Positions 1 to 60,489 of a DNA stretch of 60,489 bases are shown in pieces. How positions within the stretch are numbered: position 1 is the first letter of the stretch; every line of letters begins with the position of its first letter. The notes beneath the pieces were generated by a model. That model saw nothing but the letters and a program-made list of their open reading frames with translations, was not told where the DNA came from and made no database searches. The position numbers and the translations under genes are program-made. Source of the stretch: Bacteroidota bacterium (GTDB lineage Bacteria > Bacteroidota > Bacteroidia > Flavobacteriales_D > Sanyastnellaceae); assembly GCA_016868835.1 (NCBI GenBank), contig VGFR01000002.1:1-60489 (forward strand). Reading direction: 5' to 3'.

Positions 1-1822
1 ACCATTGATAGGTAGCTGTTCCTGTTCCGTTGCTGTATGCAAGCGTTAGGTTCGAAGGGGCGCCTCCTACGCATATTGTTTGAGTTGCGGTAGGTTGAGT
101 GCTTATTGTTGGATCGGCCAAGACAATAACCTCTGAAATAGAACTGGTGATGGATGGGCATCCACCACCAGCAATACTTACAATGCAGTAATAATAGGTT
201 GTTCCTGAATTTGCTGCAGGTGGAGAGTAAGATGCCGTTGTTGCACCAACTATTGCAGAACCTCCCGATGTGGAATTAACGGTGTTGCTGTACCACTGAT
301 AAGATACTGTACCCGCAGGGTCGGCGTTTGCTACTGCAACACTCAGCGCCGTTGTTGTGCCTCCAACACAAAGTGTTTGAGAGGATATGGGTTGAACTGA
401 AAAAGAAGTAACAAAAACGGTCAACGTATCGGTAGCGTCGCATTGTGCGGGCACACCCGGAATTGTTGCAGTGATGATTGTGTTAGAGGAAATCGATTCA
501 AGAATTTGACTTGCATTGTTTCCATCAAAACCAGGGGTATTATCACCACTCAATACATTCCATGTGTAACTAGTACCACCTGAGGCTGTGACATTCAAAG
601 GTGTATTCGCGCAAATGGTAGCTGTTATTGGAGTTAGTTGAATGCTTGGATAAATGTTCAGTGTAATATCCATGTCATCAGAACCAGGCAGCAAGCACGC
701 GTCATCAGTAGCATGGAAATGCACCAAAAATCCCGTTCCAATGGTTGCACTCGAAGTAGCCATGCAGAATTCACCGATTCCTGGGTTTGTGCTTGAGTTC
801 GATTGAACAAATACTGGATTTCCGGCGTTCAATCCTGCTGGCCAAGTAGCAGTGATGGTTATGTTTCTTTGAATGTTTGGATTCGAAGCTGAAACGGTAA
901 AACAAATACTATCTCCAGCACAAGCATTAATAGTGGTTGGGTTGAAAAGTTGTGTTTGATTTTGAATGCTTTGTATTTCGGGCAAGTCGAATGTTGTGGG
1001 TGTAGAAGCACAATCTCGAATTACAAACGCCATGTTTTCGTAGTAAGTTCCAATTGCATTTCCACCTTGAGTGAGTGTAATTTGAATTGTAATCAAATAG
1101 GTACCCACAGTTTGCCCCACCGTGTTGATTGTTACCGCTCCAGTTGCCGCATTGACTGTAGCAACCAAAGTATTGGTATAGCCGGGCACACCAATGGAAC
1201 TGTTGATTGAGGCACCTGTTGTTTGAGGTGTTGCAATTGAATAAGAAGCTGTCACACCTGCTGGTATGGTAAAGGTGGGGACATGGGTTACAGTTCCATT
1301 GTTCCGGCATTCATAAGGAACTTGCATGGAAGTAATCACCGGAGAATCGACACAATAAGCCGTATTGATAGTGGCACAGATATAGGCATCAGGAAGAGTT
1401 GCGTAATTGATATTGTTGAAATAATTCCAATCACCTTCATTCCAAATGACCTTCCAGGTACAATTCGCGTCTAGTGTGACCGTTCCGCGGTACACAAGTT
1501 TTTGAGTTCCTGGAGCCAAACCTCCCACACATGAACTATTGGCTAACTCTGAAGGACATAATTCTGAAATCTCTGTTGTGCTAATTAATGCAAGTGAGGC
1601 GTTAAAAGGAAAAGCACCGCATCCACTTGGAAAGAAAAAGACGTTTTCTGAATTGAGAGCTGAGCTAGCCCCAAAACAATCCTTATAAATGGTTAAGGTT
1701 ACCTGATATTGATTGGATCCCAAACAATCCCAAGTTACATTTCCGCCCAAAACGTGGTTCGCACCTGCTTCTCGAGCAAGAAAAAAGAAGGCTGGTAGTA
1801 ATAGCAATTTAAAAATCCGCAT
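1..1822 (-). CDS. Large secreted Ig-like repeat protein (partial, 3' end outside window)
   Basis: Only the first 607 codons are inside the window; the reading frame is still open at position 2. The protein starts with a signal peptide (hydrophobic core LLLLPAFFFLA, residues 6-16) and then a block beginning NHVLGGNVTWDC, a typical opening of very long Bacteroidota surface proteins that carry PKD/Ig-like repeats and end in a T9SS sorting domain. Two Ig-like repeats with the cores QTLCVGG and QTICVGG start near residues 480 and 570, about 93 residues apart. Inferred role: secreted or surface-attached adhesin. The sorting domain is not visible, so T9SS export is inference. The ATG at 1822 directly precedes the signal peptide. 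The gene is divergent from the LTD gene at 2034. Confidence 0.75.
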   Translation of the reverse strand, partial: MRIFKLLLLPAFFFLAREAGANHVLGGNVTWDCLGSNQYQVTLTIYKDCFGASSALNSENVFFFPSGCGAFPFNASLALISTTEISELCPSELANSSCVGGLAPGTQKLVYRGTVTLDANCTWKVIWNEGDWNYFNNINYATLPDAYICATINTAYCVDSPVITSMQVPYECRNNGTVTHVPTFTIPAGVTASYSIATPQTTGASINSSIGVPGYTNTLVATVNAATGAVTINTVGQTVGTYLITIQITLTQGGNAIGTYYENMAFVIRDCASTPTTFDLPEIQSIQNQTQLFNPTTINACAGDSICFTVSASNPNIQRNITITATWPAGLNAGNPVFVQSNSSTNPGIGEFCMATSSATIGTGFLVHFHATDDACLLPGSDDMDITLNIYPSIQLTPITATICANTPLNVTASGGTSYTWNVLSGDNTPGFDGNNASQILESISSNTIITATIPGVPAQCDATDTLTVFVTSFSVQPISSQTLCVGGTTTALSVAVANADPAGTVSYQWYSNTVNSTSGGSAIVGATTASYSPPAANSGTTYYYCIVSIAGGGCPSITSSISEVIVLADPTISTQPTATQTICVGGAPSNLTLAYSNGTGTATYQW

Positions 1823-2009
1823 CACAAATCGATTAAGTTTTCAAACTTTGCAATTTACAAAAGATTGGCTACAACTACACATCAAAAAATGATCATTCAC
1901 CGATGTTGTACTCAAATCTTTTCAGATTAGTAGACGCAAGGTTCCAATTAAAAGGTGCATGTTGACATACAAATAACTTAAAAATGATTTAAAAAATCAA
2001 TTTCCAACC

Positions 2010-2017
2010 TATCTTCG
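2010..2017 (+). promoter_or_regulatory. Putative -7 promoter element
   Basis: TATCTTCG fits the Bacteroidota -7 pattern TAnnTTnG and ends 16 bases before the ATG at 2034, in the divergent intergenic region 1823-2033. That region holds nothing else recognisable apart from AT-rich sequence. Confidence 0.4.
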
Positions 2018-2033
2018 TGGTCAAATTTATGCT

Positions 2034-2954
2034 ATGAAAAAACATTTACTCATCGCCCTTTTTTCAGTTTCAACCCTGATTTCTCAGGCACAATGCACTG
2101 AGATTTTTATATCTGAAGTGGTTGAAGGTTGGAGCAATAATAAAGCAGTAGAAATTTATAATCCAACCAATCAGACAAAAAACCTAAACGGATATGGAAT
2201 AGTGCGATTCCAAAATGGGAGCACAACCTATGGAAGTATTTCACCACTGGATGGGTATAGCATTTCACCCTTCGGTGTTATCGTGATTGTATTGGATAAA
2301 AGAGATTCTTTAGGTACTGGACTTGAAGCTCCTATTTGGGATGAACTTCAATTATTAGCAGATGCATTCATCAATCCAAATTACGATAACGGAATTTGGC
2401 CCATGTATTTCAATGGGAATGATGCGTTAGCTATTGTATCAAATAATGGAAATACATTAATTGACTTATACGGCAGAATTGGAGAGGGTACTGGTTTTGG
2501 CGGTTGGAGTGCTTATGGCACTGACGCCACAGGTACTACTTTGTATGCTTCACAAGATCACACACAAAAAAGAAAATCTAACGTAGTTTCAGGCGTTACA
2601 ACAAATCCAAGTTCTTTCGATGTATTTGCTCAATATGATACCCTACCAGCAAACACTTTCGATTTTTTAGGAGGACATGTTTGCGATTGCACAGTAAGTG
2701 TTTCCGAAATAAATAATAGGACTTCCGTTCAGATGTATCCGAATCCTGCCGGAGTTGCGCCTGTTTCATTTATCTCAGAGGTAGTCATTTCAAGGTACCA
2801 AATCATTGATGTTAACGGAAAATTAGTGTTCTCTGAAAATAATGTGAATCAAATTTTCGGACGAATTGAAACCGCTGAACTTCCATCTGGATTTTACCAC
2901 ATTCAGTTCACAGACGTTACAGGTGCAGTTACCACACAAAAGTTAATTAAGTAA
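2034..2954 (+). CDS. Secreted lamin-tail-domain protein with T9SS type A sorting domain
   Basis: 306 residues. A signal peptide (residues 1-20, ending SQAQ) is followed by an LTD-like beta-sandwich (CTEIFISEVVEG, then KAVEIYNPT, roughly residues 21-180), the fold used by many secreted Bacteroidota proteins to hold or flank enzymes. From about residue 232 the sequence MYPNPAG opens a type A T9SS C-terminal domain, ending in TQKLIK; this domain is recognised by the outer-membrane T9SS translocon and removed at the surface. No catalytic motif is visible, so the function beyond being a secreted LTD protein is unknown. It has its own promoter motif and a strong terminator, so it is probably a single-gene unit although the TonB receptor gene follows 55 bases later. 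Confidence 0.8.
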   Translation: MKKHLLIALFSVSTLISQAQCTEIFISEVVEGWSNNKAVEIYNPTNQTKNLNGYGIVRFQNGSTTYGSISPLDGYSISPFGVIVIVLDKRDSLGTGLEAPIWDELQLLADAFINPNYDNGIWPMYFNGNDALAIVSNNGNTLIDLYGRIGEGTGFGGWSAYGTDATGTTLYASQDHTQKRKSNVVSGVTTNPSSFDVFAQYDTLPANTFDFLGGHVCDCTVSVSEINNRTSVQMYPNPAGVAPVSFISEVVISRYQIIDVNGKLVFSENNVNQIFGRIETAELPSGFYHIQFTDVTGAVTTQKLIK

Positions 2955-2970
2955 CTGTATTCAAAAATTA

Positions 2971-2995
2971 TTAAAGGGGCCTTGTGCCCCTTTTT
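2971..2995 (+). terminator. Rho-independent terminator
   Basis: Perfect 8-bp stem AAAGGGGC/GCCCCTTT with loop CTTGT, running into a T tract. It separates the LTD gene from the TonB receptor gene at 3010. Confidence 0.85.
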
Positions 2996-3009
2996 AATCC
3001 CCAAGTATT

Positions 3010-5913
3010 ATGAATAGAAAACATCTTTTTCTCTTTCTGTCATTCAGTCTTGTTCAACTCATTTCGTGGTCTCAGAAAGCCATAGTAACCGGCGTTGTTC
3101 GTGACGCTCTCACGGGTGAATCTATTCCGGGGGCATTGCTGTATTGGCAAGATAAAAAAGCGGGGTTAGCTGTAAACACAGACGGCACCTTTTCAACCGA
3201 ATTAGCATTCGGTGAATACACTTTTGTTGCGAGTGCAATCAATTATGAAGAAAGTAAAAAAACGGTTAAAATCAATGGTAAAACACATCTTGAATTTGAC
3301 ATTATTCTTACATCACAAAAAGAAATTATTATTACAGCTGACATTGCTGTAGGTCGCAATGTACCTGTTGCAGTGTCTAACATTGGATTGAAAAGAATTG
3401 AAGAAGAGTTAGGAGGTAGAGAAATTGCAACACTAGCCAATACTACACCCGGCGCTTATGCTACACGAGCTGGAGGCGGAGATGGTGATGCACGAGTTAC
3501 TATAAGAGGTTTTAGCGGAAACAATCTTGCCGTAATGTTAGATGGTGTACCGGTAAACGATATGGAAAACGGGGCCGTTTATTGGAGCAATTGGTTTGGT
3601 CTTGATTTAGCCACGCAAACCACGCAAATTCAAAGAGGTTTGGGTGCATCTAAATTGGTTATACCTGCGGTTGGAGGTACTATGAATTTGATTACTCGTG
3701 GTATTGATTCGAAACAAAGTATTCGTATTAAACAAGAATACGCGTACGGTGCATTTTCAAGAAGTTCCTTCGCTCTGAATTCAGGAAAGACAAAAAAGGG
3801 ATGGGGATTCAGTTTAGCCGGTTCTTACAAAACAGGAAGCGGATGGGTAGACGGGACTTTCACCAACGGATTTTTCTATTACGGAAAGATTGAAAAAATC
3901 ATTGGCAAACATTATTTGAGTTTGTATGCATTAGGTGCTCCTCAGCAACACGGTCAACGTCTGCGTTCCGATGCTGTTGCTATGTATGATCAGGAAACCG
4001 CTCTGTCAGTTGGCGCTCCGCTTAACTACGACGCTGGAAGCGTTGGTGAAGTTTCAATATTCAATGGAGGAATAAATTACAATCCCGACTTGGGATTCTT
4101 GCAGCGCTATGATTTAATCAATGGTCAGCGTGTAAATGTGCAGGACAGGGAAGATTTCAACGGCCGAGTGAATTTCTATCATAAACCGCAGGTTTCTCTG
4201 AAAGATGTATGGAACATCAATGAAAAATCATTCTTATCTACCGTGGCCTATTTATCAATTGGTAAAGGTGGTGGCACTCGTTGGAACAGCAACCTAACGG
4301 CTAATGATTATTTAGCAGATGGTTCCGTGAATGTGCAATCCTTTTTTGACTCAAATGTTGGTAACAAAATTCCACTCTTTTCAGGACCAGATTACAACAT
4401 CAATTACCAAGTTGACTCTGTAGAACGCTATGCCGTTTCAAATTTTGTAAAAGCAAGTATGAATGAGCACTATTGGACGGGTATTCTGAGCACTTACAGC
4501 AATAAAATTAGCGAGAAACTGACAGTTTCTGGTGGAATTGATGCTCGTTATTACCGTGGTTTACATTACCGAAAAATCATTGATTTGATGGGTGCCGATT
4601 ATATGATAGCTAGGCAAAATTTCAATGCGAACGATCAGAATCTCATTAAGCGTGTTGGCGACACCATAGACTACAACAATGATGCATACATAGCTTGGGG
4701 CGGTTTATTTGGTCAAATTGAATATGATGGTGAAGACTTTTCATTTTTTGCAAGTATTTCAGGTGCCCAAACGGCATATAAACGCGTTGATTACTTCAAA
4801 CCTAAGGTCATTGAATACACAGACTCGAACGGCGATTTGCAACAAGTTCCCGTAGGGTATGTGCTACCTACGGTTGCTAATCCAATTGCATTGATTACAG
4901 ATTCTACAACTGTGAATACCATAGATGGCATGGCCACTTTTGGGAGCAATGCTCCGGGTGCGAAGTACCAAAGTACGGGCTGGTACAGTAGACCAACCTT
5001 TACATTAAAAACGGGTTTTCAATACAAAATAAACAAGAATTTCAGTGTCTTCCAGAATATTGGTTACCTTGACAAAGCCCCTCAATTCAGTCAAGTTTAC
5101 ACCAATGACAATGCCTTGTTTCAAAACATTCAAAACGAGAAAATCTTCAGTACCGAAATTGGATCTAGTTTTAAATCGAAAGAATTCACAGTTAACGTGA
5201 ATACCTATTGGACCATGTGGAAAAATAAGCCCTACCCATACGGTGTAAGTGTACCCAATCCACTTGACCCTTCAACCAACATAGCTGTGAATATTCAAGG
5301 TATGAATGCCAGACACATGGGTTTAGAATTTGAACTGGCATATAAAATAACAGATCAAATAACTCTGGAAGCGTTAGGCTCATTCGGAGATTGGATTTGG
5401 ACTTCAGGAGACACCGTACTCATTAATGATGATTTTAATAATCCCATTTACAATGTGCCGGGTGATCCAAGCAGCGGAAGATATCAATTGGTCTACGATG
5501 CTGCCGGGGTTCATGTCAGTGACGCAGCACAAACACAATTGGGTGGATTGATTCGATACGAGTGGAAAAATGGAGCCTATGTGAAAATGCGCTACATGTA
5601 TTTTGATAGATACTATGCTGCTATGAATCCGTTTCAATTGAATGGTGATAATGCCGCCCGTGAGTCTTGGCAAATTCCTTCTTATGGTTTGACCGAACTT
5701 CATGGTGGATATTCCTTCAAATTTGAAAAAGTGAAACTTGATCTTAGAGGAAGTGTCTTCAATGTGTTGAACAAGAAATACATTGCCGATGCCAACAACA
5801 ATGACCAAAATGCTTTGTACAACAACAAAGATTTTAATTTTGGTGCAAGTTCTGCCGGAGTATTCTTTGGACAAGGACGTTGGTTTAACTTATCTTTAAC
5901 CGCTACTTTTTAA
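3010..5913 (+). CDS. TonB-dependent receptor with carboxypeptidase-like regulatory domain
   Basis: 967 residues. Signal peptide (residues 1-21), then a CarboxypepD_reg-like beta-sandwich (AIVTGVVRDALTGESIPGA, about 24-105), a TonB plug domain (about 110-235, with VTIRGFSGNNLAVMLDGVP and GGTMNLITRG) and a long 22-strand-type outer-membrane barrel ending in LSLTATF with the usual terminal aromatic residue. Such receptors import ligands too large for porins, using TonB/ExbBD energy. No SusD homologue is next to it. Instead the gene 18 bases downstream encodes a secreted protein with two phospholipase-D motifs, so the two are probably co-transcribed and may handle the same nutrient. The ligand cannot be read from the sequence. 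Confidence 0.9.
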   Translation: MNRKHLFLFLSFSLVQLISWSQKAIVTGVVRDALTGESIPGALLYWQDKKAGLAVNTDGTFSTELAFGEYTFVASAINYEESKKTVKINGKTHLEFDIILTSQKEIIITADIAVGRNVPVAVSNIGLKRIEEELGGREIATLANTTPGAYATRAGGGDGDARVTIRGFSGNNLAVMLDGVPVNDMENGAVYWSNWFGLDLATQTTQIQRGLGASKLVIPAVGGTMNLITRGIDSKQSIRIKQEYAYGAFSRSSFALNSGKTKKGWGFSLAGSYKTGSGWVDGTFTNGFFYYGKIEKIIGKHYLSLYALGAPQQHGQRLRSDAVAMYDQETALSVGAPLNYDAGSVGEVSIFNGGINYNPDLGFLQRYDLINGQRVNVQDREDFNGRVNFYHKPQVSLKDVWNINEKSFLSTVAYLSIGKGGGTRWNSNLTANDYLADGSVNVQSFFDSNVGNKIPLFSGPDYNINYQVDSVERYAVSNFVKASMNEHYWTGILSTYSNKISEKLTVSGGIDARYYRGLHYRKIIDLMGADYMIARQNFNANDQNLIKRVGDTIDYNNDAYIAWGGLFGQIEYDGEDFSFFASISGAQTAYKRVDYFKPKVIEYTDSNGDLQQVPVGYVLPTVANPIALITDSTTVNTIDGMATFGSNAPGAKYQSTGWYSRPTFTLKTGFQYKINKNFSVFQNIGYLDKAPQFSQVYTNDNALFQNIQNEKIFSTEIGSSFKSKEFTVNVNTYWTMWKNKPYPYGVSVPNPLDPSTNIAVNIQGMNARHMGLEFELAYKITDQITLEALGSFGDWIWTSGDTVLINDDFNNPIYNVPGDPSSGRYQLVYDAAGVHVSDAAQTQLGGLIRYEWKNGAYVKMRYMYFDRYYAAMNPFQLNGDNAARESWQIPSYGLTELHGGYSFKFEKVKLDLRGSVFNVLNKKYIADANNNDQNALYNNKDFNFGASSAGVFFGQGRWFNLSLTATF

Positions 5914-5931
5914 AACAAGAAAAACAACAAA

Positions 5932-8900
5932 ATGAAATACGTTTATACTTTCTTACTCGGGTTGTTGCTAGTCAATGCTAACGCCCAATTCGTCATCAAC
6001 GAAGTGGATGCTGATCAACCAGCAGCCGACACACAAGAATTCGTTGAAATATACGGTACACCCGGTGCATCATTGAATGGTTACTTACTTGTCTTTTTCA
6101 ATGGTAACGCAGATGGATCTGGAGTGAATTCATACCTCACAGTTGATTTAACTGGCAACACAATTCCCGCTTCAGGTTATTTTGTTTATGGAAATGCGGC
6201 TGTTGCCAATGTGAATTTAATTGCCACTGATAATTCCATTCAAAATGGACCAGACGCAGTTGCTTTGATTCAAGCTCCAGCAGCATCATGGCCAACTGCT
6301 ACTCCTGCCTCAAACGTTGGAGTAATAGATGCTTTAGTTTATGGCACTGCTGATGTTGATGCTACTGGTTTAATTGCAACACTTACACCCGGACAAATTC
6401 AAGTCAATGAAGGAGCCGCGAATAATACAAATTCATCTTCTCGTTTGCCCGATGGTGGATCGCCATTTGCATCGAATACGTATGTTGCTCAAGCCCCTAC
6501 TCCAGGTGCATCAAATGCCGGTGTTATTTCGGGTTGCACAGACAACAGTGCGTGCAATTATAACGCCTTGGCTACGGTTGATAACGGCACTTGTGCATTT
6601 CCTGGTGATGCCTGTAATGATGGAAATGCGAATACCGCTAGCGATCTGTATGACGCCACATGCACATGCATTGGTTTCTTGAGTGGTTGTACTGACCCAA
6701 CAGCATGTAACTATGATAGCAACGCATTGCTCGACAACGGAACATGTGCTTTTCCTGGCGATGCATGCAATGATGGCGACGCCAATACAGCAAATGATAT
6801 TTACGATGCACTTTGTGGTTGTGCTGGAACACCAACTGGAAACAGCTCTATTCTTACTGCAGAAGGTACCCCATTGAATCAATCCGTTACCGTAACAGGT
6901 GTTGTTACCAATGGCGCTGAAATGGGAAGTTCTGTTCGTTACATCCAAGACAACGTTGCTGGCATAGCTATTTATCCAGGTCTCGATTGGGCAGCATGGG
7001 GTGCTGCTCCTTTGCGTGGCGACATTATTACCGTAACAGGGGTACTTACACAGTACAATGGTTTATTGGAAGTAGGTTCAACTTTAACTGCTGTTACTGT
7101 GGTCTCTTCAAACAATACCCTTCCTACTCCACAACTCATGACACCTGCCCAAGTGAATGAAGATGACGAGGGTGAACTTGTTACCATTGAAAACGTTCAA
7201 TTTGATTTAGCCGGTTCTGTTATCTCAGGAAACTCAACGTATTCCTTCACCTCGAACGGTGAATCCGGGGTTATCTACATTCGTAACGGAAGTGTTTTGG
7301 TTGGAACAAATCTTCCGGCCAGCGCCATTACGCTTGTGGGAATTGCTTCTCAATTTGATGTAACTGCTCCATACGATGCAGGATATCAAATTTTACCACG
7401 TGATGAAAATGATTTCATTCTGCCTCCTGGTGTAGCTTTACTTGGTCCTGTAACCCAAACAAACATTACGACTTCATCATTTGATTTAAATTGGACTACC
7501 AACAATGCAAGTGATAGTCGCGTAGATTACGGTTTAACTCCAACTCTTGGTCAAACGGTGTACGTAAACGAAAGTGTAACCAACCACACGGTTAACATCC
7601 CTGGATTACAACCTGGAACCATCTATTATGCCGCTGTTACCTCTGCAAACGTTGACGGATCTAGCACAAGTAGCGTGCGTCCATATGCAACGAAATCTTT
7701 AAGTTCTGGTGAAATACGTGTGTATTTCAATCGTGCAGTTGATACCAATTATGCTACCAATGAAAATGCGCTTTCTATAGGTGCCGGTTCAAATGATACC
7801 ATTGCCGCTTACATTCTTCGCGCCCAGCAGGCAGTTGACATTGCAATTTATAATTTCACTGATGATGCTGTGATTGCAAATGCTATAAACAATCGATTCA
7901 ATGCTGGGGTGCAGGTAAGAATAGTTGCTGACGGATCTACGGCACAATTGGGATTAGGTTTATTGAATCCAAATATTCCAGTTGTTGAAAGAATCAATAC
8001 CAGCGGAACGGGTATCATGCACAATAAGTTTATTGTAGTTGACCCAGACTCTGCGGCTAATTCATGGGTGTTCACAGGTTCAATGAACTGGACAGACAAC
8101 AACATGTACAATGACTTCAACAACATTATTATTTTCCAGGATCAAAGTCTCGCACGAGGATATCGCTTAGAATTCGAGGAAATGTGGGGTGGATCTGGAG
8201 CTCAACCCGGTAATCCGAATGGTGTTTTCGGTTCAACCAAAACCAACAACACGCCACTTGAGTATGTCTTGGGTCCAAATGATATTCGCGTTGAAAGTTA
8301 TTTCTCACCTACTGACAATGCAAATGGTGCTATTATCAAAACCATTCAAACAACAGATGCGAATCTCGATTATGCTATCTTGGCTTTCACTAGACAAGAC
8401 ATTGCAGACGCTATTATTGCTGAAGATGATTTATTCCTTGTCTTGGTTCGTGGTATGATTGAACAAACCAGCGATCCGTCTTCAGAATATACCTACCTCA
8501 CTACTGCAGGTCAAGACTGTCGCACACACGAACCTATATCATATGATTTGCATCACAAATATTGTATTGTAGACCATAGCACACTAGACTCAGACCCAAC
8601 TGTATTAACAGGTAGTCACAACTGGAGCAGCGCTGCTCAAACTACCAATGACGAAAATACAGTAGTAGTTCATGATGCTCGTGTAGCCAATTTGTATTTG
8701 CAAGAGTTCATGGCCACTTGGTCATTGGTTAATATTGAAGAAAACCTGTCGACTGATGATTTAAATGTGTATCCGAATCCTGCGAATTTCAATTTATGGA
8801 TTGGTGTTCCTTCAAACAGCGGCATGGCCAATTTAACTATCTACAATACAGTAGGTGAATTGGTATTTGAATCTGTTGTTACACCTGGAATGAATTCCAT

Positions 8901-8991
8901 TTCACTTCCTAGTTTAGCTGACGGCACATACGTGTGTCAGGTAAATTCTTCAAGCAAGAGTTGGAAGAAAACAATAGTTGTTCGCAACTAA
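5932..8991 (+). CDS. Secreted LTD / OB-fold / FN3 / phospholipase-D-like protein with T9SS type A domain
   Basis: 1019 residues. Order of parts: signal peptide (1-18); LTD-like domain (FVINEVDADQPAADTQEFVEI, about 19-190); two Cys-rich GCTDxxACNYN repeats starting at residues 201 and 252; an OB-fold-like/DUF5689-like segment (about 305-425); a fibronectin III-like domain (about 500-590); and a PLD module with both HKD motifs, HNKFIVVD at 697-704 and HHKYCIVD at 874-881, each followed by a TGS-N-W segment (TGSMNW, TGSHNW). A type A T9SS domain starts near VYPNPANF (946). PLD-family enzymes cleave phosphodiester bonds in lipids or nucleic acids through the two HKD histidines; both are intact, so activity is expected. 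The LTD and OB-fold company favours an extracellular nuclease over a lipase, but this is inference. It lies 18 bases after the TonB receptor gene. Confidence 0.8.
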   Translation: MKYVYTFLLGLLLVNANAQFVINEVDADQPAADTQEFVEIYGTPGASLNGYLLVFFNGNADGSGVNSYLTVDLTGNTIPASGYFVYGNAAVANVNLIATDNSIQNGPDAVALIQAPAASWPTATPASNVGVIDALVYGTADVDATGLIATLTPGQIQVNEGAANNTNSSSRLPDGGSPFASNTYVAQAPTPGASNAGVISGCTDNSACNYNALATVDNGTCAFPGDACNDGNANTASDLYDATCTCIGFLSGCTDPTACNYDSNALLDNGTCAFPGDACNDGDANTANDIYDALCGCAGTPTGNSSILTAEGTPLNQSVTVTGVVTNGAEMGSSVRYIQDNVAGIAIYPGLDWAAWGAAPLRGDIITVTGVLTQYNGLLEVGSTLTAVTVVSSNNTLPTPQLMTPAQVNEDDEGELVTIENVQFDLAGSVISGNSTYSFTSNGESGVIYIRNGSVLVGTNLPASAITLVGIASQFDVTAPYDAGYQILPRDENDFILPPGVALLGPVTQTNITTSSFDLNWTTNNASDSRVDYGLTPTLGQTVYVNESVTNHTVNIPGLQPGTIYYAAVTSANVDGSSTSSVRPYATKSLSSGEIRVYFNRAVDTNYATNENALSIGAGSNDTIAAYILRAQQAVDIAIYNFTDDAVIANAINNRFNAGVQVRIVADGSTAQLGLGLLNPNIPVVERINTSGTGIMHNKFIVVDPDSAANSWVFTGSMNWTDNNMYNDFNNIIIFQDQSLARGYRLEFEEMWGGSGAQPGNPNGVFGSTKTNNTPLEYVLGPNDIRVESYFSPTDNANGAIIKTIQTTDANLDYAILAFTRQDIADAIIAEDDLFLVLVRGMIEQTSDPSSEYTYLTTAGQDCRTHEPISYDLHHKYCIVDHSTLDSDPTVLTGSHNWSSAAQTTNDENTVVVHDARVANLYLQEFMATWSLVNIEENLSTDDLNVYPNPANFNLWIGVPSNSGMANLTIYNTVGELVFESVVTPGMNSISLPSLADGTYVCQVNSSSKSWKKTIVVRN
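6532..6834 (+). repeat. Two Cys-rich GCTDxxACNYN coding repeats
   Basis: Two in-frame units of about 153 bases (starting at 6532 and 6685) code GCTDNSACNYN and GCTDPTACNYD, each followed by DNGTCAFPGDACNDG. The same unit type occurs six times in the gene at 25800, so it is a mobile protein module in this genome. Confidence 0.8.
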
Positions 8992-9010
8992 AAGAGATAC
9001 GTTCGAATAA

Positions 9011-9038
9011 AAAAGGGGGAGTTTAGCTCCCCCTTTTT
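9011..9038 (+). terminator. Rho-independent terminator
   Basis: Perfect 11-bp stem AAAAGGGGGAG/CTCCCCCTTTT with loop TTTAG, then T-rich sequence. It closes the TonB receptor/PLD protein unit just before anmK. Confidence 0.9.
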
Positions 9039-9051
9039 ACTTTTACATACC

Positions 9052-10110
9052 ATGAGTAATTCACCAGTGATAATAGGGTTAATGAGCGGAACAAGTCTCG
9101 ACGGACTTGACCTTGTTGCCGTAAAGTTTATTGAACAAAATACTGGATACGACTATGAAATAGCGGCTTCTAATACGGTTACGTATGATTCAAGTTGGAA
9201 GGACATTTTACGTCAGGCACATGCATGTTCCGCTTTAGAACTCTCACAATTGCATGTAGATTTTGGGATATATTGCGGGAAGCAGGTCAAGCTTTTTTGT
9301 GAGGAGTTCAACTTACATCCATTTGCTGTTGCTAGCCATGGACATACTGTATTTCACCAACCTCAAGAAGCGCTAACAGTGCAAATTGGCAGTGGTGCCC
9401 ATATTGCAGTGCATTCGTCTCTTCCCACAATATGCGACTTTAGAACAACAGATGTTGCACTGGGTGGTCAGGGCGCTCCTTTAGTTCCAATTGGTGATAA
9501 ATATCTATTTTCAAATTTCGATTTTCGGGTAAATATTGGAGGAATAGCGAATATCTCGTATTCCTTCATGAATGAATTACACGCCTTCGATATTTGTGTG
9601 GCGAACATGGCTCTCAATATGCTTGCTGAGCAAATGGGTCAACATTTTGATGTCAATGGTGAAATTGCAAGAAGAGGGCAAGTAAACACAGATTTACTGA
9701 AGCAATTAAACAACATTGAATATTATCAGCAATCTCCTCCGAAATCGTTAGGAAAAGAATGGTTTGAAACTCATTTTCTGCCCTTACTTGGGCAAAGTAA
9801 TTTAAGTATACGTGATTTACTTGCTACGTGCACTGAACATGTTGCGGAACAAATAGCGTCTGCACTTGACGGTTGGAGTGGCAGGGCTCTCATGACTGGC
9901 GGAGGGGCGTTAAATCAATTTCTTATTGAACGTATTCAATCTAAAACTTCAACAGAGATTATAGTTCCCGATGAACAAACCATTCAATTCAAAGAAGCTC
10001 TTATTTTCGCTTTATTGGGATACTTAAGAATAATGGAACAACCCAATGCGCTATCAGAAGTTACAGGAGCCCGCAAAGACAGTTGTGGAGGTTGTATTTA
10101 CCTGCCCTGA
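9052..10110 (+). CDS. anmK: Anhydro-N-acetylmuramic acid kinase
   Basis: 352 residues, the usual AnmK length. The enzyme phosphorylates 1,6-anhydro-MurNAc released during peptidoglycan turnover and opens its anhydro ring to give MurNAc-6-phosphate for recycling in the cytoplasm. Visible motifs: the N-terminal phosphate-binding MSGTSLDG (residues 11-18), the central CDFRTTDVALGGQGAPLVP with the catalytic Asp, the second-domain GGIANIS, MTGGGALN near residue 280, and the C-terminal TGARKDSCGGCIYLP. No cytosolic recycling partner (MurQ) is next to it. Its 3' end overlaps the convergent DUF72 gene by 13 bases, so there is no room for a private terminator. Confidence 0.95.
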   Translation: MSNSPVIIGLMSGTSLDGLDLVAVKFIEQNTGYDYEIAASNTVTYDSSWKDILRQAHACSALELSQLHVDFGIYCGKQVKLFCEEFNLHPFAVASHGHTVFHQPQEALTVQIGSGAHIAVHSSLPTICDFRTTDVALGGQGAPLVPIGDKYLFSNFDFRVNIGGIANISYSFMNELHAFDICVANMALNMLAEQMGQHFDVNGEIARRGQVNTDLLKQLNNIEYYQQSPPKSLGKEWFETHFLPLLGQSNLSIRDLLATCTEHVAEQIASALDGWSGRALMTGGGALNQFLIERIQSKTSTEIIVPDEQTIQFKEALIFALLGYLRIMEQPNALSEVTGARKDSCGGCIYLP

Positions 10111-10952
10111 ATGAAAGGCATTTCTCTAATTTCATTTAACCATTGCACCGCACTCTCTGGTGTTCGAATGCTATTTTCTTGATGAATCCATACCCAAACG
10201 CGTTGAATACCTTTTTGATGAAACAACTGGTAATTCTCAGTCCATTTTTGAATTCGATGCACATCAGCAGGTGAACCAAACATTCCGCCAAAGCGAATAA
10301 TTAAATCTGTACTAGTTATTTCTCCGTGCACCGCATCTCTTCTTCCAAGGGTATCACAAATGATCATGGACCAATTGCGTACAGCAAAGTAGGGAGCCAA
10401 CTTTTGTAGTTCTCCATTTTCAAACCATGAAGCATGTCGAAATTCTACTGCCAACTTCAAATCATGAGGAAGCCGTTCAAGGAAGGAGATGAGTCGCTCT
10501 TGTTTTTGAGTGCTAAAATGATGTGGCAGTTGAATAAAGCTCATACCTAGATTCCCAGAAAATGCATCTAAAGCCAAAACGAACTGATCCAAATCGCGCT
10601 CACAATTTTCGAATTGTCTCCAATGAGAAATGGCTTGGGGCCATTTCGGACAAAATAAAAAAGTATCATGAACCTGATCTTTCCATTTTCTTACCTGATC
10701 ACGTGTTGGGGTTCTATAAAACGAACCGTTGAACTCAATGGCTGAAAAAAGTTGACTATATTCTTTCAAACAATCTGATATCTTGGTTTTCTTCGGAATG
10801 TGAATTCCTTTCCATTCTGGAACATTCCAAACCGTGCCCGCCGTAATTAATTCAATTTGATGTAAGCTCTGATCAATTACATTTTTGTGAAATGTAAAGG
10901 TTGGCAGATTCAATTGAATCCCTTCGTTCAACTCAACCTTGCCGAATTTCAT
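10098..10952 (-). CDS. DUF72 family protein
   Basis: 284 residues. DUF72 (YecE-like) proteins are TIM-barrel-like cytoplasmic proteins of unknown biochemical role. Typical family traits are visible: an aromatic-rich N-terminal region with FSAIEFNGSFYRTPT, followed by KWPQAISHWRQF, LGMSFIQLPHHF, LAVEFRHASWF, a late IIRFGGMFG and a final VWVWIHQENS. The gene is convergent with anmK (13-base overlap) and 7 bases downstream of the membrane-protein gene that starts at 11457, so it may be the second gene of that unit. Confidence 0.85.
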   Translation of the reverse strand: MKFGKVELNEGIQLNLPTFTFHKNVIDQSLHQIELITAGTVWNVPEWKGIHIPKKTKISDCLKEYSQLFSAIEFNGSFYRTPTRDQVRKWKDQVHDTFLFCPKWPQAISHWRQFENCERDLDQFVLALDAFSGNLGMSFIQLPHHFSTQKQERLISFLERLPHDLKLAVEFRHASWFENGELQKLAPYFAVRNWSMIICDTLGRRDAVHGEITSTDLIIRFGGMFGSPADVHRIQKWTENYQLFHQKGIQRVWVWIHQENSIRTPESAVQWLNEIREMPFIQGR

Positions 10953-10959
10953 ATTTAAA

Positions 10960-11457
10960 TCAAGAAGCTAAAAGTACCTGAGCTTTCTTCTGCCTTTTTA
11001 ACTCCAAAACAACATACACGGGAGTCCACAAAAAACCATAAAGACCGTAGAGAGAAATAACAAAAATGGTATACCACCAATGTTGAGCAAACCACTCATT
11101 CTTCCATATAAAATTCCAAAAATCACCTGGACCATAAATGGCAAAAACAATAAAAAACAGATCTAGTGCTATAGCCCCAATAACCGCAGTATAATTTGAA
11201 CCACTTCCTGAATTTCGAGTTGAATTCCAGTATGCAATCATTTGATTCTTTCCGTCGCATACCACTTTAACGTTATCTCCCCATTGCGAATGATAGAGAC
11301 CATCGTTCACGCGTGTTACCGGCGTTTCATGAACCACAACCCATCGCTGAGTACCTTGATTTTCCAAGCCATCAACAACAGATGTTCCAGATTTAGAAAT
11401 TGAACCTTTAACTAATCTCAGTTCATTATTTGGAAATAGTTTTTTAAAAATACCCAT
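10960..11457 (-). CDS. Uncharacterised two-helix membrane protein
   Basis: 165 residues, family not recognised. The N-terminal half (1-85) is a soluble beta-rich segment containing VVDGLENQGTQRWVVVHETPV and YHSQWGDNVKVVCDG. It is followed by two hydrophobic segments, about 86-107 (YTAVIGAIALDLFFIVFAIYG) with an aromatic WxxxWW linker, and about 128-150. The tail is basic (ELKRQKKAQ). The layout resembles DUF3592-type membrane proteins, but that match is weak. A -7 motif lies 33 bases upstream, inside the end of the neighbouring gene. Confidence 0.6.
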   Translation of the reverse strand: MGIFKKLFPNNELRLVKGSISKSGTSVVDGLENQGTQRWVVVHETPVTRVNDGLYHSQWGDNVKVVCDGKNQMIAYWNSTRNSGSGSNYTAVIGAIALDLFFIVFAIYGPGDFWNFIWKNEWFAQHWWYTIFVISLYGLYGFLWTPVYVVLELKRQKKAQVLLAS

Positions 11458-11472
11458 TGTATCAAATGTTAA

Positions 11473-12990
11473 TCACTCTTTAACTTCTTGCAAAGGTAAG
11501 AACTCTATTTCCACCCTTCTACCTCCTTCAATTCTTTCCTCAATGCCCCCGATTTGCATTTCTATTTGGCTGGGATACACGCCCAATTTTAGCAAAGATT
11601 CCCGACCTGCATTTAAGCGCTGTTGCGCCAATTTCATGTTTTTTTCTCTCTTGCCATCTCTACTGCTAAAAGCTGTGATTTTATATGTACCGTTGAACAT
11701 TCTCGGATTAACTTCCTTCATCCACGTTTCCATTAATATTTGTCCCGAACGATCAATATGTGATTCGTTTTTCTGAAAGTATAAAATCAATTTATTTCGA
11801 ACTTCACCTGGCATATTGAACTCTATGAGTTGAGACTCATCACGCACGTTTAAAAATTTCACCTTTGAAAAAATGAAATCTAATAATTCAAATTGAATTA
11901 CACCAGAAGCATTGAATTTATATCTTCGAATTGGATTGCCTTTGCTGCTATATAAGGTTCCATAAATTGGCATTTGTAACGCTTGCCAATTTCCTTGAAG
12001 ACTCATTTTTACTTTCTCGTTTGCTGAAAATTGAAACGACTCTGTAAACCCGTTTTCATTGGTCTTTGCAATTAAAAAATCGAAACCATCATTGCGTTCT
12101 ATTCGCACTGAGACCTGAGCCAATTTCCCTGTTTCATTTGTAAGTAAAAGTGAGTATGTTTCTTTTTTCTGCGTTTGTTCATACCAAAAGGTCTTCATTT
12201 CTTTTTCGGTATACATCTGATTCGTTCCGAAAGGCACTAAGCGGGTAAATCCATTGAATTCAATGAAAGGAAGTACACCCTGAAATTGTGTATTCAGAGG
12301 AACTTTAAAACTTTGAGTGGCGCCGTTCTCCCCTACTCTTGTGTATAGCAATTCATTTCCTTGAACTGAAGGAAAAAATTCATTTGACGCCGTATTGACC
12401 TCTTTACCCAGTGAAAAAACGGGGCTCCAAACTGAATCTAAACGATAACTTCCATATAAATCGTATCCGCCTTCACCACCAGCTTTATTGCTCGAGAATA
12501 CCAGTAAATGTAAGTTTTCAATATAAAGCGGATGAACACAATCGAAACCGTCTTGATCAAAGTTGTTTAACTTCAACTTAACCCCAAATTGTGCACTTTC
12601 ACTCTTTGTATAGATGTGTATTTTAGACCATCTTCCGTTTGTTCCGTTGGGTAGAATTTTACTTTCATAGAAGACTTCTTTGTTCGATTGACCATAACAA
12701 GCATTTCCTTCTGGAAAATTCCAATCTTTTGGAAACAAAGTTGATTCCCTTCCAGTGAAGATATCATATTCGTGGAGTCGTGAAATTTTCGATTCAAACA
12801 TGGTTCCTTGGCCCATAACTTGAGCCAATCGCTGACTTAAAAACAATACTTTACCGTTCTTTATATCGCACAATTGAAAGTGTTCGAATCCTTCAGACCA
12901 AGTTGGTCTTGGCATGAGGTTCCATTGAGCTGAAGTCATGCAACTCACAATCAACAGAGAAACGGAAAGTATTATTTTTCTGATTTCCAT
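11473..12990 (-). CDS. Periplasmic/outer-membrane PD40-repeat protein with degenerate OmpA-like C-terminus
   Basis: 505 residues. A signal peptide with a late Cys (LLIVSCMTSAQ) suggests a periplasmic or outer-membrane location. The middle holds WD40-like PD40 segments (HLLVFSSNKAGGEGGYDLYG; EFFPSVQGNELLYTRVG). The last about 100 residues resemble an OmpA peptidoglycan-binding domain (YFQKNESHIDRSGQ...ITAFSSRDGKREKNMKLAQQR...GGRRVEIEFL). The usual xHTDxxG loop is replaced by AFSSRDGK, so diaminopimelate binding is doubtful. Related PD40-OmpA proteins include T9SS/gliding accessory proteins, but this one lacks the TPR region. Its start overlaps the DUF3109 gene by 19 bases. Confidence 0.65.
   Translation of the reverse strand: MEIRKIILSVSLLIVSCMTSAQWNLMPRPTWSEGFEHFQLCDIKNGKVLFLSQRLAQVMGQGTMFESKISRLHEYDIFTGRESTLFPKDWNFPEGNACYGQSNKEVFYESKILPNGTNGRWSKIHIYTKSESAQFGVKLKLNNFDQDGFDCVHPLYIENLHLLVFSSNKAGGEGGYDLYGSYRLDSVWSPVFSLGKEVNTASNEFFPSVQGNELLYTRVGENGATQSFKVPLNTQFQGVLPFIEFNGFTRLVPFGTNQMYTEKEMKTFWYEQTQKKETYSLLLTNETGKLAQVSVRIERNDGFDFLIAKTNENGFTESFQFSANEKVKMSLQGNWQALQMPIYGTLYSSKGNPIRRYKFNASGVIQFELLDFIFSKVKFLNVRDESQLIEFNMPGEVRNKLILYFQKNESHIDRSGQILMETWMKEVNPRMFNGTYKITAFSSRDGKREKNMKLAQQRLNAGRESLLKLGVYPSQIEMQIGGIEERIEGGRRVEIEFLPLQEVKE
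11491..11498 (-). promoter_or_regulatory. Putative -7 promoter element
   Basis: On the minus strand this reads TACCTTTG, matching TAnnTTTG, 33 bases upstream of the ATG at 11457. It overlaps the last codons of the OmpA-like gene. Confidence 0.4.
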
Positions 12991-13550
12991 AAGCGATATG
13001 CCTCATGCAATTGCAAGAAATAAGGTTCTCCAAATTTTCTGATTATAGCATCTTTCAAGAAAGCATATGCAGGAACTTGAAGTTTTGAACCACATGTGCA
13101 CGCAGGCGCGCAGATGGGCCATTTGTGATAATTTAAACCAATGTAATCAGCCAATTTTGTTAACCGAATTGGATATAAATGACATGAAATGGGTTTTCTA
13201 AATTGGGTATGGCCTGCTTTATTAGCCATTTCAATGGCACACAAAGCAGTGCCATCTGAAGTATAATGAACGAAAGCACAAGCACCTTTTTCTGAAACCA
13301 AAGTTGTCACCCAGTCACCATCTGAATCTTGAACTACACCACCATACAATTCCACCGCAGCAATACCTTCTTTGGTCATCCATGGCTTTGCGGCTTCGAT
13401 TGCATCCTGAACCTGAGTTATTTCCTCTTCATCTACAGGAGCACCACTGTCTCCTTCAACACAACACGCCCCTTTGCAAGAAACTAAATCACAAACAAAA
13501 TGCTCTTCAAATAAATCTTCGCTAACCAATGTATTTTCGATGATAATCAT
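12972..13550 (-). CDS. DUF3109 family cysteine-cluster protein
   Basis: 192 residues. DUF3109 proteins are cytoplasmic and of unknown function, with a conserved Cys set proposed to bind a metal or Fe-S cluster, as in YkgJ-like zinc/iron chelating proteins. Visible cysteines: FVCDLVSCKGACC near residues 18-31, SEKGACAF, ALCAIE, ISCHLYPIR and PICAPACTCGS. It overlaps the TerC gene by 4 bases (ATGA), which indicates translational coupling in a TerC - DUF3109 - OmpA-like unit. Confidence 0.85.
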   Translation of the reverse strand: MIIIENTLVSEDLFEEHFVCDLVSCKGACCVEGDSGAPVDEEEITQVQDAIEAAKPWMTKEGIAAVELYGGVVQDSDGDWVTTLVSEKGACAFVHYTSDGTALCAIEMANKAGHTQFRKPISCHLYPIRLTKLADYIGLNYHKWPICAPACTCGSKLQVPAYAFLKDAIIRKFGEPYFLQLHEAYRLWKSEK

Positions 13551-14314
13551 GATCTTCCCTTTTTCGTTTTAACATGATGCAAGCGAATATTCAGAAGCTC
13601 TACCAGCAATGCAAAAGCGAAAGCAACATAAGAGTAAATCTTCACATCTACATATTCAGGAATGTGAATGGCCTTCGCACTTTCCAAAGCTTCTAAAACC
13701 AAGTTTAATCCTATTACTACCAAAAACACCAAAGCCAACATCTTGAGCGTAGGATATTTCTCAATAAACGAGCTCACATGAGGTGCAAAAACCAACATGA
13801 CAATCATGCTAATGATCACTGCTACAATCATGATTGCCACATGATCTGTTAAACCAACCGCTGTAATAATAGAGTCAACCGAAAAAACAATATCAATCAG
13901 AATAATTTGAAGTATTGCCTGAACCAAACTAATTTTTTGAGTCGAACTTTTTTCCTCCTTTTCGGCAATTTTAAATTTATGCCAAATCTCATTCGTTGTT
14001 TTGATTATGAGAAAAAGCCCGCCTAAAAATAAGACAATACCTCGACCTGTGATTGGGTAATGCCCAATGTTGAAAATGCCATTTTCTAAATGAGCTATAA
14101 AAGAAAGGGTGAACAAAAGTCCTATACGAAATACAAGTGCGAAGGTTAAACCTAAAAACCTTGCTGATTTTTGTTCTGACTTACTTGAAAGATAACCCGT
14201 GACAATTGCTATGAAAATGATATTATCTATTCCAAGAACAATCTCCATAACAACAAGTGTTAGAAGATCCATCCATCCCTGTAAATGATAAAATGCCTCA
14301 AAAAAATTCTGCAT
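13547..14314 (-). CDS. TerC/Alx-family integral membrane protein
   Basis: 255 residues with about seven membrane helices. TerC-family proteins are linked to metal-ion (Mn2+) efflux or co-translocational metal loading. The two signature acidic helices are present, VVMEIVLGIDNIIFIAIV near the N-terminus and LIDIVFSVDSIITAVG in the middle. The start is set at ATG 14314, not at the in-frame TTG 6 bases upstream. That TTG lies inside a TATTTTTG promoter element, leaving only 3 bases between promoter motif and ATG. Confidence 0.9.
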   Translation of the reverse strand: MQNFFEAFYHLQGWMDLLTLVVMEIVLGIDNIIFIAIVTGYLSSKSEQKSARFLGLTFALVFRIGLLFTLSFIAHLENGIFNIGHYPITGRGIVLFLGGLFLIIKTTNEIWHKFKIAEKEEKSSTQKISLVQAILQIILIDIVFSVDSIITAVGLTDHVAIMIVAVIISMIVMLVFAPHVSSFIEKYPTLKMLALVFLVVIGLNLVLEALESAKAIHIPEYVDVKIYSYVAFAFALLVELLNIRLHHVKTKKGRS

Positions 14315-14317
14315 ATT

Positions 14318-14325
14318 CAAAAATA
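14318..14325 (-). promoter_or_regulatory. Putative -7 element, leaderless start of terC-like gene
   Basis: Minus-strand TATTTTTG (TAnnTTTG) ends 3 bases before the ATG at 14314, so transcription would begin at or very near the start codon. Confidence 0.5.
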
Positions 14326-14362
14326 CTTCTGAATTTCTTGCATCTGGTTTTATACTTCAAGA

Positions 14363-15055
14363 CTAATCAACACTCCAAGGTGCAATTTCAAACTGAAAAA
14401 CTTCACATAGTTCTTGCAGTAATATTCGCTTTACCTCGTTTAATTCACAAGTATGACCAATTTCGGTTTGAAGGCTGGTTACTTTCTTGTCTGTGATTCC
14501 ACAAGGCACAATGTGATTGAAATAGGTTAGATCGGTATTTACATTAAATGCGAAACCGTGCATGGTAAGCCACCTGCTGCATTTAACTCCCAATGCCGCA
14601 ATTTTCCTATCACCGATTCCATCTGCATTTTTCAACCAAACACCAGTCAATCCCTCAATGCGTGTACCCTTCAATCCGTAATGAGCGAGTGTGCGAATGA
14701 TTGCTTCTTCCAGATACCGCATGTATTTATGAATATCTTTGAAATAATGCTCCAAGTCAAGTAATGGGTATCCTACAATTTGACCAGGGCCATGGTAGGT
14801 AATATCTCCGCCTCTGTTGATTGGAAAATACGTAGCATCTATTTCCTTTAGTGCATCTCCGCTTTTACCTAGGGTGTATACATGCGGGTGTTCAACGAAA
14901 ATTAAACGGTCAACTGTACCGGTTCCATCAGGCAAACCAACGCTTCTATTGGCCAATTTTTTTGAAACATTCTGTTGGAACAACTCCTCTTGTAAATCCC
15001 AAGTCTCCTTGTATCCCTTTCGTCCAAAATCAATGAATTGAACTTGGCGAGGCAT
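14363..15055 (-). CDS. lipB: Octanoyl-[acyl-carrier-protein]:protein octanoyltransferase
   Basis: 230 residues. LipB moves octanoyl from ACP to the lipoyl domains of 2-oxoacid dehydrogenases and GcvH, the first step of lipoate synthesis. Motifs seen: HPHVYTLGKSGD, RGGDITYHGPGQIVGYPLL, the catalytic lysine region KIAALGVKCSRWLTMHGFAFNV, and the catalytic cysteine region VPCGITDKKVTSL. The gene directly abuts the upstream isomerase gene (0 bases between stop and start), so the two are one transcript. LipA is not in the window. Confidence 0.95.
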   Translation of the reverse strand: MPRQVQFIDFGRKGYKETWDLQEELFQQNVSKKLANRSVGLPDGTGTVDRLIFVEHPHVYTLGKSGDALKEIDATYFPINRGGDITYHGPGQIVGYPLLDLEHYFKDIHKYMRYLEEAIIRTLAHYGLKGTRIEGLTGVWLKNADGIGDRKIAALGVKCSRWLTMHGFAFNVNTDLTYFNHIVPCGITDKKVTSLQTEIGHTCELNEVKRILLQELCEVFQFEIAPWSVD

Positions 15056-16039
15056 TTAAATTTTCGAGAGTTCGTTCTTCAAAAAGATAATAGCTGGAAT
15101 AGCGGTTGCATCTTCATTGCGCAATTCAGCTAGGTCAATGCTTAACCAATCCCCAAAATGAATAAGGTAATACGCTCTTTCAAGTCTACTGCTTCCCTTA
15201 GCCCAAATTTCTTCGATTGTATCGCATTTCTCTGCCATTAATTTCTTACAAATTTCCATTCGGATTTGCGATCTTTTATGATCATCTTCGGCACGAATTA
15301 AAAGAACTGCTACTCTGTTATCACCGCCTGTCCATCCAACAAGTTCGTTGTGATTCATTTCAGGAAATATGTGATGCCAGCAAAGCATTTTAGAATTTTC
15401 ATTGATTTGTTGTCTCCAGCGAATAGCAACTCCCTCATAATTGGCTTCGCTATACAGAATTGGAATACGACTAACTATTTTTTCCGCTAAATTCCTGGTC
15501 GCTGAACGAAGAGCATCTTTTTCAGAATTTAATAACTCAATTGTATTTTTCAATTCTGACTCGAAATCACCCGAATAAATGCCATAAGCCTTCAAGGTAT
15601 ACAATACTTGAACTGAACTATAACCAAACATACTTCTAGGCGGATTACCTCCGGGGATGTGTATGCAATTGAAACCATCTTCTTTCGCAAATCCTGCTAT
15701 CTTTCCACCACTGGTAATGCAAGAAATGGTTGCACCTTTTTGTTTTGCTTCCTGATACGCCGCAACAGTTTCTTCGGTATCACCACTGTAACTTGAAATA
15801 ATAACCAAGCTATTACCTCCAACAAATGCCGGAAGCGCATAATCATTGGTACATACAATAGGTAAACAACATGAATCTGCAACAAGTTGAGATACGATTT
15901 TCCCACCAATTCCCGAGCCACCCAGGCCAGAAATCACTACATTCTCAAACTGACGATCTGTATTTTCAAATTGAGCAGCTTGCCCTATTGTTAATGCCTC
16001 TCCTAGATGTTGAGGAAATGCTTCTACCAATGCCTTCAT
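15056..16039 (-). CDS. Bifunctional phosphoglucose/phosphomannose isomerase (SIS domain)
   Basis: 327 residues from the ATG at 16039. It interconverts fructose-6-phosphate with glucose- or mannose-6-phosphate. An N-terminal SIS domain contains VVISGLGGSGIGGKIV and VVIISSYSGDTEET; the C-terminal SIS-like domain of this family contains WRQQINENSKMLCWHHIFPEMNHNELVGW and RAYYLIHFGDWLSIDLAEL, broken here by variable sequence. A TTG 15 bases upstream is in frame but sits inside the TATTTTTG promoter motif, so ATG 16039 is preferred. It may supply hexose phosphates to the polysaccharide genes upstream, but it has its own promoter. Confidence 0.88.
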   Translation of the reverse strand: MKALVEAFPQHLGEALTIGQAAQFENTDRQFENVVISGLGGSGIGGKIVSQLVADSCCLPIVCTNDYALPAFVGGNSLVIISSYSGDTEETVAAYQEAKQKGATISCITSGGKIAGFAKEDGFNCIHIPGGNPPRSMFGYSSVQVLYTLKAYGIYSGDFESELKNTIELLNSEKDALRSATRNLAEKIVSRIPILYSEANYEGVAIRWRQQINENSKMLCWHHIFPEMNHNELVGWTGGDNRVAVLLIRAEDDHKRSQIRMEICKKLMAEKCDTIEEIWAKGSSRLERAYYLIHFGDWLSIDLAELRNEDATAIPAIIFLKNELSKI

Positions 16040-16051
16040 ATTTTTTTTTTG

Positions 16052-16059
16052 CAAAAATA
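16052..16059 (-). promoter_or_regulatory. Putative -7 promoter element
   Basis: Minus-strand TATTTTTG, 12 bases upstream of the ATG at 16039, followed by an A-rich run in the leader. It lies downstream of the polysaccharide operon's last stop codon (16072). Confidence 0.45.
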
Positions 16060-16071
16060 GGTTGAAATAAA

Positions 16072-17355
16072 TTATACAATCTTAACTAAATGTTGTTCTT
16101 CGCATTTTTTGGCATGCAAAGCCATTTGGAATAACGAGACTCCTTTCTTTTCCGCTATCTCTAATAAATCATGCTCACCATCAGCCCAATTCAGAAAATG
16201 CATGAGTTCATGAATAACCTGACGTTCATCTGTATTAGGCATATTCGAAGAGGGGTACAATCCACGCTTTCCAAGTTGAGGTTCCCCGAAGGGTACAAGA
16301 TTCAGATAAGCCTGATTCAATTCTAAACCCAATACCATTTGATATAGTATTTCTACTGACTCCTCCATAGCGCTGAAAGATATGAAATCTTCATTATCGA
16401 GAGAAGTATGATATTCGGCATAACGCTGGTACGGCGTTCTCATGAATGACCCAATAGGCAGATTGTATCCCGGAGAACAGTACTGCCTCTCGTCGCTTCC
16501 TCCAACTGAGAATGGAAGTGTTGCATGCGGTACTTGAATTTGTGACAAAACATGCTTTGAAATTCTATCGGTCAGTGTGTTGCTCCTTCTACTTTCTTTA
16601 AAGTGTATTTTACCATTATCTCCGCAGCATGTGAGCACCCATCCCGCTTTGCATTTCAATTGCAACTGCTTTCCGAATTCAGACAAGAAAGCAATTACAC
16701 CAATTGTCTCAGGAGCCAAGACGAATCGATAACTGTATTTTCTTTTTGGCAAAGATGCAATTCGTTGATAAAGTGCGGCCATGACTAAGGGGCCACTGAG
16801 CTCATTGTTAGCCATGCTTGGGTGGCATAAATATGAAGAAAAAACAACTTCTTCATCGGTCTCTCCTTTCAATAGGTACTGACCGTATGTTAAGCTCCCT
16901 ATTTTCAAGTCTGAATCAATGAATACCCGATACATTCCCTCCTTTGGGCATTTCAACCATTCCTCATGACGCATACAAAATCCCCACTTCTCTTGATAGT
17001 ATGACGTTACGTAAGGTATTGCATTGGGTTGTTCAGGAAGTGTATATACATGACGAGCAAGTTCCTCATAAGTTATCTCTTGATCAATGGGCGAACTGTA
17101 ATTTAAAACATGCAAATTATGCTCATTCAATTGTGCGATCCGTTCACCGTTTGGAAGTTGGATATATGCATTGCGAATATTCCATTCTTTCGGTATTTCC
17201 CAATCATGTACTTTCGTTCCAGTTGGAACCTCTGTCAATTCCAGAGGAATAAGCTCATTTAAGATTTGAAACGAATGACGTAAACCGTCTCCAGTAATGC
17301 TTCTGCAAATGGGCCAAAGCCGATCGAAATAAGATTTAATCATGGTATTGCTCAT
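16072..17355 (-). CDS. Aminopeptidase-like protein of polysaccharide loci (DUF4910/DUF2172)
   Basis: 427 residues from ATG 17355 (MSNTMIKSYFDRLWPICRS). The family couples a DUF2172/M28-type zinc aminopeptidase fold to a C-terminal winged helix and recurs in O-antigen, capsule and flagellin-glycan loci; its substrate is unknown. Conserved segments: RSITGDGLRHS, VPTGTKVHDWEIPKEWN, SSYLCHPSMANNELSGP with likely metal ligands, VLAPETIGVIAFL, and FSVGGSDERQYCSPG. The C-terminal 80 residues (RQVIHELMHFLNWADGEHDLLEIAEKKG) form the helical domain. An ATG 48 bases upstream is in frame but lies inside the SDR coding end. With the chosen start the gap to the SDR stop is 7 bases. It is the last gene of the operon. 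Confidence 0.8.
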   Translation of the reverse strand: MSNTMIKSYFDRLWPICRSITGDGLRHSFQILNELIPLELTEVPTGTKVHDWEIPKEWNIRNAYIQLPNGERIAQLNEHNLHVLNYSSPIDQEITYEELARHVYTLPEQPNAIPYVTSYYQEKWGFCMRHEEWLKCPKEGMYRVFIDSDLKIGSLTYGQYLLKGETDEEVVFSSYLCHPSMANNELSGPLVMAALYQRIASLPKRKYSYRFVLAPETIGVIAFLSEFGKQLQLKCKAGWVLTCCGDNGKIHFKESRRSNTLTDRISKHVLSQIQVPHATLPFSVGGSDERQYCSPGYNLPIGSFMRTPYQRYAEYHTSLDNEDFISFSAMEESVEILYQMVLGLELNQAYLNLVPFGEPQLGKRGLYPSSNMPNTDERQVIHELMHFLNWADGEHDLLEIAEKKGVSLFQMALHAKKCEEQHLVKIV

Positions 17356-17362
17356 ATCCTTT

Positions 17363-18187
17363 TCACCAAACTGTCCATCCACCTTCAACAAGCATGTTGT
17401 CACCCGTTACATATGAAGAGGCGTCACTAAGTAAGTATACTAAAGCGCTGGCTACTTCATGGTTATAACTCAGTCTTTGCATGGGAGAAAACTGTGCGAA
17501 ATTCGATTCAAATTGCGCCTCATGATTGTTCCATACTCCATGGGGTGTAATCATATTCACCCGAACTTTTTTGGCGGCCCAATAGGAAGCAAGGTATCTT
17601 GACAATGCATCTATACCTCCTTTTGAAGCACTATAAGCAGCAGGACAACCAAGAGATGTACCCTTGTAAAGATTCTGGTTTGGAGCTACAACACTATATG
17701 TAGAGGGAATATTCACAATACTACCACCTCCATTCTCCGCTAAAGAACTACCTAGAACTTGACACATTAAAAAAGTGCCTTTTAAATTCACATCCATTAC
17801 CGTGTCCCAATTATCATCGGAAACAGATTCAAAAGGTTCAAAAACCAAATGCGATTTATTCTGATGTGCGTTCACAATTCCGTGAAGAGAATGAAATGTT
17901 TCAAAAACAAAGTCACGCAATGCGATGACTGATTTCCTTTCTGCTACATTCAATTCAAAGCCTTCACATTGAACATTGTTTCTTTCTGATAGTTGCTGCG
18001 CGAAAGCTTTGGGGTTTGCCTGTGCTATATCGGCTACAACAACCTTTCCCCCAAATTGAGCAACAGCTTCACAGAATGCTCGTCCTACTAAACCGCATGC
18101 ACCTGTAATTACAATTACTTTTCCGGTCAGTTCAAATTTCGCTCTGAAATTGATTTGAGTAGGATCTGTTGTACGAATAGGTTCCAT
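17363..18187 (-). CDS. Short-chain dehydrogenase/reductase, PtmA-like
   Basis: 274 residues. Classical SDR: NAD(P)-binding TGACGLVGRAF near residue 30, catalytic YSASKGG, and a C-terminal DASSYVTGDNMLVEGGWTVW. The sequence style and operon context resemble PtmA-type oxidoreductases of flagellin-glycan and nonulosonate loci. Inferred role: oxidation or reduction of a nucleotide-linked or free sugar intermediate. The start codon overlaps the aminotransferase stop by one base (TAATG). Confidence 0.82.
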   Translation of the reverse strand: MEPIRTTDPTQINFRAKFELTGKVIVITGACGLVGRAFCEAVAQFGGKVVVADIAQANPKAFAQQLSERNNVQCEGFELNVAERKSVIALRDFVFETFHSLHGIVNAHQNKSHLVFEPFESVSDDNWDTVMDVNLKGTFLMCQVLGSSLAENGGGSIVNIPSTYSVVAPNQNLYKGTSLGCPAAYSASKGGIDALSRYLASYWAAKKVRVNMITPHGVWNNHEAQFESNFAQFSPMQRLSYNHEVASALVYLLSDASSYVTGDNMLVEGGWTVW

Positions 18188-19527
18188 TAATTAAATTTTC
18201 GGAATACAGGTTTAATTTCTTCACCCACCAAATAGTTTTGGTAACCAGACTCGAGTGCACGTTCGAAAACGTGGCAACTCTCATCAAATGCGGCTAACAT
18301 AAAATCTATATCCGCCGTGGTATGTGAAAAAGAAGGCGACAAAATACCCTGGTATAGCACTCCACGTTCAATCATTTCTTGCATGAATAAGGTTCTGTAA
18401 AAGAAGTCAGGTTCCTTTTGTGCATTTTTAACAACCAAACCAACACACCAATTGAATCCAGTGATTTCAAAATATTCAGTTAAATTTCGTCTCGTCAGAA
18501 TTTCATGTACACCACGAATAAAATAATCACCAATGGCATGATTGTGTTGAATGACATTGTTCTTTTCATAAACGTCAATTGTGGCCATTGCAGCTGCAAT
18601 TCCATGCGTTTCGCCTCCGTGGGTTGTGCTTACCAAAAACACCTTTGGCTCTCCCCTCCTACGAATACCGCCATATTCCATTATTTCTTTTTTGCCTGTT
18701 AATGCACAAAATGAAAACCCGTTAGCAATTCCTTTCCCCCAGGTACAAAAATCAGGTTCTGCGTTGAATTTTTTTATTGACCCTGGGAAGTCCGATTTGA
18801 ATCCGGTTATCATTTCATCCATAATCCAAAGTGCACCGTGCTTGTGGGCGAGTGCAATGGCTTTTTGATAAAAATCAGGTTCCAGTACAATCCATTTTTC
18901 CGGTTCTGAAATAACACAGGCAATTTGATTCGGATATTCATTGAACATACGTTCCAAATCTTCTAAAGAATCCTGTTTATAGGTAACCGTAAACTGTTTT
19001 ATTTCATTTGGAATTCCGAAGTCACAACTTGTAGATCCTATAAACCAATCATCATAGCTGTAGAAAGGATGTTCTGCGGGTCTTGCTACAACGTGTCTTC
19101 CCGTGTACGCTCTTGATAATTTAACAGCCGCAGTAGTGACCACCGATCCATTTTTTGCAAATTTGATCATGTCATGTTGTGGTACCAAAGAGAGAAATTT
19201 CTCAGCCATCTCCATTTCTATGACACTGGGTCGGGTGAAATTCACACCTTTTTCTAATTGCGTTCTTACGGCTTCTAGAACCGGTTCATAGGCATGTCCA
19301 AGTGAAACACTATACAAGCCCATGAGGGTATCTAGATATTTATTTCCATCCAGGTCCCAACAATAAACACCTTTGGCATGTGTGATTGCTGCTGGTGATT
19401 TTGTTGGAAACTGGTCGTCTCCTTTCGAATAGGTATGTGCTCCTCCGGGTATGAGATTGTGAATTTTACTTCTGTATTCATCACTCTTCTTGAAGTTTGT
19501 GATTTTCGGTAAAGTAATGTTTTTCAT
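18187..19527 (-). CDS. Class III PLP aminotransferase (glutamate-1-semialdehyde aminomutase-like)
   Basis: 446 residues. Fold-type I, class III PLP enzyme: PGGAHTYSKGDDQFP near the N-terminus, LDTLMGLYSVSLGHAYEPV, PLP-contacting IMDEMITGF, and the Schiff-base lysine in FCTWGKGIANGF. It resembles HemL, but its place in a polysaccharide operon between an SpsF-like cytidylyltransferase and an SDR argues for amino-group transfer to a keto-sugar rather than tetrapyrrole synthesis. It overlaps the upstream gene by 4 bases (ATGA). Confidence 0.85.
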   Translation of the reverse strand: MKNITLPKITNFKKSDEYRSKIHNLIPGGAHTYSKGDDQFPTKSPAAITHAKGVYCWDLDGNKYLDTLMGLYSVSLGHAYEPVLEAVRTQLEKGVNFTRPSVIEMEMAEKFLSLVPQHDMIKFAKNGSVVTTAAVKLSRAYTGRHVVARPAEHPFYSYDDWFIGSTSCDFGIPNEIKQFTVTYKQDSLEDLERMFNEYPNQIACVISEPEKWIVLEPDFYQKAIALAHKHGALWIMDEMITGFKSDFPGSIKKFNAEPDFCTWGKGIANGFSFCALTGKKEIMEYGGIRRRGEPKVFLVSTTHGGETHGIAAAMATIDVYEKNNVIQHNHAIGDYFIRGVHEILTRRNLTEYFEITGFNWCVGLVVKNAQKEPDFFYRTLFMQEMIERGVLYQGILSPSFSHTTADIDFMLAAFDESCHVFERALESGYQNYLVGEEIKPVFRKFN

Positions 19528-20285
19528 TTTACAATTTTATCTTCTCGCAGGGACTTGGCATAGCCTGCATTAATTATACTTTCTTTATTTATGTCTAAAA
19601 TACTTGGTTCAGACTTTAACAAATCTACTACATGCTGAATTTGAAAAGAATTCGGATCCAATTTGGAAAATAACACCTCCACAAATTGAAAATCAGCCAG
19701 GGTATCTACAGACAACTTAAAATTGCATGAGTCATTCATTTTCCGAAATCCCAGCGTGAATTTTTTGGAGTTTTTCAAATATGGGATAACATGCTCCCGC
19801 TCACTCATCAATTTCGCTTCTAGAAAAGCCGTTTTCAATGCATGAAACTTAACTACTTCAACATCAAATCCGTCTTCTAAGAAAAATGGATCTTCGTTAC
19901 TATTAGAGAAAAGGTCAGTTCCGTAGAATTGAAACTGTTTGTATGCCCAATCTACAGTTGATCCGTGATGTGTTGCACAATCACTTGTCATTCGAATTAT
20001 AACATCATGTTCAGCAGCACCGTGTTCAACGGACGCATGATAAAATCGAGACAAAACATCCCAATCAGAACCACGAGAAAAGAGTATCTTATTTCGAGTA
20101 CAAAAATCTTCAATTGCATCATCTTCGGCATTCGTAGAGGTCACAACTACCAATTTATCAATACACTGAGCAGAGCGTAGTCGTTCTATAATCCACAATA
20201 GCATTGGCTTGCCGTGTAACTCTTTCAGAACCTTCCCTGGAAGTCGGGTTGACCCCATTCGAGCTTGTAATAGAGCAACATTCAT
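19524..20285 (-). CDS. SpsF-like cytidylyltransferase
   Basis: 253 residues. The N-terminal nucleotide-binding signature is ALLQARMGSTRLPGKVLKEL, typical of the CMP-sugar synthetase relatives called SpsF (spore-coat polysaccharide) and related to KdsB/NeuA. It probably activates an acidic or unusual sugar with CTP. The acidic metal-binding region reads VIIRMTSDCATHHGS; the Asp is present, while the xxGDxP motif of KdsB is replaced. The start overlaps the GNAT stop by 4 bases. Confidence 0.8.
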   Translation of the reverse strand: MNVALLQARMGSTRLPGKVLKELHGKPMLLWIIERLRSAQCIDKLVVVTSTNAEDDAIEDFCTRNKILFSRGSDWDVLSRFYHASVEHGAAEHDVIIRMTSDCATHHGSTVDWAYKQFQFYGTDLFSNSNEDPFFLEDGFDVEVVKFHALKTAFLEAKLMSEREHVIPYLKNSKKFTLGFRKMNDSCNFKLSVDTLADFQFVEVLFSKLDPNSFQIQHVVDLLKSEPSILDINKESIINAGYAKSLREDKIVK

Positions 20286-20821
20286 AGCATTTGATTTGGA
20301 TTAAACAATGCGTAATAGTATTTATTCCACAGTTTACCTTCTTTAAATACATGCTTTACGAAAGTTCCTTCAAGCACAAAATCAAGTGATTTATACAGGT
20401 GCTGAGCTGCAGGGTTATTTTCGAAGACGGCTAAAGAAATTTTTCGCAGATTCAGTTCATTGAAAACATATTGAATAATTAATTTCATTGCGGCTTTACC
20501 ATAACCTCTTCCCCTTGCCGATTCTTCTCCGATTATTATTCCCAATTCACAAGTACCCGCGATCCAATCAATGCGATCTATTTTCAAATTACCTACGTGT
20601 CTACCTTCAACATCGCACATGGCCAGAAAAATGGTATTGGCATCATTCAAAGTTCCCGCGACGTAGGCTTTAAGTTGTTCAATTGTGGTAGGAAAATACC
20701 CCGTTGCCATGCCTCTTGTAACTTCAGGATCATTGATCCATTTCAGATATAGGTCGTTGGCATCTTCCATTTGAAGCGGTCGCAGATGAATCAAGTCTCC
20801 TTTGAGAAAAATGGCTTTCAT
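20282..20821 (-). CDS. GNAT-family N-acetyltransferase (RimJ/RimL type)
   Basis: 179 residues. Opens with LIHLRPLQMEDANDLYLKWINDP and carries the acetyl-CoA loop GEESARGRGYGKAAMKLI, followed by LNLRKISLAVFENNPAAQHLYKSLDF. Located among sugar genes, it probably N-acetylates the amino group added by the class III aminotransferase, as PseH does in pseudaminate synthesis. That substrate is inference. Both neighbours overlap it by 4 bases. Confidence 0.85.
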   Translation of the reverse strand: MKAIFLKGDLIHLRPLQMEDANDLYLKWINDPEVTRGMATGYFPTTIEQLKAYVAGTLNDANTIFLAMCDVEGRHVGNLKIDRIDWIAGTCELGIIIGEESARGRGYGKAAMKLIIQYVFNELNLRKISLAVFENNPAAQHLYKSLDFVLEGTFVKHVFKEGKLWNKYYYALFNPNQML

Positions 20822-21462
20822 TCTCCGTGTTTGTTTTTAAGATGCAAAGCAAATTCTTGCATGCGTTCTGTATCCTTAGTTAAATTTGAATCGTGCATGC
20901 GGTATCTATATAAAGGAAGTGGAACATTGAATATGGCGTATCCACCCTTTTCCCATCGAATTCGAAGATCCTCCTCCTCTCTTGCACTGAATGATTCATC
21001 ATACAGTCCAATGTGGAATAAATAATCCTTTCGAAACATAATTCCACAAGCTATCGGGTTTGTTTCAGCTGACACATGTTCCATGTGTTTTCCCCTTTCA
21101 TCTACATGATAATAATCGACTGAAACTGCATCAATTCGAATATTCTCAGTTAAAAAAAGTCGCTGCGTACGTAACGTTTCAGAATGTATATAATCATCGG
21201 CATCTAGAAACATCACAAATTGTCCACGCGCCTTTTTAATTCCAAAATTGCGCGCTGCTGCTAAGCCAACATTTGAATCTAAATTAAATATTCTGCAAGA
21301 ATCCTCATAGTGCAGTAAAATCTCTGACGTAGCGTCTACTGAAGCATCATTTACAACAATGATTTCAAACTCAGATTTTGAGAGCGATTGCTCCAATGCG
21401 CTTCGAATGGCCCGTTCTACGAATTGGGCGTAATTATAGGTTGTAATTATAAGCGATACCAT
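20818..21462 (-). CDS. Family 2 glycosyltransferase
   Basis: 214 residues. GT-A fold with VSLIITTYNYAQFVERAI, the UDP-binding FEIIVVNDASVDATSEIL, and the metal-binding FVMFLDADDYI; the later ARNFG and EEEDLRIRWEKGGY segments are also typical. It transfers one sugar from a nucleotide donor to the growing repeat unit at the cytoplasmic side of the membrane. It is the only glycosyltransferase in the operon, so the rest of the repeat-unit machinery, and Wzx/Wzy, must be elsewhere. It lies 2 bases after the Wzc-like gene. Confidence 0.9.
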   Translation of the reverse strand: MVSLIITTYNYAQFVERAIRSALEQSLSKSEFEIIVVNDASVDATSEILLHYEDSCRIFNLDSNVGLAAARNFGIKKARGQFVMFLDADDYIHSETLRTQRLFLTENIRIDAVSVDYYHVDERGKHMEHVSAETNPIACGIMFRKDYLFHIGLYDESFSAREEEDLRIRWEKGGYAIFNVPLPLYRYRMHDSNLTKDTERMQEFALHLKNKHGE

Positions 21463-21464
21463 GG

Positions 21465-23873
21465 TTAATCATCGGATTTCTTTTTACGTTTCTTTGATTC
21501 CTCACCATAACTATAACCATAACTATAACCATATCCGTAACCGTACCCATATCCATAACCATATCCATATCGATACGCATATTTACCATAGTAATATCTC
21601 CACCGCTTTTGCTTGATATTATTTAGGAGTAGGCTTGTATTATTCAAATTATTTTGAGACAAAACATCCTCCAGATACTGAACACCTTGTTTGGTTGCCT
21701 TTTGCGTATTCATAACAAGAATTCCTCTATCAACCTTGGAAAGAAGAACAAGAGAGTCGGTAATCAGCAATATTGGCGGTGTATCCACAATTACAAAATC
21801 ATAATGCTTCAAGGCGTCTTGAAATAATTCAGACACCATGGAATTTAAAATTAATTCTGATGCATTAGGAGGAACAGGACCAGCGAAAATGACATCTAAA
21901 TTTTCAACTTGTGTTTGATACACCAAATCTTGGTAGTTCGATTTACCAATTAAATACGTAGTTACACCAACTGTATTGTGATGCTTGAACATCTTGTGCA
22001 CTTTCGGTTTGTGCAAGTCAAAATCGAGTAGAAGTACTTTTTTTGAAGCCTTGGCAATGGTTGCGGCTAGATTGGATGAAACAAATGTCTTTCCTTCCCC
22101 GGGATGAAGAGAAGAAACGAGTATAATTTTTGATTCATCATCGGGAAGTAAATATTGTAGGTTGGTTCGCAAGGTTCGAAACGCCTCGCTGACATTACTT
22201 CTCGGGTTTGCAGCTATAGCAATTGGATCTCTTTCAATTTCTTCATAATTCGGAATCCCGCTTATAACAGGTAATTTGGTCAACGATTTTAATTCTCTCA
22301 GGTGTTCTATATGTTCAAAGAACAGCATTCGAATTAACCCAATCAAAAGTGCAATAAAAATTCCAGCGCCTATCCATAGATAAATGATTGACTGTCTATC
22401 GGGACCAACAGCTCCCATGGCTCGAGCGGCTTCAATGATAGAAGTTTGAGGAATAATTGCAGCTCTAGCAATAATTGTATTCGCCTTTTTTTCCAACAAA
22501 AAAGTATAAAGTTCTTCATTCACCTTGAGCTTCCTTTCAATGCTCAACAGATCTCTTTCACTTTTTGGGATTCCGGCAAGCTTTCCCTCCAAATCTTTAA
22601 TTTGATTTCGAAGATCTTCTATCTGACTATCAATTGCAACGCGTGTATCTCTTGTATATCTGAAAATACTATTTCGAATTGTATTCAGGGTTGAGTCTAC
22701 ACGTTGAACACGTAAATCTCCGTATTTCACGTCAACTAATAGCGTGGCCCTCTTCTGCTTTAATGCAAATAAATCTTTCACCAATTCGGTCAAGGTAAGA
22801 TCTTCTTCTCGCAGATAGTTCATTGGTGGAATGACAGCCTTGTCGGGCTCGTTTTTCAAAAAGTTCTCCAGATTAAGAATTGATTCCCTTCTCAATTCAA
22901 GATCTCGAAGATCAATATCAGATTGAGTGAGCGCTTCGAACGCCGCATCCTGTTCCTTGTTTAAATCCAAAATATCTCTTGCATCCTTAAAGGATTCCAT
23001 AGCCATCTCCAGAGAGTCTATGATGGTTACTATTTCATCTATTTGCTTGTCTATGTATTTCTGCGTGTTTTCATTAACTGCAATTTCATTGTAGAGGGTG
23101 TAGTCAATGTAAACCTTCGCTAAGGTGTCCAAAAACATTTTAGCTCTTGAAGGAAGTTCATCGTTACAAGTCAAATTCAAGATACTTGTATACTCAACAT
23201 TTTCAGTGGTAAGAGCACCCTTGTACTTTTCAACAAGTTGTTTCAACGGTTTAACTTTGAACTGAAAATTTTGTTCAAGCACAGTGCCTAGTCTTGATTC
23301 ATCAACGTGTTCAGCTAAATCAATTTGCAGTTCGTAAGCGGGTTCTGATATCAGTTTTCCAAACTCGTAGGTTGCGACGTTTAATTTACCGTTTGCTTCG
23401 AAACTAAATTCATAACGTGACATATCCAAAACCTTGACATTGAATGGCACGTTATACATTTTGGGATCTAATTTCTGCCAATCACATTTCACATGAATGG
23501 CATCAAACTCATCTACTTGCAATGTTTTAACTCTACCAACTAAAAAATACGTGATAGAAAAATCTAGTTTTTCCAGTGATTTCTCTACTAAATCGTAACT
23601 CGCTATAATTCGTTTTTGGTTAGTCACATCTTGCATGAGTGATATGTAACCCAACTCGCTGTATACCTTTTTCTGATAATCATAGGTTTCAGAAGACTTC
23701 AAGAGTATTTCAGCCTTTGCCGCATAGATACTTGGCAGCCTGTGAGCGTAAAAGTAAGATGAGATAAATGCAATTAAAGCGCTAACAACAATAAGAAACC
23801 AGTTCTTACTTAAGAACCGCAAAATGGGTTTTAGATCATCTGCATCTAAGAAACTGGATTTAACTTCTGACAT
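21465..23873 (-). CDS. Wzc-like polysaccharide co-polymerase with BY-kinase domain
   Basis: 802 residues. Wzz-type N-terminal region with a membrane helix (about 24-45), a long coiled periplasmic part (about 60-480, including IDKQIDEIVTIIDSLEMAM), a second helix near 500, then a bacterial tyrosine kinase: Walker A LHPGEGKTFVSSN near 590, A' VLLLDFDLHKPKVH, and B FVIVDTPPILL. The C-terminus (about 755-802) is a Tyr cluster of roughly 16 tyrosines, mostly alternating YGYG with two YS units, ending EESKKRKKKSDD. Such tails are autophosphorylated in trans to control chain length and export. First gene of the polysaccharide operon. Confidence 0.93.
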   Translation of the reverse strand: MSEVKSSFLDADDLKPILRFLSKNWFLIVVSALIAFISSYFYAHRLPSIYAAKAEILLKSSETYDYQKKVYSELGYISLMQDVTNQKRIIASYDLVEKSLEKLDFSITYFLVGRVKTLQVDEFDAIHVKCDWQKLDPKMYNVPFNVKVLDMSRYEFSFEANGKLNVATYEFGKLISEPAYELQIDLAEHVDESRLGTVLEQNFQFKVKPLKQLVEKYKGALTTENVEYTSILNLTCNDELPSRAKMFLDTLAKVYIDYTLYNEIAVNENTQKYIDKQIDEIVTIIDSLEMAMESFKDARDILDLNKEQDAAFEALTQSDIDLRDLELRRESILNLENFLKNEPDKAVIPPMNYLREEDLTLTELVKDLFALKQKRATLLVDVKYGDLRVQRVDSTLNTIRNSIFRYTRDTRVAIDSQIEDLRNQIKDLEGKLAGIPKSERDLLSIERKLKVNEELYTFLLEKKANTIIARAAIIPQTSIIEAARAMGAVGPDRQSIIYLWIGAGIFIALLIGLIRMLFFEHIEHLRELKSLTKLPVISGIPNYEEIERDPIAIAANPRSNVSEAFRTLRTNLQYLLPDDESKIILVSSLHPGEGKTFVSSNLAATIAKASKKVLLLDFDLHKPKVHKMFKHHNTVGVTTYLIGKSNYQDLVYQTQVENLDVIFAGPVPPNASELILNSMVSELFQDALKHYDFVIVDTPPILLITDSLVLLSKVDRGILVMNTQKATKQGVQYLEDVLSQNNLNNTSLLLNNIKQKRWRYYYGKYAYRYGYGYGYGYGYGYGYSYGYSYGEESKKRKKKSDD
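21505..21571 (-). repeat. Hexamer tandem repeat coding the Tyr-Gly tail
   Basis: About eleven 6-base units of the type CCATAN/CCGTAN (plus strand) code alternating Tyr-Gly/Tyr-Ser at the end of the Wzc-like kinase. Units differ at third positions, and the unit is a multiple of three, so slippage would change tail length without a frameshift. Confidence 0.8.
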
Positions 23874-23890
23874 TCTCTTCTGTTAACCAA

Positions 23891-23898
23891 CAAATATA
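23891..23898 (-). promoter_or_regulatory. Putative -7 element of the polysaccharide operon
   Basis: Minus-strand TATATTTG (TAnnTTTG), 17 bases upstream of the Wzc-like ATG at 23873. It lies 60 bases from the divergent -7 motif at 23958. Confidence 0.5.
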
Positions 23899-23957
23899 CT
23901 ATTTGAGACACGAATGAAAAAATTAAATTCATAAGGTGCAAGTAAAAAGTATATGGT

Positions 23958-23965
23958 TATATTTG
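23958..23965 (+). promoter_or_regulatory. Putative -7 element, leaderless start of exosortase operon
   Basis: TATATTTG ends 4 bases before the ATG at 23970, so the operon's mRNA is probably leaderless. Confidence 0.5.
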
Positions 23966-23969
23966 CGCC

Positions 23970-24200
23970 ATGGCAAACAGAAGTTTGAAGTTCTTGATGG
24001 TAGTAGCTGCGTTATTTATCGCTGTTACAGCCTCAGCTCAAGTTCCGGATCCCCCGGGGGGTGGAGCCCCTCCTTGTGGCGAGCCTTTTGGAACAGTTTG
24101 TCCTATTGATGGTGGCGTTAGCTTCCTCATAGCTGCTGGTGTGGCTCTCGGTGGAAAAAAAGCCTACGAACTACGGAAAAAATCTTTGAAAAACAAGTGA
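23970..24200 (+). CDS. Small PID-CTERM-like exosortase substrate
   Basis: 76 residues in three parts: a signal peptide (1-24, ending TASAQ); a 20-residue Pro/Gly-rich middle with cysteines at 36 and 44; and a C-terminal sorting-like tail that starts PIDGG at 45-49, continues with a short hydrophobic stretch (VSFLIAAGVALGG) and ends basic (KKAYELRKKSLKNK). A short motif, a membrane helix and a basic end is the layout of PEP-CTERM/PID-CTERM signals cleaved by exosortases. If cut near PIDGG, the released product would be only about 20-25 residues. The stop overlaps the exosortase start by 4 bases (GTGA), so substrate and enzyme are translationally coupled. Assignment to PID-CTERM is from memory of the motif. 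Confidence 0.75.
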   Translation: MANRSLKFLMVVAALFIAVTASAQVPDPPGGGAPPCGEPFGTVCPIDGGVSFLIAAGVALGGKKAYELRKKSLKNK

Positions 24201-24736
24201 TTGTTCCTTTCAAGAATCCCGTTTTCAGATTTATTTTCATAGGTTTTGTGGCATACATTGCTTGGTATTTTTTGTACGAGCTTTACCTCTTACCCAAAAC
24301 TCCGATTGACGGATATCTTGTAGATTTTTTGGTGCGATGTGCAGAATTTCTGCTGCGCTTCATGGGATTTGAATTGAGTGTTTTCGATGATGGTCTTTTT
24401 CGAAATCACATTGCTATTGTTGGTACACCTGGAGTAACTGTTGGAGCGCCCTGTGATGGCATGATTCTCATGGCACTTTTCGCCATTTTCATTTTTGCAT
24501 ACCCCGGAGAAAATAAGCGTCGATTATGGTTTATTCCGTTTGGTCTAATAACCATACAATTGCTGAATGTTATACGAATAGCATCTTTGGCTTTAATTGT
24601 ATACTGGAATGAAGATTACCTATCCTTCAACCATGATTACACCTTTACCGTTATAGTGTACAGCTATGTCTTTTTGCTATGGTATTGGTGGTCTAAACAT
24701 TCAAACAAAACGCTTTCCCACCAGAACGAACACTGA
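24197..24736 (+). CDS. xrtF: XrtF-like exosortase
   Basis: 179 residues with a GTG start and about five membrane segments. Exosortases are membrane cysteine transpeptidase-like enzymes that process C-terminal sorting signals. The three expected active-site residues sit in conserved-looking settings: Cys86 in VGAPCDGM, Arg127 in LLNVIRIAS, His146 in SFNHDYTF. The length matches the short Bacteroidota XrtF group rather than the 280-500-residue EpsH type. It overlaps the sorting-peptide gene by 4 bases and the next gene by 1 base (TGATG). Confidence 0.85.
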   Translation: MIVPFKNPVFRFIFIGFVAYIAWYFLYELYLLPKTPIDGYLVDFLVRCAEFLLRFMGFELSVFDDGLFRNHIAIVGTPGVTVGAPCDGMILMALFAIFIFAYPGENKRRLWFIPFGLITIQLLNVIRIASLALIVYWNEDYLSFNHDYTFTVIVYSYVFLLWYWWSKHSNKTLSHQNEH

Positions 24737-25272
24737 TGATTAATTGGCGCAGGATTATACCGTTAATCATTGTCATTCTCTTCATTGGCTTTATCCAAGA
24801 AAGAGTGAAAGTTAGTGTGAACTTTATACTGGACAAATCTACAAATGTCCCAGAATTCTTTAATCTAACTCCTGAACAACGTATAGAGGTTTTATCCCCT
24901 TTGAAGAAGCAAGGAAGTTTCGATTATTATTACAGTCACGGAAATATTCAGACACTTTATTCCATGAGCCTGGTTCAACTGAAAGCATTGAAATGGTTGA
25001 TTACAGCTTTATCTGTCATAATTCACTTAGGAATAAATATTTTGATTTTACGTTTTTTTAATTCTCCAAAATCTCATTTTAAACTTCTCTACTACCTAAG
25101 CGCACTTATTTTCATAATTGCATTGTTCAGTCATTTGTTAGGAACTCTGTTGAATTTAAATAACGCGTTCTATCCAATAACGCGAGGATTAATGGGAATT
25201 TTGCAAACACCTGTATTAGGTATCATTTTTTTAATGGTCACCAATTTCTTTGCGAATGGAAAACATGAATAG
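24736..25272 (+). CDS. Exosortase-associated membrane protein (putative)
   Basis: 178 residues with an N-terminal helix (IIPLIIVILFIGFI), a loop of about 65 residues outside or in the periplasm, and three further helices (about 93-112, 120-140, 155-172). The position right after xrtF, with 1-base overlap, is where the 'exosortase F system-associated protein' is found in other Bacteroidota. I assign it to that role mainly by position and membrane layout. No catalytic motif is visible. It might anchor the substrate or help place the exosortase. Confidence 0.6.
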   Translation: MINWRRIIPLIIVILFIGFIQERVKVSVNFILDKSTNVPEFFNLTPEQRIEVLSPLKKQGSFDYYYSHGNIQTLYSMSLVQLKALKWLITALSVIIHLGINILILRFFNSPKSHFKLLYYLSALIFIIALFSHLLGTLLNLNNAFYPITRGLMGILQTPVLGIIFLMVTNFFANGKHE

Positions 25273-25741
25273 TCGAAATCAAGACGATAGAATCTGGATT
25301 TTTTGTAGTTCAACGGAGCTAAGTCAGGATACGCAAGAGCATCTTTTAAAATCTGTTTCTAATTTTTTAATGACTTGGAATAACCATGGCAACCAATTAT
25401 TCGGAAAATGTTGGATAGAATTGAACCAAATTCTAATTGTATCATTAGATGAGGAAAAAATGTTGGCAAGTGGCTGCAGTATAGACAAGTTAAATCGGAT
25501 GATCCAACAATTTAGTACTGAGCAAAACATTCATTTATTCGATAGACTAATTGTATTTTACAAGGAAAATGAAGCACTGAAAACAACACCATTGTCACAT
25601 TTTTGGGCCCTACGCAAGGCAAATATTGTCACTGACTTTACATACGTTTTAGACACAACCATCACAAATCTTGGTGAATGGAACACCTCTAAATGGAAGG
25701 AATTTCAGAATTCTTGGCACAAAAAAATGTTTGGTCGATAA
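25256..25741 (+). CDS. Small conserved Bacteroidota protein, often mislabelled 'ABC transporter ATPase'
   Basis: 161 residues from ATG 25256; ATG 25265 is equally possible, while the TTG at 25250 is unlikely. The sequence follows a common Bacteroidota family of about 160 residues (DDRIWIFCSS... FLMTWNNHGNQLFG... KMLASGCSIDKLNRMIQQF... NIHLFDRLIVFY). Databases often call these 'ABC transporter ATPase', but no Walker A, Walker B or signature motif is present, so no ATPase function is assigned. No signal peptide, so cytoplasmic. It overlaps the preceding membrane-protein gene by 17 bases and is the last gene of the exosortase operon. Confidence 0.75.
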   Translation: MENMNSRNQDDRIWIFCSSTELSQDTQEHLLKSVSNFLMTWNNHGNQLFGKCWIELNQILIVSLDEEKMLASGCSIDKLNRMIQQFSTEQNIHLFDRLIVFYKENEALKTTPLSHFWALRKANIVTDFTYVLDTTITNLGEWNTSKWKEFQNSWHKKMFGR

Positions 25742-25799
25742 TTAACGTAACCTTTTCTCATTTCAAATCGTAAGTAAATTGTATTTAACCTCTCCTTTT

Positions 25800-28649
25800 A
25801 TGAAATCCATTTTACTCCTTTTCATTTCAATTCTAACCTTCAACGGAATTTTTGCTTCTGACTTCAATACGGAAGTAGATGTATATGGATGCACCGACCC
25901 TCTTGCGTGCAATTATAATCCAACCGCAAACATTAGTGATGGTTCATGCTATTACGCTTCCTCAAATGATGCTTGTACCGGAGCTACTTCATTAAGCATT
26001 GGTTCAAGCGCTACCGTTGACAACACCTGTAGCACTTCAAATGGAAGCTCTCCCATTAACTGGTCAGACGGTGTGCAGAATGACGTTTGGTTTTCATTTG
26101 TTGCACCGCTTTCGGGTGGAGTAACAATTTCCACTTCTGGAATTTCGGGTGGTACTTTAAATGATTCTCAAATCGCTGTTTGGAGTGCATGCGGTTCTGG
26201 CTTTGTAGCTGGCGATGATGATAGTGGGGTTGGTGAGCACGCTAGTTTAACACTTACATGTACACATTTAATTGCAGGCTACACATATTTCATTCAAGTA
26301 GACGGCTTCGCGGGTGCACAAGGTACATGTCAAATTTCCTTGAGCGCCTCTTCGGTATCAGGTTGCACGAATGCGACTGCTGCAAACTATAATGCATGTG
26401 CAACAATAGACGACGGAAGTTGCACAAACCAAGGATGTACAAATTCAAGTGCTTGTAATTACAATGCGAATGCAACCATTGATAACGGAAGTTGTTGCTA
26501 CTCTACATGTGGCGAAATAGAAATCACAACAGGGCTTTACCCTTCGGAAATGAGCTATCAACTTGTGAACGGCGCAAACACTGTTCTTTTCTCAGGTACA
26601 GGGGCAAGTTCAGGGTCTGTATGCCTCTCAGCTGACTGTTATCAGTTTAGAATGGAAGACAGCTTTGGTGACGGATGGAACACGGCAGTTTACACACTTA
26701 CTGACCAATCAAATGCAATTATCATTCAAGGTACATTTCTGAACACCCCCATTTACAATGCCTTTAATGATACGGTCGGATTCTCAATCGGTGGTGGAGT
26801 TCTGGGTTGTACAGACAATACCGCGTGCAACTACAATGCATTGGCAACGTGTGACGATGCTTCTTGCGAGTATGCATCTTGTCGCGGCTGTATGAATGCC
26901 GCAGCCTGTAATTTCAATGCCACGGCTACAATTGACGATGGAAGCTGCTGCCTTGCAACATGTTTAACTTTTACCATGTTTGATAGCATGGGTGATACCT
27001 GGAATGGTGGAACGTACACACTAGTGGACCTCAATTCAACTGTGCTTTACACAGGTACAATGGATGAAAATGTGAGTTCACAAATTGTGAGTTTCTGTGT
27101 CCCAGACGGATGTTATTATCTACAAATAAATGGCGGTGATTTTCCAAGTGAAATAACTTGGAGCCTTGCTGGAACTAACACGGGTACTTTAACAGGAACA
27201 GGCAGCACAACCTCAACGGGCGTATCGGTTGGAACGAACAACGACTGCTTCGGTTGTACCATTGCAAGTGCATGCAACTACAACCCAAATGCCTTATTCC
27301 CGAATAACGCCATTTGTATTTTAGGTCCCTGCGTTGTTGGAGATAATCCATGGACTGCAATTAATACCTCACCATCCATTACCACCACTTGTACCAACTA
27401 CAATGGTACTTTTAACGGAGCTACAGTAACCACTGTAGCCAACTCAACCGTGGTTACAGGTGAGGATATCTGGTACAAATTCACAGCCACTCATCCGGCA
27501 ATTAGCATTCAAGTAACGGCAACCTCAACAAACGGAGTCATCGAACTATTAGATAACACCTATCAAACCATAGACACCGAAAATTTAACTGGAACAGGAG
27601 CCGTAGAAAGATTAAATATTGGAGGACTTAACATTGGTCAAACCTATTACATCGGTGTAAGAAATTACGACAGTTCAATTGGTGCTGGAAACTTCAGTAT
27701 TTGTCTGAGATACTTAAGATACACTGTTCCTATTTCCGGTACAGGACCATTCTCTCTCTGCAATCAATACAAAGCATCTTACAGAGGAACAGGCGTTTCT
27801 TATCGATTCGAATTTACCCAAACCGCTAGTCCAAATTCAACCTTTACCCGTACTCAGGCCAGCGATATCCTTATTCTTGGCAACTGTCTCGGCTTGTCTT
27901 TTAGCCGCAGTTACAATGTTAAGATATACGCCCTTTATACCATGCAAGATGGATTGGGTAATAACGAAATTATTGAATCTGCTCCCCCTACATTCAATTC
28001 CATGAACACCGGAACACAACCAAGTTCAGAACTGAAATCAACAGATCGTTGTGCAAGTGGTCCACGACTTCGATATGCCAATGTAACCACACTGCCATGG
28101 ATCTGTGGAAGTACAGCTTGGCAATGGGAATTCACAAAGATTAATCCTTCCACGGGTCTTCCAATTGCATCTCCAATCACGCATATGGTAAATACAAATT
28201 CAAATATTCTTGGATTGGGTTTTGTTTCGGCTCTTGAATTCGGGGCTACCTATTCAGTGCGCACGAGACCCTATTTCTTAACTGAAGCGGGAACCTATGG
28301 AAACGCTCAAACCTTGTGTATTGTAACAAGTGCAATGATTCTTCAAGATGAAAATAAAGAGCAACAACTGGTGCAGCGGAATGAAGTCATTGAATATGAT
28401 CAGCTTCACTTGTCAGCCTATCCGAATCCGTCAACAGGTATTTTCGTTCTCCAAATGCCTGAGACGCAATCTAAAGTCTTTTACCAAATTACCGACATGA
28501 CAGGTAAAATCGTAGAAACAGGATTGATACCTATGGGCACCACTCGCATGGATTTGAATCTATCTCATCTCGGAACTGGAATATACCAACTCCATACAAG
28601 AGACCCGAAAGACAATCAAGAACGCCTGAAGCTCGTAATATCAAATTAA
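25800..28649 (+). CDS. Secreted multidomain protein with six Cys-rich repeats, PPC-like domains and T9SS type A domain
   Basis: 949 residues from ATG 25800; the TTG 21 bases upstream is rejected because the signal peptide (MKSILLLFISILTFNGIFAS) begins at the ATG. Cys-rich units of the form GCTDxxACNYNxxAxxDDGSC start at residues 30, 188, 212, 336, 363 and 485. Between them lie beta-sandwich segments: two PPC-like domains (about 65-185, with NDVWFSFVAPLSG, and about 505-645, with EDIWYKFTATHP) and two related segments containing FRMEDSFGDGWNTAVYTLTD and FTMFDSMGDTWNGGTYTLVD. The end (LSAYPNPSTGIF onward, about 875-949) is a T9SS type A domain. No enzymatic motif is seen; a surface scaffold or adhesin is likely. 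Confidence 0.78.
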   Translation: MKSILLLFISILTFNGIFASDFNTEVDVYGCTDPLACNYNPTANISDGSCYYASSNDACTGATSLSIGSSATVDNTCSTSNGSSPINWSDGVQNDVWFSFVAPLSGGVTISTSGISGGTLNDSQIAVWSACGSGFVAGDDDSGVGEHASLTLTCTHLIAGYTYFIQVDGFAGAQGTCQISLSASSVSGCTNATAANYNACATIDDGSCTNQGCTNSSACNYNANATIDNGSCCYSTCGEIEITTGLYPSEMSYQLVNGANTVLFSGTGASSGSVCLSADCYQFRMEDSFGDGWNTAVYTLTDQSNAIIIQGTFLNTPIYNAFNDTVGFSIGGGVLGCTDNTACNYNALATCDDASCEYASCRGCMNAAACNFNATATIDDGSCCLATCLTFTMFDSMGDTWNGGTYTLVDLNSTVLYTGTMDENVSSQIVSFCVPDGCYYLQINGGDFPSEITWSLAGTNTGTLTGTGSTTSTGVSVGTNNDCFGCTIASACNYNPNALFPNNAICILGPCVVGDNPWTAINTSPSITTTCTNYNGTFNGATVTTVANSTVVTGEDIWYKFTATHPAISIQVTATSTNGVIELLDNTYQTIDTENLTGTGAVERLNIGGLNIGQTYYIGVRNYDSSIGAGNFSICLRYLRYTVPISGTGPFSLCNQYKASYRGTGVSYRFEFTQTASPNSTFTRTQASDILILGNCLGLSFSRSYNVKIYALYTMQDGLGNNEIIESAPPTFNSMNTGTQPSSELKSTDRCASGPRLRYANVTTLPWICGSTAWQWEFTKINPSTGLPIASPITHMVNTNSNILGLGFVSALEFGATYSVRTRPYFLTEAGTYGNAQTLCIVTSAMILQDENKEQQLVQRNEVIEYDQLHLSAYPNPSTGIFVLQMPETQSKVFYQITDMTGKIVETGLIPMGTTRMDLNLSHLGTGIYQLHTRDPKDNQERLKLVISN
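25887..27320 (+). repeat. Six dispersed Cys-rich coding repeats
   Basis: In-frame units start at 25887, 26361, 26433, 26805, 26886 and 27252. Consensus GCTNxxACNYNxxATxDDGSC; the last copy is the most diverged (FPNNAICILGPC). They are interleaved with beta-sandwich domains rather than forming one tandem block. Confidence 0.8.
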
Positions 28650-28651
28650 AT

Positions 28652-28680
28652 AAAAGGGGTGATTATTCACCCCTTTTTAT
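28652..28680. terminator. Bidirectional terminator between convergent genes
   Basis: Perfect 11-bp stem AAAAGGGGTGA/TCACCCCTTTT with loop TTAT. T tracts follow on both strands, and the minus-strand peptidase stop codon (28663-28665) falls in the loop. Confidence 0.88.
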
Positions 28681-30036
28681 TTCTCGCTGATCAAGAAAAT
28701 AAACCAATGATGTCATGGCTGCTGCTCCAAGTTCAAGTTCTCTTCGGTTAACATTTTCGAAAATATCATTATCTGTGTGGTGATAATCAAAATACCTCTG
28801 ACCATCTACTTGCAATCCAAACAGCATTGTTTTTCCATTCTTAAGTGGTGAAATATCAACACCGCTTCCTCCCCGCTTAAAAACATACAAATTGTATGGA
28901 TCGAAAAAATTTTGTAAGCCCTTCAACCATTCTACCTGTTCGTCTGTGCCATCAAGAGAAAAACCTTTCGGAGTAAAACCTCCGGCGTCACTTTCTATTG
29001 CTGCAATATGATTCAACTGTTGCGCATGAACTGAATCTGCATAAGTTAAACCACCGTCATTACCGAATTCTTCATTGATGTACAATACACATCGAATGGT
29101 ACAAGCAGGTTTATATCCAGCCCGTTTTAGCAAACGTAGAACTTCTATGCTCTGAACTATACCTGCCCCATCATCATGAGCACCTTCTCCAACATCCCAA
29201 GAATCTAAATGACCGCCAACTACAATGATTCGTTCCGGAAATTGAGTACCCTTTATCTCGCCTATGACATTGAATTGCTCGACATCAGGGAATAGTTCAC
29301 AATTCATTTTCATTTCAAAAAAAACTTTAGACATTTCCAATTTTGTATGTAATGTATGCGCATCTACACTTGAAATTGCCGCCGCTGGAATTTGGGGCAC
29401 ATCGGATTTGTAGGACATTGCGCCTGTATGCGGAAATCGATCATCAGCCGAAGTTAAAGAGCGAATAATGCAACCAACTGCACCGTATTTGGCTGCTTCT
29501 GAAGCACCATCGCTTCGAATGGGAAAGGTATTACCATAAGCAGATCCTGTATTGATAAAAACAGGATCAAACGCTTTATTAAAAAAAACAATCTTGCCCT
29601 TTACTTCATTCCCCTTTTTCTTCAAATCTTCAAAATCACGGCACTCAATGACCTCCGCTTTCAAAAGACCATTCGTACCAACAGATCCACCCAATGCCTT
29701 AACGGGAATAACTAATTTCTTTCTTCCAATTACAATAGCCCCGTATTCATTTTTCTCTCTGACCCATTTAGGCACCATAACTGGCATTTTTTGCACGGTA
29801 TCGGCAATACCAGACAATGTTTCTTCACCCCAAACAATAGCTTTATCGGCATTTTCAGAACCTGCGATACGATTTCCAATTTCCTTGCACAGAATTTTTA
29901 AATCATTGTGAGCAGCATTGTCGGAAAGAGCCATTTCATAAAATTTCTTAACGAAAACTGAGTCTGCCTGTGTGAATTGTGCATTCAGAAATAGACTGAA
30001 CATCACAAACAAAAAACTTGACATGATACTTTTCAT
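28663..30036 (-). CDS. Secreted M28-family zinc aminopeptidase with PA domain
   Basis: 457 residues. Signal peptide (FLFVMFSLFLNAQ), a PA-type insert (about 110-230), then the M28 catalytic domain: zinc ligands in VVGGHLDSWDVGEGAHDDGAG, the glutamate pair in LYINEEFGNDGG, and a late YHHTDNDIFENV. It removes N-terminal residues from peptides, in the periplasm or outside the cell. No T9SS domain is present. It ends inside the bidirectional terminator and overlaps the upstream SDR gene by 4 bases (ATGA-type coupling). Confidence 0.9.
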   Translation of the reverse strand: MKSIMSSFLFVMFSLFLNAQFTQADSVFVKKFYEMALSDNAAHNDLKILCKEIGNRIAGSENADKAIVWGEETLSGIADTVQKMPVMVPKWVREKNEYGAIVIGRKKLVIPVKALGGSVGTNGLLKAEVIECRDFEDLKKKGNEVKGKIVFFNKAFDPVFINTGSAYGNTFPIRSDGASEAAKYGAVGCIIRSLTSADDRFPHTGAMSYKSDVPQIPAAAISSVDAHTLHTKLEMSKVFFEMKMNCELFPDVEQFNVIGEIKGTQFPERIIVVGGHLDSWDVGEGAHDDGAGIVQSIEVLRLLKRAGYKPACTIRCVLYINEEFGNDGGLTYADSVHAQQLNHIAAIESDAGGFTPKGFSLDGTDEQVEWLKGLQNFFDPYNLYVFKRGGSGVDISPLKNGKTMLFGLQVDGQRYFDYHHTDNDIFENVNRRELELGAAAMTSLVYFLDQREIKRGE

Positions 30037-30797
30037 TGCATGTAAGAACCATTATTAATATCTAAAGCTTGCCCGGTAATCGAGTTCTGTTTACCCGAAA
30101 ATAAAAACGACACCAATTCGCCGATTTCAGAAGGCTCTGAAATATTTCCTGTTGGAACATATCCCATTTGCTGTTTGAAACTTTCTTCAAATGAAATACC
30201 AGCTCTGTCTGCCAATAGTTGAATACCCCTCTCGGCCATCTCAGTTCTAACCCAACCAGGAGTCAACGCATTAACTAGAATTCCATCACTTGCATATTGA
30301 ACCGCAAGAGATCTAGTCAAGCCAAGTAATCCTGTTTTAGCCGTACAATATGCTGTATAATTCGGAACTCCAAAACGAGCCAAACAAGAAGAGGTAATAA
30401 GAATATGTTTGAAACGCTCTTGCGACAATTTCAAATAGGGTAACGCCTCCATTATGGTGTTGTACGTTCCTGTCAAATTCGTTTGAATGATTTCATGCCA
30501 ACGATCATCTTCTCCGTAAGCATTTTCTCCGCCAATTCCAGCATTTGCAAAAACACACTCTAAAGATTTATGCTTTAAAAGGTCAGCCAAACCTAATCTT
30601 AATGCCCTGGCATTACAGATATCCACGGCAAGTGATGCGTGATTTTCTCGATTCGATAGGCACTCAAGGACGTCATTCAATCTTGATTGCGACCTTCCTA
30701 TTAAAATTAAAGAATTTTCTGGATTTTCTGACAACAACTTGGCTGTAGCCTCTCCCATTCCACTGCCAGCTCCTGTAATTATTATTGTTTTCATCAT
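30033..30797 (-). CDS. SDR-family oxidoreductase
   Basis: 254 residues. Cofactor motif TGAGSGMGEATAK, structural LECVFANAGIG (an NNAG variant), catalytic YTAYCTAKTG, and the C-terminal GQALDINNGSYMQ typical of FabG-like SDRs. Substrate unknown; the FANAG variant departs from the usual NNAG. A second in-frame ATG lies 3 bases inside. A TATTTTTG promoter motif lies 10 bases upstream. First gene of a unit with the M28 peptidase. Confidence 0.82.
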   Translation of the reverse strand: MMKTIIITGAGSGMGEATAKLLSENPENSLILIGRSQSRLNDVLECLSNRENHASLAVDICNARALRLGLADLLKHKSLECVFANAGIGGENAYGEDDRWHEIIQTNLTGTYNTIMEALPYLKLSQERFKHILITSSCLARFGVPNYTAYCTAKTGLLGLTRSLAVQYASDGILVNALTPGWVRTEMAERGIQLLADRAGISFEESFKQQMGYVPTGNISEPSEIGELVSFLFSGKQNSITGQALDINNGSYMQ

Positions 30798-30807
30798 TAT
30801 GTTTGAA

Positions 30808-30815
30808 CAAAAATA
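30808..30815 (-). promoter_or_regulatory. Putative -7 promoter element
   Basis: Minus-strand TATTTTTG, 10 bases upstream of the SDR ATG at 30797. Confidence 0.45.
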
Positions 30816-30838
30816 ATTGAACCCGACTTTAAACCGAT

Positions 30839-31396
30839 ATGAAATATAATTTAAGCGAGATATCAGACCTTATTCAATCAAGGAGATCTATTGCACCCGA
30901 AAATTTCACTGAGCGAAAAATTCAGAGGGAACAGATAGAAAAGCTTATTCAATGTGCTGTTTTCGCGCCAAATCATAAAAACACACAACCTTGGCATTTT
31001 CATGTTTTTCTCGATGAGTCTATGAATCTCCTTCGTGAAACACTACCAACGCTTTTACCAGAATCTGAAACTTCCAAAATAAACCGAATGAAAATTCGGT
31101 TAAATCAAACTTCATCAGCAATAATTGTCACCTATACACCCAGTGAAAAAGTAGATGAGGGAGAAGAATTAATAGCAACCGCTTGCGCCATACAAAACAT
31201 GCTTCTCATGGCACATGCAAGCGGGTTTTCAGGGTTTTGGTCAACACCAAAATTCATCAAAACAAAAGGATTTTTAGAATTACTCGAATTGCCTTTAAAT
31301 CAAAATTGTCTTGGAATCATTTATTTTGGTTACACAAAAATGAATTGGCCTACTTCGCACAGGAAACCTATTGAATACGTAACAATATGGCATTGA
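30839..31396 (+). CDS. Nitroreductase-family protein
   Basis: 185 residues. FMN-dependent nitroreductase fold: the N-terminal LIQSRRSIAPENFTERKI with the phosphate-contacting SRRS, the dimer-interface LIQCAVFAPNHKNTQPWHF, and the C-terminal CLGIIYFGYTKMNWP. It reduces nitro- or quinone-type compounds with NAD(P)H in the cytoplasm; the substrate is not evident. It overlaps the beta-barrel gene by 10 bases. Confidence 0.85.
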   Translation: MKYNLSEISDLIQSRRSIAPENFTERKIQREQIEKLIQCAVFAPNHKNTQPWHFHVFLDESMNLLRETLPTLLPESETSKINRMKIRLNQTSSAIIVTYTPSEKVDEGEELIATACAIQNMLLMAHASGFSGFWSTPKFIKTKGFLELLELPLNQNCLGIIYFGYTKMNWPTSHRKPIEYVTIWH

Positions 31397-32121
31397 GAAT
31401 TCCATTCTTATTGGCTACTTTTTGGCTCTGTTCAATTACTGAAATGTCATCACAAAAAAAAGATGATTTTCTATTTGGATTTCAACTTCGACCTATCATT
31501 CCCAACGGATATCTTAAAGCAGACCAACTTCAAGCAAGCTCAGAAGATTTAACATACACGGCCTACATTCAACCGAGTTTAAGCTTTGGAGCAATCATAC
31601 GTAAACCCATAGGACCATTTTGGAATTTAGAAACGGGTATCAACTTTGTTCGAAGAAATTACAGGCTGAACTTTTCTCTGACAGACTCAATAGCGGTCAG
31701 TTCAAATCAAAACATGTCTTTCATTGGATATGAAATTCCAATTCAAGGATTAATCTATGTTCAACTGGGTAAAAAATGGTTTATGAATGCGAGTGCGGGT
31801 TTGGTCATAGATCTATTTCCAAGTGAGGCCGAATCTTTCAGTTCAGAAAAAATTGATTCTACCTATGTAGACTTTTCTCAGATAACCTGGCGCGAATCAT
31901 GGTTTAAGTTGGCGGCTCAGACGAATTTGGGATTTGAATACAGAACCAAAGACAAAGGTTACTATTACCTCGGAGCATCATATCACCTTCCCTTGGGAAG
32001 AATTGCGGCTAGTCAAGGAAAGGTAAATTACCCGAATCACTCACAAACCTTGTGGTTGGATTTACCAACTGGATATTTTTCTATTGACCTGAAGTACTTT
32101 CTTTTTGATCAAAAAAAATAG
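31387..32121 (+). CDS. Outer-membrane beta-barrel protein
   Basis: 244 residues with a weak signal peptide (PFLLATFWLCSITEMSSQ) and a pattern of alternating hydrophobic strands ending in aromatic residues (FGFQLRPIIP, FGAIIRKPIGPFWNLETGINFVRR, YIQPSLSF, YYLGASYHLPL, YFSIDLKYFLF). It looks like the PorT/OmpW-size 'outer membrane beta-barrel' group common in Bacteroidota. Function unknown. The start codon lies inside the end of the nitroreductase gene. Confidence 0.7.
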   Translation: MALRIPFLLATFWLCSITEMSSQKKDDFLFGFQLRPIIPNGYLKADQLQASSEDLTYTAYIQPSLSFGAIIRKPIGPFWNLETGINFVRRNYRLNFSLTDSIAVSSNQNMSFIGYEIPIQGLIYVQLGKKWFMNASAGLVIDLFPSEAESFSSEKIDSTYVDFSQITWRESWFKLAAQTNLGFEYRTKDKGYYYLGASYHLPLGRIAASQGKVNYPNHSQTLWLDLPTGYFSIDLKYFLFDQKK

Positions 32122-32140
32122 GCCGCCGAAGCAGCCTATT
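32111..32140 (-). terminator. Terminator of the marR-yceI unit with UUCG tetraloop
   Basis: On the minus strand a 10-bp stem (AATAGGCTGC with GCGGCCTATT, one G-U pair) closes on a UUCG tetraloop in a C(UUCG)G context and is followed by a run of eight T. It overlaps the stop codon of the plus-strand barrel gene. Confidence 0.85.
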
Positions 32141-32157
32141 CATCAGTTCAAACCTTC

Positions 32158-32742
32158 TTATTTTTTGTTTCCAATAAGATTTAATGTTAGAGTGAAATTG
32201 TTGTCAATTGCCTTATCACCCAAATTATCAAAGAATGACGAAGAACCGTATTTAATATCGAATTGAGTTCTATCCAAAACCAACGTTCCCTTTACAGTGA
32301 TTTGGTTATTGCCACCGCCAATATTCGCATCGAAATTAACCTCTTTGGTTATTCCCTTAATTGTAATCTTTCCAAAAACTTTTTTACCATCAAATTTGGT
32401 CACTTCAAAATTTGCCTCGGGAAATTTGACTGTATGAAAAAAATCTTCGCCTTTCAGGTGATTCAAAAAATTTGCATTTGTACCAGCATCCTTGATATCC
32501 GTACATGCGATTGAGTTCATGTCGACTTTTACCTTTCCGGCTATGGTTTTTCCATCATTCGCAATACGTACAATCCCACTAGATACTTTTACTGTACCTT
32601 CATGGCTCCCTGTCTTTTTTGTTGCCTTCCAGTTAATCGTTGACTTTGTAAAGTCAAGTAGGTAGTTACCATTTGCAATTTGAGCAAATGACTGAGCAGC
32701 CAATAAAACCGAAGCTGCTAGAATTAAAATTTGTTTTTTCAT
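32158..32742 (-). CDS. YceI-family periplasmic lipid-binding protein
   Basis: 194 residues from ATG 32742. YceI proteins form a lipocalin-like barrel that binds isoprenoid lipids in the periplasm. Signal peptide MKKQILILAASVLLAAQSFAQ; then NGNYLLDFTKSTINWKATKKTGSHEG, the conserved KVKVDMNSIACTDI, the HLKGEDFFHTVKFPEANFEVT segment with its usual KF-P-A pattern, and KGTLVLDRTQFDIKYGS. An in-frame ATG 33 bases upstream lies inside the MarR gene and before the signal peptide, so it is rejected. One base separates it from marR. Confidence 0.9.
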   Translation of the reverse strand: MKKQILILAASVLLAAQSFAQIANGNYLLDFTKSTINWKATKKTGSHEGTVKVSSGIVRIANDGKTIAGKVKVDMNSIACTDIKDAGTNANFLNHLKGEDFFHTVKFPEANFEVTKFDGKKVFGKITIKGITKEVNFDANIGGGNNQITVKGTLVLDRTQFDIKYGSSSFFDNLGDKAIDNNFTLTLNLIGNKK

Positions 32743-32743
32743 G

Positions 32744-33211
32744 TTATTTTTTGTTGTTCTTGTTTCTAATTTCATCTAATAAACCACTCATCTCCGTGGC
32801 TTGTTCACTGCTTAAGACGTTTGAAAGTAACCGATCCATTTCTACTGTTAAAGCATCGGTTTCGTTAATCAGAGAAAGGCCTTTTTCCGTGATTACAACA
32901 TCTACCTGTCGTCGATCTTGTGGACAAACAGTTCGCTTCACGAAACCTCTTTCAATGAGTTTATCTATGAGTCTTGAAGCATTACTGCTTTTGTCTATCA
33001 TTCGTTCGCATACACCCATTACTGATATTGGGTTTCCCTTCTGTCCCCTTAATATCCGCAGCACATTGAATTGAGGCAATGTAATACCGTGTGGTTTTAG
33101 AAGTTGTCTGTGTTCATTCTCTAACCAAGCAGACGTGAACAAAATATTCACCCCCAATCTATGGTAAGGGCTACTGAATTTCGAAAGTTTAATGTCTTTA
33201 TCTATGCTCAC
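32744..33211 (-). CDS. MarR-family transcriptional regulator
   Basis: 155 residues with a GTG start. Winged-helix MarR fold: LPQFNVLRILRGQKG, VCERMIDKSSNASRLIDKLIERGFVKR (recognition helix and wing), and TVCPQDRRQVDVVITEKGLSLI with the conserved DRR. It probably controls its own promoter and yceI. Two 15-bp tandem repeats immediately beyond the -7 box are a likely operator. The GTG follows a TATATTTG motif by 4 bases, suggesting a leaderless transcript. Confidence 0.9.
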   Translation of the reverse strand: MSIDKDIKLSKFSSPYHRLGVNILFTSAWLENEHRQLLKPHGITLPQFNVLRILRGQKGNPISVMGVCERMIDKSSNASRLIDKLIERGFVKRTVCPQDRRQVDVVITEKGLSLINETDALTVEMDRLLSNVLSSEQATEMSGLLDEIRNKNNKK

Positions 33212-33215
33212 GCTG

Positions 33216-33223
33216 CAAATATA
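33216..33223 (-). promoter_or_regulatory. Putative -7 element, leaderless start of marR
   Basis: Minus-strand TATATTTG ends 4 bases before the GTG start codon at 33211. Confidence 0.5.
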
Positions 33224-33224
33224 T

Positions 33225-33254
33225 GTACATACATTTATTGTACAAACATTTATT
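33225..33254. promoter_or_regulatory. Putative MarR operator: 15-bp tandem repeat
   Basis: GTACATACATTTATT (33225-33239) is followed with no gap by GTACAAACATTTATT (33240-33254), 14 of 15 bases identical. Both copies begin inside a palindromic TGTACA (33224-33229 and 33239-33244). The block sits between the marR -7 box and its -33 region, where a bound repressor would block transcription. Confidence 0.5.
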
Positions 33255-33407
33255 TGAAACTTTTTTTACTTCGATACGTAGTCTGTTTCCCAGAATCGGT
33301 ATTTTGTTGAATGATGACGATTACAGTTTCGATCAAACCAAAGCACTAAAAAAAGAAGTACGCAAAGCGAAGAAAGCAATAACACTTGCAGAAAAGTAAA
33401 GGCTCAT

Positions 33408-33415
33408 TACCTTCG
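33408..33415 (+). promoter_or_regulatory. Putative -7 promoter element
   Basis: TACCTTCG (TAnnTTnG), 14 bases before the GTG at 33430 of the ABC exporter. The 218-base gap 33212-33429 otherwise holds the marR operator and a doubtful 58-codon frame. Confidence 0.4.
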
Positions 33416-33429
33416 CAATAAAAAGCGAA

Positions 33430-35223
33430 GTGTCAAAAAAAAAATATTCAAGTAGTTTCGGTTTATTCAAGTATCTCAAGCCCTATGCTTTCATTTTTAG
33501 CTTAGGGCTTTTGCTTTTAGTTGTATCAGGGCTTTTGGTAATTGTTATCACAGCATTATTAGGCTTTTTAATGAGTCCCACCGGACAAAGCGCTATCCCG
33601 GGCGGTGCAATGAGCCAACAAATTTTAAAAATATTTAATTGGCAAGGAGAATCTGCAACATCACAGACGCTGTTTGTCTTAGTTGGGCTTCTAATTATTC
33701 AGGGAGTATTCTCATTTTTCAGAGTGTATATTTTCGCTTATGTCACTGAGAACGCCATGTTTCAGCTTAGAAAGGATACGTTTTCAAAACTCATTCGCAT
33801 GCCCATGCAGTTCTACAATGAGAAACGAGTTGGCGATTTGAGCAGTAGGCTTACATCTGACATTACAGCCATTCAAGAAACACTCACTACAACTCTCGCC
33901 GAATTTTTGCGTCAATCTGTAATTATTGTTGTTGGTGTAGGTTGGCTTGTTGCTTATTCTCCGTATTTAACACTAGTTATGTTGGGCAGCTTACCTGTCA
34001 TTATTGTGATTTTGGTCTTTTTCGGCAGATTTATCAAAAAGCTGAGCAAAGAAACACAAGATAAAGTAGCTGAAGCTGGAGTTGTAATTAATGAATCCTT
34101 CACTAGCATTACTAGTGTTAAAGGCTTTTCCAATGAACCTTATGAATCTTCTCGATTCACAGAAAAGATATCTTTTGTTAAGCAATTTGCCATGAAAAGT
34201 GCGGTGTGGCGGGGAATGTTTGGAACTTTCATTATCATATTTCTGTTCGGAGCACTTGGACTCGTCATTGGCGTTGGAGCATACTTGCAACAATCAGGTC
34301 AACTATCGGCAGATATTTTACCTCAATTCATTATGCTAACCGGGTTAGTAGCAGGATCTATTGGCGGTCTTGCCGCCCAAATGGGTTCTTTGCAACGTAG
34401 CTTCGGCATTATAGATTCAGTAATGGAAATTTTAGCTATGGATTCTGAAGAATTACCTGTAGAAGCCTCCGCAACGCCAAAACTGAAAGGGGAAATTGAA
34501 TTTAGAGACATTTCGTTTGCATATCCAAGCAGACCTGAATCTCTCATATTGAACCAGGTTAATTTAACCATTAAACCTGGTCAACAGATTGCATTGGTTG
34601 GCTCTTCCGGATCGGGGAAATCAACCATTGCGAATTTGGCACTTCGTTTTTATGATATTACCACCGGTGAAATTTTATTCGACGGAGAATCCGCGAAACA
34701 GAAGTCATTGCGTGATATTCGGAATAATATGGCTTATGTACCTCAAGAAGTGTTATTATTTGGAGGAACCATTTATGAAAACATTCGATATGGAAATCCA
34801 CTCGCGACGGAAGAGGAAGTTTTCGATGCAGCAAAAAAAGCAAACGCTTTCGAATTTGTTTCAAATTTCCCAGAACAATTTCAGACCATAGTTGGTGAGC
34901 GCGGGATTCAACTTTCGGGGGGTCAGCGTCAACGCATTGCAATTGCGAGGGCCATATTAAAAAACCCAGCGATTTTGATTTTAGACGAAGCCACTTCTGC
35001 CCTTGACAGTGAAAATGAAAAATTGGTTCAACAAGCCTTGAATGAACTCATGCAAAACAGGACGAGTATTGTTATTGCTCATAGGCTCTCTACCATTCGT
35101 CAGGCCGATTGCATTTATGTCATTGAGGAAGGAAAAATTCTCGAATTTGGTACACATCAAGAGCTCTTGAGTCAAAATGGCGCTTATAAACGCATGTTGG
35201 AGATTCAAGAACAATTGAATTGA
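33430..35223 (+). CDS. ABC exporter, fused permease and ATPase (MsbA-like)
   Basis: 597 residues with a GTG start. Six membrane helices (about 15-320), then the nucleotide-binding domain with Walker A LVGSSGSGKSTIAN near 395, Q-loop YVPQEVLLFGGT, signature RGIQLSGGQRQRIAIAR, Walker B AILILDEATSALDS, and H-loop IVIAHRLSTI. Homodimeric exporter of lipids or drugs. The adjacent acyltransferase would suit a lipid substrate, but nothing in the sequence fixes it. It lies 16 bases before that gene. Confidence 0.92.
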   Translation: MSKKKYSSSFGLFKYLKPYAFIFSLGLLLLVVSGLLVIVITALLGFLMSPTGQSAIPGGAMSQQILKIFNWQGESATSQTLFVLVGLLIIQGVFSFFRVYIFAYVTENAMFQLRKDTFSKLIRMPMQFYNEKRVGDLSSRLTSDITAIQETLTTTLAEFLRQSVIIVVGVGWLVAYSPYLTLVMLGSLPVIIVILVFFGRFIKKLSKETQDKVAEAGVVINESFTSITSVKGFSNEPYESSRFTEKISFVKQFAMKSAVWRGMFGTFIIIFLFGALGLVIGVGAYLQQSGQLSADILPQFIMLTGLVAGSIGGLAAQMGSLQRSFGIIDSVMEILAMDSEELPVEASATPKLKGEIEFRDISFAYPSRPESLILNQVNLTIKPGQQIALVGSSGSGKSTIANLALRFYDITTGEILFDGESAKQKSLRDIRNNMAYVPQEVLLFGGTIYENIRYGNPLATEEEVFDAAKKANAFEFVSNFPEQFQTIVGERGIQLSGGQRQRIAIARAILKNPAILILDEATSALDSENEKLVQQALNELMQNRTSIVIAHRLSTIRQADCIYVIEEGKILEFGTHQELLSQNGAYKRMLEIQEQLN

Positions 35224-35239
35224 AATAGGCTGAAAAATA

Positions 35240-36547
35240 ATGGGTAAGAGAAAAATATTATATGAAGTTTTAAGGCCAATTATTTCAAGCGGTCTCAGAC
35301 TTTTTCACGATGAGTTATACGTATTCGGATATGAAAATTTAAAGGGTAGTCATATTCCAACCATTGTTGTTGCCAATCACCAGAATGCCCTTTTAGATCC
35401 CATCCTGTGCAGTACAGTATTCTATGAGCAATTGCATTGGTTGACTCGTTCCGACGTTTTTAAGCCAGGAATCATCTCTTGGATTCTAAAACACATTAAC
35501 ATGCAGCCTGTATATCGGGAACGAGATAATGTAGATGGCATGCGTGAACGCAATGAAATTATTTTTGAAGAGTGCTACAAAAGATTGCATCAAGGTGCTT
35601 GGATCAGTTTATTTCCTGAGGGAACACACCGAGGCAAAAAAGCGCTTATTCGACCATTGAAGAAAGGCGCTAGTCGACTCATTGTGGGTACGTTCGAAAA
35701 CAATCCTGAATTAAACCACATACGTATTGTCCCCGTTGGACTTGAATATGAGCGTTTACAGGACCCTGCTGGAAACATTCTCGTGCGCATTGGCGAGCCT
35801 ATTGTCTTGACTAAGCAGGACTATAACACTGCCAACAAAGCCATTTGGAATAACGAACTCACCAATGAAATTACAGAGCATATTAGTTCATGTATGCTTG
35901 ATGTTCCAGTTGAACTCGATGAGCATTATGATGAAGTATTGCTTATTCAAGAGTTGTTTGTAAACATGCGAATTGAACTATCATGGGGAGAGGCAAATGT
36001 TGAATTTCAAAAATGGATGCGCAACGGTGGTATGAATTCTCCTCAATTGCTGGAACAGGCCGCCAGCTTCAAACTAAAAGAATCTGAGTTACAAATTGAA
36101 GAACGTCAATGGCGATGCGAACGAAAATTAAGTTGGAGCCGACTCATTACACAATTCGTACTTTTTCCATGCGTAGCTCTTGGAATTATTGCTTTCCTTC
36201 CAATTTCAACACTGACCGAAAAATTTGTCACCAACAAAGTCAAGGATCCCCTTTTCAAAAACAGTATTCGCATCGCTTTCAAAACATTTTTAGGTTCTCT
36301 TTATACACTCATACTAGCAACTGTTTTTTCTTTTATCATTCCCATCAATTTCTTAATCATTTTATTCACCCTTCTTGGATTGGGTGTATTGGGTGTTCGA
36401 GGAAAAATGTTTTGGAAAACATGGATGGAATATATCAATTTCAAATCGAAAATATCTGGCAATAGTGATCTTGCCTTAGCCTATTTGAAAGAAAGAAACA
36501 GCCTTATTCAATTAATAAAAACGCTTCACAATGAAACGAATAAATAG
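35240..36547 (+). CDS. PlsC-like acyltransferase with C-terminal membrane segments
   Basis: 435 residues. The acyltransferase half (1-230) has NHQNALLD at 46-53, SDVFKPGIISWIL and FPEGTHRGKKALI. The catalytic box reads H-x5-D instead of the common H-x4-D, a spacing also used by a GPT2-like subgroup of glycerol-phosphate acyltransferases as far as I recall. The C-terminal part carries two hydrophobic segments (about 305-325 and 350-395) that anchor it to the inner membrane. Likely role: acylation of a glycerol-phosphate or lysolipid. It overlaps the VOC gene by 17 bases. Confidence 0.8.
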   Translation: MGKRKILYEVLRPIISSGLRLFHDELYVFGYENLKGSHIPTIVVANHQNALLDPILCSTVFYEQLHWLTRSDVFKPGIISWILKHINMQPVYRERDNVDGMRERNEIIFEECYKRLHQGAWISLFPEGTHRGKKALIRPLKKGASRLIVGTFENNPELNHIRIVPVGLEYERLQDPAGNILVRIGEPIVLTKQDYNTANKAIWNNELTNEITEHISSCMLDVPVELDEHYDEVLLIQELFVNMRIELSWGEANVEFQKWMRNGGMNSPQLLEQAASFKLKESELQIEERQWRCERKLSWSRLITQFVLFPCVALGIIAFLPISTLTEKFVTNKVKDPLFKNSIRIAFKTFLGSLYTLILATVFSFIIPINFLIILFTLLGLGVLGVRGKMFWKTWMEYINFKSKISGNSDLALAYLKERNSLIQLIKTLHNETNK

Positions 36548-37586
36548 TATACAACATATCGGAGTTGCTGTGCAGGATATTGATGCAGCATTGAAGTTTT
36601 ATCGCAAAGTTTTCGGAATGAACATTCCATTTTTCGATTCCATACAACCTGCACCTTTAATGGATGTATATACCAAGCAAGAGACCATTACCAAAAGGGC
36701 AAGTATGGTTATGAATTTGCAGGGAGGATGTGCCATGGAAGTTATTCGACCTACCTCATTTCAACCTCGGAAAGCTGATTTTGAAATACAAGTAGGTGAC
36801 ATTCACATTTTCCAAGTACACTTCAAAACGTGTAACATTGAAAAAATGCACGAACACTGCATAAATCAGGGAGTACCTGAATTGTCTAGGGTCGAAAAAA
36901 ACCCTCTAAATCAACCTATATTCGATTTGAAAGATCTAGATGGAAACATGTTTCGCATTGAAGAATCTGACGAAAAATATTACAACATGGGGCATGCAAG
37001 TAATGGTGTTGTAGGCTGCACTATTGGTGTAACCAACATTGAAAAATCTATGAAGCTTTATGCTGAAATATTGGGATATGACAAGGTCTTATTCGATGAG
37101 ACAGGAGTTTTCACGGACTACAGTCATCTACCAGGAGGGAATGGGAAGTTTAGACGTGTCCGATTGGAACAAAGTGCACCAACCGGAGGCGGATTTGCCA
37201 AGGTCATTGGAAAAACGTTTATTGAGCTGGTGCAAGCCCTTGACCGCACTCCAAATCGTATCTTCAAAGGACGAATCTGGGGTGACTCGGGCTTTGTTCA
37301 TTTGGGGTTAGATGTAAAAAACATGACCGACCTAGGTGTTGCACTAGACAACTCAGGATTCGGATTCAGATGTGATAGTTCAAATGCCTTGAGCATGGGA
37401 AAAACTCGTGTTCATTGCACGTATATTGATGATCCCGATGGTACCCTCATAGAGTGTATTGAAGTATACAAAGTTCCCATCATTGAGAAATGGGGAGTTT
37501 TCCTTGATGTTGAAAAAAGAGATCCGTTAAAGCCTCTTCCCAATTTCATGTTAAAGGCTTTGAGATTCTCAAAGATTAAGGACTAA
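36531..37586 (+). CDS. Two-domain VOC-family (glyoxalase/dioxygenase-like) protein
   Basis: 351 residues. Two vicinal-oxygen-chelate units: residues 1-145 (INSIQHIGVAVQDIDAALKFY ... FDLKDLDGNMFRIEES, written here as the start and end motifs) and 155-310 (VGCTIGVTNIEKSMKLY, GFVHLGLDVKNM, YIDDPDGTLIECIEVY). The second domain keeps His and Glu positions that can bind a metal. The size is close to 4-hydroxyphenylpyruvate dioxygenase, but its C-terminal signature is absent. Reaction unknown. Translation is coupled to the acyltransferase through a 17-base overlap, so a lipid or pigment pathway is possible. Confidence 0.72.
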   Translation: MKRINSIQHIGVAVQDIDAALKFYRKVFGMNIPFFDSIQPAPLMDVYTKQETITKRASMVMNLQGGCAMEVIRPTSFQPRKADFEIQVGDIHIFQVHFKTCNIEKMHEHCINQGVPELSRVEKNPLNQPIFDLKDLDGNMFRIEESDEKYYNMGHASNGVVGCTIGVTNIEKSMKLYAEILGYDKVLFDETGVFTDYSHLPGGNGKFRRVRLEQSAPTGGGFAKVIGKTFIELVQALDRTPNRIFKGRIWGDSGFVHLGLDVKNMTDLGVALDNSGFGFRCDSSNALSMGKTRVHCTYIDDPDGTLIECIEVYKVPIIEKWGVFLDVEKRDPLKPLPNFMLKALRFSKIKD

Positions 37587-38380
37587 CGAGCTGATTGCTT
37601 TCTCAGAATCTGGGAAAATAATCTCGGGAAATATCGGTTTAGAAATAAGCCCAACAATTCTCTTCCTCCAACCCCGAACTCTTTTTTCTTTCGCGAAACA
37701 CCCTTCAAAATTTGCTCTGCACATTTTTCAGGGGAGGTCCCCGTTGCTTGGTGCGGATCCATTGCTCCATTAATACTCCCATCTGCCAAAACTGCATTCT
37801 TTGAAATTTCAGTGGCAATAAAACCAGGAGTTATAAGTGTCACTTGAATACCTTTATCCTCCACTTCCATTCGCAATGAATCGAAAAATCCATGCAATGC
37901 ATGCTTTGACGCTGCATAAGCCGATCTCAAGAAAAACCCCCATTTACCTGTGAGGCTGGAAATAGCTACAATTTGCCCAGATTTCCGCATTAACATTTGA
38001 GCTAGTACCAATTTGGTTAAATGAATTTGACCAAAATAGTTTACTTCCATCAATCGCCTGTCAATCTCAATGGGAGTATCCTGCGTTAAAGACCGTTGGC
38101 TCATTCCCCCGTTGTTAATCAGTATGTCTATTTGATATCGTTCTAAAACCCACTTCGTCTTTTCCTCGATATCGTTTGAATTTGCCAAATCTAAAGGAAC
38201 AACTACAATATTTGATGATTGATTACACGACTCATTCACCTCGAGCAATTCTTTCTCTCTTCTTGAAGAGAGTATAATTACTTCAGCTTCCCCAGCCAAA
38301 CCACGGGCAAGTGCTGCGCCAATGCCACTGCTAGCACCAGTTATCCAAACTGTTTTGTGATTGTAATATGACTCTCTCAT
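37583..38380 (-). CDS. SDR-family oxidoreductase
   Basis: 265 residues. Cofactor motif VWITGASSGIGAALARG, INNGGMSQRS in place of NNAG, catalytic SAYAASKHALHGF, and a hydrophobic tail after IEGVSRKKKEFGVG-like sequence. It belongs to the DHRS7-like 'extended tail' SDRs, which often act on lipids or retinoid-like compounds. Convergent with the VOC gene; the two stop codons overlap (CTAA, 4 bases). Confidence 0.83.
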   Translation of the reverse strand: MRESYYNHKTVWITGASSGIGAALARGLAGEAEVIILSSRREKELLEVNESCNQSSNIVVVPLDLANSNDIEEKTKWVLERYQIDILINNGGMSQRSLTQDTPIEIDRRLMEVNYFGQIHLTKLVLAQMLMRKSGQIVAISSLTGKWGFFLRSAYAASKHALHGFFDSLRMEVEDKGIQVTLITPGFIATEISKNAVLADGSINGAMDPHQATGTSPEKCAEQILKGVSRKKKEFGVGGRELLGLFLNRYFPRLFSQILRKQSAR

Positions 38381-38489
38381 GGAAGATTTGAAAAATAAAA
38401 ATTTAACTTTGTGTTAACGCACCGAAGGCCAAATGCTTTCAAAAAACACGCTAATTTAGTTGCATTAAATTATCAAAGATTATTAAAGT

Positions 38490-39167
38490 ATGCAAGCTAA
38501 ACCAAAAATTCTTTGTGTGGATGATGAGCGTGATATCTTGGATTTACTTTTATTTAATCTAGAAAAAGAAGATTTCGAAGTCTATACTGCGAGCAATGGA
38601 AAAGAAGCCGTTGAAGTTGCGAAAAAAACAACCCCTGATTTAATCATAATGGACGTAATGATGCCCGAAATGGATGGTATGGAAGCATGCAGAGTCATTC
38701 GTGAAACTCCGGGCTTGAAGAACACCTTGATTACATTTCTTACAGCTCGAAATGAGGATTACAGTCAAATAGCAGGTTTCGAGGCTGGTGCTGATGACTA
38801 TATAGCCAAGCCCATTCGTCCGAGATTACTCATTTCTAAAATTCGGGCAATGTTGCGAAGAAATACGGCGTCTGAGGTAACTGAGCAAGTATCACTTGGA
38901 CCAATTCAAATTGACAAAGAAAAATATCTCGTAATCAAAGACGGCGAAAGCATTCAATTGCCAAAAAAGGAATTTGAATTACTCTTACTCTTATCAAGCG
39001 CTCCGGGTCGCGTTTTCACTAGAGAAAATATCTTAAATACAATTTGGGGAAACGATGTCATTGTAGGTGACAGAACCATTGACGTGCACATTCGTAAACT
39101 CCGTGAAAAACTTGGTGACGATTTATTTAAGACAATTAAAGGAGTTGGTTATAAATTCGAAGCGTGA
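38490..39167 (+). CDS. OmpR/PhoB-family response regulator
   Basis: 225 residues. Receiver domain (1-120) with acidic pocket CVDDERDILDLL, phosphoacceptor Asp in LIIMDVMMPEMDGMEA, switch Thr/Lys in FLTARNED and DYIAKPIRPRL. The winged-helix output domain (about 130-225) contains PKKEFELLLLLSSAPGRVF and DRTIDVHIRKLREKLG and ends IKGVGYKFEA. Together with the kinase it forms a PhoBR-type pair, in which phosphate limitation is the commonest signal. The stop overlaps the kinase start by 4 bases. Confidence 0.92.
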   Translation: MQAKPKILCVDDERDILDLLLFNLEKEDFEVYTASNGKEAVEVAKKTTPDLIIMDVMMPEMDGMEACRVIRETPGLKNTLITFLTARNEDYSQIAGFEAGADDYIAKPIRPRLLISKIRAMLRRNTASEVTEQVSLGPIQIDKEKYLVIKDGESIQLPKKEFELLLLLSSAPGRVFTRENILNTIWGNDVIVGDRTIDVHIRKLREKLGDDLFKTIKGVGYKFEA

Positions 39168-40204
39168 AGCTGAGAACACCAAAACAAATTGCATTCATCT
39201 CGACCCTTGTCATTGTTCTGCCATTGGCGGTCCTGTATTTTTTAATTGCCTATTTGCTAGAAAGGGATTTCGAAATTCAACTCCTGCTCCTTTTTATAAT
39301 TTTAGCATCGAGCATTTCCTATTTCGTAATCTCGAGATACATTGAAAAATTCATATACAGTAAAGTAAAAATCATCTACAAAACCATTCACTCTTTTAAA
39401 AGTCAAGGCGAAAAAAATCAACTTGAAATGAGTTCTGATGTTTTAAGAGAGGTAAATGATGATGTTGCTGAATGGGCGAATGAGAAAATCAAAGAAATCA
39501 AAGAACTTCAGAGTAAAGATGATTTTAGAAAAGAGTTTGTTGGAAATTTATCGCATGAATTGAAAACTCCACTCTTCAGTTTACAGGGCTACCTCGAGAC
39601 GTTGCAAGACAATCCGAATCTAGATACTGAAGTACGTGATCGCTTTCTAGAAAGGGCATTACAAAGCAGTGGGCGCCTTTCGGATTTGGTGGCAGATTTA
39701 GATGAAATTTCGAAATTAGAAAGTGGAAATGTTCCTTTGCAACTATCTCGCTTCGAATTGATAACCTTGGCCAAAGAAATAACAGAATCTCTTGAAAAAT
39801 CGGCTGGCAAAAACTGCATACAACTCTTCGTTAAATCTGAACCGAACCAAGAAATTTGGGTATCAGCAGATCGAAAAAGAATTGCACAAGTATTGAGTAA
39901 TTTGGTAGTGAATAGCATCAATTATGGTCAACTAAATGGGACCACCAAGATCCGATTTTACGACATGAATGATACCATCCTTGTTGAAGTAGCTGACAAT
40001 GGAATTGGAATGAGTAAAAAGCATCTTCCTCGTCTTTTTGAGCGTTTTTACAGAGTAGATAAGAGCAGATCTAGACACGAAGGAGGATCTGGCCTTGGAC
40101 TAGCCATATGTAAACACATTATAGAAACACACAATCAGACTATTAGTGTGCGCAGCACAGAAGAAGTTGGAAGCACCTTTGCCTTCACGCTGCAAAAAGC
40201 ATAA
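39164..40204 (+). CDS. PhoR-like sensor histidine kinase
   Basis: 346 residues with a GTG start in a GTGA overlap. Two membrane helices (about 8-28 and 34-56) with almost no periplasmic loop, a linker, the phosphoacceptor box FVGNLSHELKTPLFSLQGY (His near 129), then the ATPase domain: N box QVLSNLVVNSINYG, G1 VADNGIGMS, F box LFERFYRVDKSRS, G2 GGSGLGLAICK. The short extracytoplasmic part implies sensing through a membrane partner, such as PstS/PhoU in the phosphate system. Partner genes are not in the window. Confidence 0.92.
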   Translation: MKLRTPKQIAFISTLVIVLPLAVLYFLIAYLLERDFEIQLLLLFIILASSISYFVISRYIEKFIYSKVKIIYKTIHSFKSQGEKNQLEMSSDVLREVNDDVAEWANEKIKEIKELQSKDDFRKEFVGNLSHELKTPLFSLQGYLETLQDNPNLDTEVRDRFLERALQSSGRLSDLVADLDEISKLESGNVPLQLSRFELITLAKEITESLEKSAGKNCIQLFVKSEPNQEIWVSADRKRIAQVLSNLVVNSINYGQLNGTTKIRFYDMNDTILVEVADNGIGMSKKHLPRLFERFYRVDKSRSRHEGGSGLGLAICKHIIETHNQTISVRSTEEVGSTFAFTLQKA

Positions 40205-40231
40205 TCTTTTTTTGTTCTGAACCGAGCGAAT

Positions 40232-40239
40232 TACTTTTG
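40232..40239 (+). promoter_or_regulatory. Putative -7 promoter element
   Basis: TACTTTTG (TAnnTTTG), 40 bases upstream of the mfd ATG at 40280. Confidence 0.45.
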
Positions 40240-40279
40240 TTCTTGCCTCGGGAAAACATTCTCGGGGCTAAAATCATTT

Positions 40280-43200
40280 ATGGCCGCACCATTTCATACT
40301 TATTGGAGACCCGATTCTGAATTAATTCAAACAGCACTACAAACATTCTCAAAACTGTTTTTGAAAGGATTAACGGGTTCATCCACTGCAGGTCTTTGTG
40401 CAGCGCATTTCGATTTTCAAAAGCAAAATATTCTTGTCGTATGTGAAGACAAGGAGCGTGCAGCCTACTTCATGAATGACCTTCAAAGTTTTTTGTCCAT
40501 TTCATCAGAAGATTCGCATTCCCCATTGCTATTCTTTCCAAGAACAGCTCGGATTGCATACGAAGTGGAACAAACTGAAAATGCAAATATTGCCACTCGA
40601 ACGGAAGTGTTGAAAAAAATTGAGCAAGCCACAAAACCACTCATCACCATCACCTACGCCGAAGCTCTTTTTGAAAAAGTCATTGCTAGAAAAGAACTAC
40701 AATCCAAAACTATTCTTTTCGAGGTAGGCTCGAATTATAACATGGATCAACTCGATGAACTCTTTCAAGAAATAGAATTCGAAAAAGTAGATTATGTTTT
40801 TGAACCCGGTCAATATGCTATCCGTGGTGGAATTTTAGATGTCTACTCATACAGTTTTGAATTTCCGTTTCGCATTGAGTTCTTCGATACCGAAATTGAG
40901 AGCATTCGGAAATTCGATCCAACAACACAGCTATCTGTTGCAAAAATGACCAAAGCTGTTGTTGTACCCAACACAAAGAAAATTCATTTGGAAGAGACAC
41001 GCGTTTCACTTTTGGATTTCATGAATGACGAGACTCTAATTTGGGTTGAAAACACAGATTTACTTTTAAAGAAATTAGACGTTGAATTCGAAAAAGCCGA
41101 GGTTCGGTTTGAACGACTTCGACCTGAACTTCAACATATACCTCCGCACGAATTATTCTGTACCAAGCATACTATTTATCAGAGTCTAAAGGCCAAAAGA
41201 GTCATTGAATTTGGTGGCGCAAGACACTTCATTGAATCGGTCATAGAGTTTGATTTAACACCACAACCCAGTTTTAATAAAAATTTCGAGATACTCTACC
41301 AACACTTTGAAAATCTTAGAAAACAGGGTTATAAAATTTATTTGGTTGCAGGTCAAACGAAACAACTTGAACGTGTAGAACAGATATTCAATGATAAACT
41401 ATTCGTTCAAAATTATGAAGCCAAGATTCTAGAAATTAGTTCTGGATTTATTGATAATCAGAAAAAAATTGGGGTCTATACAGACCACCAAATTTTTCAA
41501 CGCTACCATCGCTTCAAATTGAAAGAAGGGTTTTCAAAAAATAAAGAGGCCCTTACTTTAAAAGAAATTCTTGCACTTCAACCAGGTGATTATGTAGTAC
41601 ACATTGATCATGGTGTTGGAAAATTTAGCGGGTTACAAAAAATCGATGTCAATGGGAAAGAACAGGAAGCCATTCGATTAACATACAAAGGGGGAGATAT
41701 TCTCTACGTAAGTATACACTCTCTTCACAGAATAAGCAAATACAGCGGAAAGGAAGGTGCAGTTCCGAGTATGGATAAATTGGGTAGTAATGCCTGGCAA
41801 AATCTGAAACGAAAAACCAAGAACAAAGTCAAAGAAATTGCCTTTGATCTCATTCAATTATATGCAAAAAGAAAGTCTACTAAGGGACATGCTTTTCAAT
41901 CCGACGGATACATACAAACCGAACTTGAGGCATCTTTTATGTATGAAGACACTCCTGATCAATTGAAAGCGACAAAAGCCGTGAAGGAAGATATGGAATC
42001 ACCATCGCCCATGGATCGCCTAATCTGTGGTGATGTGGGTTTTGGGAAAACTGAAATTGCAATTCGAGCAGCTTGCAAATCTGCCAGTGAGGGAAAGCAG
42101 GTTGCGGTGCTTGTGCCAACAACCATTCTATCCATTCAACATTACAAGAGTTTCAAGAATAGATTAAAAGATTTCCCTATTCGTATCGATTACATTAATC
42201 GATTTAAGTCATCGAAAGAACAAGCTTCCACTTTAGAATTAGTGAAAAATGGAAAGGTTGACATTCTAATTGGCACACACGCCATTTTGAGCAAAAAAGT
42301 AGAGTTCAATGATTTAGGATTGATGATTATAGATGAAGAGCAGAAATTTGGAGTTGCCGCTAAGGACAAATTAAAAACGTTCAGAGCCAATATTGATACA
42401 CTCACATTAACAGCAACGCCTATACCTCGAACACTTCAATTTTCATTAATGGGTGCACGCGATTTGAGCATCATTCAAACTCCACCTCCAAACCGAATAC
42501 CCGTTCGGACAGAATTACTTTCCTTCAATGAAGAAATTATTCGTGATGCAGTCAGTTATGAGGTACAGCGGGGCGGACAAGTCTTCTTTGTTCACAATCG
42601 TGTTCAAAATTTGCCCGAGATGGCAGGATTAATTCAACGCGTATGCCCCGACGTGCGTATTGGTTTTGCTCATGGTCAATTGAGCGGAGAAAAATTGGAA
42701 GAAGTCATGACTGGATTCATAGAAGGAGAATTTGATGTATTGGTAAGCACAGCCATTGTAGAAAGTGGAATAGACATTGCAAATGCGAACACCATTATCA
42801 TCAATGATGCACAAAATTTTGGAATGAGTGATATCCATCAACTCAGAGGACGTGTGGGAAGAAATAACAAACAGGCATTTTGTTATTTACTCGTGCCAAG
42901 TGTTCTGCATATGACAGATGACGCACGAAAGCGGCTCACGGCCATTGAACAATTTTCAGATCTAGGATCGGGAATGCATATTGCCATGCGTGATTTAGAT
43001 ATTCGGGGTGCAGGAAATTTATTGGGCGGAGAACAGAGTGGTTTTATAAATGACCTCGGATTCGAAACGTATCAGAAAATTCTTGACGAGGCCATTTCAG
43101 AATTGAAACAAGAACATTTCAAAGAGTTAGCAGATGAAGAAATGAAGAAAAATGCTTCATTCGTAAAGGAAACTATACTCGAAACCGATTTTGAATTACT

Positions 43201-43630
43201 GATTCCAGATGAGTACGTTGGAAATATATCAGAACGAATTAATCTGTACAAAACGCTTGATGAATTAGAAAACGAAGATGAAATAATGCAATTCAAGGCG
43301 TCTCTAGAAGATCGATTTGGCGGTATTCCACATCAGGTGAATCAACTCATCGACACCATGAGATTGCGTTGGGTGGCAAGCGAAACAGGAATGGAAAAAT
43401 TAGTTCTAAAAAGCGGGAAAATGATTGGTTATTTTATCTCTCAGCAAGACTCGCCCTTTTATCAGTCCGAGTCCTTTACACGCATTTTGGAATTCATTAA
43501 ACTCAACCCCCACGCAGGTAAAATGTATGAAAAAGAGGAAACGCTGCGTATTTCGTTTTCTGAGGTGACCAAACTAAACCGAGCACATCAACTACTAACC
43601 GCACTCAAAAATGGATCTAAATTGAGTTAA
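40280..43630 (+). CDS. mfd: Transcription-repair coupling factor
   Basis: 1116 residues, normal for Mfd. It removes RNA polymerase stalled at lesions and recruits UvrA. Visible regions: UvrB-like N-terminal module (1-330); RNA-polymerase-interacting domain near 440-500 (LQPGDYVVHIDHGVGKFSGL); translocase motor with Walker A LICGDVGFGKTEIAIRAA, box II LMIIDEEQKFGV, TLTLTATPIPRTLQFS, and the TRG/helicase VI region QLRGRVGRNNKQAFCYLL; and a C-terminal D7 domain. All motor motifs are intact. Confidence 0.97.
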   Translation: MAAPFHTYWRPDSELIQTALQTFSKLFLKGLTGSSTAGLCAAHFDFQKQNILVVCEDKERAAYFMNDLQSFLSISSEDSHSPLLFFPRTARIAYEVEQTENANIATRTEVLKKIEQATKPLITITYAEALFEKVIARKELQSKTILFEVGSNYNMDQLDELFQEIEFEKVDYVFEPGQYAIRGGILDVYSYSFEFPFRIEFFDTEIESIRKFDPTTQLSVAKMTKAVVVPNTKKIHLEETRVSLLDFMNDETLIWVENTDLLLKKLDVEFEKAEVRFERLRPELQHIPPHELFCTKHTIYQSLKAKRVIEFGGARHFIESVIEFDLTPQPSFNKNFEILYQHFENLRKQGYKIYLVAGQTKQLERVEQIFNDKLFVQNYEAKILEISSGFIDNQKKIGVYTDHQIFQRYHRFKLKEGFSKNKEALTLKEILALQPGDYVVHIDHGVGKFSGLQKIDVNGKEQEAIRLTYKGGDILYVSIHSLHRISKYSGKEGAVPSMDKLGSNAWQNLKRKTKNKVKEIAFDLIQLYAKRKSTKGHAFQSDGYIQTELEASFMYEDTPDQLKATKAVKEDMESPSPMDRLICGDVGFGKTEIAIRAACKSASEGKQVAVLVPTTILSIQHYKSFKNRLKDFPIRIDYINRFKSSKEQASTLELVKNGKVDILIGTHAILSKKVEFNDLGLMIIDEEQKFGVAAKDKLKTFRANIDTLTLTATPIPRTLQFSLMGARDLSIIQTPPPNRIPVRTELLSFNEEIIRDAVSYEVQRGGQVFFVHNRVQNLPEMAGLIQRVCPDVRIGFAHGQLSGEKLEEVMTGFIEGEFDVLVSTAIVESGIDIANANTIIINDAQNFGMSDIHQLRGRVGRNNKQAFCYLLVPSVLHMTDDARKRLTAIEQFSDLGSGMHIAMRDLDIRGAGNLLGGEQSGFINDLGFETYQKILDEAISELKQEHFKELADEEMKKNASFVKETILETDFELLIPDEYVGNISERINLYKTLDELENEDEIMQFKASLEDRFGGIPHQVNQLIDTMRLRWVASETGMEKLVLKSGKMIGYFISQQDSPFYQSESFTRILEFIKLNPHAGKMYEKEETLRISFSEVTKLNRAHQLLTALKNGSKLS

Positions 43631-43643
43631 TTCGAATACGTAT

Positions 43644-43651
43644 TACCTTTG
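43644..43651 (+). promoter_or_regulatory. Putative -7 promoter element
   Basis: TACCTTTG, 17 bases before the gltX ATG at 43669. Confidence 0.45.
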
Positions 43652-43668
43652 CCAACCTTCAATAAACT

Positions 43669-45192
43669 ATGAATACTTCAAAAGTTCGCGTTCGTTTCGC
43701 ACCTAGTCCAACTGGCCCATTGCATATGGGTGGAGTTAGAACTGCTTTGTACAATTATTTGTTCGCTAAAAAACATGGCGGAGATTTTTTATTGCGCATT
43801 GAAGACACTGACCAAACAAGGTACGTACCGGGTGCAGAAACGTATATTCTAGAAGCTTTAAAGTGGTGCGGCATTGAACCGAATGAAGGCGTTGGATACG
43901 GTGGTGATTGTGCTCCCTATCGACAAAGCGAGCGCAAGCCCATTTACAAAGACTATGCTTTAGAATTGGTAAATAAAGGATGGGCTTATTATGCTTTTGA
44001 TACCCCAGAAGAATTAGACACCATTCGAAAGCAAGCAGAGGCGGCAAAAATGCCCAATTGGCAATACAATAGCATTTCCCGCATGACCATGAAAAACTCA
44101 TTAACGCTTCCCGCAGATGAAGTTGAGTCAAGAATACAACAGGGTGACCCTTTTGTTATTCGATTCAAAATGCCAAGAAACGAAGAAGTTCGTTTTCAAG
44201 ATATCATTAGAGGATGGGTCGTTTTTTCTACAAATGAGCTTGATGATAAGGTCCTATACAAATCAGATGGCATGCCCACCTATCATTTAGCCAATATTGT
44301 TGACGATCATACCATGTCTATAACCCACGTTATTCGTGGAGAGGAATGGTTACCTTCTGCTCCCTTGCACGTAATGATGTATAGAGCATTTGAATGGGAA
44401 GCACCGTTATTTGCCCATTTGCCGTTAATATTGAAGCCAGATGGAAATGGGAAATTAAGCAAACGAGATGGCGATCGACTTGGATTCCCGGTATTCCCAT
44501 TGGAATGGAAAGATCCTGAAACCGGCAATATTTCAAGTGGCTATCGCGAAAAAGGATATCTCCCAAAAGCATTTCTGAATATGCTTTTATTGCTGGGTTG
44601 GGCTCCAAGTAACAACCAAGAAATTTTCACTTTAGAAGAAATGATTGAAACGTTCTCATTGGAACGCATTGGAAAATCAGGTTCTAAATTCGACCCAGAA
44701 AAAACAAAGTGGTTCAATCAACAGTACCTGCGAAACATGCCACGAAGAGCCTTGGCGGAGATGATACTTCCAACAGCGAAGGAAAGAGGTTACGATGTAT
44801 GTGTTGAGTACTTGGAGGGTGTTGTTGAACTCATGCTTGAAAGAGCCGTTTTCCCGCTTGATTTGCTTGAGGGCACATACCTCTTCGAAGATCCAAAATC
44901 ATATGATGAAGAGGCTGTCTCCAAAAAATGGAAAAAAGAGGAATCGGGTCAAATTCTATTGGATTGGTCCATAAAATTACAATCTTTGGAAACGTTCAAT
45001 GTGGAATCAATTGATACTGCAATGAAATCTTTTCTAGCCGAAAAAAATCTTGGAATGGGTCAAGTGATGCCGCTCTTCCGCATTGCGCTGACAGGAGTAT
45101 TAACAGGTCCAGGTGCAGCACAAGTAGCCGCGTTGCTAGGTAAAGAATTCGTTACTCCTCGCATCCAAAAATGCATTGAAACTCTGGGTTAA
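43669..45192 (+). CDS. gltX: Glutamyl-tRNA synthetase
   Basis: 507 residues. Class I synthetase: the HIGH-type motif RFAPSPTGPLHMGGVRTALY, LLRIEDTDQTR, and the KMSKS-type KLSKRDGDR near 265. It charges tRNA-Glu (and tRNA-Gln where the amidotransferase route is used). Ordinary length and composition. folB follows directly with no spacer. Confidence 0.97.
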   Translation: MNTSKVRVRFAPSPTGPLHMGGVRTALYNYLFAKKHGGDFLLRIEDTDQTRYVPGAETYILEALKWCGIEPNEGVGYGGDCAPYRQSERKPIYKDYALELVNKGWAYYAFDTPEELDTIRKQAEAAKMPNWQYNSISRMTMKNSLTLPADEVESRIQQGDPFVIRFKMPRNEEVRFQDIIRGWVVFSTNELDDKVLYKSDGMPTYHLANIVDDHTMSITHVIRGEEWLPSAPLHVMMYRAFEWEAPLFAHLPLILKPDGNGKLSKRDGDRLGFPVFPLEWKDPETGNISSGYREKGYLPKAFLNMLLLLGWAPSNNQEIFTLEEMIETFSLERIGKSGSKFDPEKTKWFNQQYLRNMPRRALAEMILPTAKERGYDVCVEYLEGVVELMLERAVFPLDLLEGTYLFEDPKSYDEEAVSKKWKKEESGQILLDWSIKLQSLETFNVESIDTAMKSFLAEKNLGMGQVMPLFRIALTGVLTGPGAAQVAALLGKEFVTPRIQKCIETLG

Positions 45193-45540
45193 ATGCGCAT
45201 TCAATTAAATAACATACACGTTTATACCAATCATGGCTGTTGGAAGGAAGAGGAAATTATTGGGGGAGAGTTTCGAGTAGATGTATGGATAGACGGGCCT
45301 TTTGAACATGCAGCAGCGAATGATGACCTACTTCAAACGGTTGATTATGTTGAGGTGAAAGAAATTGTTTATTCAGAGATGAAGAAACGCGCTAAACTCA
45401 TAGAAACGGTTCTTGTTCGTATGCATGGCAAAATGAAAAATCAGTTTCCACTCGCCACATTGATTGGCATTCGTGTTACAAAGATCAATGCTCCTATGGG
45501 AGGCCAAGTTGAAAATGTGAGTGTTGAGATGGAAGGTTAA
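45193..45540 (+). CDS. folB: Dihydroneopterin aldolase
   Basis: 115 residues. Cleaves dihydroneopterin to hydroxymethyl-dihydropterin in folate synthesis. Motifs: IQLNNIHVYTNHGCWKEE with the substrate-binding Tyr/His region, LLQTVDYVEVKEIV, LIETVLVRM with the conserved Glu, and RVTKINAPMGGQVENVSVEM. Its ATG abuts the gltX stop. The stop codon overlaps that of the convergent asd gene (TTAA, 4 bases). Confidence 0.93.
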   Translation: MRIQLNNIHVYTNHGCWKEEEIIGGEFRVDVWIDGPFEHAAANDDLLQTVDYVEVKEIVYSEMKKRAKLIETVLVRMHGKMKNQFPLATLIGIRVTKINAPMGGQVENVSVEMEG

Positions 45541-46532
45541 AGCAATCCTTTCTTCACCATTTCCTCGGCAATTTGAACCGCATTCGTGGCCGCACCTTTT
45601 CTTAAGTTATCACTTACAATCCAACAATTGATTGTGTTTCGAGCGCTTTCATCTTTGCGGATTCTACCCACAAATACATCATCACTCTCAGCAGCATGAA
45701 TAAGTGGCATTGGGTACTGGTTTAAATTAGGATTATCTAACACCTTCACCCCAGGAAATGCCTGCAAGGCTTGCATGACCTTATTTAATTCTGGATCATG
45801 TTCAAATTCAATATTTACAGATTCTGAGTGTCCACCCATTACTGGCACCCGAACCGCTGTTGCTGTGACTGCAATTGAATCTGATTCCATGATCTTCTTC
45901 GTCTCTAAAATCATCTTCATCTCTTCCTTGGTATATCCGTTATCTTGGAATATATCTATCTGAGGAATTAAATTCAAATCAATGGTATAAGCATATGCTG
46001 GATTTTCTACTCGATCACCTCTTCTCTCTGTCATGAGTTGGTCTACAGCTTGTTTTCCGGTACCGGTTACACTTTGATAGGTTGAAACCACTACTCTTTT
46101 TATGGTGTACAAATCATGCAGCGGTTTCAAAACCAAAACCATTTGAATGGTACTACAATTTGGATTCGCTATAATTTTGTTTTGAGATCCAACGGCATGC
46201 ATATTAATTTCCGGAACAACCAATGGAACATTCGCATTCATGCGCCATGCCGAGCTATTATCAATAACAACACAATCACGCTCTGCAAATTTCGGGGCCC
46301 ACTCTATACTTGTTTCACCCCCCGCAGAAAAAAGCGCAAGTTGTGGTAACTTTTCTAAGCCTTGCTGAAGTGTACAAATGGTCCACATCTTTCCTTGCCA
46401 TTCCAATTGATTTCCTGCACTATTCTCTGAGGCAATTGGAATCAACTCCGTAATGGGAAATTGGCGCTCTGCCAATACCTGCAACATTTTCTGGCCAACC
46501 AATCCGGTGGCACCAACTACAGCAACACGCAT
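45537..46532 (-). CDS. asd: Aspartate-semialdehyde dehydrogenase
   Basis: 331 residues from ATG 46532. Makes aspartate semialdehyde for lysine/diaminopimelate, threonine and methionine synthesis. Motifs: VAVVGATGLVGQKML for NADP, VIDNSSAWRMN, catalytic cysteine in IIANPNCSTIQMV, and YQSVTGTGKQA. A longer in-frame ATG at 46604 would run across the promoter and into the divergent gene, so the shorter start, which begins at the Rossmann strand, is used. Confidence 0.95.
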   Translation of the reverse strand: MRVAVVGATGLVGQKMLQVLAERQFPITELIPIASENSAGNQLEWQGKMWTICTLQQGLEKLPQLALFSAGGETSIEWAPKFAERDCVVIDNSSAWRMNANVPLVVPEINMHAVGSQNKIIANPNCSTIQMVLVLKPLHDLYTIKRVVVSTYQSVTGTGKQAVDQLMTERRGDRVENPAYAYTIDLNLIPQIDIFQDNGYTKEEMKMILETKKIMESDSIAVTATAVRVPVMGGHSESVNIEFEHDPELNKVMQALQAFPGVKVLDNPNLNQYPMPLIHAAESDDVFVGRIRKDESARNTINCWIVSDNLRKGAATNAVQIAEEMVKKGLL

Positions 46533-46546
46533 AATTTTTGTTTTCG

Positions 46547-46554
46547 CAAAACTA
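46547..46554 (-). promoter_or_regulatory. Putative -7 promoter element (asd)
   Basis: Minus-strand TAGTTTTG, 14 bases before ATG 46532. Its presence excludes the upstream ATG at 46604. Confidence 0.45.
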
Positions 46555-46568
46555 ATACGTTCAGGCCT

Positions 46569-46576
46569 TACATTTG
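46569..46576 (+). promoter_or_regulatory. Putative -7 promoter element (LTD gene)
   Basis: TACATTTG, 16 bases before ATG 46593, divergent from the asd promoter 14 bases away. Confidence 0.45.
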
Positions 46577-46592
46577 GGAGTAAGTTTTTGAC

Positions 46593-49500
46593 ATGAAAGA
46601 ACAAATCATCTTCCTTTTCACTCTGCTGTTTTCGAGTCTTCTTGGAAATTCACAAGTTCAAGATTCATTTTCAGATGGTAATTTCACTTCGAATCCCACC
46701 TGGTCTGGTTCATCAAGCCAATACTTGGTGAACGGCATGCAAGAATTGCAACTCAACGACGTGCTTGCTGGTCAAGCCTTTCTTTCTACACCAAATTCTA
46801 CTGCTCCACTATCAAATTGTGAGTGGCGAATTAAAGTGAGGCAATCTTTTGCAGGAAGTGACAATAACCACAGTAGAATTTATTTAATGCATTCCAATGG
46901 CGATTTAAGTTTTATAAACGCAACCTCAGGAACACAAGGATTTGGTTATTTTTTAAAATTAGGTGAAGCCGGAAGTACAGATGCCATTAAACTCTATAGA
47001 GATGATGGGGCGGCAGGGGTTGTTGAAATTGCAGCAGGAAGTAGCGGACTTATTGCCGGCGCGTTTGAAATTCGAATTCAAGTCTTGAGAGATGCAATGG
47101 GCATCTGGGAAGTGTATGTAGATCCGAGCGGAGGTGTAAATTTTACTCCGGAAATAAATGTGAGTGACAACACGTACAACACAACTTCCCATCTCGGAGT
47201 TTCATGTCTTTATACCGCATCAAATGCAACAAAATTTTATTTCGATGATATCTATTGTGGAGCTCCAATACCCCCACCAATTATTAATGTACCGAATGAA
47301 CGCTCGGTTGTTATCAATGAAATTTACCCCGACCCCTCACCTTCAAATGGATTACCTGATGCGGAATACATTGAACTGTTCAATGCTGATACCGTTGTCT
47401 ATGATTTAGCTGGTTGGAAACTGGTAAACTCAAATACCGAAAAAGTACTTCCTTCCTACCAATTGAATCCTCAAGCATATGTCATACTCTGCGATGCTGC
47501 CAATGCAGTTTACTTTACACAGTCAATTGGAATATCTGCTTTCACCGCTCTCACAAATACAGGCGACAGTTTAACTTTGAAATACGCTGATAACTCAGTC
47601 ATTGACCAAGTCACATATACCACCTCATGGTACAACGATACGAACAAAGAAGATGGTGGTTGGTCATTGGAATTAATTAATCCTACACTTTCCTGTTCAT
47701 CGAGTTACAACTGGACCGCAAGTTCAAATGCGCAAGGAGGAACTCCCGGTCAAGTGAATAGCGTGCTTAACTTAACACCTGACACCACTTCTCCTATGCT
47801 CATATCGAAGTCATTGATTAATTCCACAACGGTTTCCCTACTTTTCAACGAAAGTGTTTCTGGTGTAGACCCCATACTTTGGAGTTGCGTTTCATTGGAC
47901 ATTGTCTCAGCTTATTCAAATCCATCCAATTCGAATGAAATATGGATAACCTTCAACACACCAATTCAACAAGAAACACTTTATATTCTCTCACATCCAG
48001 CAATAGTCGATTGTGAAGGAAACACAAATTCTTTTCAAACTGAATTATTTATTGGCAAGACACCAGAATTGGGCGACATTGTTTTTTCGGAAATCTTGGC
48101 TGATCCAGATCCAACATTGCCTGGAGGAATTCCTGCTGAATATGTCGAGATCTGGAATATCAGTGAGCACACACTTGAATTGCAAGGTCTTCGTTTCAAT
48201 AATGCCACAATAGACTTTCAATTCTTGCTTGCACCGAACGCCTATATTACGCTTGGAGATGCAGATAATGCTTTAGCCTTTCTAAGTTTATCAGATAAAA
48301 TCTTACTGGATAATTTTCCTACCCTAACCAACTCGGGAATGTTCATTGAATTAGCCATTGACACGCTCATTTTGGATAGTCTAACTTATTCAATCAATTG
48401 GTACGCAGAATCCTCAAAACAAGATGGTGGTTGGTCCTTGGAATTGATAAACCCCTATCTCCCTTGCTTTAACCCTAGCAATTGGGGAGCATCTCTTGCA
48501 TTCAGCGGTGGTACTCCAAACAGCAACAATTCCATCTACTCCAATTCACCCGATTCCACTTCACCTCAACTTCAATACTTCACATTTCACAACAATGTTC
48601 TAACTTGTTTCTTTAATGAATTCGTTTCGAATTCATCCAATTCCTTACAAAGCTCAATTGCATACACAACAAATCTGACCATTGATGACTCAACTTTATA
48701 CCAGCTCAGTGATACTGTATATGATTGCTCTGGGAATTCTTTGGTCTTCACTGTAGATTTTGGAAATGGATTTACGCCACTTCCAGGTCATCTCGTCATC
48801 AATGAAGTATTGTTTAACCCATTTGAATTAGGTTCTGATTTTGTTGAAATTGTGAACACAACAAATCACTGCATTGATCTTTTTAATTGTTCATTAGCCA
48901 ATGATGATGCATCAAACAATGACATCATTTCCCACGCTCATCGCATACTCTTACCTCATCAATACATCGTCTTTACTGAAGATGGGAATGACCTAATCGC
49001 ATATTACCCGTCAACACAAGAGGAAAACATTTTCAAATTGGAAGCCTTACCAAGCATGAACAATGATGCTGGAACGATTCAATTTTTGAATGCGAGCGGA
49101 GTGCGCATTGATGGTTTGAATTACAATGAAGAAATGCATTTTGATTTGTTGAACTCATTTGACGGTGTATCTCTGGAAAGAATCAACTTCAACGCCGAGA
49201 GTGACAACGAAACTTCGTGGCAAAGTGCGTCCTATCTAATTGGCTTCGCTACCCCGGGAACATTAAATTCCCAATATATATCTGTTGAAAATTCTGATTC
49301 ACAATTCAGTCTAAACACAGAAATATTTTCGCCTGACAATGACGGATACGATGACGTTCTTGGAATAATTTATTCTGATTTCCCTGCGAGTTCAGTTGGA
49401 AATATAACCATTTACAATGAGAGAGGTATTCGTGTTCGCAGGCTCATGAGGAACGAATATATTGGAACACAAGGCACTCTTTTTTGGGATGGGTTATCAG

Positions 49501-49610
49501 ATGATTCAACAGCATTGAGTATTGGTATTTACCATATCATCTTCGAAGTATTCCAATCGAATGGAGAGAAAATTGAAAAAAAGACAACCTGCGTGTTAGC
49601 CAAAAAATAA
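46593..49610 (+). CDS. Secreted triple lamin-tail-domain protein with T9SS type B domain
   Basis: 1005 residues. Signal peptide (1-20); a concanavalin/LamG-like N-terminal module (about 22-225); three LTDs starting near residues 240 (VVINEIYPDPSPSNG), 494 (GDIVFSEILADPDP) and 731 (GHLVINEVLFNPFE), separated by bacterial Ig-like linkers (DTTSPMLISKSLINSTTVSL; DSTSPQLQYFTFHNNVLTC). The first two LTDs share DGGWSLELINP. The C-terminus (906-1005, IFSPDNDGYDD onward) is the type B 'gliding motility' T9SS domain, unlike the type A domains of the other secreted proteins here. Likely a large surface protein; no catalytic motif is seen. The next gene starts on its last base. Confidence 0.85.
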   Translation: MKEQIIFLFTLLFSSLLGNSQVQDSFSDGNFTSNPTWSGSSSQYLVNGMQELQLNDVLAGQAFLSTPNSTAPLSNCEWRIKVRQSFAGSDNNHSRIYLMHSNGDLSFINATSGTQGFGYFLKLGEAGSTDAIKLYRDDGAAGVVEIAAGSSGLIAGAFEIRIQVLRDAMGIWEVYVDPSGGVNFTPEINVSDNTYNTTSHLGVSCLYTASNATKFYFDDIYCGAPIPPPIINVPNERSVVINEIYPDPSPSNGLPDAEYIELFNADTVVYDLAGWKLVNSNTEKVLPSYQLNPQAYVILCDAANAVYFTQSIGISAFTALTNTGDSLTLKYADNSVIDQVTYTTSWYNDTNKEDGGWSLELINPTLSCSSSYNWTASSNAQGGTPGQVNSVLNLTPDTTSPMLISKSLINSTTVSLLFNESVSGVDPILWSCVSLDIVSAYSNPSNSNEIWITFNTPIQQETLYILSHPAIVDCEGNTNSFQTELFIGKTPELGDIVFSEILADPDPTLPGGIPAEYVEIWNISEHTLELQGLRFNNATIDFQFLLAPNAYITLGDADNALAFLSLSDKILLDNFPTLTNSGMFIELAIDTLILDSLTYSINWYAESSKQDGGWSLELINPYLPCFNPSNWGASLAFSGGTPNSNNSIYSNSPDSTSPQLQYFTFHNNVLTCFFNEFVSNSSNSLQSSIAYTTNLTIDDSTLYQLSDTVYDCSGNSLVFTVDFGNGFTPLPGHLVINEVLFNPFELGSDFVEIVNTTNHCIDLFNCSLANDDASNNDIISHAHRILLPHQYIVFTEDGNDLIAYYPSTQEENIFKLEALPSMNNDAGTIQFLNASGVRIDGLNYNEEMHFDLLNSFDGVSLERINFNAESDNETSWQSASYLIGFATPGTLNSQYISVENSDSQFSLNTEIFSPDNDGYDDVLGIIYSDFPASSVGNITIYNERGIRVRRLMRNEYIGTQGTLFWDGLSDDSTALSIGIYHIIFEVFQSNGEKIEKKTTCVLAKK

Positions 49611-50209
49611 TGCGATCGTACTTCATTCGAATTCCGAAATTAGCAGACATTTTATTTCCAAGATTGACTTGGAGGTTAAACAGTTCTTATGTCTTCCTCA
49701 CTTTCGATGATGGTCCTGATCCGGTTTATACACCCGCCATTTTAGAAGTACTTCGATCCTACCAAGTTCAATGTACCTTTTTTCTCATCACCGAAAAGTG
49801 TCTCCTTTATCCTGAGTTGGTTCAACAAATCAAAGATGAGGGTCATACCATTGGATTTCATGGACATACTCATCAGGCTTTGAGTGACATGACACAGGAA
49901 GAAATTAATTCTTTATTGGTTCTACCGGAAATTCTGAAAGATGTTCAATTGTACAGACCACCTTATGGTAAAATTTCACACCGACAGATTAAGCTACTAT
50001 CGAATCGTTATTCGGTAGTCATGTACACATTCGTATTGGGTGATTTCGATTCAACAATAGATCATACTGAATTGATGAGTCGAATGAAAAAAATCAAAGC
50101 AGGAGACATTGTCTTGCTGCACGAAAATCTGAAGAGTTTAAAATTGCTTCAAGATTTTCTTAGCGAGTCTCCAAAAGATAAATTCAACCCATTGAATCGA
50201 ATTAATTGA
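49610..50209 (+). CDS. Polysaccharide deacetylase family protein
   Basis: 199 residues, one NodB domain with no signal peptide. Motif 1 VFLTFDDGPDPVYTPAILEVL with the catalytic Asp pair, motif 2 IGFHGHTHQAL with the zinc histidines, motif 3 YRPPYGK, and motif 5 GDIVLLHENLKS. It should remove N-acetyl groups from a GlcNAc polymer or related glycan. Without a signal peptide its location is unclear. It follows the triple-LTD gene with a 1-base overlap, so they share a transcript. Confidence 0.9.
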   Translation: MRSYFIRIPKLADILFPRLTWRLNSSYVFLTFDDGPDPVYTPAILEVLRSYQVQCTFFLITEKCLLYPELVQQIKDEGHTIGFHGHTHQALSDMTQEEINSLLVLPEILKDVQLYRPPYGKISHRQIKLLSNRYSVVMYTFVLGDFDSTIDHTELMSRMKKIKAGDIVLLHENLKSLKLLQDFLSESPKDKFNPLNRIN

Positions 50210-50220
50210 TTCGTTTTTCT

Positions 50221-50228
50221 TATACTTG
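50221..50228 (+). promoter_or_regulatory. Possible imperfect -7 element
   Basis: TATACTTG differs from TAnnTTTG at one fixed base and ends 4 bases before the ATG at 50233, the same spacing seen at the leaderless genes in this window. Confidence 0.25.
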
Positions 50229-50232
50229 CTTT

Positions 50233-52662
50233 ATGAACCTTAAATCAAACCTACTAACCCTTGGGTTAATGTTTTTGTGCGCATCATTTTTTGCACAAGA
50301 TGTCATTTCTGTTTCAGGTGTAGTTCTGAATAAAAAAAATAATCAACCCCTTTACGGTGCGTTGGTTCGTTTCGATCAAACTTCCTACGGATCGAATACA
50401 AATGCAGATGGTGGTTTTAATTTTTCAGCTCCTAGCGGAAAATACACGCTTGTAGTTAATCTCTTAAGCTATAATGAAATTCGAAAGGAAATTAATTTAA
50501 ACGGACCCATAAGTTTGAAAATTGAGCTCGAAGAAAACACAGAAGATTTAAATCTTGTAGTTGTTTCTGCAGGAAGATATGAGCAAAACATTGGAGAGGT
50601 TACCGTGAGTATGGAGGTCATTCAACCCAAATTATTAGAAGATAAAAACGTTGTCAATATCGATGAGATTTTACAACAAACTCCAGGCGTTGCAATTGTA
50701 GATGATGAACCTCAAATTAGAAGTGGAAGTGGTTACAGCTTTGGCGCAGGTAGTCGTGTTCAAGTGCTTGTAGATAACATTCCAATTTTAAGTGGCGACG
50801 CAGGAAAACCATCTTGGGGTTTTCTTCCCACAGAAAACGTTTCTCAAATAGAAATTATAAAAGGGGCAAGCAGTGTACTATACGGTAGCTCAGCGTTGAG
50901 TGGTGTTATTAACTTCAGAACAGCGTATCCAACCGCTATCCCGAAGACCAAACTTACCGTTTATCACGGCATGTATTCCAAGCCTCAATCTGAAGAAGGA
51001 TTTTATTGGGAACGTCAAGGCATGAAGAGTGGAATTAATTTTTCACACTCGCAAAAATTCGGAAAACTAGATTTTGTATTTGCATCGAGCATGCAATATG
51101 ATGATGGACACTTGGGTCCAATCATTGACTCATTGGGGCAATTCGAAAATAGTTCTTACAACCCTAAGAATGTGAATAGATATAGCGCCGGAAACCGCGC
51201 ACGATTCAACCTTCAATTAAGATATCGCGCTACAGAACGTCTCTATTTGGGAGTTTCTAGTATCTACTCAGCTGGAAATTCATTAGCAACGCTTTTATGG
51301 AACAACAGCACCACTGGTTTATACAGTGCATATGAAGGAAGTGCTACTCGAACCATACAACAATTATACACCGTAGACCCTTTCATCGAATACCAGGGAA
51401 AACGAGGAGCTACGCACACATTAAGAACCAGATGGCAGTCATTGGATAACAACAATGACAACAACCAAGGAAACTTCTCAGATGTACTTTACGGAGAATA
51501 TCAAGTTCAAAAAAATTGGGATCTAGACCGAATTAAAAATTTTACAACTACCGCTGGATTGGTAGGGATACAAACCGATGCAAGAGGTGAATTGTTTGTA
51601 GGTGGTAATGCAGATGGACACAATACAGCCAAGAATTATGCTGCATATGTACAATTAGACAAAAAACTATGGGACAAATTAAACCTAAGTGGTGGATTGA
51701 GATACGAACAATTTCAAATCAATGAAGAGAAACAAGGGAAGCCTGTTTTCAGAGCCGGGGCCAACTATAAAGTTTCCAAAGCCACCTACGTGCGTGCATC
51801 TCTCGGGCAAGGTTACCGATTCCCAAGTATTGCTGAAAAATTCATTGTTACTGGATTAGGAGCCATCAATATTTTCGCTAATCCAGACCTCAAACCTGAA
51901 ACTTCAAACAACGTTGAAATTGGGGTGAAGCAAGGATTTAAAATTGGCGAGTTCAAAGGATTTGCTGATTTCGCTGTGTTTCAACAAAAATTCGAAAACT
52001 TCATAGAATTTACTTTTGGACAATGGACACCAGTGCCATTCACTAATTTGGAAGAATTAAATAATGCCATTGGATTTAAAAGTTTGAATACGGGAGAGGC
52101 AATGGTAAGAGGTGCTGAGTTTTCACTATTAGGTACCGGTAAAATTGGTGAAACTCAAATTGATATTTTGGGCGGATACACATACACAAAGCCGGTAAGT
52201 ACAACTCCAGATTATGTTTATGCGGTAACTCAACAACAACCCGGAACCTTGGTTATTAGTGAATTTGCGCAAGCTTCTTATTTGAGCACAAGTGAAAACA
52301 GTTCTAACAACATTCTAAAATACAGACTGGAACATCTGGTCCGATTGGATTGCGGACTAACTCGTAAAAATTTAACTGCGGGAATCAGTTTCAGATACAA
52401 CAGCCACATGCAAAACATTGACAATGCATTTGGAAAATTGGAAGATCAATTTCCTGCAATTTTTAACCCTGGTATTAACCAGTGGAGAGCCGAGCATACA
52501 ACCGGTGATTATGTTTTCGATTTGCGCCTGGGATATAAGTTTTCTGATAAGCAGCGCATAGCCATTATGGTCAATAATGTATTGAATAGGGAATATGCCA
52601 TTCGTCCATTGTCTATTGAAGAACCGCGTATGACCATGATTCAATACACCTTAAGTTTGTAA
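50233..52662 (+). CDS. TonB-dependent receptor
   Basis: 809 residues from ATG 50233; an in-frame TTG 27 bases upstream overlaps the deacetylase gene and is rejected. Signal peptide, CarboxypepD_reg-like domain (SVSGVVLNKKNNQPLYGALV, about 24-110), plug (VVNIDEILQQTPGVAIV ... IEIIKGASSVLYGSSALSG) and barrel with a FhuA/BtuB-like style (YRFPSIAEKF, DLKPETSNNVEIGV). The receptor ends in LSL rather than a terminal aromatic residue, because the last codons coincide with the kdsB promoter. Siderophore, cobalamin or glycan import is possible; the ligand is not evident. Confidence 0.9.
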   Translation: MNLKSNLLTLGLMFLCASFFAQDVISVSGVVLNKKNNQPLYGALVRFDQTSYGSNTNADGGFNFSAPSGKYTLVVNLLSYNEIRKEINLNGPISLKIELEENTEDLNLVVVSAGRYEQNIGEVTVSMEVIQPKLLEDKNVVNIDEILQQTPGVAIVDDEPQIRSGSGYSFGAGSRVQVLVDNIPILSGDAGKPSWGFLPTENVSQIEIIKGASSVLYGSSALSGVINFRTAYPTAIPKTKLTVYHGMYSKPQSEEGFYWERQGMKSGINFSHSQKFGKLDFVFASSMQYDDGHLGPIIDSLGQFENSSYNPKNVNRYSAGNRARFNLQLRYRATERLYLGVSSIYSAGNSLATLLWNNSTTGLYSAYEGSATRTIQQLYTVDPFIEYQGKRGATHTLRTRWQSLDNNNDNNQGNFSDVLYGEYQVQKNWDLDRIKNFTTTAGLVGIQTDARGELFVGGNADGHNTAKNYAAYVQLDKKLWDKLNLSGGLRYEQFQINEEKQGKPVFRAGANYKVSKATYVRASLGQGYRFPSIAEKFIVTGLGAINIFANPDLKPETSNNVEIGVKQGFKIGEFKGFADFAVFQQKFENFIEFTFGQWTPVPFTNLEELNNAIGFKSLNTGEAMVRGAEFSLLGTGKIGETQIDILGGYTYTKPVSTTPDYVYAVTQQQPGTLVISEFAQASYLSTSENSSNNILKYRLEHLVRLDCGLTRKNLTAGISFRYNSHMQNIDNAFGKLEDQFPAIFNPGINQWRAEHTTGDYVFDLRLGYKFSDKQRIAIMVNNVLNREYAIRPLSIEEPRMTMIQYTLSL
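52652..52659 (+). promoter_or_regulatory. Putative -7 element of kdsB inside the receptor's last codons
   Basis: TAAGTTTG is part of the final codons of the TonB receptor gene and ends 4 bases before the kdsB ATG at 52664. Confidence 0.4.
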
Positions 52663-52663
52663 G

Positions 52664-53386
52664 ATGAATTGTGTTGCCATTATTCCTGCTCGTTTTGCCA
52701 GCACCCGTTTTCCAGGGAAACCATTGGCTCAAATTGCAGGAAAATCAATGATACAACGCGTCATTGAACAGGCACAAAAATCGAAATGTATTCAAGAAGT
52801 TTGGGTCACAACAGATGATGATGCCATTCATTCACATGTGGAATCATTGAACATACCTGTTTTCAGAACATCCACTTCTTGTCAAAGTGGTACTGAACGT
52901 ATTTTGGAACTACTCCCGATCATTGAACAAGCTGGTTTTGATACTGTAATTAATATTCAAGGTGACGAACCGTTTATTCATCCTGAGACCATAGACTCAG
53001 TTCTTAATGGTCTCCAAAGCGATGGTATTGCTACAGCATGTATTGCCATTCAAAATGTTAGTGACATTCAAGACCCCAATCGAGTAAAAATTGTCATGAA
53101 TTCAAATGGGCGGGCGATCTATTTTTCAAGATCTCCGATTCCATATTCCAGAAACCCATTTCATTCGTACAAAAAGCATTTAGGCATTTATGCGTTTGCA
53201 TTAAACGCATTGAAAAAAATAGCCCCACTTCAACCTCATGAGCTAGAATTGGCTGAATCTTTAGAGCAACTGCGTTGGTTGGCAAACGGAATTCCCATTC
53301 AAGTCACTGAAACCGAGTTCGAATCGATCGGAATTGATACCCCCGAAGACCTAGAACACGCGAAAAAATTGTATTTTCCAGAATAA
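52664..53386 (+). CDS. kdsB: 3-deoxy-manno-octulosonate cytidylyltransferase
   Basis: 240 residues. Activates Kdo with CTP for lipopolysaccharide core synthesis. Motifs: IIPARFASTRFPGKPLA at the N-terminus, VWVTTDDDAIHSHVE, VINIQGDEPFIHPETID for substrate and metal, and LGIYAFALNALKK. It is a canonical KdsB, distinct from the SpsF-like enzyme of the polysaccharide operon. It lies 1 base after the TonB receptor stop and probably has its own leaderless promoter. Confidence 0.96.
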   Translation: MNCVAIIPARFASTRFPGKPLAQIAGKSMIQRVIEQAQKSKCIQEVWVTTDDDAIHSHVESLNIPVFRTSTSCQSGTERILELLPIIEQAGFDTVINIQGDEPFIHPETIDSVLNGLQSDGIATACIAIQNVSDIQDPNRVKIVMNSNGRAIYFSRSPIPYSRNPFHSYKKHLGIYAFALNALKKIAPLQPHELELAESLEQLRWLANGIPIQVTETEFESIGIDTPEDLEHAKKLYFPE

Positions 53387-53391
53387 AAACT

Positions 53392-53399
53392 TACTTTTG
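53392..53399 (+). promoter_or_regulatory. Putative -7 element, leaderless start of the HU/SPOR gene
   Basis: TACTTTTG ends 5 bases before ATG 53405, in an 18-base gap after kdsB. Confidence 0.5.
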
Positions 53400-53404
53400 T
53401 AGGT

Positions 53405-54397
53405 ATGCAGTTTGAAGTCATCATTCACGATCTTCTGTTCAATACAGATTGCTTAGTCATTCCCCAATTTGGTGGATTAGTGGCCAAGCAAAAATCAGCT
53501 GCATTGAATTCACAACTTCATTTGGTATACCCCCCCTCTAAAAGCTTTGGGTTTAATCCACATATAAAAGAAAGTGATGGACTGCTTTATAGTGTAATTG
53601 CTTCTTTAAAAAACATTCGTTTCGAAGAGGCAAAATCTGAAGTTGATTGCTGGATAATTGAAATCAAAAAACAATTATCGCAGGGCGTAAAATTAAATTG
53701 GGAAGGCATAGGCATTTTTTTTCTTGACCATGCTGGTTCATTGCAATTCATCCCAAATCAACAAGCCAATTTTCTTGTTGACACCTTATATTTCCAGAAA
53801 ATAGCCCTTACACCTATAGAGGTCAAGGAAATTATTCCGTTAGAAGATAAAACTGCGATTTCAACTTCTACTGCTTCTTGGGTATGGAAAGCGGCCGCTG
53901 CTATGGCTCTGCCTATTTTGGGTGTTGGAATATTTGCAATGAGTCAAAAAATTCAACAAACCGATTGGAAATACGCTTCATTTAAATTATTTGGAACAAA
54001 AAGCCGCATAGCTTCGTTTGATCCCGGTCAAACGAAAGCAACCATAGCCTGGAATGACGCTGTTTCTGAAGAAATTATTCAGACAGAAACTCAGGTGAAA
54101 TCGGAGCTTGATAATCCCCAAAAGACTCCTTCAGCAGAAAAATCAAAACTGGAAGTCACAACACAGCCAAACTTCCATTATGATATCATAGTTGGCGCCT
54201 TTTCTGTGAAAGGCAATGCCTTGAATTATGTAAAGAAGCTGAAGTCAAACGGCTTCGATGCCTACATTGCCGGGTACGGTAAAAATGGTTTACTGATGGT
54301 TGCCGCCGCAGGAGCCAATAACCGAGAACAAGCTATTAAAAATCTAGACAGTGTTCAATCAAAATTGAATGCTCAAGCTTGGATTAACGAAAATTAA
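53405..54397 (+). CDS. HU-CCDC81 and SPOR domain protein
   Basis: 330 residues. The N-terminal about 135 residues form an HU-CCDC81-like unit (LVIPQFGGLVAKQKSA, SFGFNPHIKESDGLL, GVKLNWEGIGIFFLDHAGSL). One transmembrane helix follows near residues 160-180 (WKAAAAMALPILGVGIFAM), then a Ser/Thr/Glu-rich linker, and the end is a SPOR domain (HYDIIVGAFSVKGNALNYVK ... LLMVAAAGANNREQAI). SPOR domains bind glycan strands stripped of stem peptides at division septa. The cytoplasmic HU part with a periplasmic SPOR part suggests a septal membrane protein. Common in Bacteroidota; exact role unknown. Confidence 0.85.
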   Translation: MQFEVIIHDLLFNTDCLVIPQFGGLVAKQKSAALNSQLHLVYPPSKSFGFNPHIKESDGLLYSVIASLKNIRFEEAKSEVDCWIIEIKKQLSQGVKLNWEGIGIFFLDHAGSLQFIPNQQANFLVDTLYFQKIALTPIEVKEIIPLEDKTAISTSTASWVWKAAAAMALPILGVGIFAMSQKIQQTDWKYASFKLFGTKSRIASFDPGQTKATIAWNDAVSEEIIQTETQVKSELDNPQKTPSAEKSKLEVTTQPNFHYDIIVGAFSVKGNALNYVKKLKSNGFDAYIAGYGKNGLLMVAAAGANNREQAIKNLDSVQSKLNAQAWINEN

Positions 54398-54465
54398 CAT
54401 TTTTTTTAGAAGCCCCTCCCTGCTTTCAGACGTGCTTTGTATCGTATTTAGATCAATCACGAACT

Positions 54466-54819
54466 ATGCATATTGGAGATAAAATAAAAAATAGAGCGAA
54501 AGACTTACGTCTTGGCCCTACTGAATTGGCGAAAATCATCAACACTTCAAAACAAAACATATACGGTATTTATAAAAGAAACTCCGTTGATTCAGACCTT
54601 TTGTTTGATTTGTCGAAAGCCCTAGACACCGATTTTTTCGCTATCTATTCGAAAAAATTAGTCGCAAGTGATGTTGAAGGAGCTGAAGTAGAAGTGAATT
54701 ACGAAACCATTGGTAGTGATTTAGTTTCAGTTCGAAGAGAACTCGGAGATCTCAAGGAAAAGTACTCCCTATTAAAAGCGCTATACGAAGCCAAAACTGG
54801 CGAAAAATTGGGAGCTTAA
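54466..54819 (+). CDS. XRE-type helix-turn-helix protein with coiled-coil tail
   Basis: 117 residues. Helix-turn-helix (about 8-65, LGPTELAKIINTSKQNIYGIY, split here as the recognition pair) followed by a short linker and a C-terminal coiled coil (LVSVRRELGDLKEKYSLLKALYEAK, about 85-110). A small DNA-binding regulator; targets unknown. The 68-base gap upstream contains a T tract and no clear -7 motif. Confidence 0.8.
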   Translation: MHIGDKIKNRAKDLRLGPTELAKIINTSKQNIYGIYKRNSVDSDLLFDLSKALDTDFFAIYSKKLVASDVEGAEVEVNYETIGSDLVSVRRELGDLKEKYSLLKALYEAKTGEKLGA

Positions 54820-54825
54820 TCTTTC

Positions 54826-54833
54826 TAACTTCG
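54826..54833 (+). promoter_or_regulatory. Putative -7 element, leaderless start of the HAD gene
   Basis: TAACTTCG (TAnnTTnG) ends 4 bases before ATG 54838. Confidence 0.45.
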
Positions 54834-54837
54834 GTCC

Positions 54838-55476
54838 ATGAAAATTGAGGCCGTTATTTTTGATTTTGGGGGAGTATTGTATGAAATCGATTACAAAGCT
54901 CCGGTACATGCGTTTGCTAAACTTGGTTTAACTGAGTTTGAAGAATTGTATTCCAAAGCAAATCAATCGTTGTTATTTGATGACCTCGAAACTGGCCGCA
55001 TAAGCGAGACCGATTTTTACTCAAAATTATCTAGCTTTCTTCCAAATGCTTCGCTTGCTGAAATTCAAGAGGCATGGAACAGCATACTTCTGCAGTTTCT
55101 ACCCGAGCGCATGCCATTCATTCATGCTCTCAAAAAAAGTGGTGTAAGAACCTTCCTTTTCAGCAATACCAATGCAATTCACAGCACTATATTCGAACAA
55201 GACATAGAGAATTGTTATGGATTATCTCTATTCTATGAGGCCTTTGAACACGTTCATTACAGCCAGAACTTAGGAATGCGTAAACCACATGCTGAGTCAT
55301 TTCTTCACTTGTGTCAACTGCATGAACTGAATCCAAAAAATACCATTTTCATAGATGATTCTCCGCAGCATGTTCTTGGAGCAAGGGAAACTGGACTTAT
55401 TGGCGTTTTACATGATCCGAGTAAAATGCCATCTGAAACCCTAGCAACCTATTTCATTGACCTACTTGATTCTTAG
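54838..55476 (+). CDS. HAD-superfamily hydrolase, subfamily IA
   Basis: 212 residues. Motif I IEAVIFDFGGVLYEID: the first Asp is kept, while the second position of DxD is Gly, as in the YihX-like phosphatase branch. Motif II FLFSNTNA, motif III Lys in GMRKPHAESF, motif IV TIFIDDSPQHVLGA. Helical cap between 15 and 90. A small phosphomonoester is the likely substrate. Its end overlaps the convergent lipoprotein gene by 23 bases. Confidence 0.88.
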   Translation: MKIEAVIFDFGGVLYEIDYKAPVHAFAKLGLTEFEELYSKANQSLLFDDLETGRISETDFYSKLSSFLPNASLAEIQEAWNSILLQFLPERMPFIHALKKSGVRTFLFSNTNAIHSTIFEQDIENCYGLSLFYEAFEHVHYSQNLGMRKPHAESFLHLCQLHELNPKNTIFIDDSPQHVLGARETGLIGVLHDPSKMPSETLATYFIDLLDS

Positions 55477-55924
55477 TGATGCGCTTTTCAAATTGAACGG
55501 GTACATTCTTTACCAAACCCAAACCCTTCGCTTGAACATAGCCCCCTGCCTCAATGAGGATCTCAGGCTTGAACATGAGTGCCATTGCATTTCCTAAGAT
55601 AGATTCCAACTCATTCGTTTCTGTTGTTACTTGTATAGGAACAGTTGATTTGGAATTTTTAGCAAGCTTCACCGGCTCAAGCAAGACAATAGTTCCAGCA
55701 GGAATACCATCTATTTTTAAAAGCACATCAGACTCAAACAACGTAATGGAATATGGATTTGGATTTTCAATTTGAAAATTCAATGTGGCATTGACGTGAT
55801 TTCCTTGAATGGAATTAATATCAACAGAATCTAACTTCCCCACTTTCACATCTTCATACAAAGAACATCCTGAAAAACACAGAATGCACCAACACATCAC
55901 ACCTCTGAAAATAAATCGACTCAT
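55454..55924 (-). CDS. LEA14-like lipoprotein
   Basis: 156 residues. Lipoprotein signal CILCFSGCSLYEDV with the acylated Cys near residue 20, then a LEA type 2 (WHy) beta-sandwich: VDINSIQGNHVNATLNFQIENPNPYSITLFESDV (given in part: NFQIENPNPYSITLFES) and STVPIQVTTETN. These domains resemble those of plant LEA14 desiccation proteins; in bacteria the role is unknown. The family is frequent in Bacteroidota, anchored to the outer membrane. It lies 27 bases after the dipeptidase gene. Confidence 0.85.
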   Translation of the reverse strand: MSRFIFRGVMCWCILCFSGCSLYEDVKVGKLDSVDINSIQGNHVNATLNFQIENPNPYSITLFESDVLLKIDGIPAGTIVLLEPVKLAKNSKSTVPIQVTTETNELESILGNAMALMFKPEILIEAGGYVQAKGLGLVKNVPVQFEKRITKNQVGQ

Positions 55925-55951
55925 ATCATTTCAACACCCACTGCTACACTT

Positions 55952-57331
55952 TTATTTTGCAAACTGCTCGAAAAAGTATGGTATGGTCTCTATTCCCTTG
56001 TAATAATTAAATAAACCATAGTGTTCGTTGGGAGAGTGAAGCGCATCTGAATCCAAACCAAATCCCATAAGTACCGATTTCAATCCCAACTCACTTTCGA
56101 ACATAGCCACAATTGGAATAGAACCGCCGCCACGTGTTGGAATTGGTTTTTTACCATAGGTCTGTTCCATTGCAAAACTAGCTGCCAAATAGGCTTTACT
56201 ATCGGTTGGAGTAACAACTGGATTTCCACCATGATGAGGTCTTACTTCAACACGCACACCTGCTGGTGCAATGGATTTGAAGTGTTTTGAAAATGTTTCC
56301 GTGATCTCTTCCGTGGTTTGATTCGGTACCAGGCGCATGGAAATTTTTGCAAACGCCTTAGATGGCAATACCGTTTTTGACCCTTCACCAATATATCCTC
56401 CCCAAATTCCATTGCAATCTAACGTTGGACGAACACCTGTTCTCTCAAAAGTTGTATATCCCTTTTCACCATATACCGCATCAATATCCAATTCTTTTTT
56501 ATACGCTTCTTCACTGAATGGGGCCTTATTCAAATCAGCACGCTCAGCTTCAGTTAGCTCCATTACTTTATCATAAAATCCTGGAATTGCTATGTGGTTG
56601 TTTTCATCATGCATTGAAGCGATCATTTTCGCCAAAACATTGATTGGATTTGCAACTGCACCTCCATATACTCCACTGTGCAAATCTCTATTTGCACCCG
56701 TAACTTCCACCTCTAAATAACTTAAACCTCTCAGCCCACAATCAATACTTGGGGTGTCATTTGCTATTACACTTGTATCTGAGATAAGAACAACATCTGC
56801 CTTTAATTTTTGCTTGTTTTCTTTACAAAAAACTCCAAGGTGATCCGAGCCAATTTCTTCTTCCCCCTCAATCATAAATTTCACATTGCATGGTAGTGAA
56901 TTGGTTTTATTCATGGCTTCGAATGCTTTCAAATGCATGAAAAATTGACCTTTATCATCACAAGCACCTCTTGCGAAAATGGCACCATCTGGATGGATTT
57001 CAGTTTTTTTAATGGTTGGTTCGAAAGGTGGGGTATGCCACAAATCAATGGGATCTGCAGGTTGCACATCATAATGTCCGTATACCAACACCGTTGGCAA
57101 CGACGGGTCTATCATTTTTTCGCCGTATACAATTGGATGTCCGGCAGTGGGACAAACCTCAACCGCATCTGCCCCGGCTTCAATCATGAATCTAGCCACT
57201 TCATTCGCACAATGTGCAACATCTTGTGTATAATTCGCATCGGCACTTACGCTTGGAATGCGCAACAAATGAAAAAGTTCTTCTAAAAAACGATCTTTAT
57301 TTCCTTGAATAAAATCTTGTGCGGCTTTCAT
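55952..57331 (-). CDS. M20-family dipeptidase
   Basis: 459 residues. Zinc motifs: VLVYGHYDVQPADPIDLWH, IFARGACDDKGQFFMHL, the catalytic glutamate pair FMIEGEEEIGSDH, and a late MGFGLDSDALHSPNEHYG. The family includes CNDP-type and PepV-like dipeptidases; the length and lid domain (about 190-350) fit the CNDP-like group. Cytoplasmic, no signal peptide. Divergent from proline dehydrogenase, which would suit catabolism of Xaa-Pro dipeptides, but this is speculative. Confidence 0.92.
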   Translation of the reverse strand: MKAAQDFIQGNKDRFLEELFHLLRIPSVSADANYTQDVAHCANEVARFMIEAGADAVEVCPTAGHPIVYGEKMIDPSLPTVLVYGHYDVQPADPIDLWHTPPFEPTIKKTEIHPDGAIFARGACDDKGQFFMHLKAFEAMNKTNSLPCNVKFMIEGEEEIGSDHLGVFCKENKQKLKADVVLISDTSVIANDTPSIDCGLRGLSYLEVEVTGANRDLHSGVYGGAVANPINVLAKMIASMHDENNHIAIPGFYDKVMELTEAERADLNKAPFSEEAYKKELDIDAVYGEKGYTTFERTGVRPTLDCNGIWGGYIGEGSKTVLPSKAFAKISMRLVPNQTTEEITETFSKHFKSIAPAGVRVEVRPHHGGNPVVTPTDSKAYLAASFAMEQTYGKKPIPTRGGGSIPIVAMFESELGLKSVLMGFGLDSDALHSPNEHYGLFNYYKGIETIPYFFEQFAK

Positions 57332-57360
57332 GGGTTATAAATTTGGCTGCAAGATACAAT

Positions 57361-57368
57361 TATCTTTG
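57361..57368 (+). promoter_or_regulatory. Putative -7 element, near-leaderless start of proline dehydrogenase
   Basis: TATCTTTG ends 6 bases before ATG 57375 and would lie inside the coding region if the upstream ATG (57330) were used. Confidence 0.5.
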
Positions 57369-57374
57369 CGTCGC

Positions 57375-58547
57375 ATGCAAACTGTGAATTTCGAAAATAC
57401 AGAAGTTGCCTTTTCTCACAAAGACAACAGAAAACTGAATCAATCCTATTGGTTGTTTCGCATCATTGGTTCACCAGTTATGGTAAAATTAGGCGCCTTT
57501 ATGGTGAATACGGCTTTGACCCTGAGGGTACCATTTGGTTGGATGATTCGAAAAAATATTTTCGCTCAATTTTGCGGAGGAACCAACATTCAAGAAAGTT
57601 TAAAATCTGCTGAAATACTGGCTCAAAGTCAAGTGGGTTCAATTTTAGACTACAGTGTTGAGGGCAAAGAAGATGAATCTGATTTTGAAAAAACCACATT
57701 AGAAATAATTGCTACAATTGAAGCTGCGAAGGATAAAAGCTTCATACCCTTCAGCGTATTCAAAATAACTGGAGTTTGTCAGTTTTCACTTTTGGAAAAA
57801 GTTAATGCTGGACAATCACTTTCCGAGATTGAAAATGCCTCATGGGTTGCTGCTCAAGAGCGAGTTCACAGAATATGTTTTGAGGCACATCAACGTGGTG
57901 TTGCCCTGTTCATCGACGCTGAAGATTCATGGATACAAGACGCCATTGATACGCTTGTGGAATCCATGATGCTTGAGTTCAATACAAAGTCACCCATTGT
58001 CTACCAAACGATTCAACTCTACAGACATGATCGGTTGAATTATTTGAAACAACTTCACAACAAGCTGAAATCTCATGCATGCTTTACAGCTGTAAAGCTT
58101 GTTCGTGGAGCGTATATGGAAAAAGAACGCAAGCGTGCAGCAGAATTGAACTACACAGATCCCATACAACCCACCAAAGAGGCTACAGATCGTGATTTCA
58201 ACGCAGCTATTGCCTATGCGTTAGACCATATTTCAGATTTTGCAATTTGTTGTGGTTCACACAACGAAGAAAGTTCTTTGATGTTGGCGCTTGAAATGGA
58301 GAAGAGAGGTATTGAACGAAGTGATAAGCGCGTCTTTTTTGCTCAGTTATTTGGAATGAGTGACCACATCAGCTACAACTTGAGCCACGCTGGATACAAT
58401 GTTGCGAAATATTTACCTTACGGGCCAATTAAAGAGGTAATGCCCTATTTACTGCGCAGAGCTCAAGAAAATACAAGTGTAAAAGGACAAACGGGTAGAG
58501 AACTTTCACTCATATTGAAGGAAAAGCAACGAAGAAAACTAGGTTAG
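57375..58547 (+). CDS. putA: Proline dehydrogenase
   Basis: 390 residues from ATG 57375, the length usual for the single-domain Bacteroidota enzyme; an ATG 45 bases upstream would overlap the dipeptidase start and the promoter. FAD-dependent TIM-barrel that oxidises proline to pyrroline-5-carboxylate at the membrane. Motifs: FSVFKITGVCQFSLL, VALFIDAEDSWIQ, FTAVKLVRGAYMEKER, FAICCGSHNEESS and PYLLRRAQENTSV. The P5C dehydrogenase is not adjacent. Equivalent to the PRODH part of PutA, so the symbol is approximate. Overlaps the convergent SprT-like gene by 9 bases. Confidence 0.92.
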   Translation: MQTVNFENTEVAFSHKDNRKLNQSYWLFRIIGSPVMVKLGAFMVNTALTLRVPFGWMIRKNIFAQFCGGTNIQESLKSAEILAQSQVGSILDYSVEGKEDESDFEKTTLEIIATIEAAKDKSFIPFSVFKITGVCQFSLLEKVNAGQSLSEIENASWVAAQERVHRICFEAHQRGVALFIDAEDSWIQDAIDTLVESMMLEFNTKSPIVYQTIQLYRHDRLNYLKQLHNKLKSHACFTAVKLVRGAYMEKERKRAAELNYTDPIQPTKEATDRDFNAAIAYALDHISDFAICCGSHNEESSLMLALEMEKRGIERSDKRVFFAQLFGMSDHISYNLSHAGYNVAKYLPYGPIKEVMPYLLRRAQENTSVKGQTGRELSLILKEKQRRKLG

Positions 58548-59165
58548 TCGAAAAACTTTGGCAATGGCTGGAAAGAGGTATTCAGTTCCGGTACTTTTCT
58601 CTATGCATCGTATACGGGTTCTTCTTTTTTCTTTTCGAATGAAATGCCTTCGCTCCTTACCATAGAGAAACTCCTGTTCTTCAAGAACATCCTCTACCAA
58701 AACAATTTGTTCATGAGATTTTCGGTCATACAGTGATAATGCCTTGTACAATTCAACATCAGAGCACGTAGAGGCCGCCGGATCATATAAATATTGCGAT
58801 AAACTTTGCTCAATATCTAGAGGCAGTATTGACGTTTTCAAAAACGGTCTCATCAATTCCTGGAAGCATATTTTCCACTCCACACCATGAGGCTTTACTT
58901 TGGAACCATGCCTCGCATGACAAAGTAAATGAGCCAATTCATGAATGAGGGTAATTAAAAAAGCATACCTGTTGAGATTGTGATTGATGGTTATTTTGTA
59001 TCGCTCGCCTGGAACATATCTAAAATCTCCATATTTGGTTACTCTTCCCTTTGTAATAACCAAGTCGTGCGGATATTCGCGCAATAAATTGCATACTTGC
59101 TCTACACTACCACCCGGCAAAAAAGGAGTCAACGCCTGCTCCAAGGCAGTAGTTTTCTGAGCCAT
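58539..59165 (-). CDS. SprT-like zinc metalloprotease-domain protein
   Basis: 208 residues. The zinc site LITLIHELAHLLCHARHG carries the HExxH motif, followed by KVKPHGVEWKICFQELM as in SprT/Spartan. SprT-like domains in eukaryotes cut DNA-protein crosslinks; bacterial family members are poorly known. The basic C-terminal part (KERRHFIRKEKRRTRIRCIEK) could contact nucleic acid. It begins 5 bases after the small lipoprotein gene, so the two form an operon. Confidence 0.82.
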   Translation of the reverse strand: MAQKTTALEQALTPFLPGGSVEQVCNLLREYPHDLVITKGRVTKYGDFRYVPGERYKITINHNLNRYAFLITLIHELAHLLCHARHGSKVKPHGVEWKICFQELMRPFLKTSILPLDIEQSLSQYLYDPAASTCSDVELYKALSLYDRKSHEQIVLVEDVLEEQEFLYGKERRHFIRKEKRRTRIRCIEKSTGTEYLFPAIAKVFRLT

Positions 59166-59170
59166 GATTA

Positions 59171-59332
59171 CTAATCAAAAGAAGGACAATCACAATCTTT
59201 TTTACTCAATTTTTTCTTGTGAGTATGTTGTTTTTTGTGCTTTTGCTTACCCGAATAGTTGGGTTTTTCAGTTGCACAACCAACAGAAAAAAGAAGGAAC
59301 CCTACCAAAAGGAAAACGAGACTTTTCTTCAT
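59171..59332 (-). CDS. Small His/Lys-rich lipoprotein (53 residues)
   Basis: Short gene of 53 codons. Signal MKKSLVFLLVGFLLFSVGCA with a lipobox-like Cys at residue 19 (SVGC, a weak match at position -3). The mature part is about 34 residues, very rich in Lys and His (GKQKHKKQHTHKKKLSKKD) and ends DCDCPSFD with two more cysteines. Likely an outer- or inner-membrane lipoprotein that could bind metal or nucleic acid; function unknown. It has its own -7 motif and leads into the SprT-like gene. Confidence 0.7.
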   Translation of the reverse strand: MKKSLVFLLVGFLLFSVGCATEKPNYSGKQKHKKQHTHKKKLSKKDCDCPSFD

Positions 59333-59355
59333 AAAAACGAATGTACGAATTACGT

Positions 59356-59363
59356 CTAAGGTA
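59356..59363 (-). promoter_or_regulatory. Putative -7 promoter element
   Basis: Minus-strand TACCTTAG (TAnnTTnG), 23 bases upstream of the lipoprotein ATG at 59332. Confidence 0.35.
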
Positions 59364-59405
59364 AAGAAAAAAAGATTGTATCTGTCATTGAATGTAAATG
59401 ATGAT

Positions 59406-59413
59406 TAAGTTTG
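59406..59413 (+). promoter_or_regulatory. Putative -7 element, leaderless start of mlaE
   Basis: TAAGTTTG ends 4 bases before ATG 59418. Confidence 0.5.
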
Positions 59414-59417
59414 TTGC

Positions 59418-60161
59418 ATGGCAGGGGTACTCGAGAGTTTTGGTAAATATGCTTTATTGATGCGAAGGGTATTTTCGCGTCCTGAAAAGAAACGTGTTTA
59501 TTATCCACTCATTACGGAAGAAATGATGAAGATTGGCGTTCAATCTGTGGGTATAGTCGCCTTATTGGCTTTCTTCATGGGGGCCGTAGTAGCGCTCCAA
59601 ACGGCTTCAAACATTGAAAGTGGATGGATCCCAAAGTGGACCGTGGGTTACACCACGAAGCAAACCATGATTTATGAATTTTCCTCCACTATTGTTGCTT
59701 TGGTTTTAGCAGGAAAAGTAGGTAGTAACATTGCTTCTGAAATTGGCACCATGCGCATTAGCGAGCAAATAGACGCCTTAGATATTATGGGTGTGAACTC
59801 TGCAAGCTATCTCATTCTACCCAAGTTAATCGCCGCACTATTTATTCTACCTTTTCTTGTGCTAATGGCGATGTTTATTGGAATTGGTGCAGGAGCGCTC
59901 ATTGCTGTATTAACCAACATTGTTTCGCTCACAGACTTCATATATGGTATTCAATATGATTTTCAGATTTATGGGGTCATATACAGCCTAATTAAAACTT
60001 TATTTTTCGCTTTTATTTTAACCACTATCCCGGCATTCCATGGCTATTATGCTAATGGAGGTGCACTCGAGGTTGGAAAAAGTAGCACAAAAGGCGTGGT
60101 ATACAGCATGGTTGCTGTTATGGTTGCTAACTATATTTTGACTCAACTCTTACTGCTATGA
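59418..60161 (+). CDS. mlaE: MlaE-family ABC transporter permease
   Basis: 247 residues. Phospholipid-transport permease of the Mla system between outer and inner membranes. An amphipathic N-terminal segment is followed by about five helices. Conserved segments: FFMGAVVALQTASNIES, the MlaE core VLAGKVGSNIASEIGTMRISEQIDALDIMGVN (shown in part: GSNIASEIGTMRISEQIDAL), and TIPAFHGYYANGGALEVGKS. The following mlaF-like ATPase overlaps by 4 bases. Confidence 0.93.
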   Translation: MAGVLESFGKYALLMRRVFSRPEKKRVYYPLITEEMMKIGVQSVGIVALLAFFMGAVVALQTASNIESGWIPKWTVGYTTKQTMIYEFSSTIVALVLAGKVGSNIASEIGTMRISEQIDALDIMGVNSASYLILPKLIAALFILPFLVLMAMFIGIGAGALIAVLTNIVSLTDFIYGIQYDFQIYGVIYSLIKTLFFAFILTTIPAFHGYYANGGALEVGKSSTKGVVYSMVAVMVANYILTQLLLL

Positions 60162-60489
60162 TTCAAGTCAAAAATCTAAGTAAATCATTTCGTGAGCAGT
60201 CTGTATTGAAGAATATCACCATTGATTTTTATCCGAGAAATGTAAATTTCATTATTGGGAGAAGTGGTCAGGGAAAATCTGTGCTTACCAAGTGTATGGT
60301 TGGACTGTTCGAGCCTGATGCTGGAGAACTCAACTATGCTGGCGTAAACTTTTTATCCATGTCTGAAGATGAACGCAGAACCTTGAGACAACAAATGGGA
60401 ATGTTATTTCAAGGGGCTGCACTATTTGACTCTATGACGGTAGAGGAGAACATTCTGTTCCCATTGAATATGTTCACTAGCTTGAGTAA
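60158..60489 (+). CDS. mlaF: MlaF-like ABC transporter ATP-binding protein (partial)
   Basis: The first 110 codons are in the window and the gene continues past it. Starts MIQVKNLSKSFREQSVLK; Walker A NFIIGRSGQGKSVLTKCMVGL, given in part as GRSGQGKS; and the Q-loop QMGMLFQGAALFDSMTVEEN. The Q-loop and LFDSMTV match the MlaF group, and the gene overlaps mlaE by 4 bases. Walker B and the signature motif lie outside the window. Confidence 0.9.
   Translation, partial: MIQVKNLSKSFREQSVLKNITIDFYPRNVNFIIGRSGQGKSVLTKCMVGLFEPDAGELNYAGVNFLSMSEDERRTLRQQMGMLFQGAALFDSMTVEENILFPLNMFTSLS

Follow-up and report, generated by a model that had tools for sequence, protein, structure and literature searches.

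In a lake bacterium of the Flavobacteriales, four overlapping genes at positions 23970-25741 of the window, i.e. the 60,489-nucleotide stretch of DNA that was analysed, encode a 76-amino acid (aa) precursor, an exosortase of the XrtX type and two further proteins. As assessed by profile matches and gene order, this locus is a genuine and fairly typical XrtX/PID-CTERM system. The core parts of such systems are already modelled in NCBIfam, the kind being named but uncharacterised; the interest lies in a pattern that extends across the class, namely substrates of peptide size that are often paired with giant secreted proteins. Our literature searches found neither an experimental nor a descriptive account of XrtX/PID-CTERM, no paper naming PID-CTERM, and none describing its link to giant proteins.

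The precursor has the layout MANRSLKFLMVVAALFIAVTASA, QVPDPPGGGAPPCGEPFGTVC and PIDGG-helix-KKAYELRKKSLKNK. It consists of a signal peptide (residues 1-23, the cut being set by eye before Gln24) followed by a spacer of 21 residues rich in Pro, Gly and Cys (residues 24-44, positions 24039-24101), which includes Cys36 and Cys44. The PID_CTERM model matches residues 45-66 of the 76 (E=2.6e-9), i.e. at the C-terminal position. The TGA of this gene and the GTG start codon of the exosortase gene share nucleotides (GTGA, 24197-24200), and the stop of the exosortase gene in turn overlaps the following ATG at 24736. A preliminary description of this DNA had taken the locus for an exosortase system whose substrate is the size of a peptide. 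The NF046080 and NF046081 scores, both above their cut-offs and far from what chance would give, agree with that. The four overlapping genes, their coordinates and their motifs were all borne out on re-reading. Cys86, Arg127 and His146, which had been picked out in the enzyme, are indeed present, and they are invariant in 108/108 homologues together with Asn124, Leu131 and Trp162. On the other hand, the enzyme had been called XrtF-like, and this has to be revised to XrtX, since the XrtF model (TIGR04128) requires 90 bits and gives 76.1. No XrtF match was found in the source genome at E<=1e-25. Identity with the PEP-CTERM/EpsH exosortases was also rejected, with a TIGR02602 score of 18.3 bits, far under the cut-off of 105.6.

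Table 1. Features of the XrtX/PID-CTERM locus and its surroundings in the window
Feature	Positions	Strand	Match or basis
Sugar/polysaccharide genes after wzc	15059..21462	-	Pfam
Wzc-type tyrosine autokinase and chain-length protein, Tyr/Gly-rich tail, divergent from operon	21465..23873	-	TIGR01007, 176.8 bits, cut-off 108
PID-CTERM precursor, 76 aa	23970..24200	+	NF046080 PID_CTERM, 36.7 bits, cut-off 26
PIDGG motif, ahead of helix and basic tail	24102-24116	+	
Exosortase X (XrtX), 179 aa, GTG start	24197..24736	+	NF046081, 175.2 bits, cut-off 170, E=1e-51
XrtX Cys86	24452-24454	+	
XrtX Arg127	24575-24577	+	
XrtX His146	24632-24634	+	
XrtX-associated membrane protein, diverged, 178 aa	24736..25272	+	NF046082, E=1.5e-6, 28.0 bits, below cut-off 75
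Small cytoplasmic protein, 158 aa from ATG 25265 or 163 aa from TTG 25250	25265..25741	+	ORF
Large secreted protein, six GCTxxxACNYN-type Cys-rich repeats, T9SS type A C-terminal domain	25800..28649	+	TIGR04183, 40.2 bits, cut-off 23

The source genome is a 2.07-Mb draft of 216 contigs, 95.8% complete. A profile search of the whole genome detected one PID-CTERM gene and one XrtX, which rules out the presence of many PID-CTERM genes and upholds the one-substrate, one-enzyme count. Neither of the two findings that the preliminary description had named as fatal to it was made: there is an exosortase HMM match, and the genome has a single PID-CTERM gene. The PIDGG pattern matches the DNA at one more place (C62, L002), which was discarded, as the ORFs listed there contain no PIDGG-helix-basic protein. 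In a survey of 199 genomes of the order, XrtX was found in 105 and PID-CTERM in 84, the latter almost always as a single copy, and 83 of the 84 PID-positive genomes contain both. The remaining PID-positive genome has only a sub-cut-off match, within a 1434-aa frame. We examined 78 XrtX loci in detail, i.e. the window and 77 others. The peptide gene lies directly upstream of XrtX in most of them, and the succession of peptide, XrtX and third gene is found repeatedly throughout the order. Considering this co-occurrence, the near-constant single copy and the recurrent gene order, the dedicated layout is a rule of the family; the one-to-one arrangement, previously thought unusual, is therefore the norm for PID-CTERM/XrtX. 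The term "dedicated systems" was defined by Haft and Varghese in 2011 for a sorting enzyme with a single adjacent target (PMC3237569). Alongside Flavobacteriales MAGs, two lake MAG records titled "Chryseobacterium gleum" (L322 and L324) contain the locus with 64-69% identity, and these species names look wrong.

The genes on both sides of the peptide and its enzyme are conserved to different extents. A Wzc-type kinase is encoded within about 6 kb of XrtX in 61 of the 78 loci, mostly directly divergent. In the window, the genes after wzc encode GT2, GNAT, CMP-sugar cytidylyltransferase-like, class III aminotransferase, SDR, DUF4910 and SIS proteins, and several of these sugar genes are syntenic in relatives. 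Downstream of XrtX, an iterated profile detects a homologue of the XrtX-associated protein in 75/78 loci. The third gene of the window scores below the NF046082 cut-off and is thus best regarded, on this homology and its position, as a related protein at the equivalent position and not as a member of the curated family. Its product yields a confident predicted model (pLDDT 93.4), the single-sequence model being poor, and the fold has no match to a solved structure at E<=0.001. The fourth gene, which starts within the third, encodes a protein with no match in Pfam or NCBIfam. Since its homologues, present in 36/78 loci, all belong to the window's own family, it is a lineage-specific neighbour. 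Hence, the membrane protein and small cytoplasmic protein genes stand as originally outlined with regard to overlaps and order, but the fourth gene is probably not part of the core. The operon as first delimited ends before a fifth gene on the same strand, encoding a protein of the type IX secretion system (T9SS) kind (25779-28649, after a 37-nt gap), which is, judging from the family loci compared below, part of the conserved neighbourhood.

PID-CTERM precursors are short throughout the order and the class, their median length being 73 aa (range 46-128, n=140). Where a signal-peptide cut could be recognised (n=112), the median spacer from there to PID is 21 residues long, so the earlier proposal that the cleaved product is a peptide holds and can be extended to the whole class. 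In their common form, these peptides consist of Gln, a Pro/Gly-rich stretch, C-x(3-9)-C and PID, e.g. CWPPPCIPIDGG. Such a Cys pair is found by PID in 62/66 order-level peptides, one Cys being at most 3 residues from the motif and the other 4-10 residues before that Cys. At class level, 42 of 74 PID peptides have the same tail and no Cys at all. An exosortase adjoins 27/32 of the Cys-bearing peptides versus 7/42 of the Cys-less ones (p=5e-9, uncorrected for relatedness). There is usually one peptide per genome, and up to five in the genomes sampled, several of them adjoining a giant protein. Some genera in the window's family have a larger, Cys-rich peptide; in three genomes of one genus of this family (L141, L142 and L143), the larger Cys-rich substrate is unlinked, XrtX being encoded on another contig. 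A PID-CTERM match of 995 aa (L203) was considered as a natural fusion of giant and peptide and rejected, as it is a large integral membrane protein with a C-terminal sorting tail of its own; it cross-matches the PID_CTERM model (about 3133-3204, minus strand) and presumably resembles MSEP-CTERM proteins.

At class level, the gene directly upstream of the peptide and on the same strand often encodes a giant protein with a T9SS tail. This is the case for 39/74 PID genes, distributed over 18 of 24 families, and not for the other 35. Only 8/369 other genes of the same loci have a giant upstream (odds ratio 50, p=1.7e-27), values that are indicative because the profile was trained on such giants and the controls come from the same small loci. 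This profile, built from 25 giant tails, gave 64 matches in 1205 tails, 49 of which are directly upstream of a PID gene. Independently of it, the NCBIfam type A tail (TIGR04183) was found above cut-off in 8/9 giants tested. The longer loci display a common plan, i.e. opposite-strand kinase, giant (925-1729 aa), peptide, XrtX and associated protein (L224, L225, L227-L229, L235, L239 and L243). Elsewhere, giant and peptide are found with no adjoining exosortase (e.g. L226, L230, L231, L236-L238, L240 and L241). Forty-two PID genes lack an exosortase within 3 kb, and 25 of them have a giant directly upstream, which shows that the giant accompanies the peptide even where the enzyme does not. For unlinked peptides, the exosortase is expected elsewhere in the same genome, and it was found there in 21 of 22 genomes, which had been selected mainly on account of such peptides; the exception (G459) is split into 250 contigs.

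The giants share a C-terminal module of ~500 residues and have variable N termini, e.g. SprB repeats and PKD in L225. As a PID-specific marker this module had to be dismissed, since it is widespread, occurring in 68/119 class genomes, some of which are without PID-CTERM. Their tails are unusual. YPNP, with which type A tails usually begin, is found in 0/25 giants beside Cys peptides versus 13/15 tails that are not PID-adjacent, and it is absent in 35/49 PID-adjacent giants overall. In addition, Cys in the peptide is associated with Cys in the penultimate region of the giant (15/23 versus 6/24, p=0.008), an association in which related lineages are counted repeatedly, and we therefore do not rely on a disulfide between the two.

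The link to a giant also exists in the family to which the window belongs, but is looser there. No giant is found between kinase and peptide in this family. In 20/36 of its loci, one of which is the window, the fourth gene is followed on the same strand by a gene for a large, secreted protein that is rich in Cys and has GCTxxxACNYN repeats. The gene of the window (ORF from TTG 25779, likely start ATG 25800) is homologous to the Cys-rich giants of the other loci and its product is a candidate giant partner. The closest relatives (L064 and L065, of the window's genus) lack the downstream giant. Several counterparts in the family, namely those read to their ends, finish with a dockerin-like stretch, whereas the giant of the window has a T9SS tail. 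The source genome has a high density of T9SS-type proteins, with 81 Por_Secre_tail matches at E<=0.01 in 2.07 Mb; with so many tails, adjacency in the window proves nothing by itself, and the evidence is the conservation over 20 loci. One giant with the full module is also encoded in this genome, unlinked (C1:22421-23866, L259), its tail match beginning late (position 8).

In the proposed mechanism and ALTERNATIVES, the signal peptide would export the precursor and the C-terminal helix would hold it in the inner membrane. XrtX would then use its Cys-Arg-His residues to cut at the PID motif and, assisted by the XrtX-associated membrane protein, probably transfer the new C terminus to an acceptor, either a lipid or a glycan. 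What is left after cleavage would be a Pro/Gly-rich peptide of ~21 residues with two Cys. Such a peptide would be no cargo protein, and might act instead as a surface-attachment partner in trans for a giant secreted, mostly T9SS, protein, which with its T9SS tail has no room for an exosortase tail of its own. That XrtX processes the peptide is well supported, the cleavage itself being likely from what is known of the family and from the invariant residues. Sequence comparison establishes the family membership, the invariance of the catalytic residues, the size of the peptides across the class and a pairing with giants that is not random. Judged from gene order, the neighbourhood of peptide and giant is a functional linkage, which says nothing of physical contact. 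We infer from it that the peptide may help to attach an associated glycan, or the giant itself, to the surface of the cell; the acceptor, the contact with the giant and the surface location are putative parts of this scheme. As a whole, the explanation of the peptide as a trans attachment partner is put forward tentatively, with a chance that we place slightly short of even.

Two points favour attachment: where the enzyme is encoded elsewhere, the peptide keeps the giant as its neighbour and not a polysaccharide gene, and there is a precedent in SprB, a T9SS type B adhesin that is anchored by SprF, the product of the adjacent gene sprF (PMC9143113). Lipid anchoring at the new C terminus occurs in archaeosortase A substrates (PMC7157517). 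It counts against attachment that 35 of the 74 class-level PID genes lack a giant directly upstream, that L064 and L065 lack the downstream giant and the giant of the window ends differently from its counterparts, that the module of the giants is also found in genomes without PID peptides, and that the Wzc linkage fits a role in polysaccharide too. Moreover, T9SS type A cargo has a known anchor, PorU/A-LPS, so that a second one for the giants is not strictly needed. The peptide had earlier been suggested to be a carrier, a signal or a glycan stub, and the linked giant secreted protein now points to a role in attachment. A more general version, in which exosortase X and its relatives are not protein sorters in the ordinary sense but mature micro-peptides that serve as trans anchors for giant T9SS proteins, joining the exosortase and T9SS routes via a mini-gene, with giants bearing a specialised type A tail without YPNP, is possible but somewhat unlikely.

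The main rival, owing to the kinase, the sugar genes and the biofilm defect of xrtF mutants in F. johnsoniae (PMC10936215), is that XrtX joins the peptide to the polysaccharide of the Wzc/sugar cluster, or that the peptide is its acceptor or terminal cap, the giant being a co-regulated matrix component. The frequent proximity of a Wzc-type kinase to XrtX is consistent with this, as are the position of the kinase past the giant gene in the loci with the common plan, the sugar-nucleotide genes that come after wzc, and the general location of exosortases in exopolysaccharide loci (PMC1569441). However, where peptides are away from the exosortase, a Wzc homologue is nearly always missing from the 6-kb locus and a giant is often present, which suggests that the companion of the peptide is the giant rather than a polysaccharide gene. 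We consider a glycan-linked peptide unlikely, if well worth keeping in mind. A miniature lipoprotein, in which the Cys before PID would be lipidated and XrtX would then trim the tail as has been proposed for MYXO-CTERM and myxosortase, might account for the Cys pair beside PID in order-level peptides; in MYXO-CTERM, cleavage depends on the invariant Cys, whose lipidation is presumed (PMC11980579). This is improbable, since it could apply to the Cys-bearing forms only, the many Cys-less peptides at class level having the same tail, and since XrtX is unrelated to the CPBP-type myxosortase.

The size of the peptide, its translational coupling to the enzyme and the divergent promoter region common to the operon and wzc would all suit a signal or regulator, either as a cut peptide that is secreted or as an uncut one that reports XrtX/Wzc activity. 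Yet the spacer is low-complexity Pro/Gly, neither a sensor kinase nor a receptor was noticed at the loci examined, and genomes may have up to five peptides, several beside a giant protein, which makes such a function very improbable.

If the attachment reading is true, two C-terminal routes that are exclusive on one C terminus, exosortase and T9SS, would be joined through a separate mini-gene. The strong statistical link between peptide and giant could then reveal how very large adhesins are fixed to cells, and genes of 60-80 codons beside T9SS adhesins, which are easy to miss in annotation, may be functional partners. As for exosortase substrates in Bacteroidota, XrtX supplies a ready list, with one to few tiny candidates per genome.

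Among known systems, the closest is that modelled by NCBIfam as NF046081, NF046080 and NF046082, whose three core genes have the same order as in the window, two of them scoring over their cut-offs and the third under. The related exosortase XrtF of Flavobacterium (TIGR04128; Fjoh_1448/1449) also has an overlapping gene for a small membrane protein. In F. johnsoniae, xrtF and its associated gene are required for surface colonisation and biofilm, and the substrates of XrtF were still to be found in that study (PMC10936215). Unlike XrtX of the window, XrtF has no recognisable substrate gene adjoining it in the best-scoring XrtF loci read, and no peptide either; among the giants found in seven XrtF genomes only one is closely trailed by a credible peptide. 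One XrtF-bearing genome (G297) encodes an unlinked, sub-cut-off PID-like mini-protein, QGGPPPPGLPDEGSDLPIDGH-helix-KRRK (L296:1381-1590, plus strand), which is a candidate XrtF substrate. Another (G359) encodes a diverged mini-protein with signal peptide, helix and basic tail 25 nt after a giant T9SS protein (L295:1498-1725, minus strand, and L299), in which the pairing of giant and peptide is seen again, but a clear PID motif is absent.

PEP-CTERM/EpsH systems (XrtA type) share with the window a signal peptide, a motif-helix-basic tail and a polysaccharide neighbourhood, but they have many larger substrates per genome, compared with one peptide here. MYXO-CTERM proteins resemble the window peptide in having a Cys next to the motif, a helix and a basic tail, whereas myxosortase is an unrelated protease with dozens of substrates per genome. 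Finally, SprB and SprF have in common with the system of the window a giant secreted protein and a dedicated partner encoded next door. SprF is an outer-membrane barrel, whereas the neighbour in the PID system is an exosortase-type peptide, and SprB is type B cargo, whereas the giants paired with PID peptides carry tails that match the type A model, in 8/9 of those tested.
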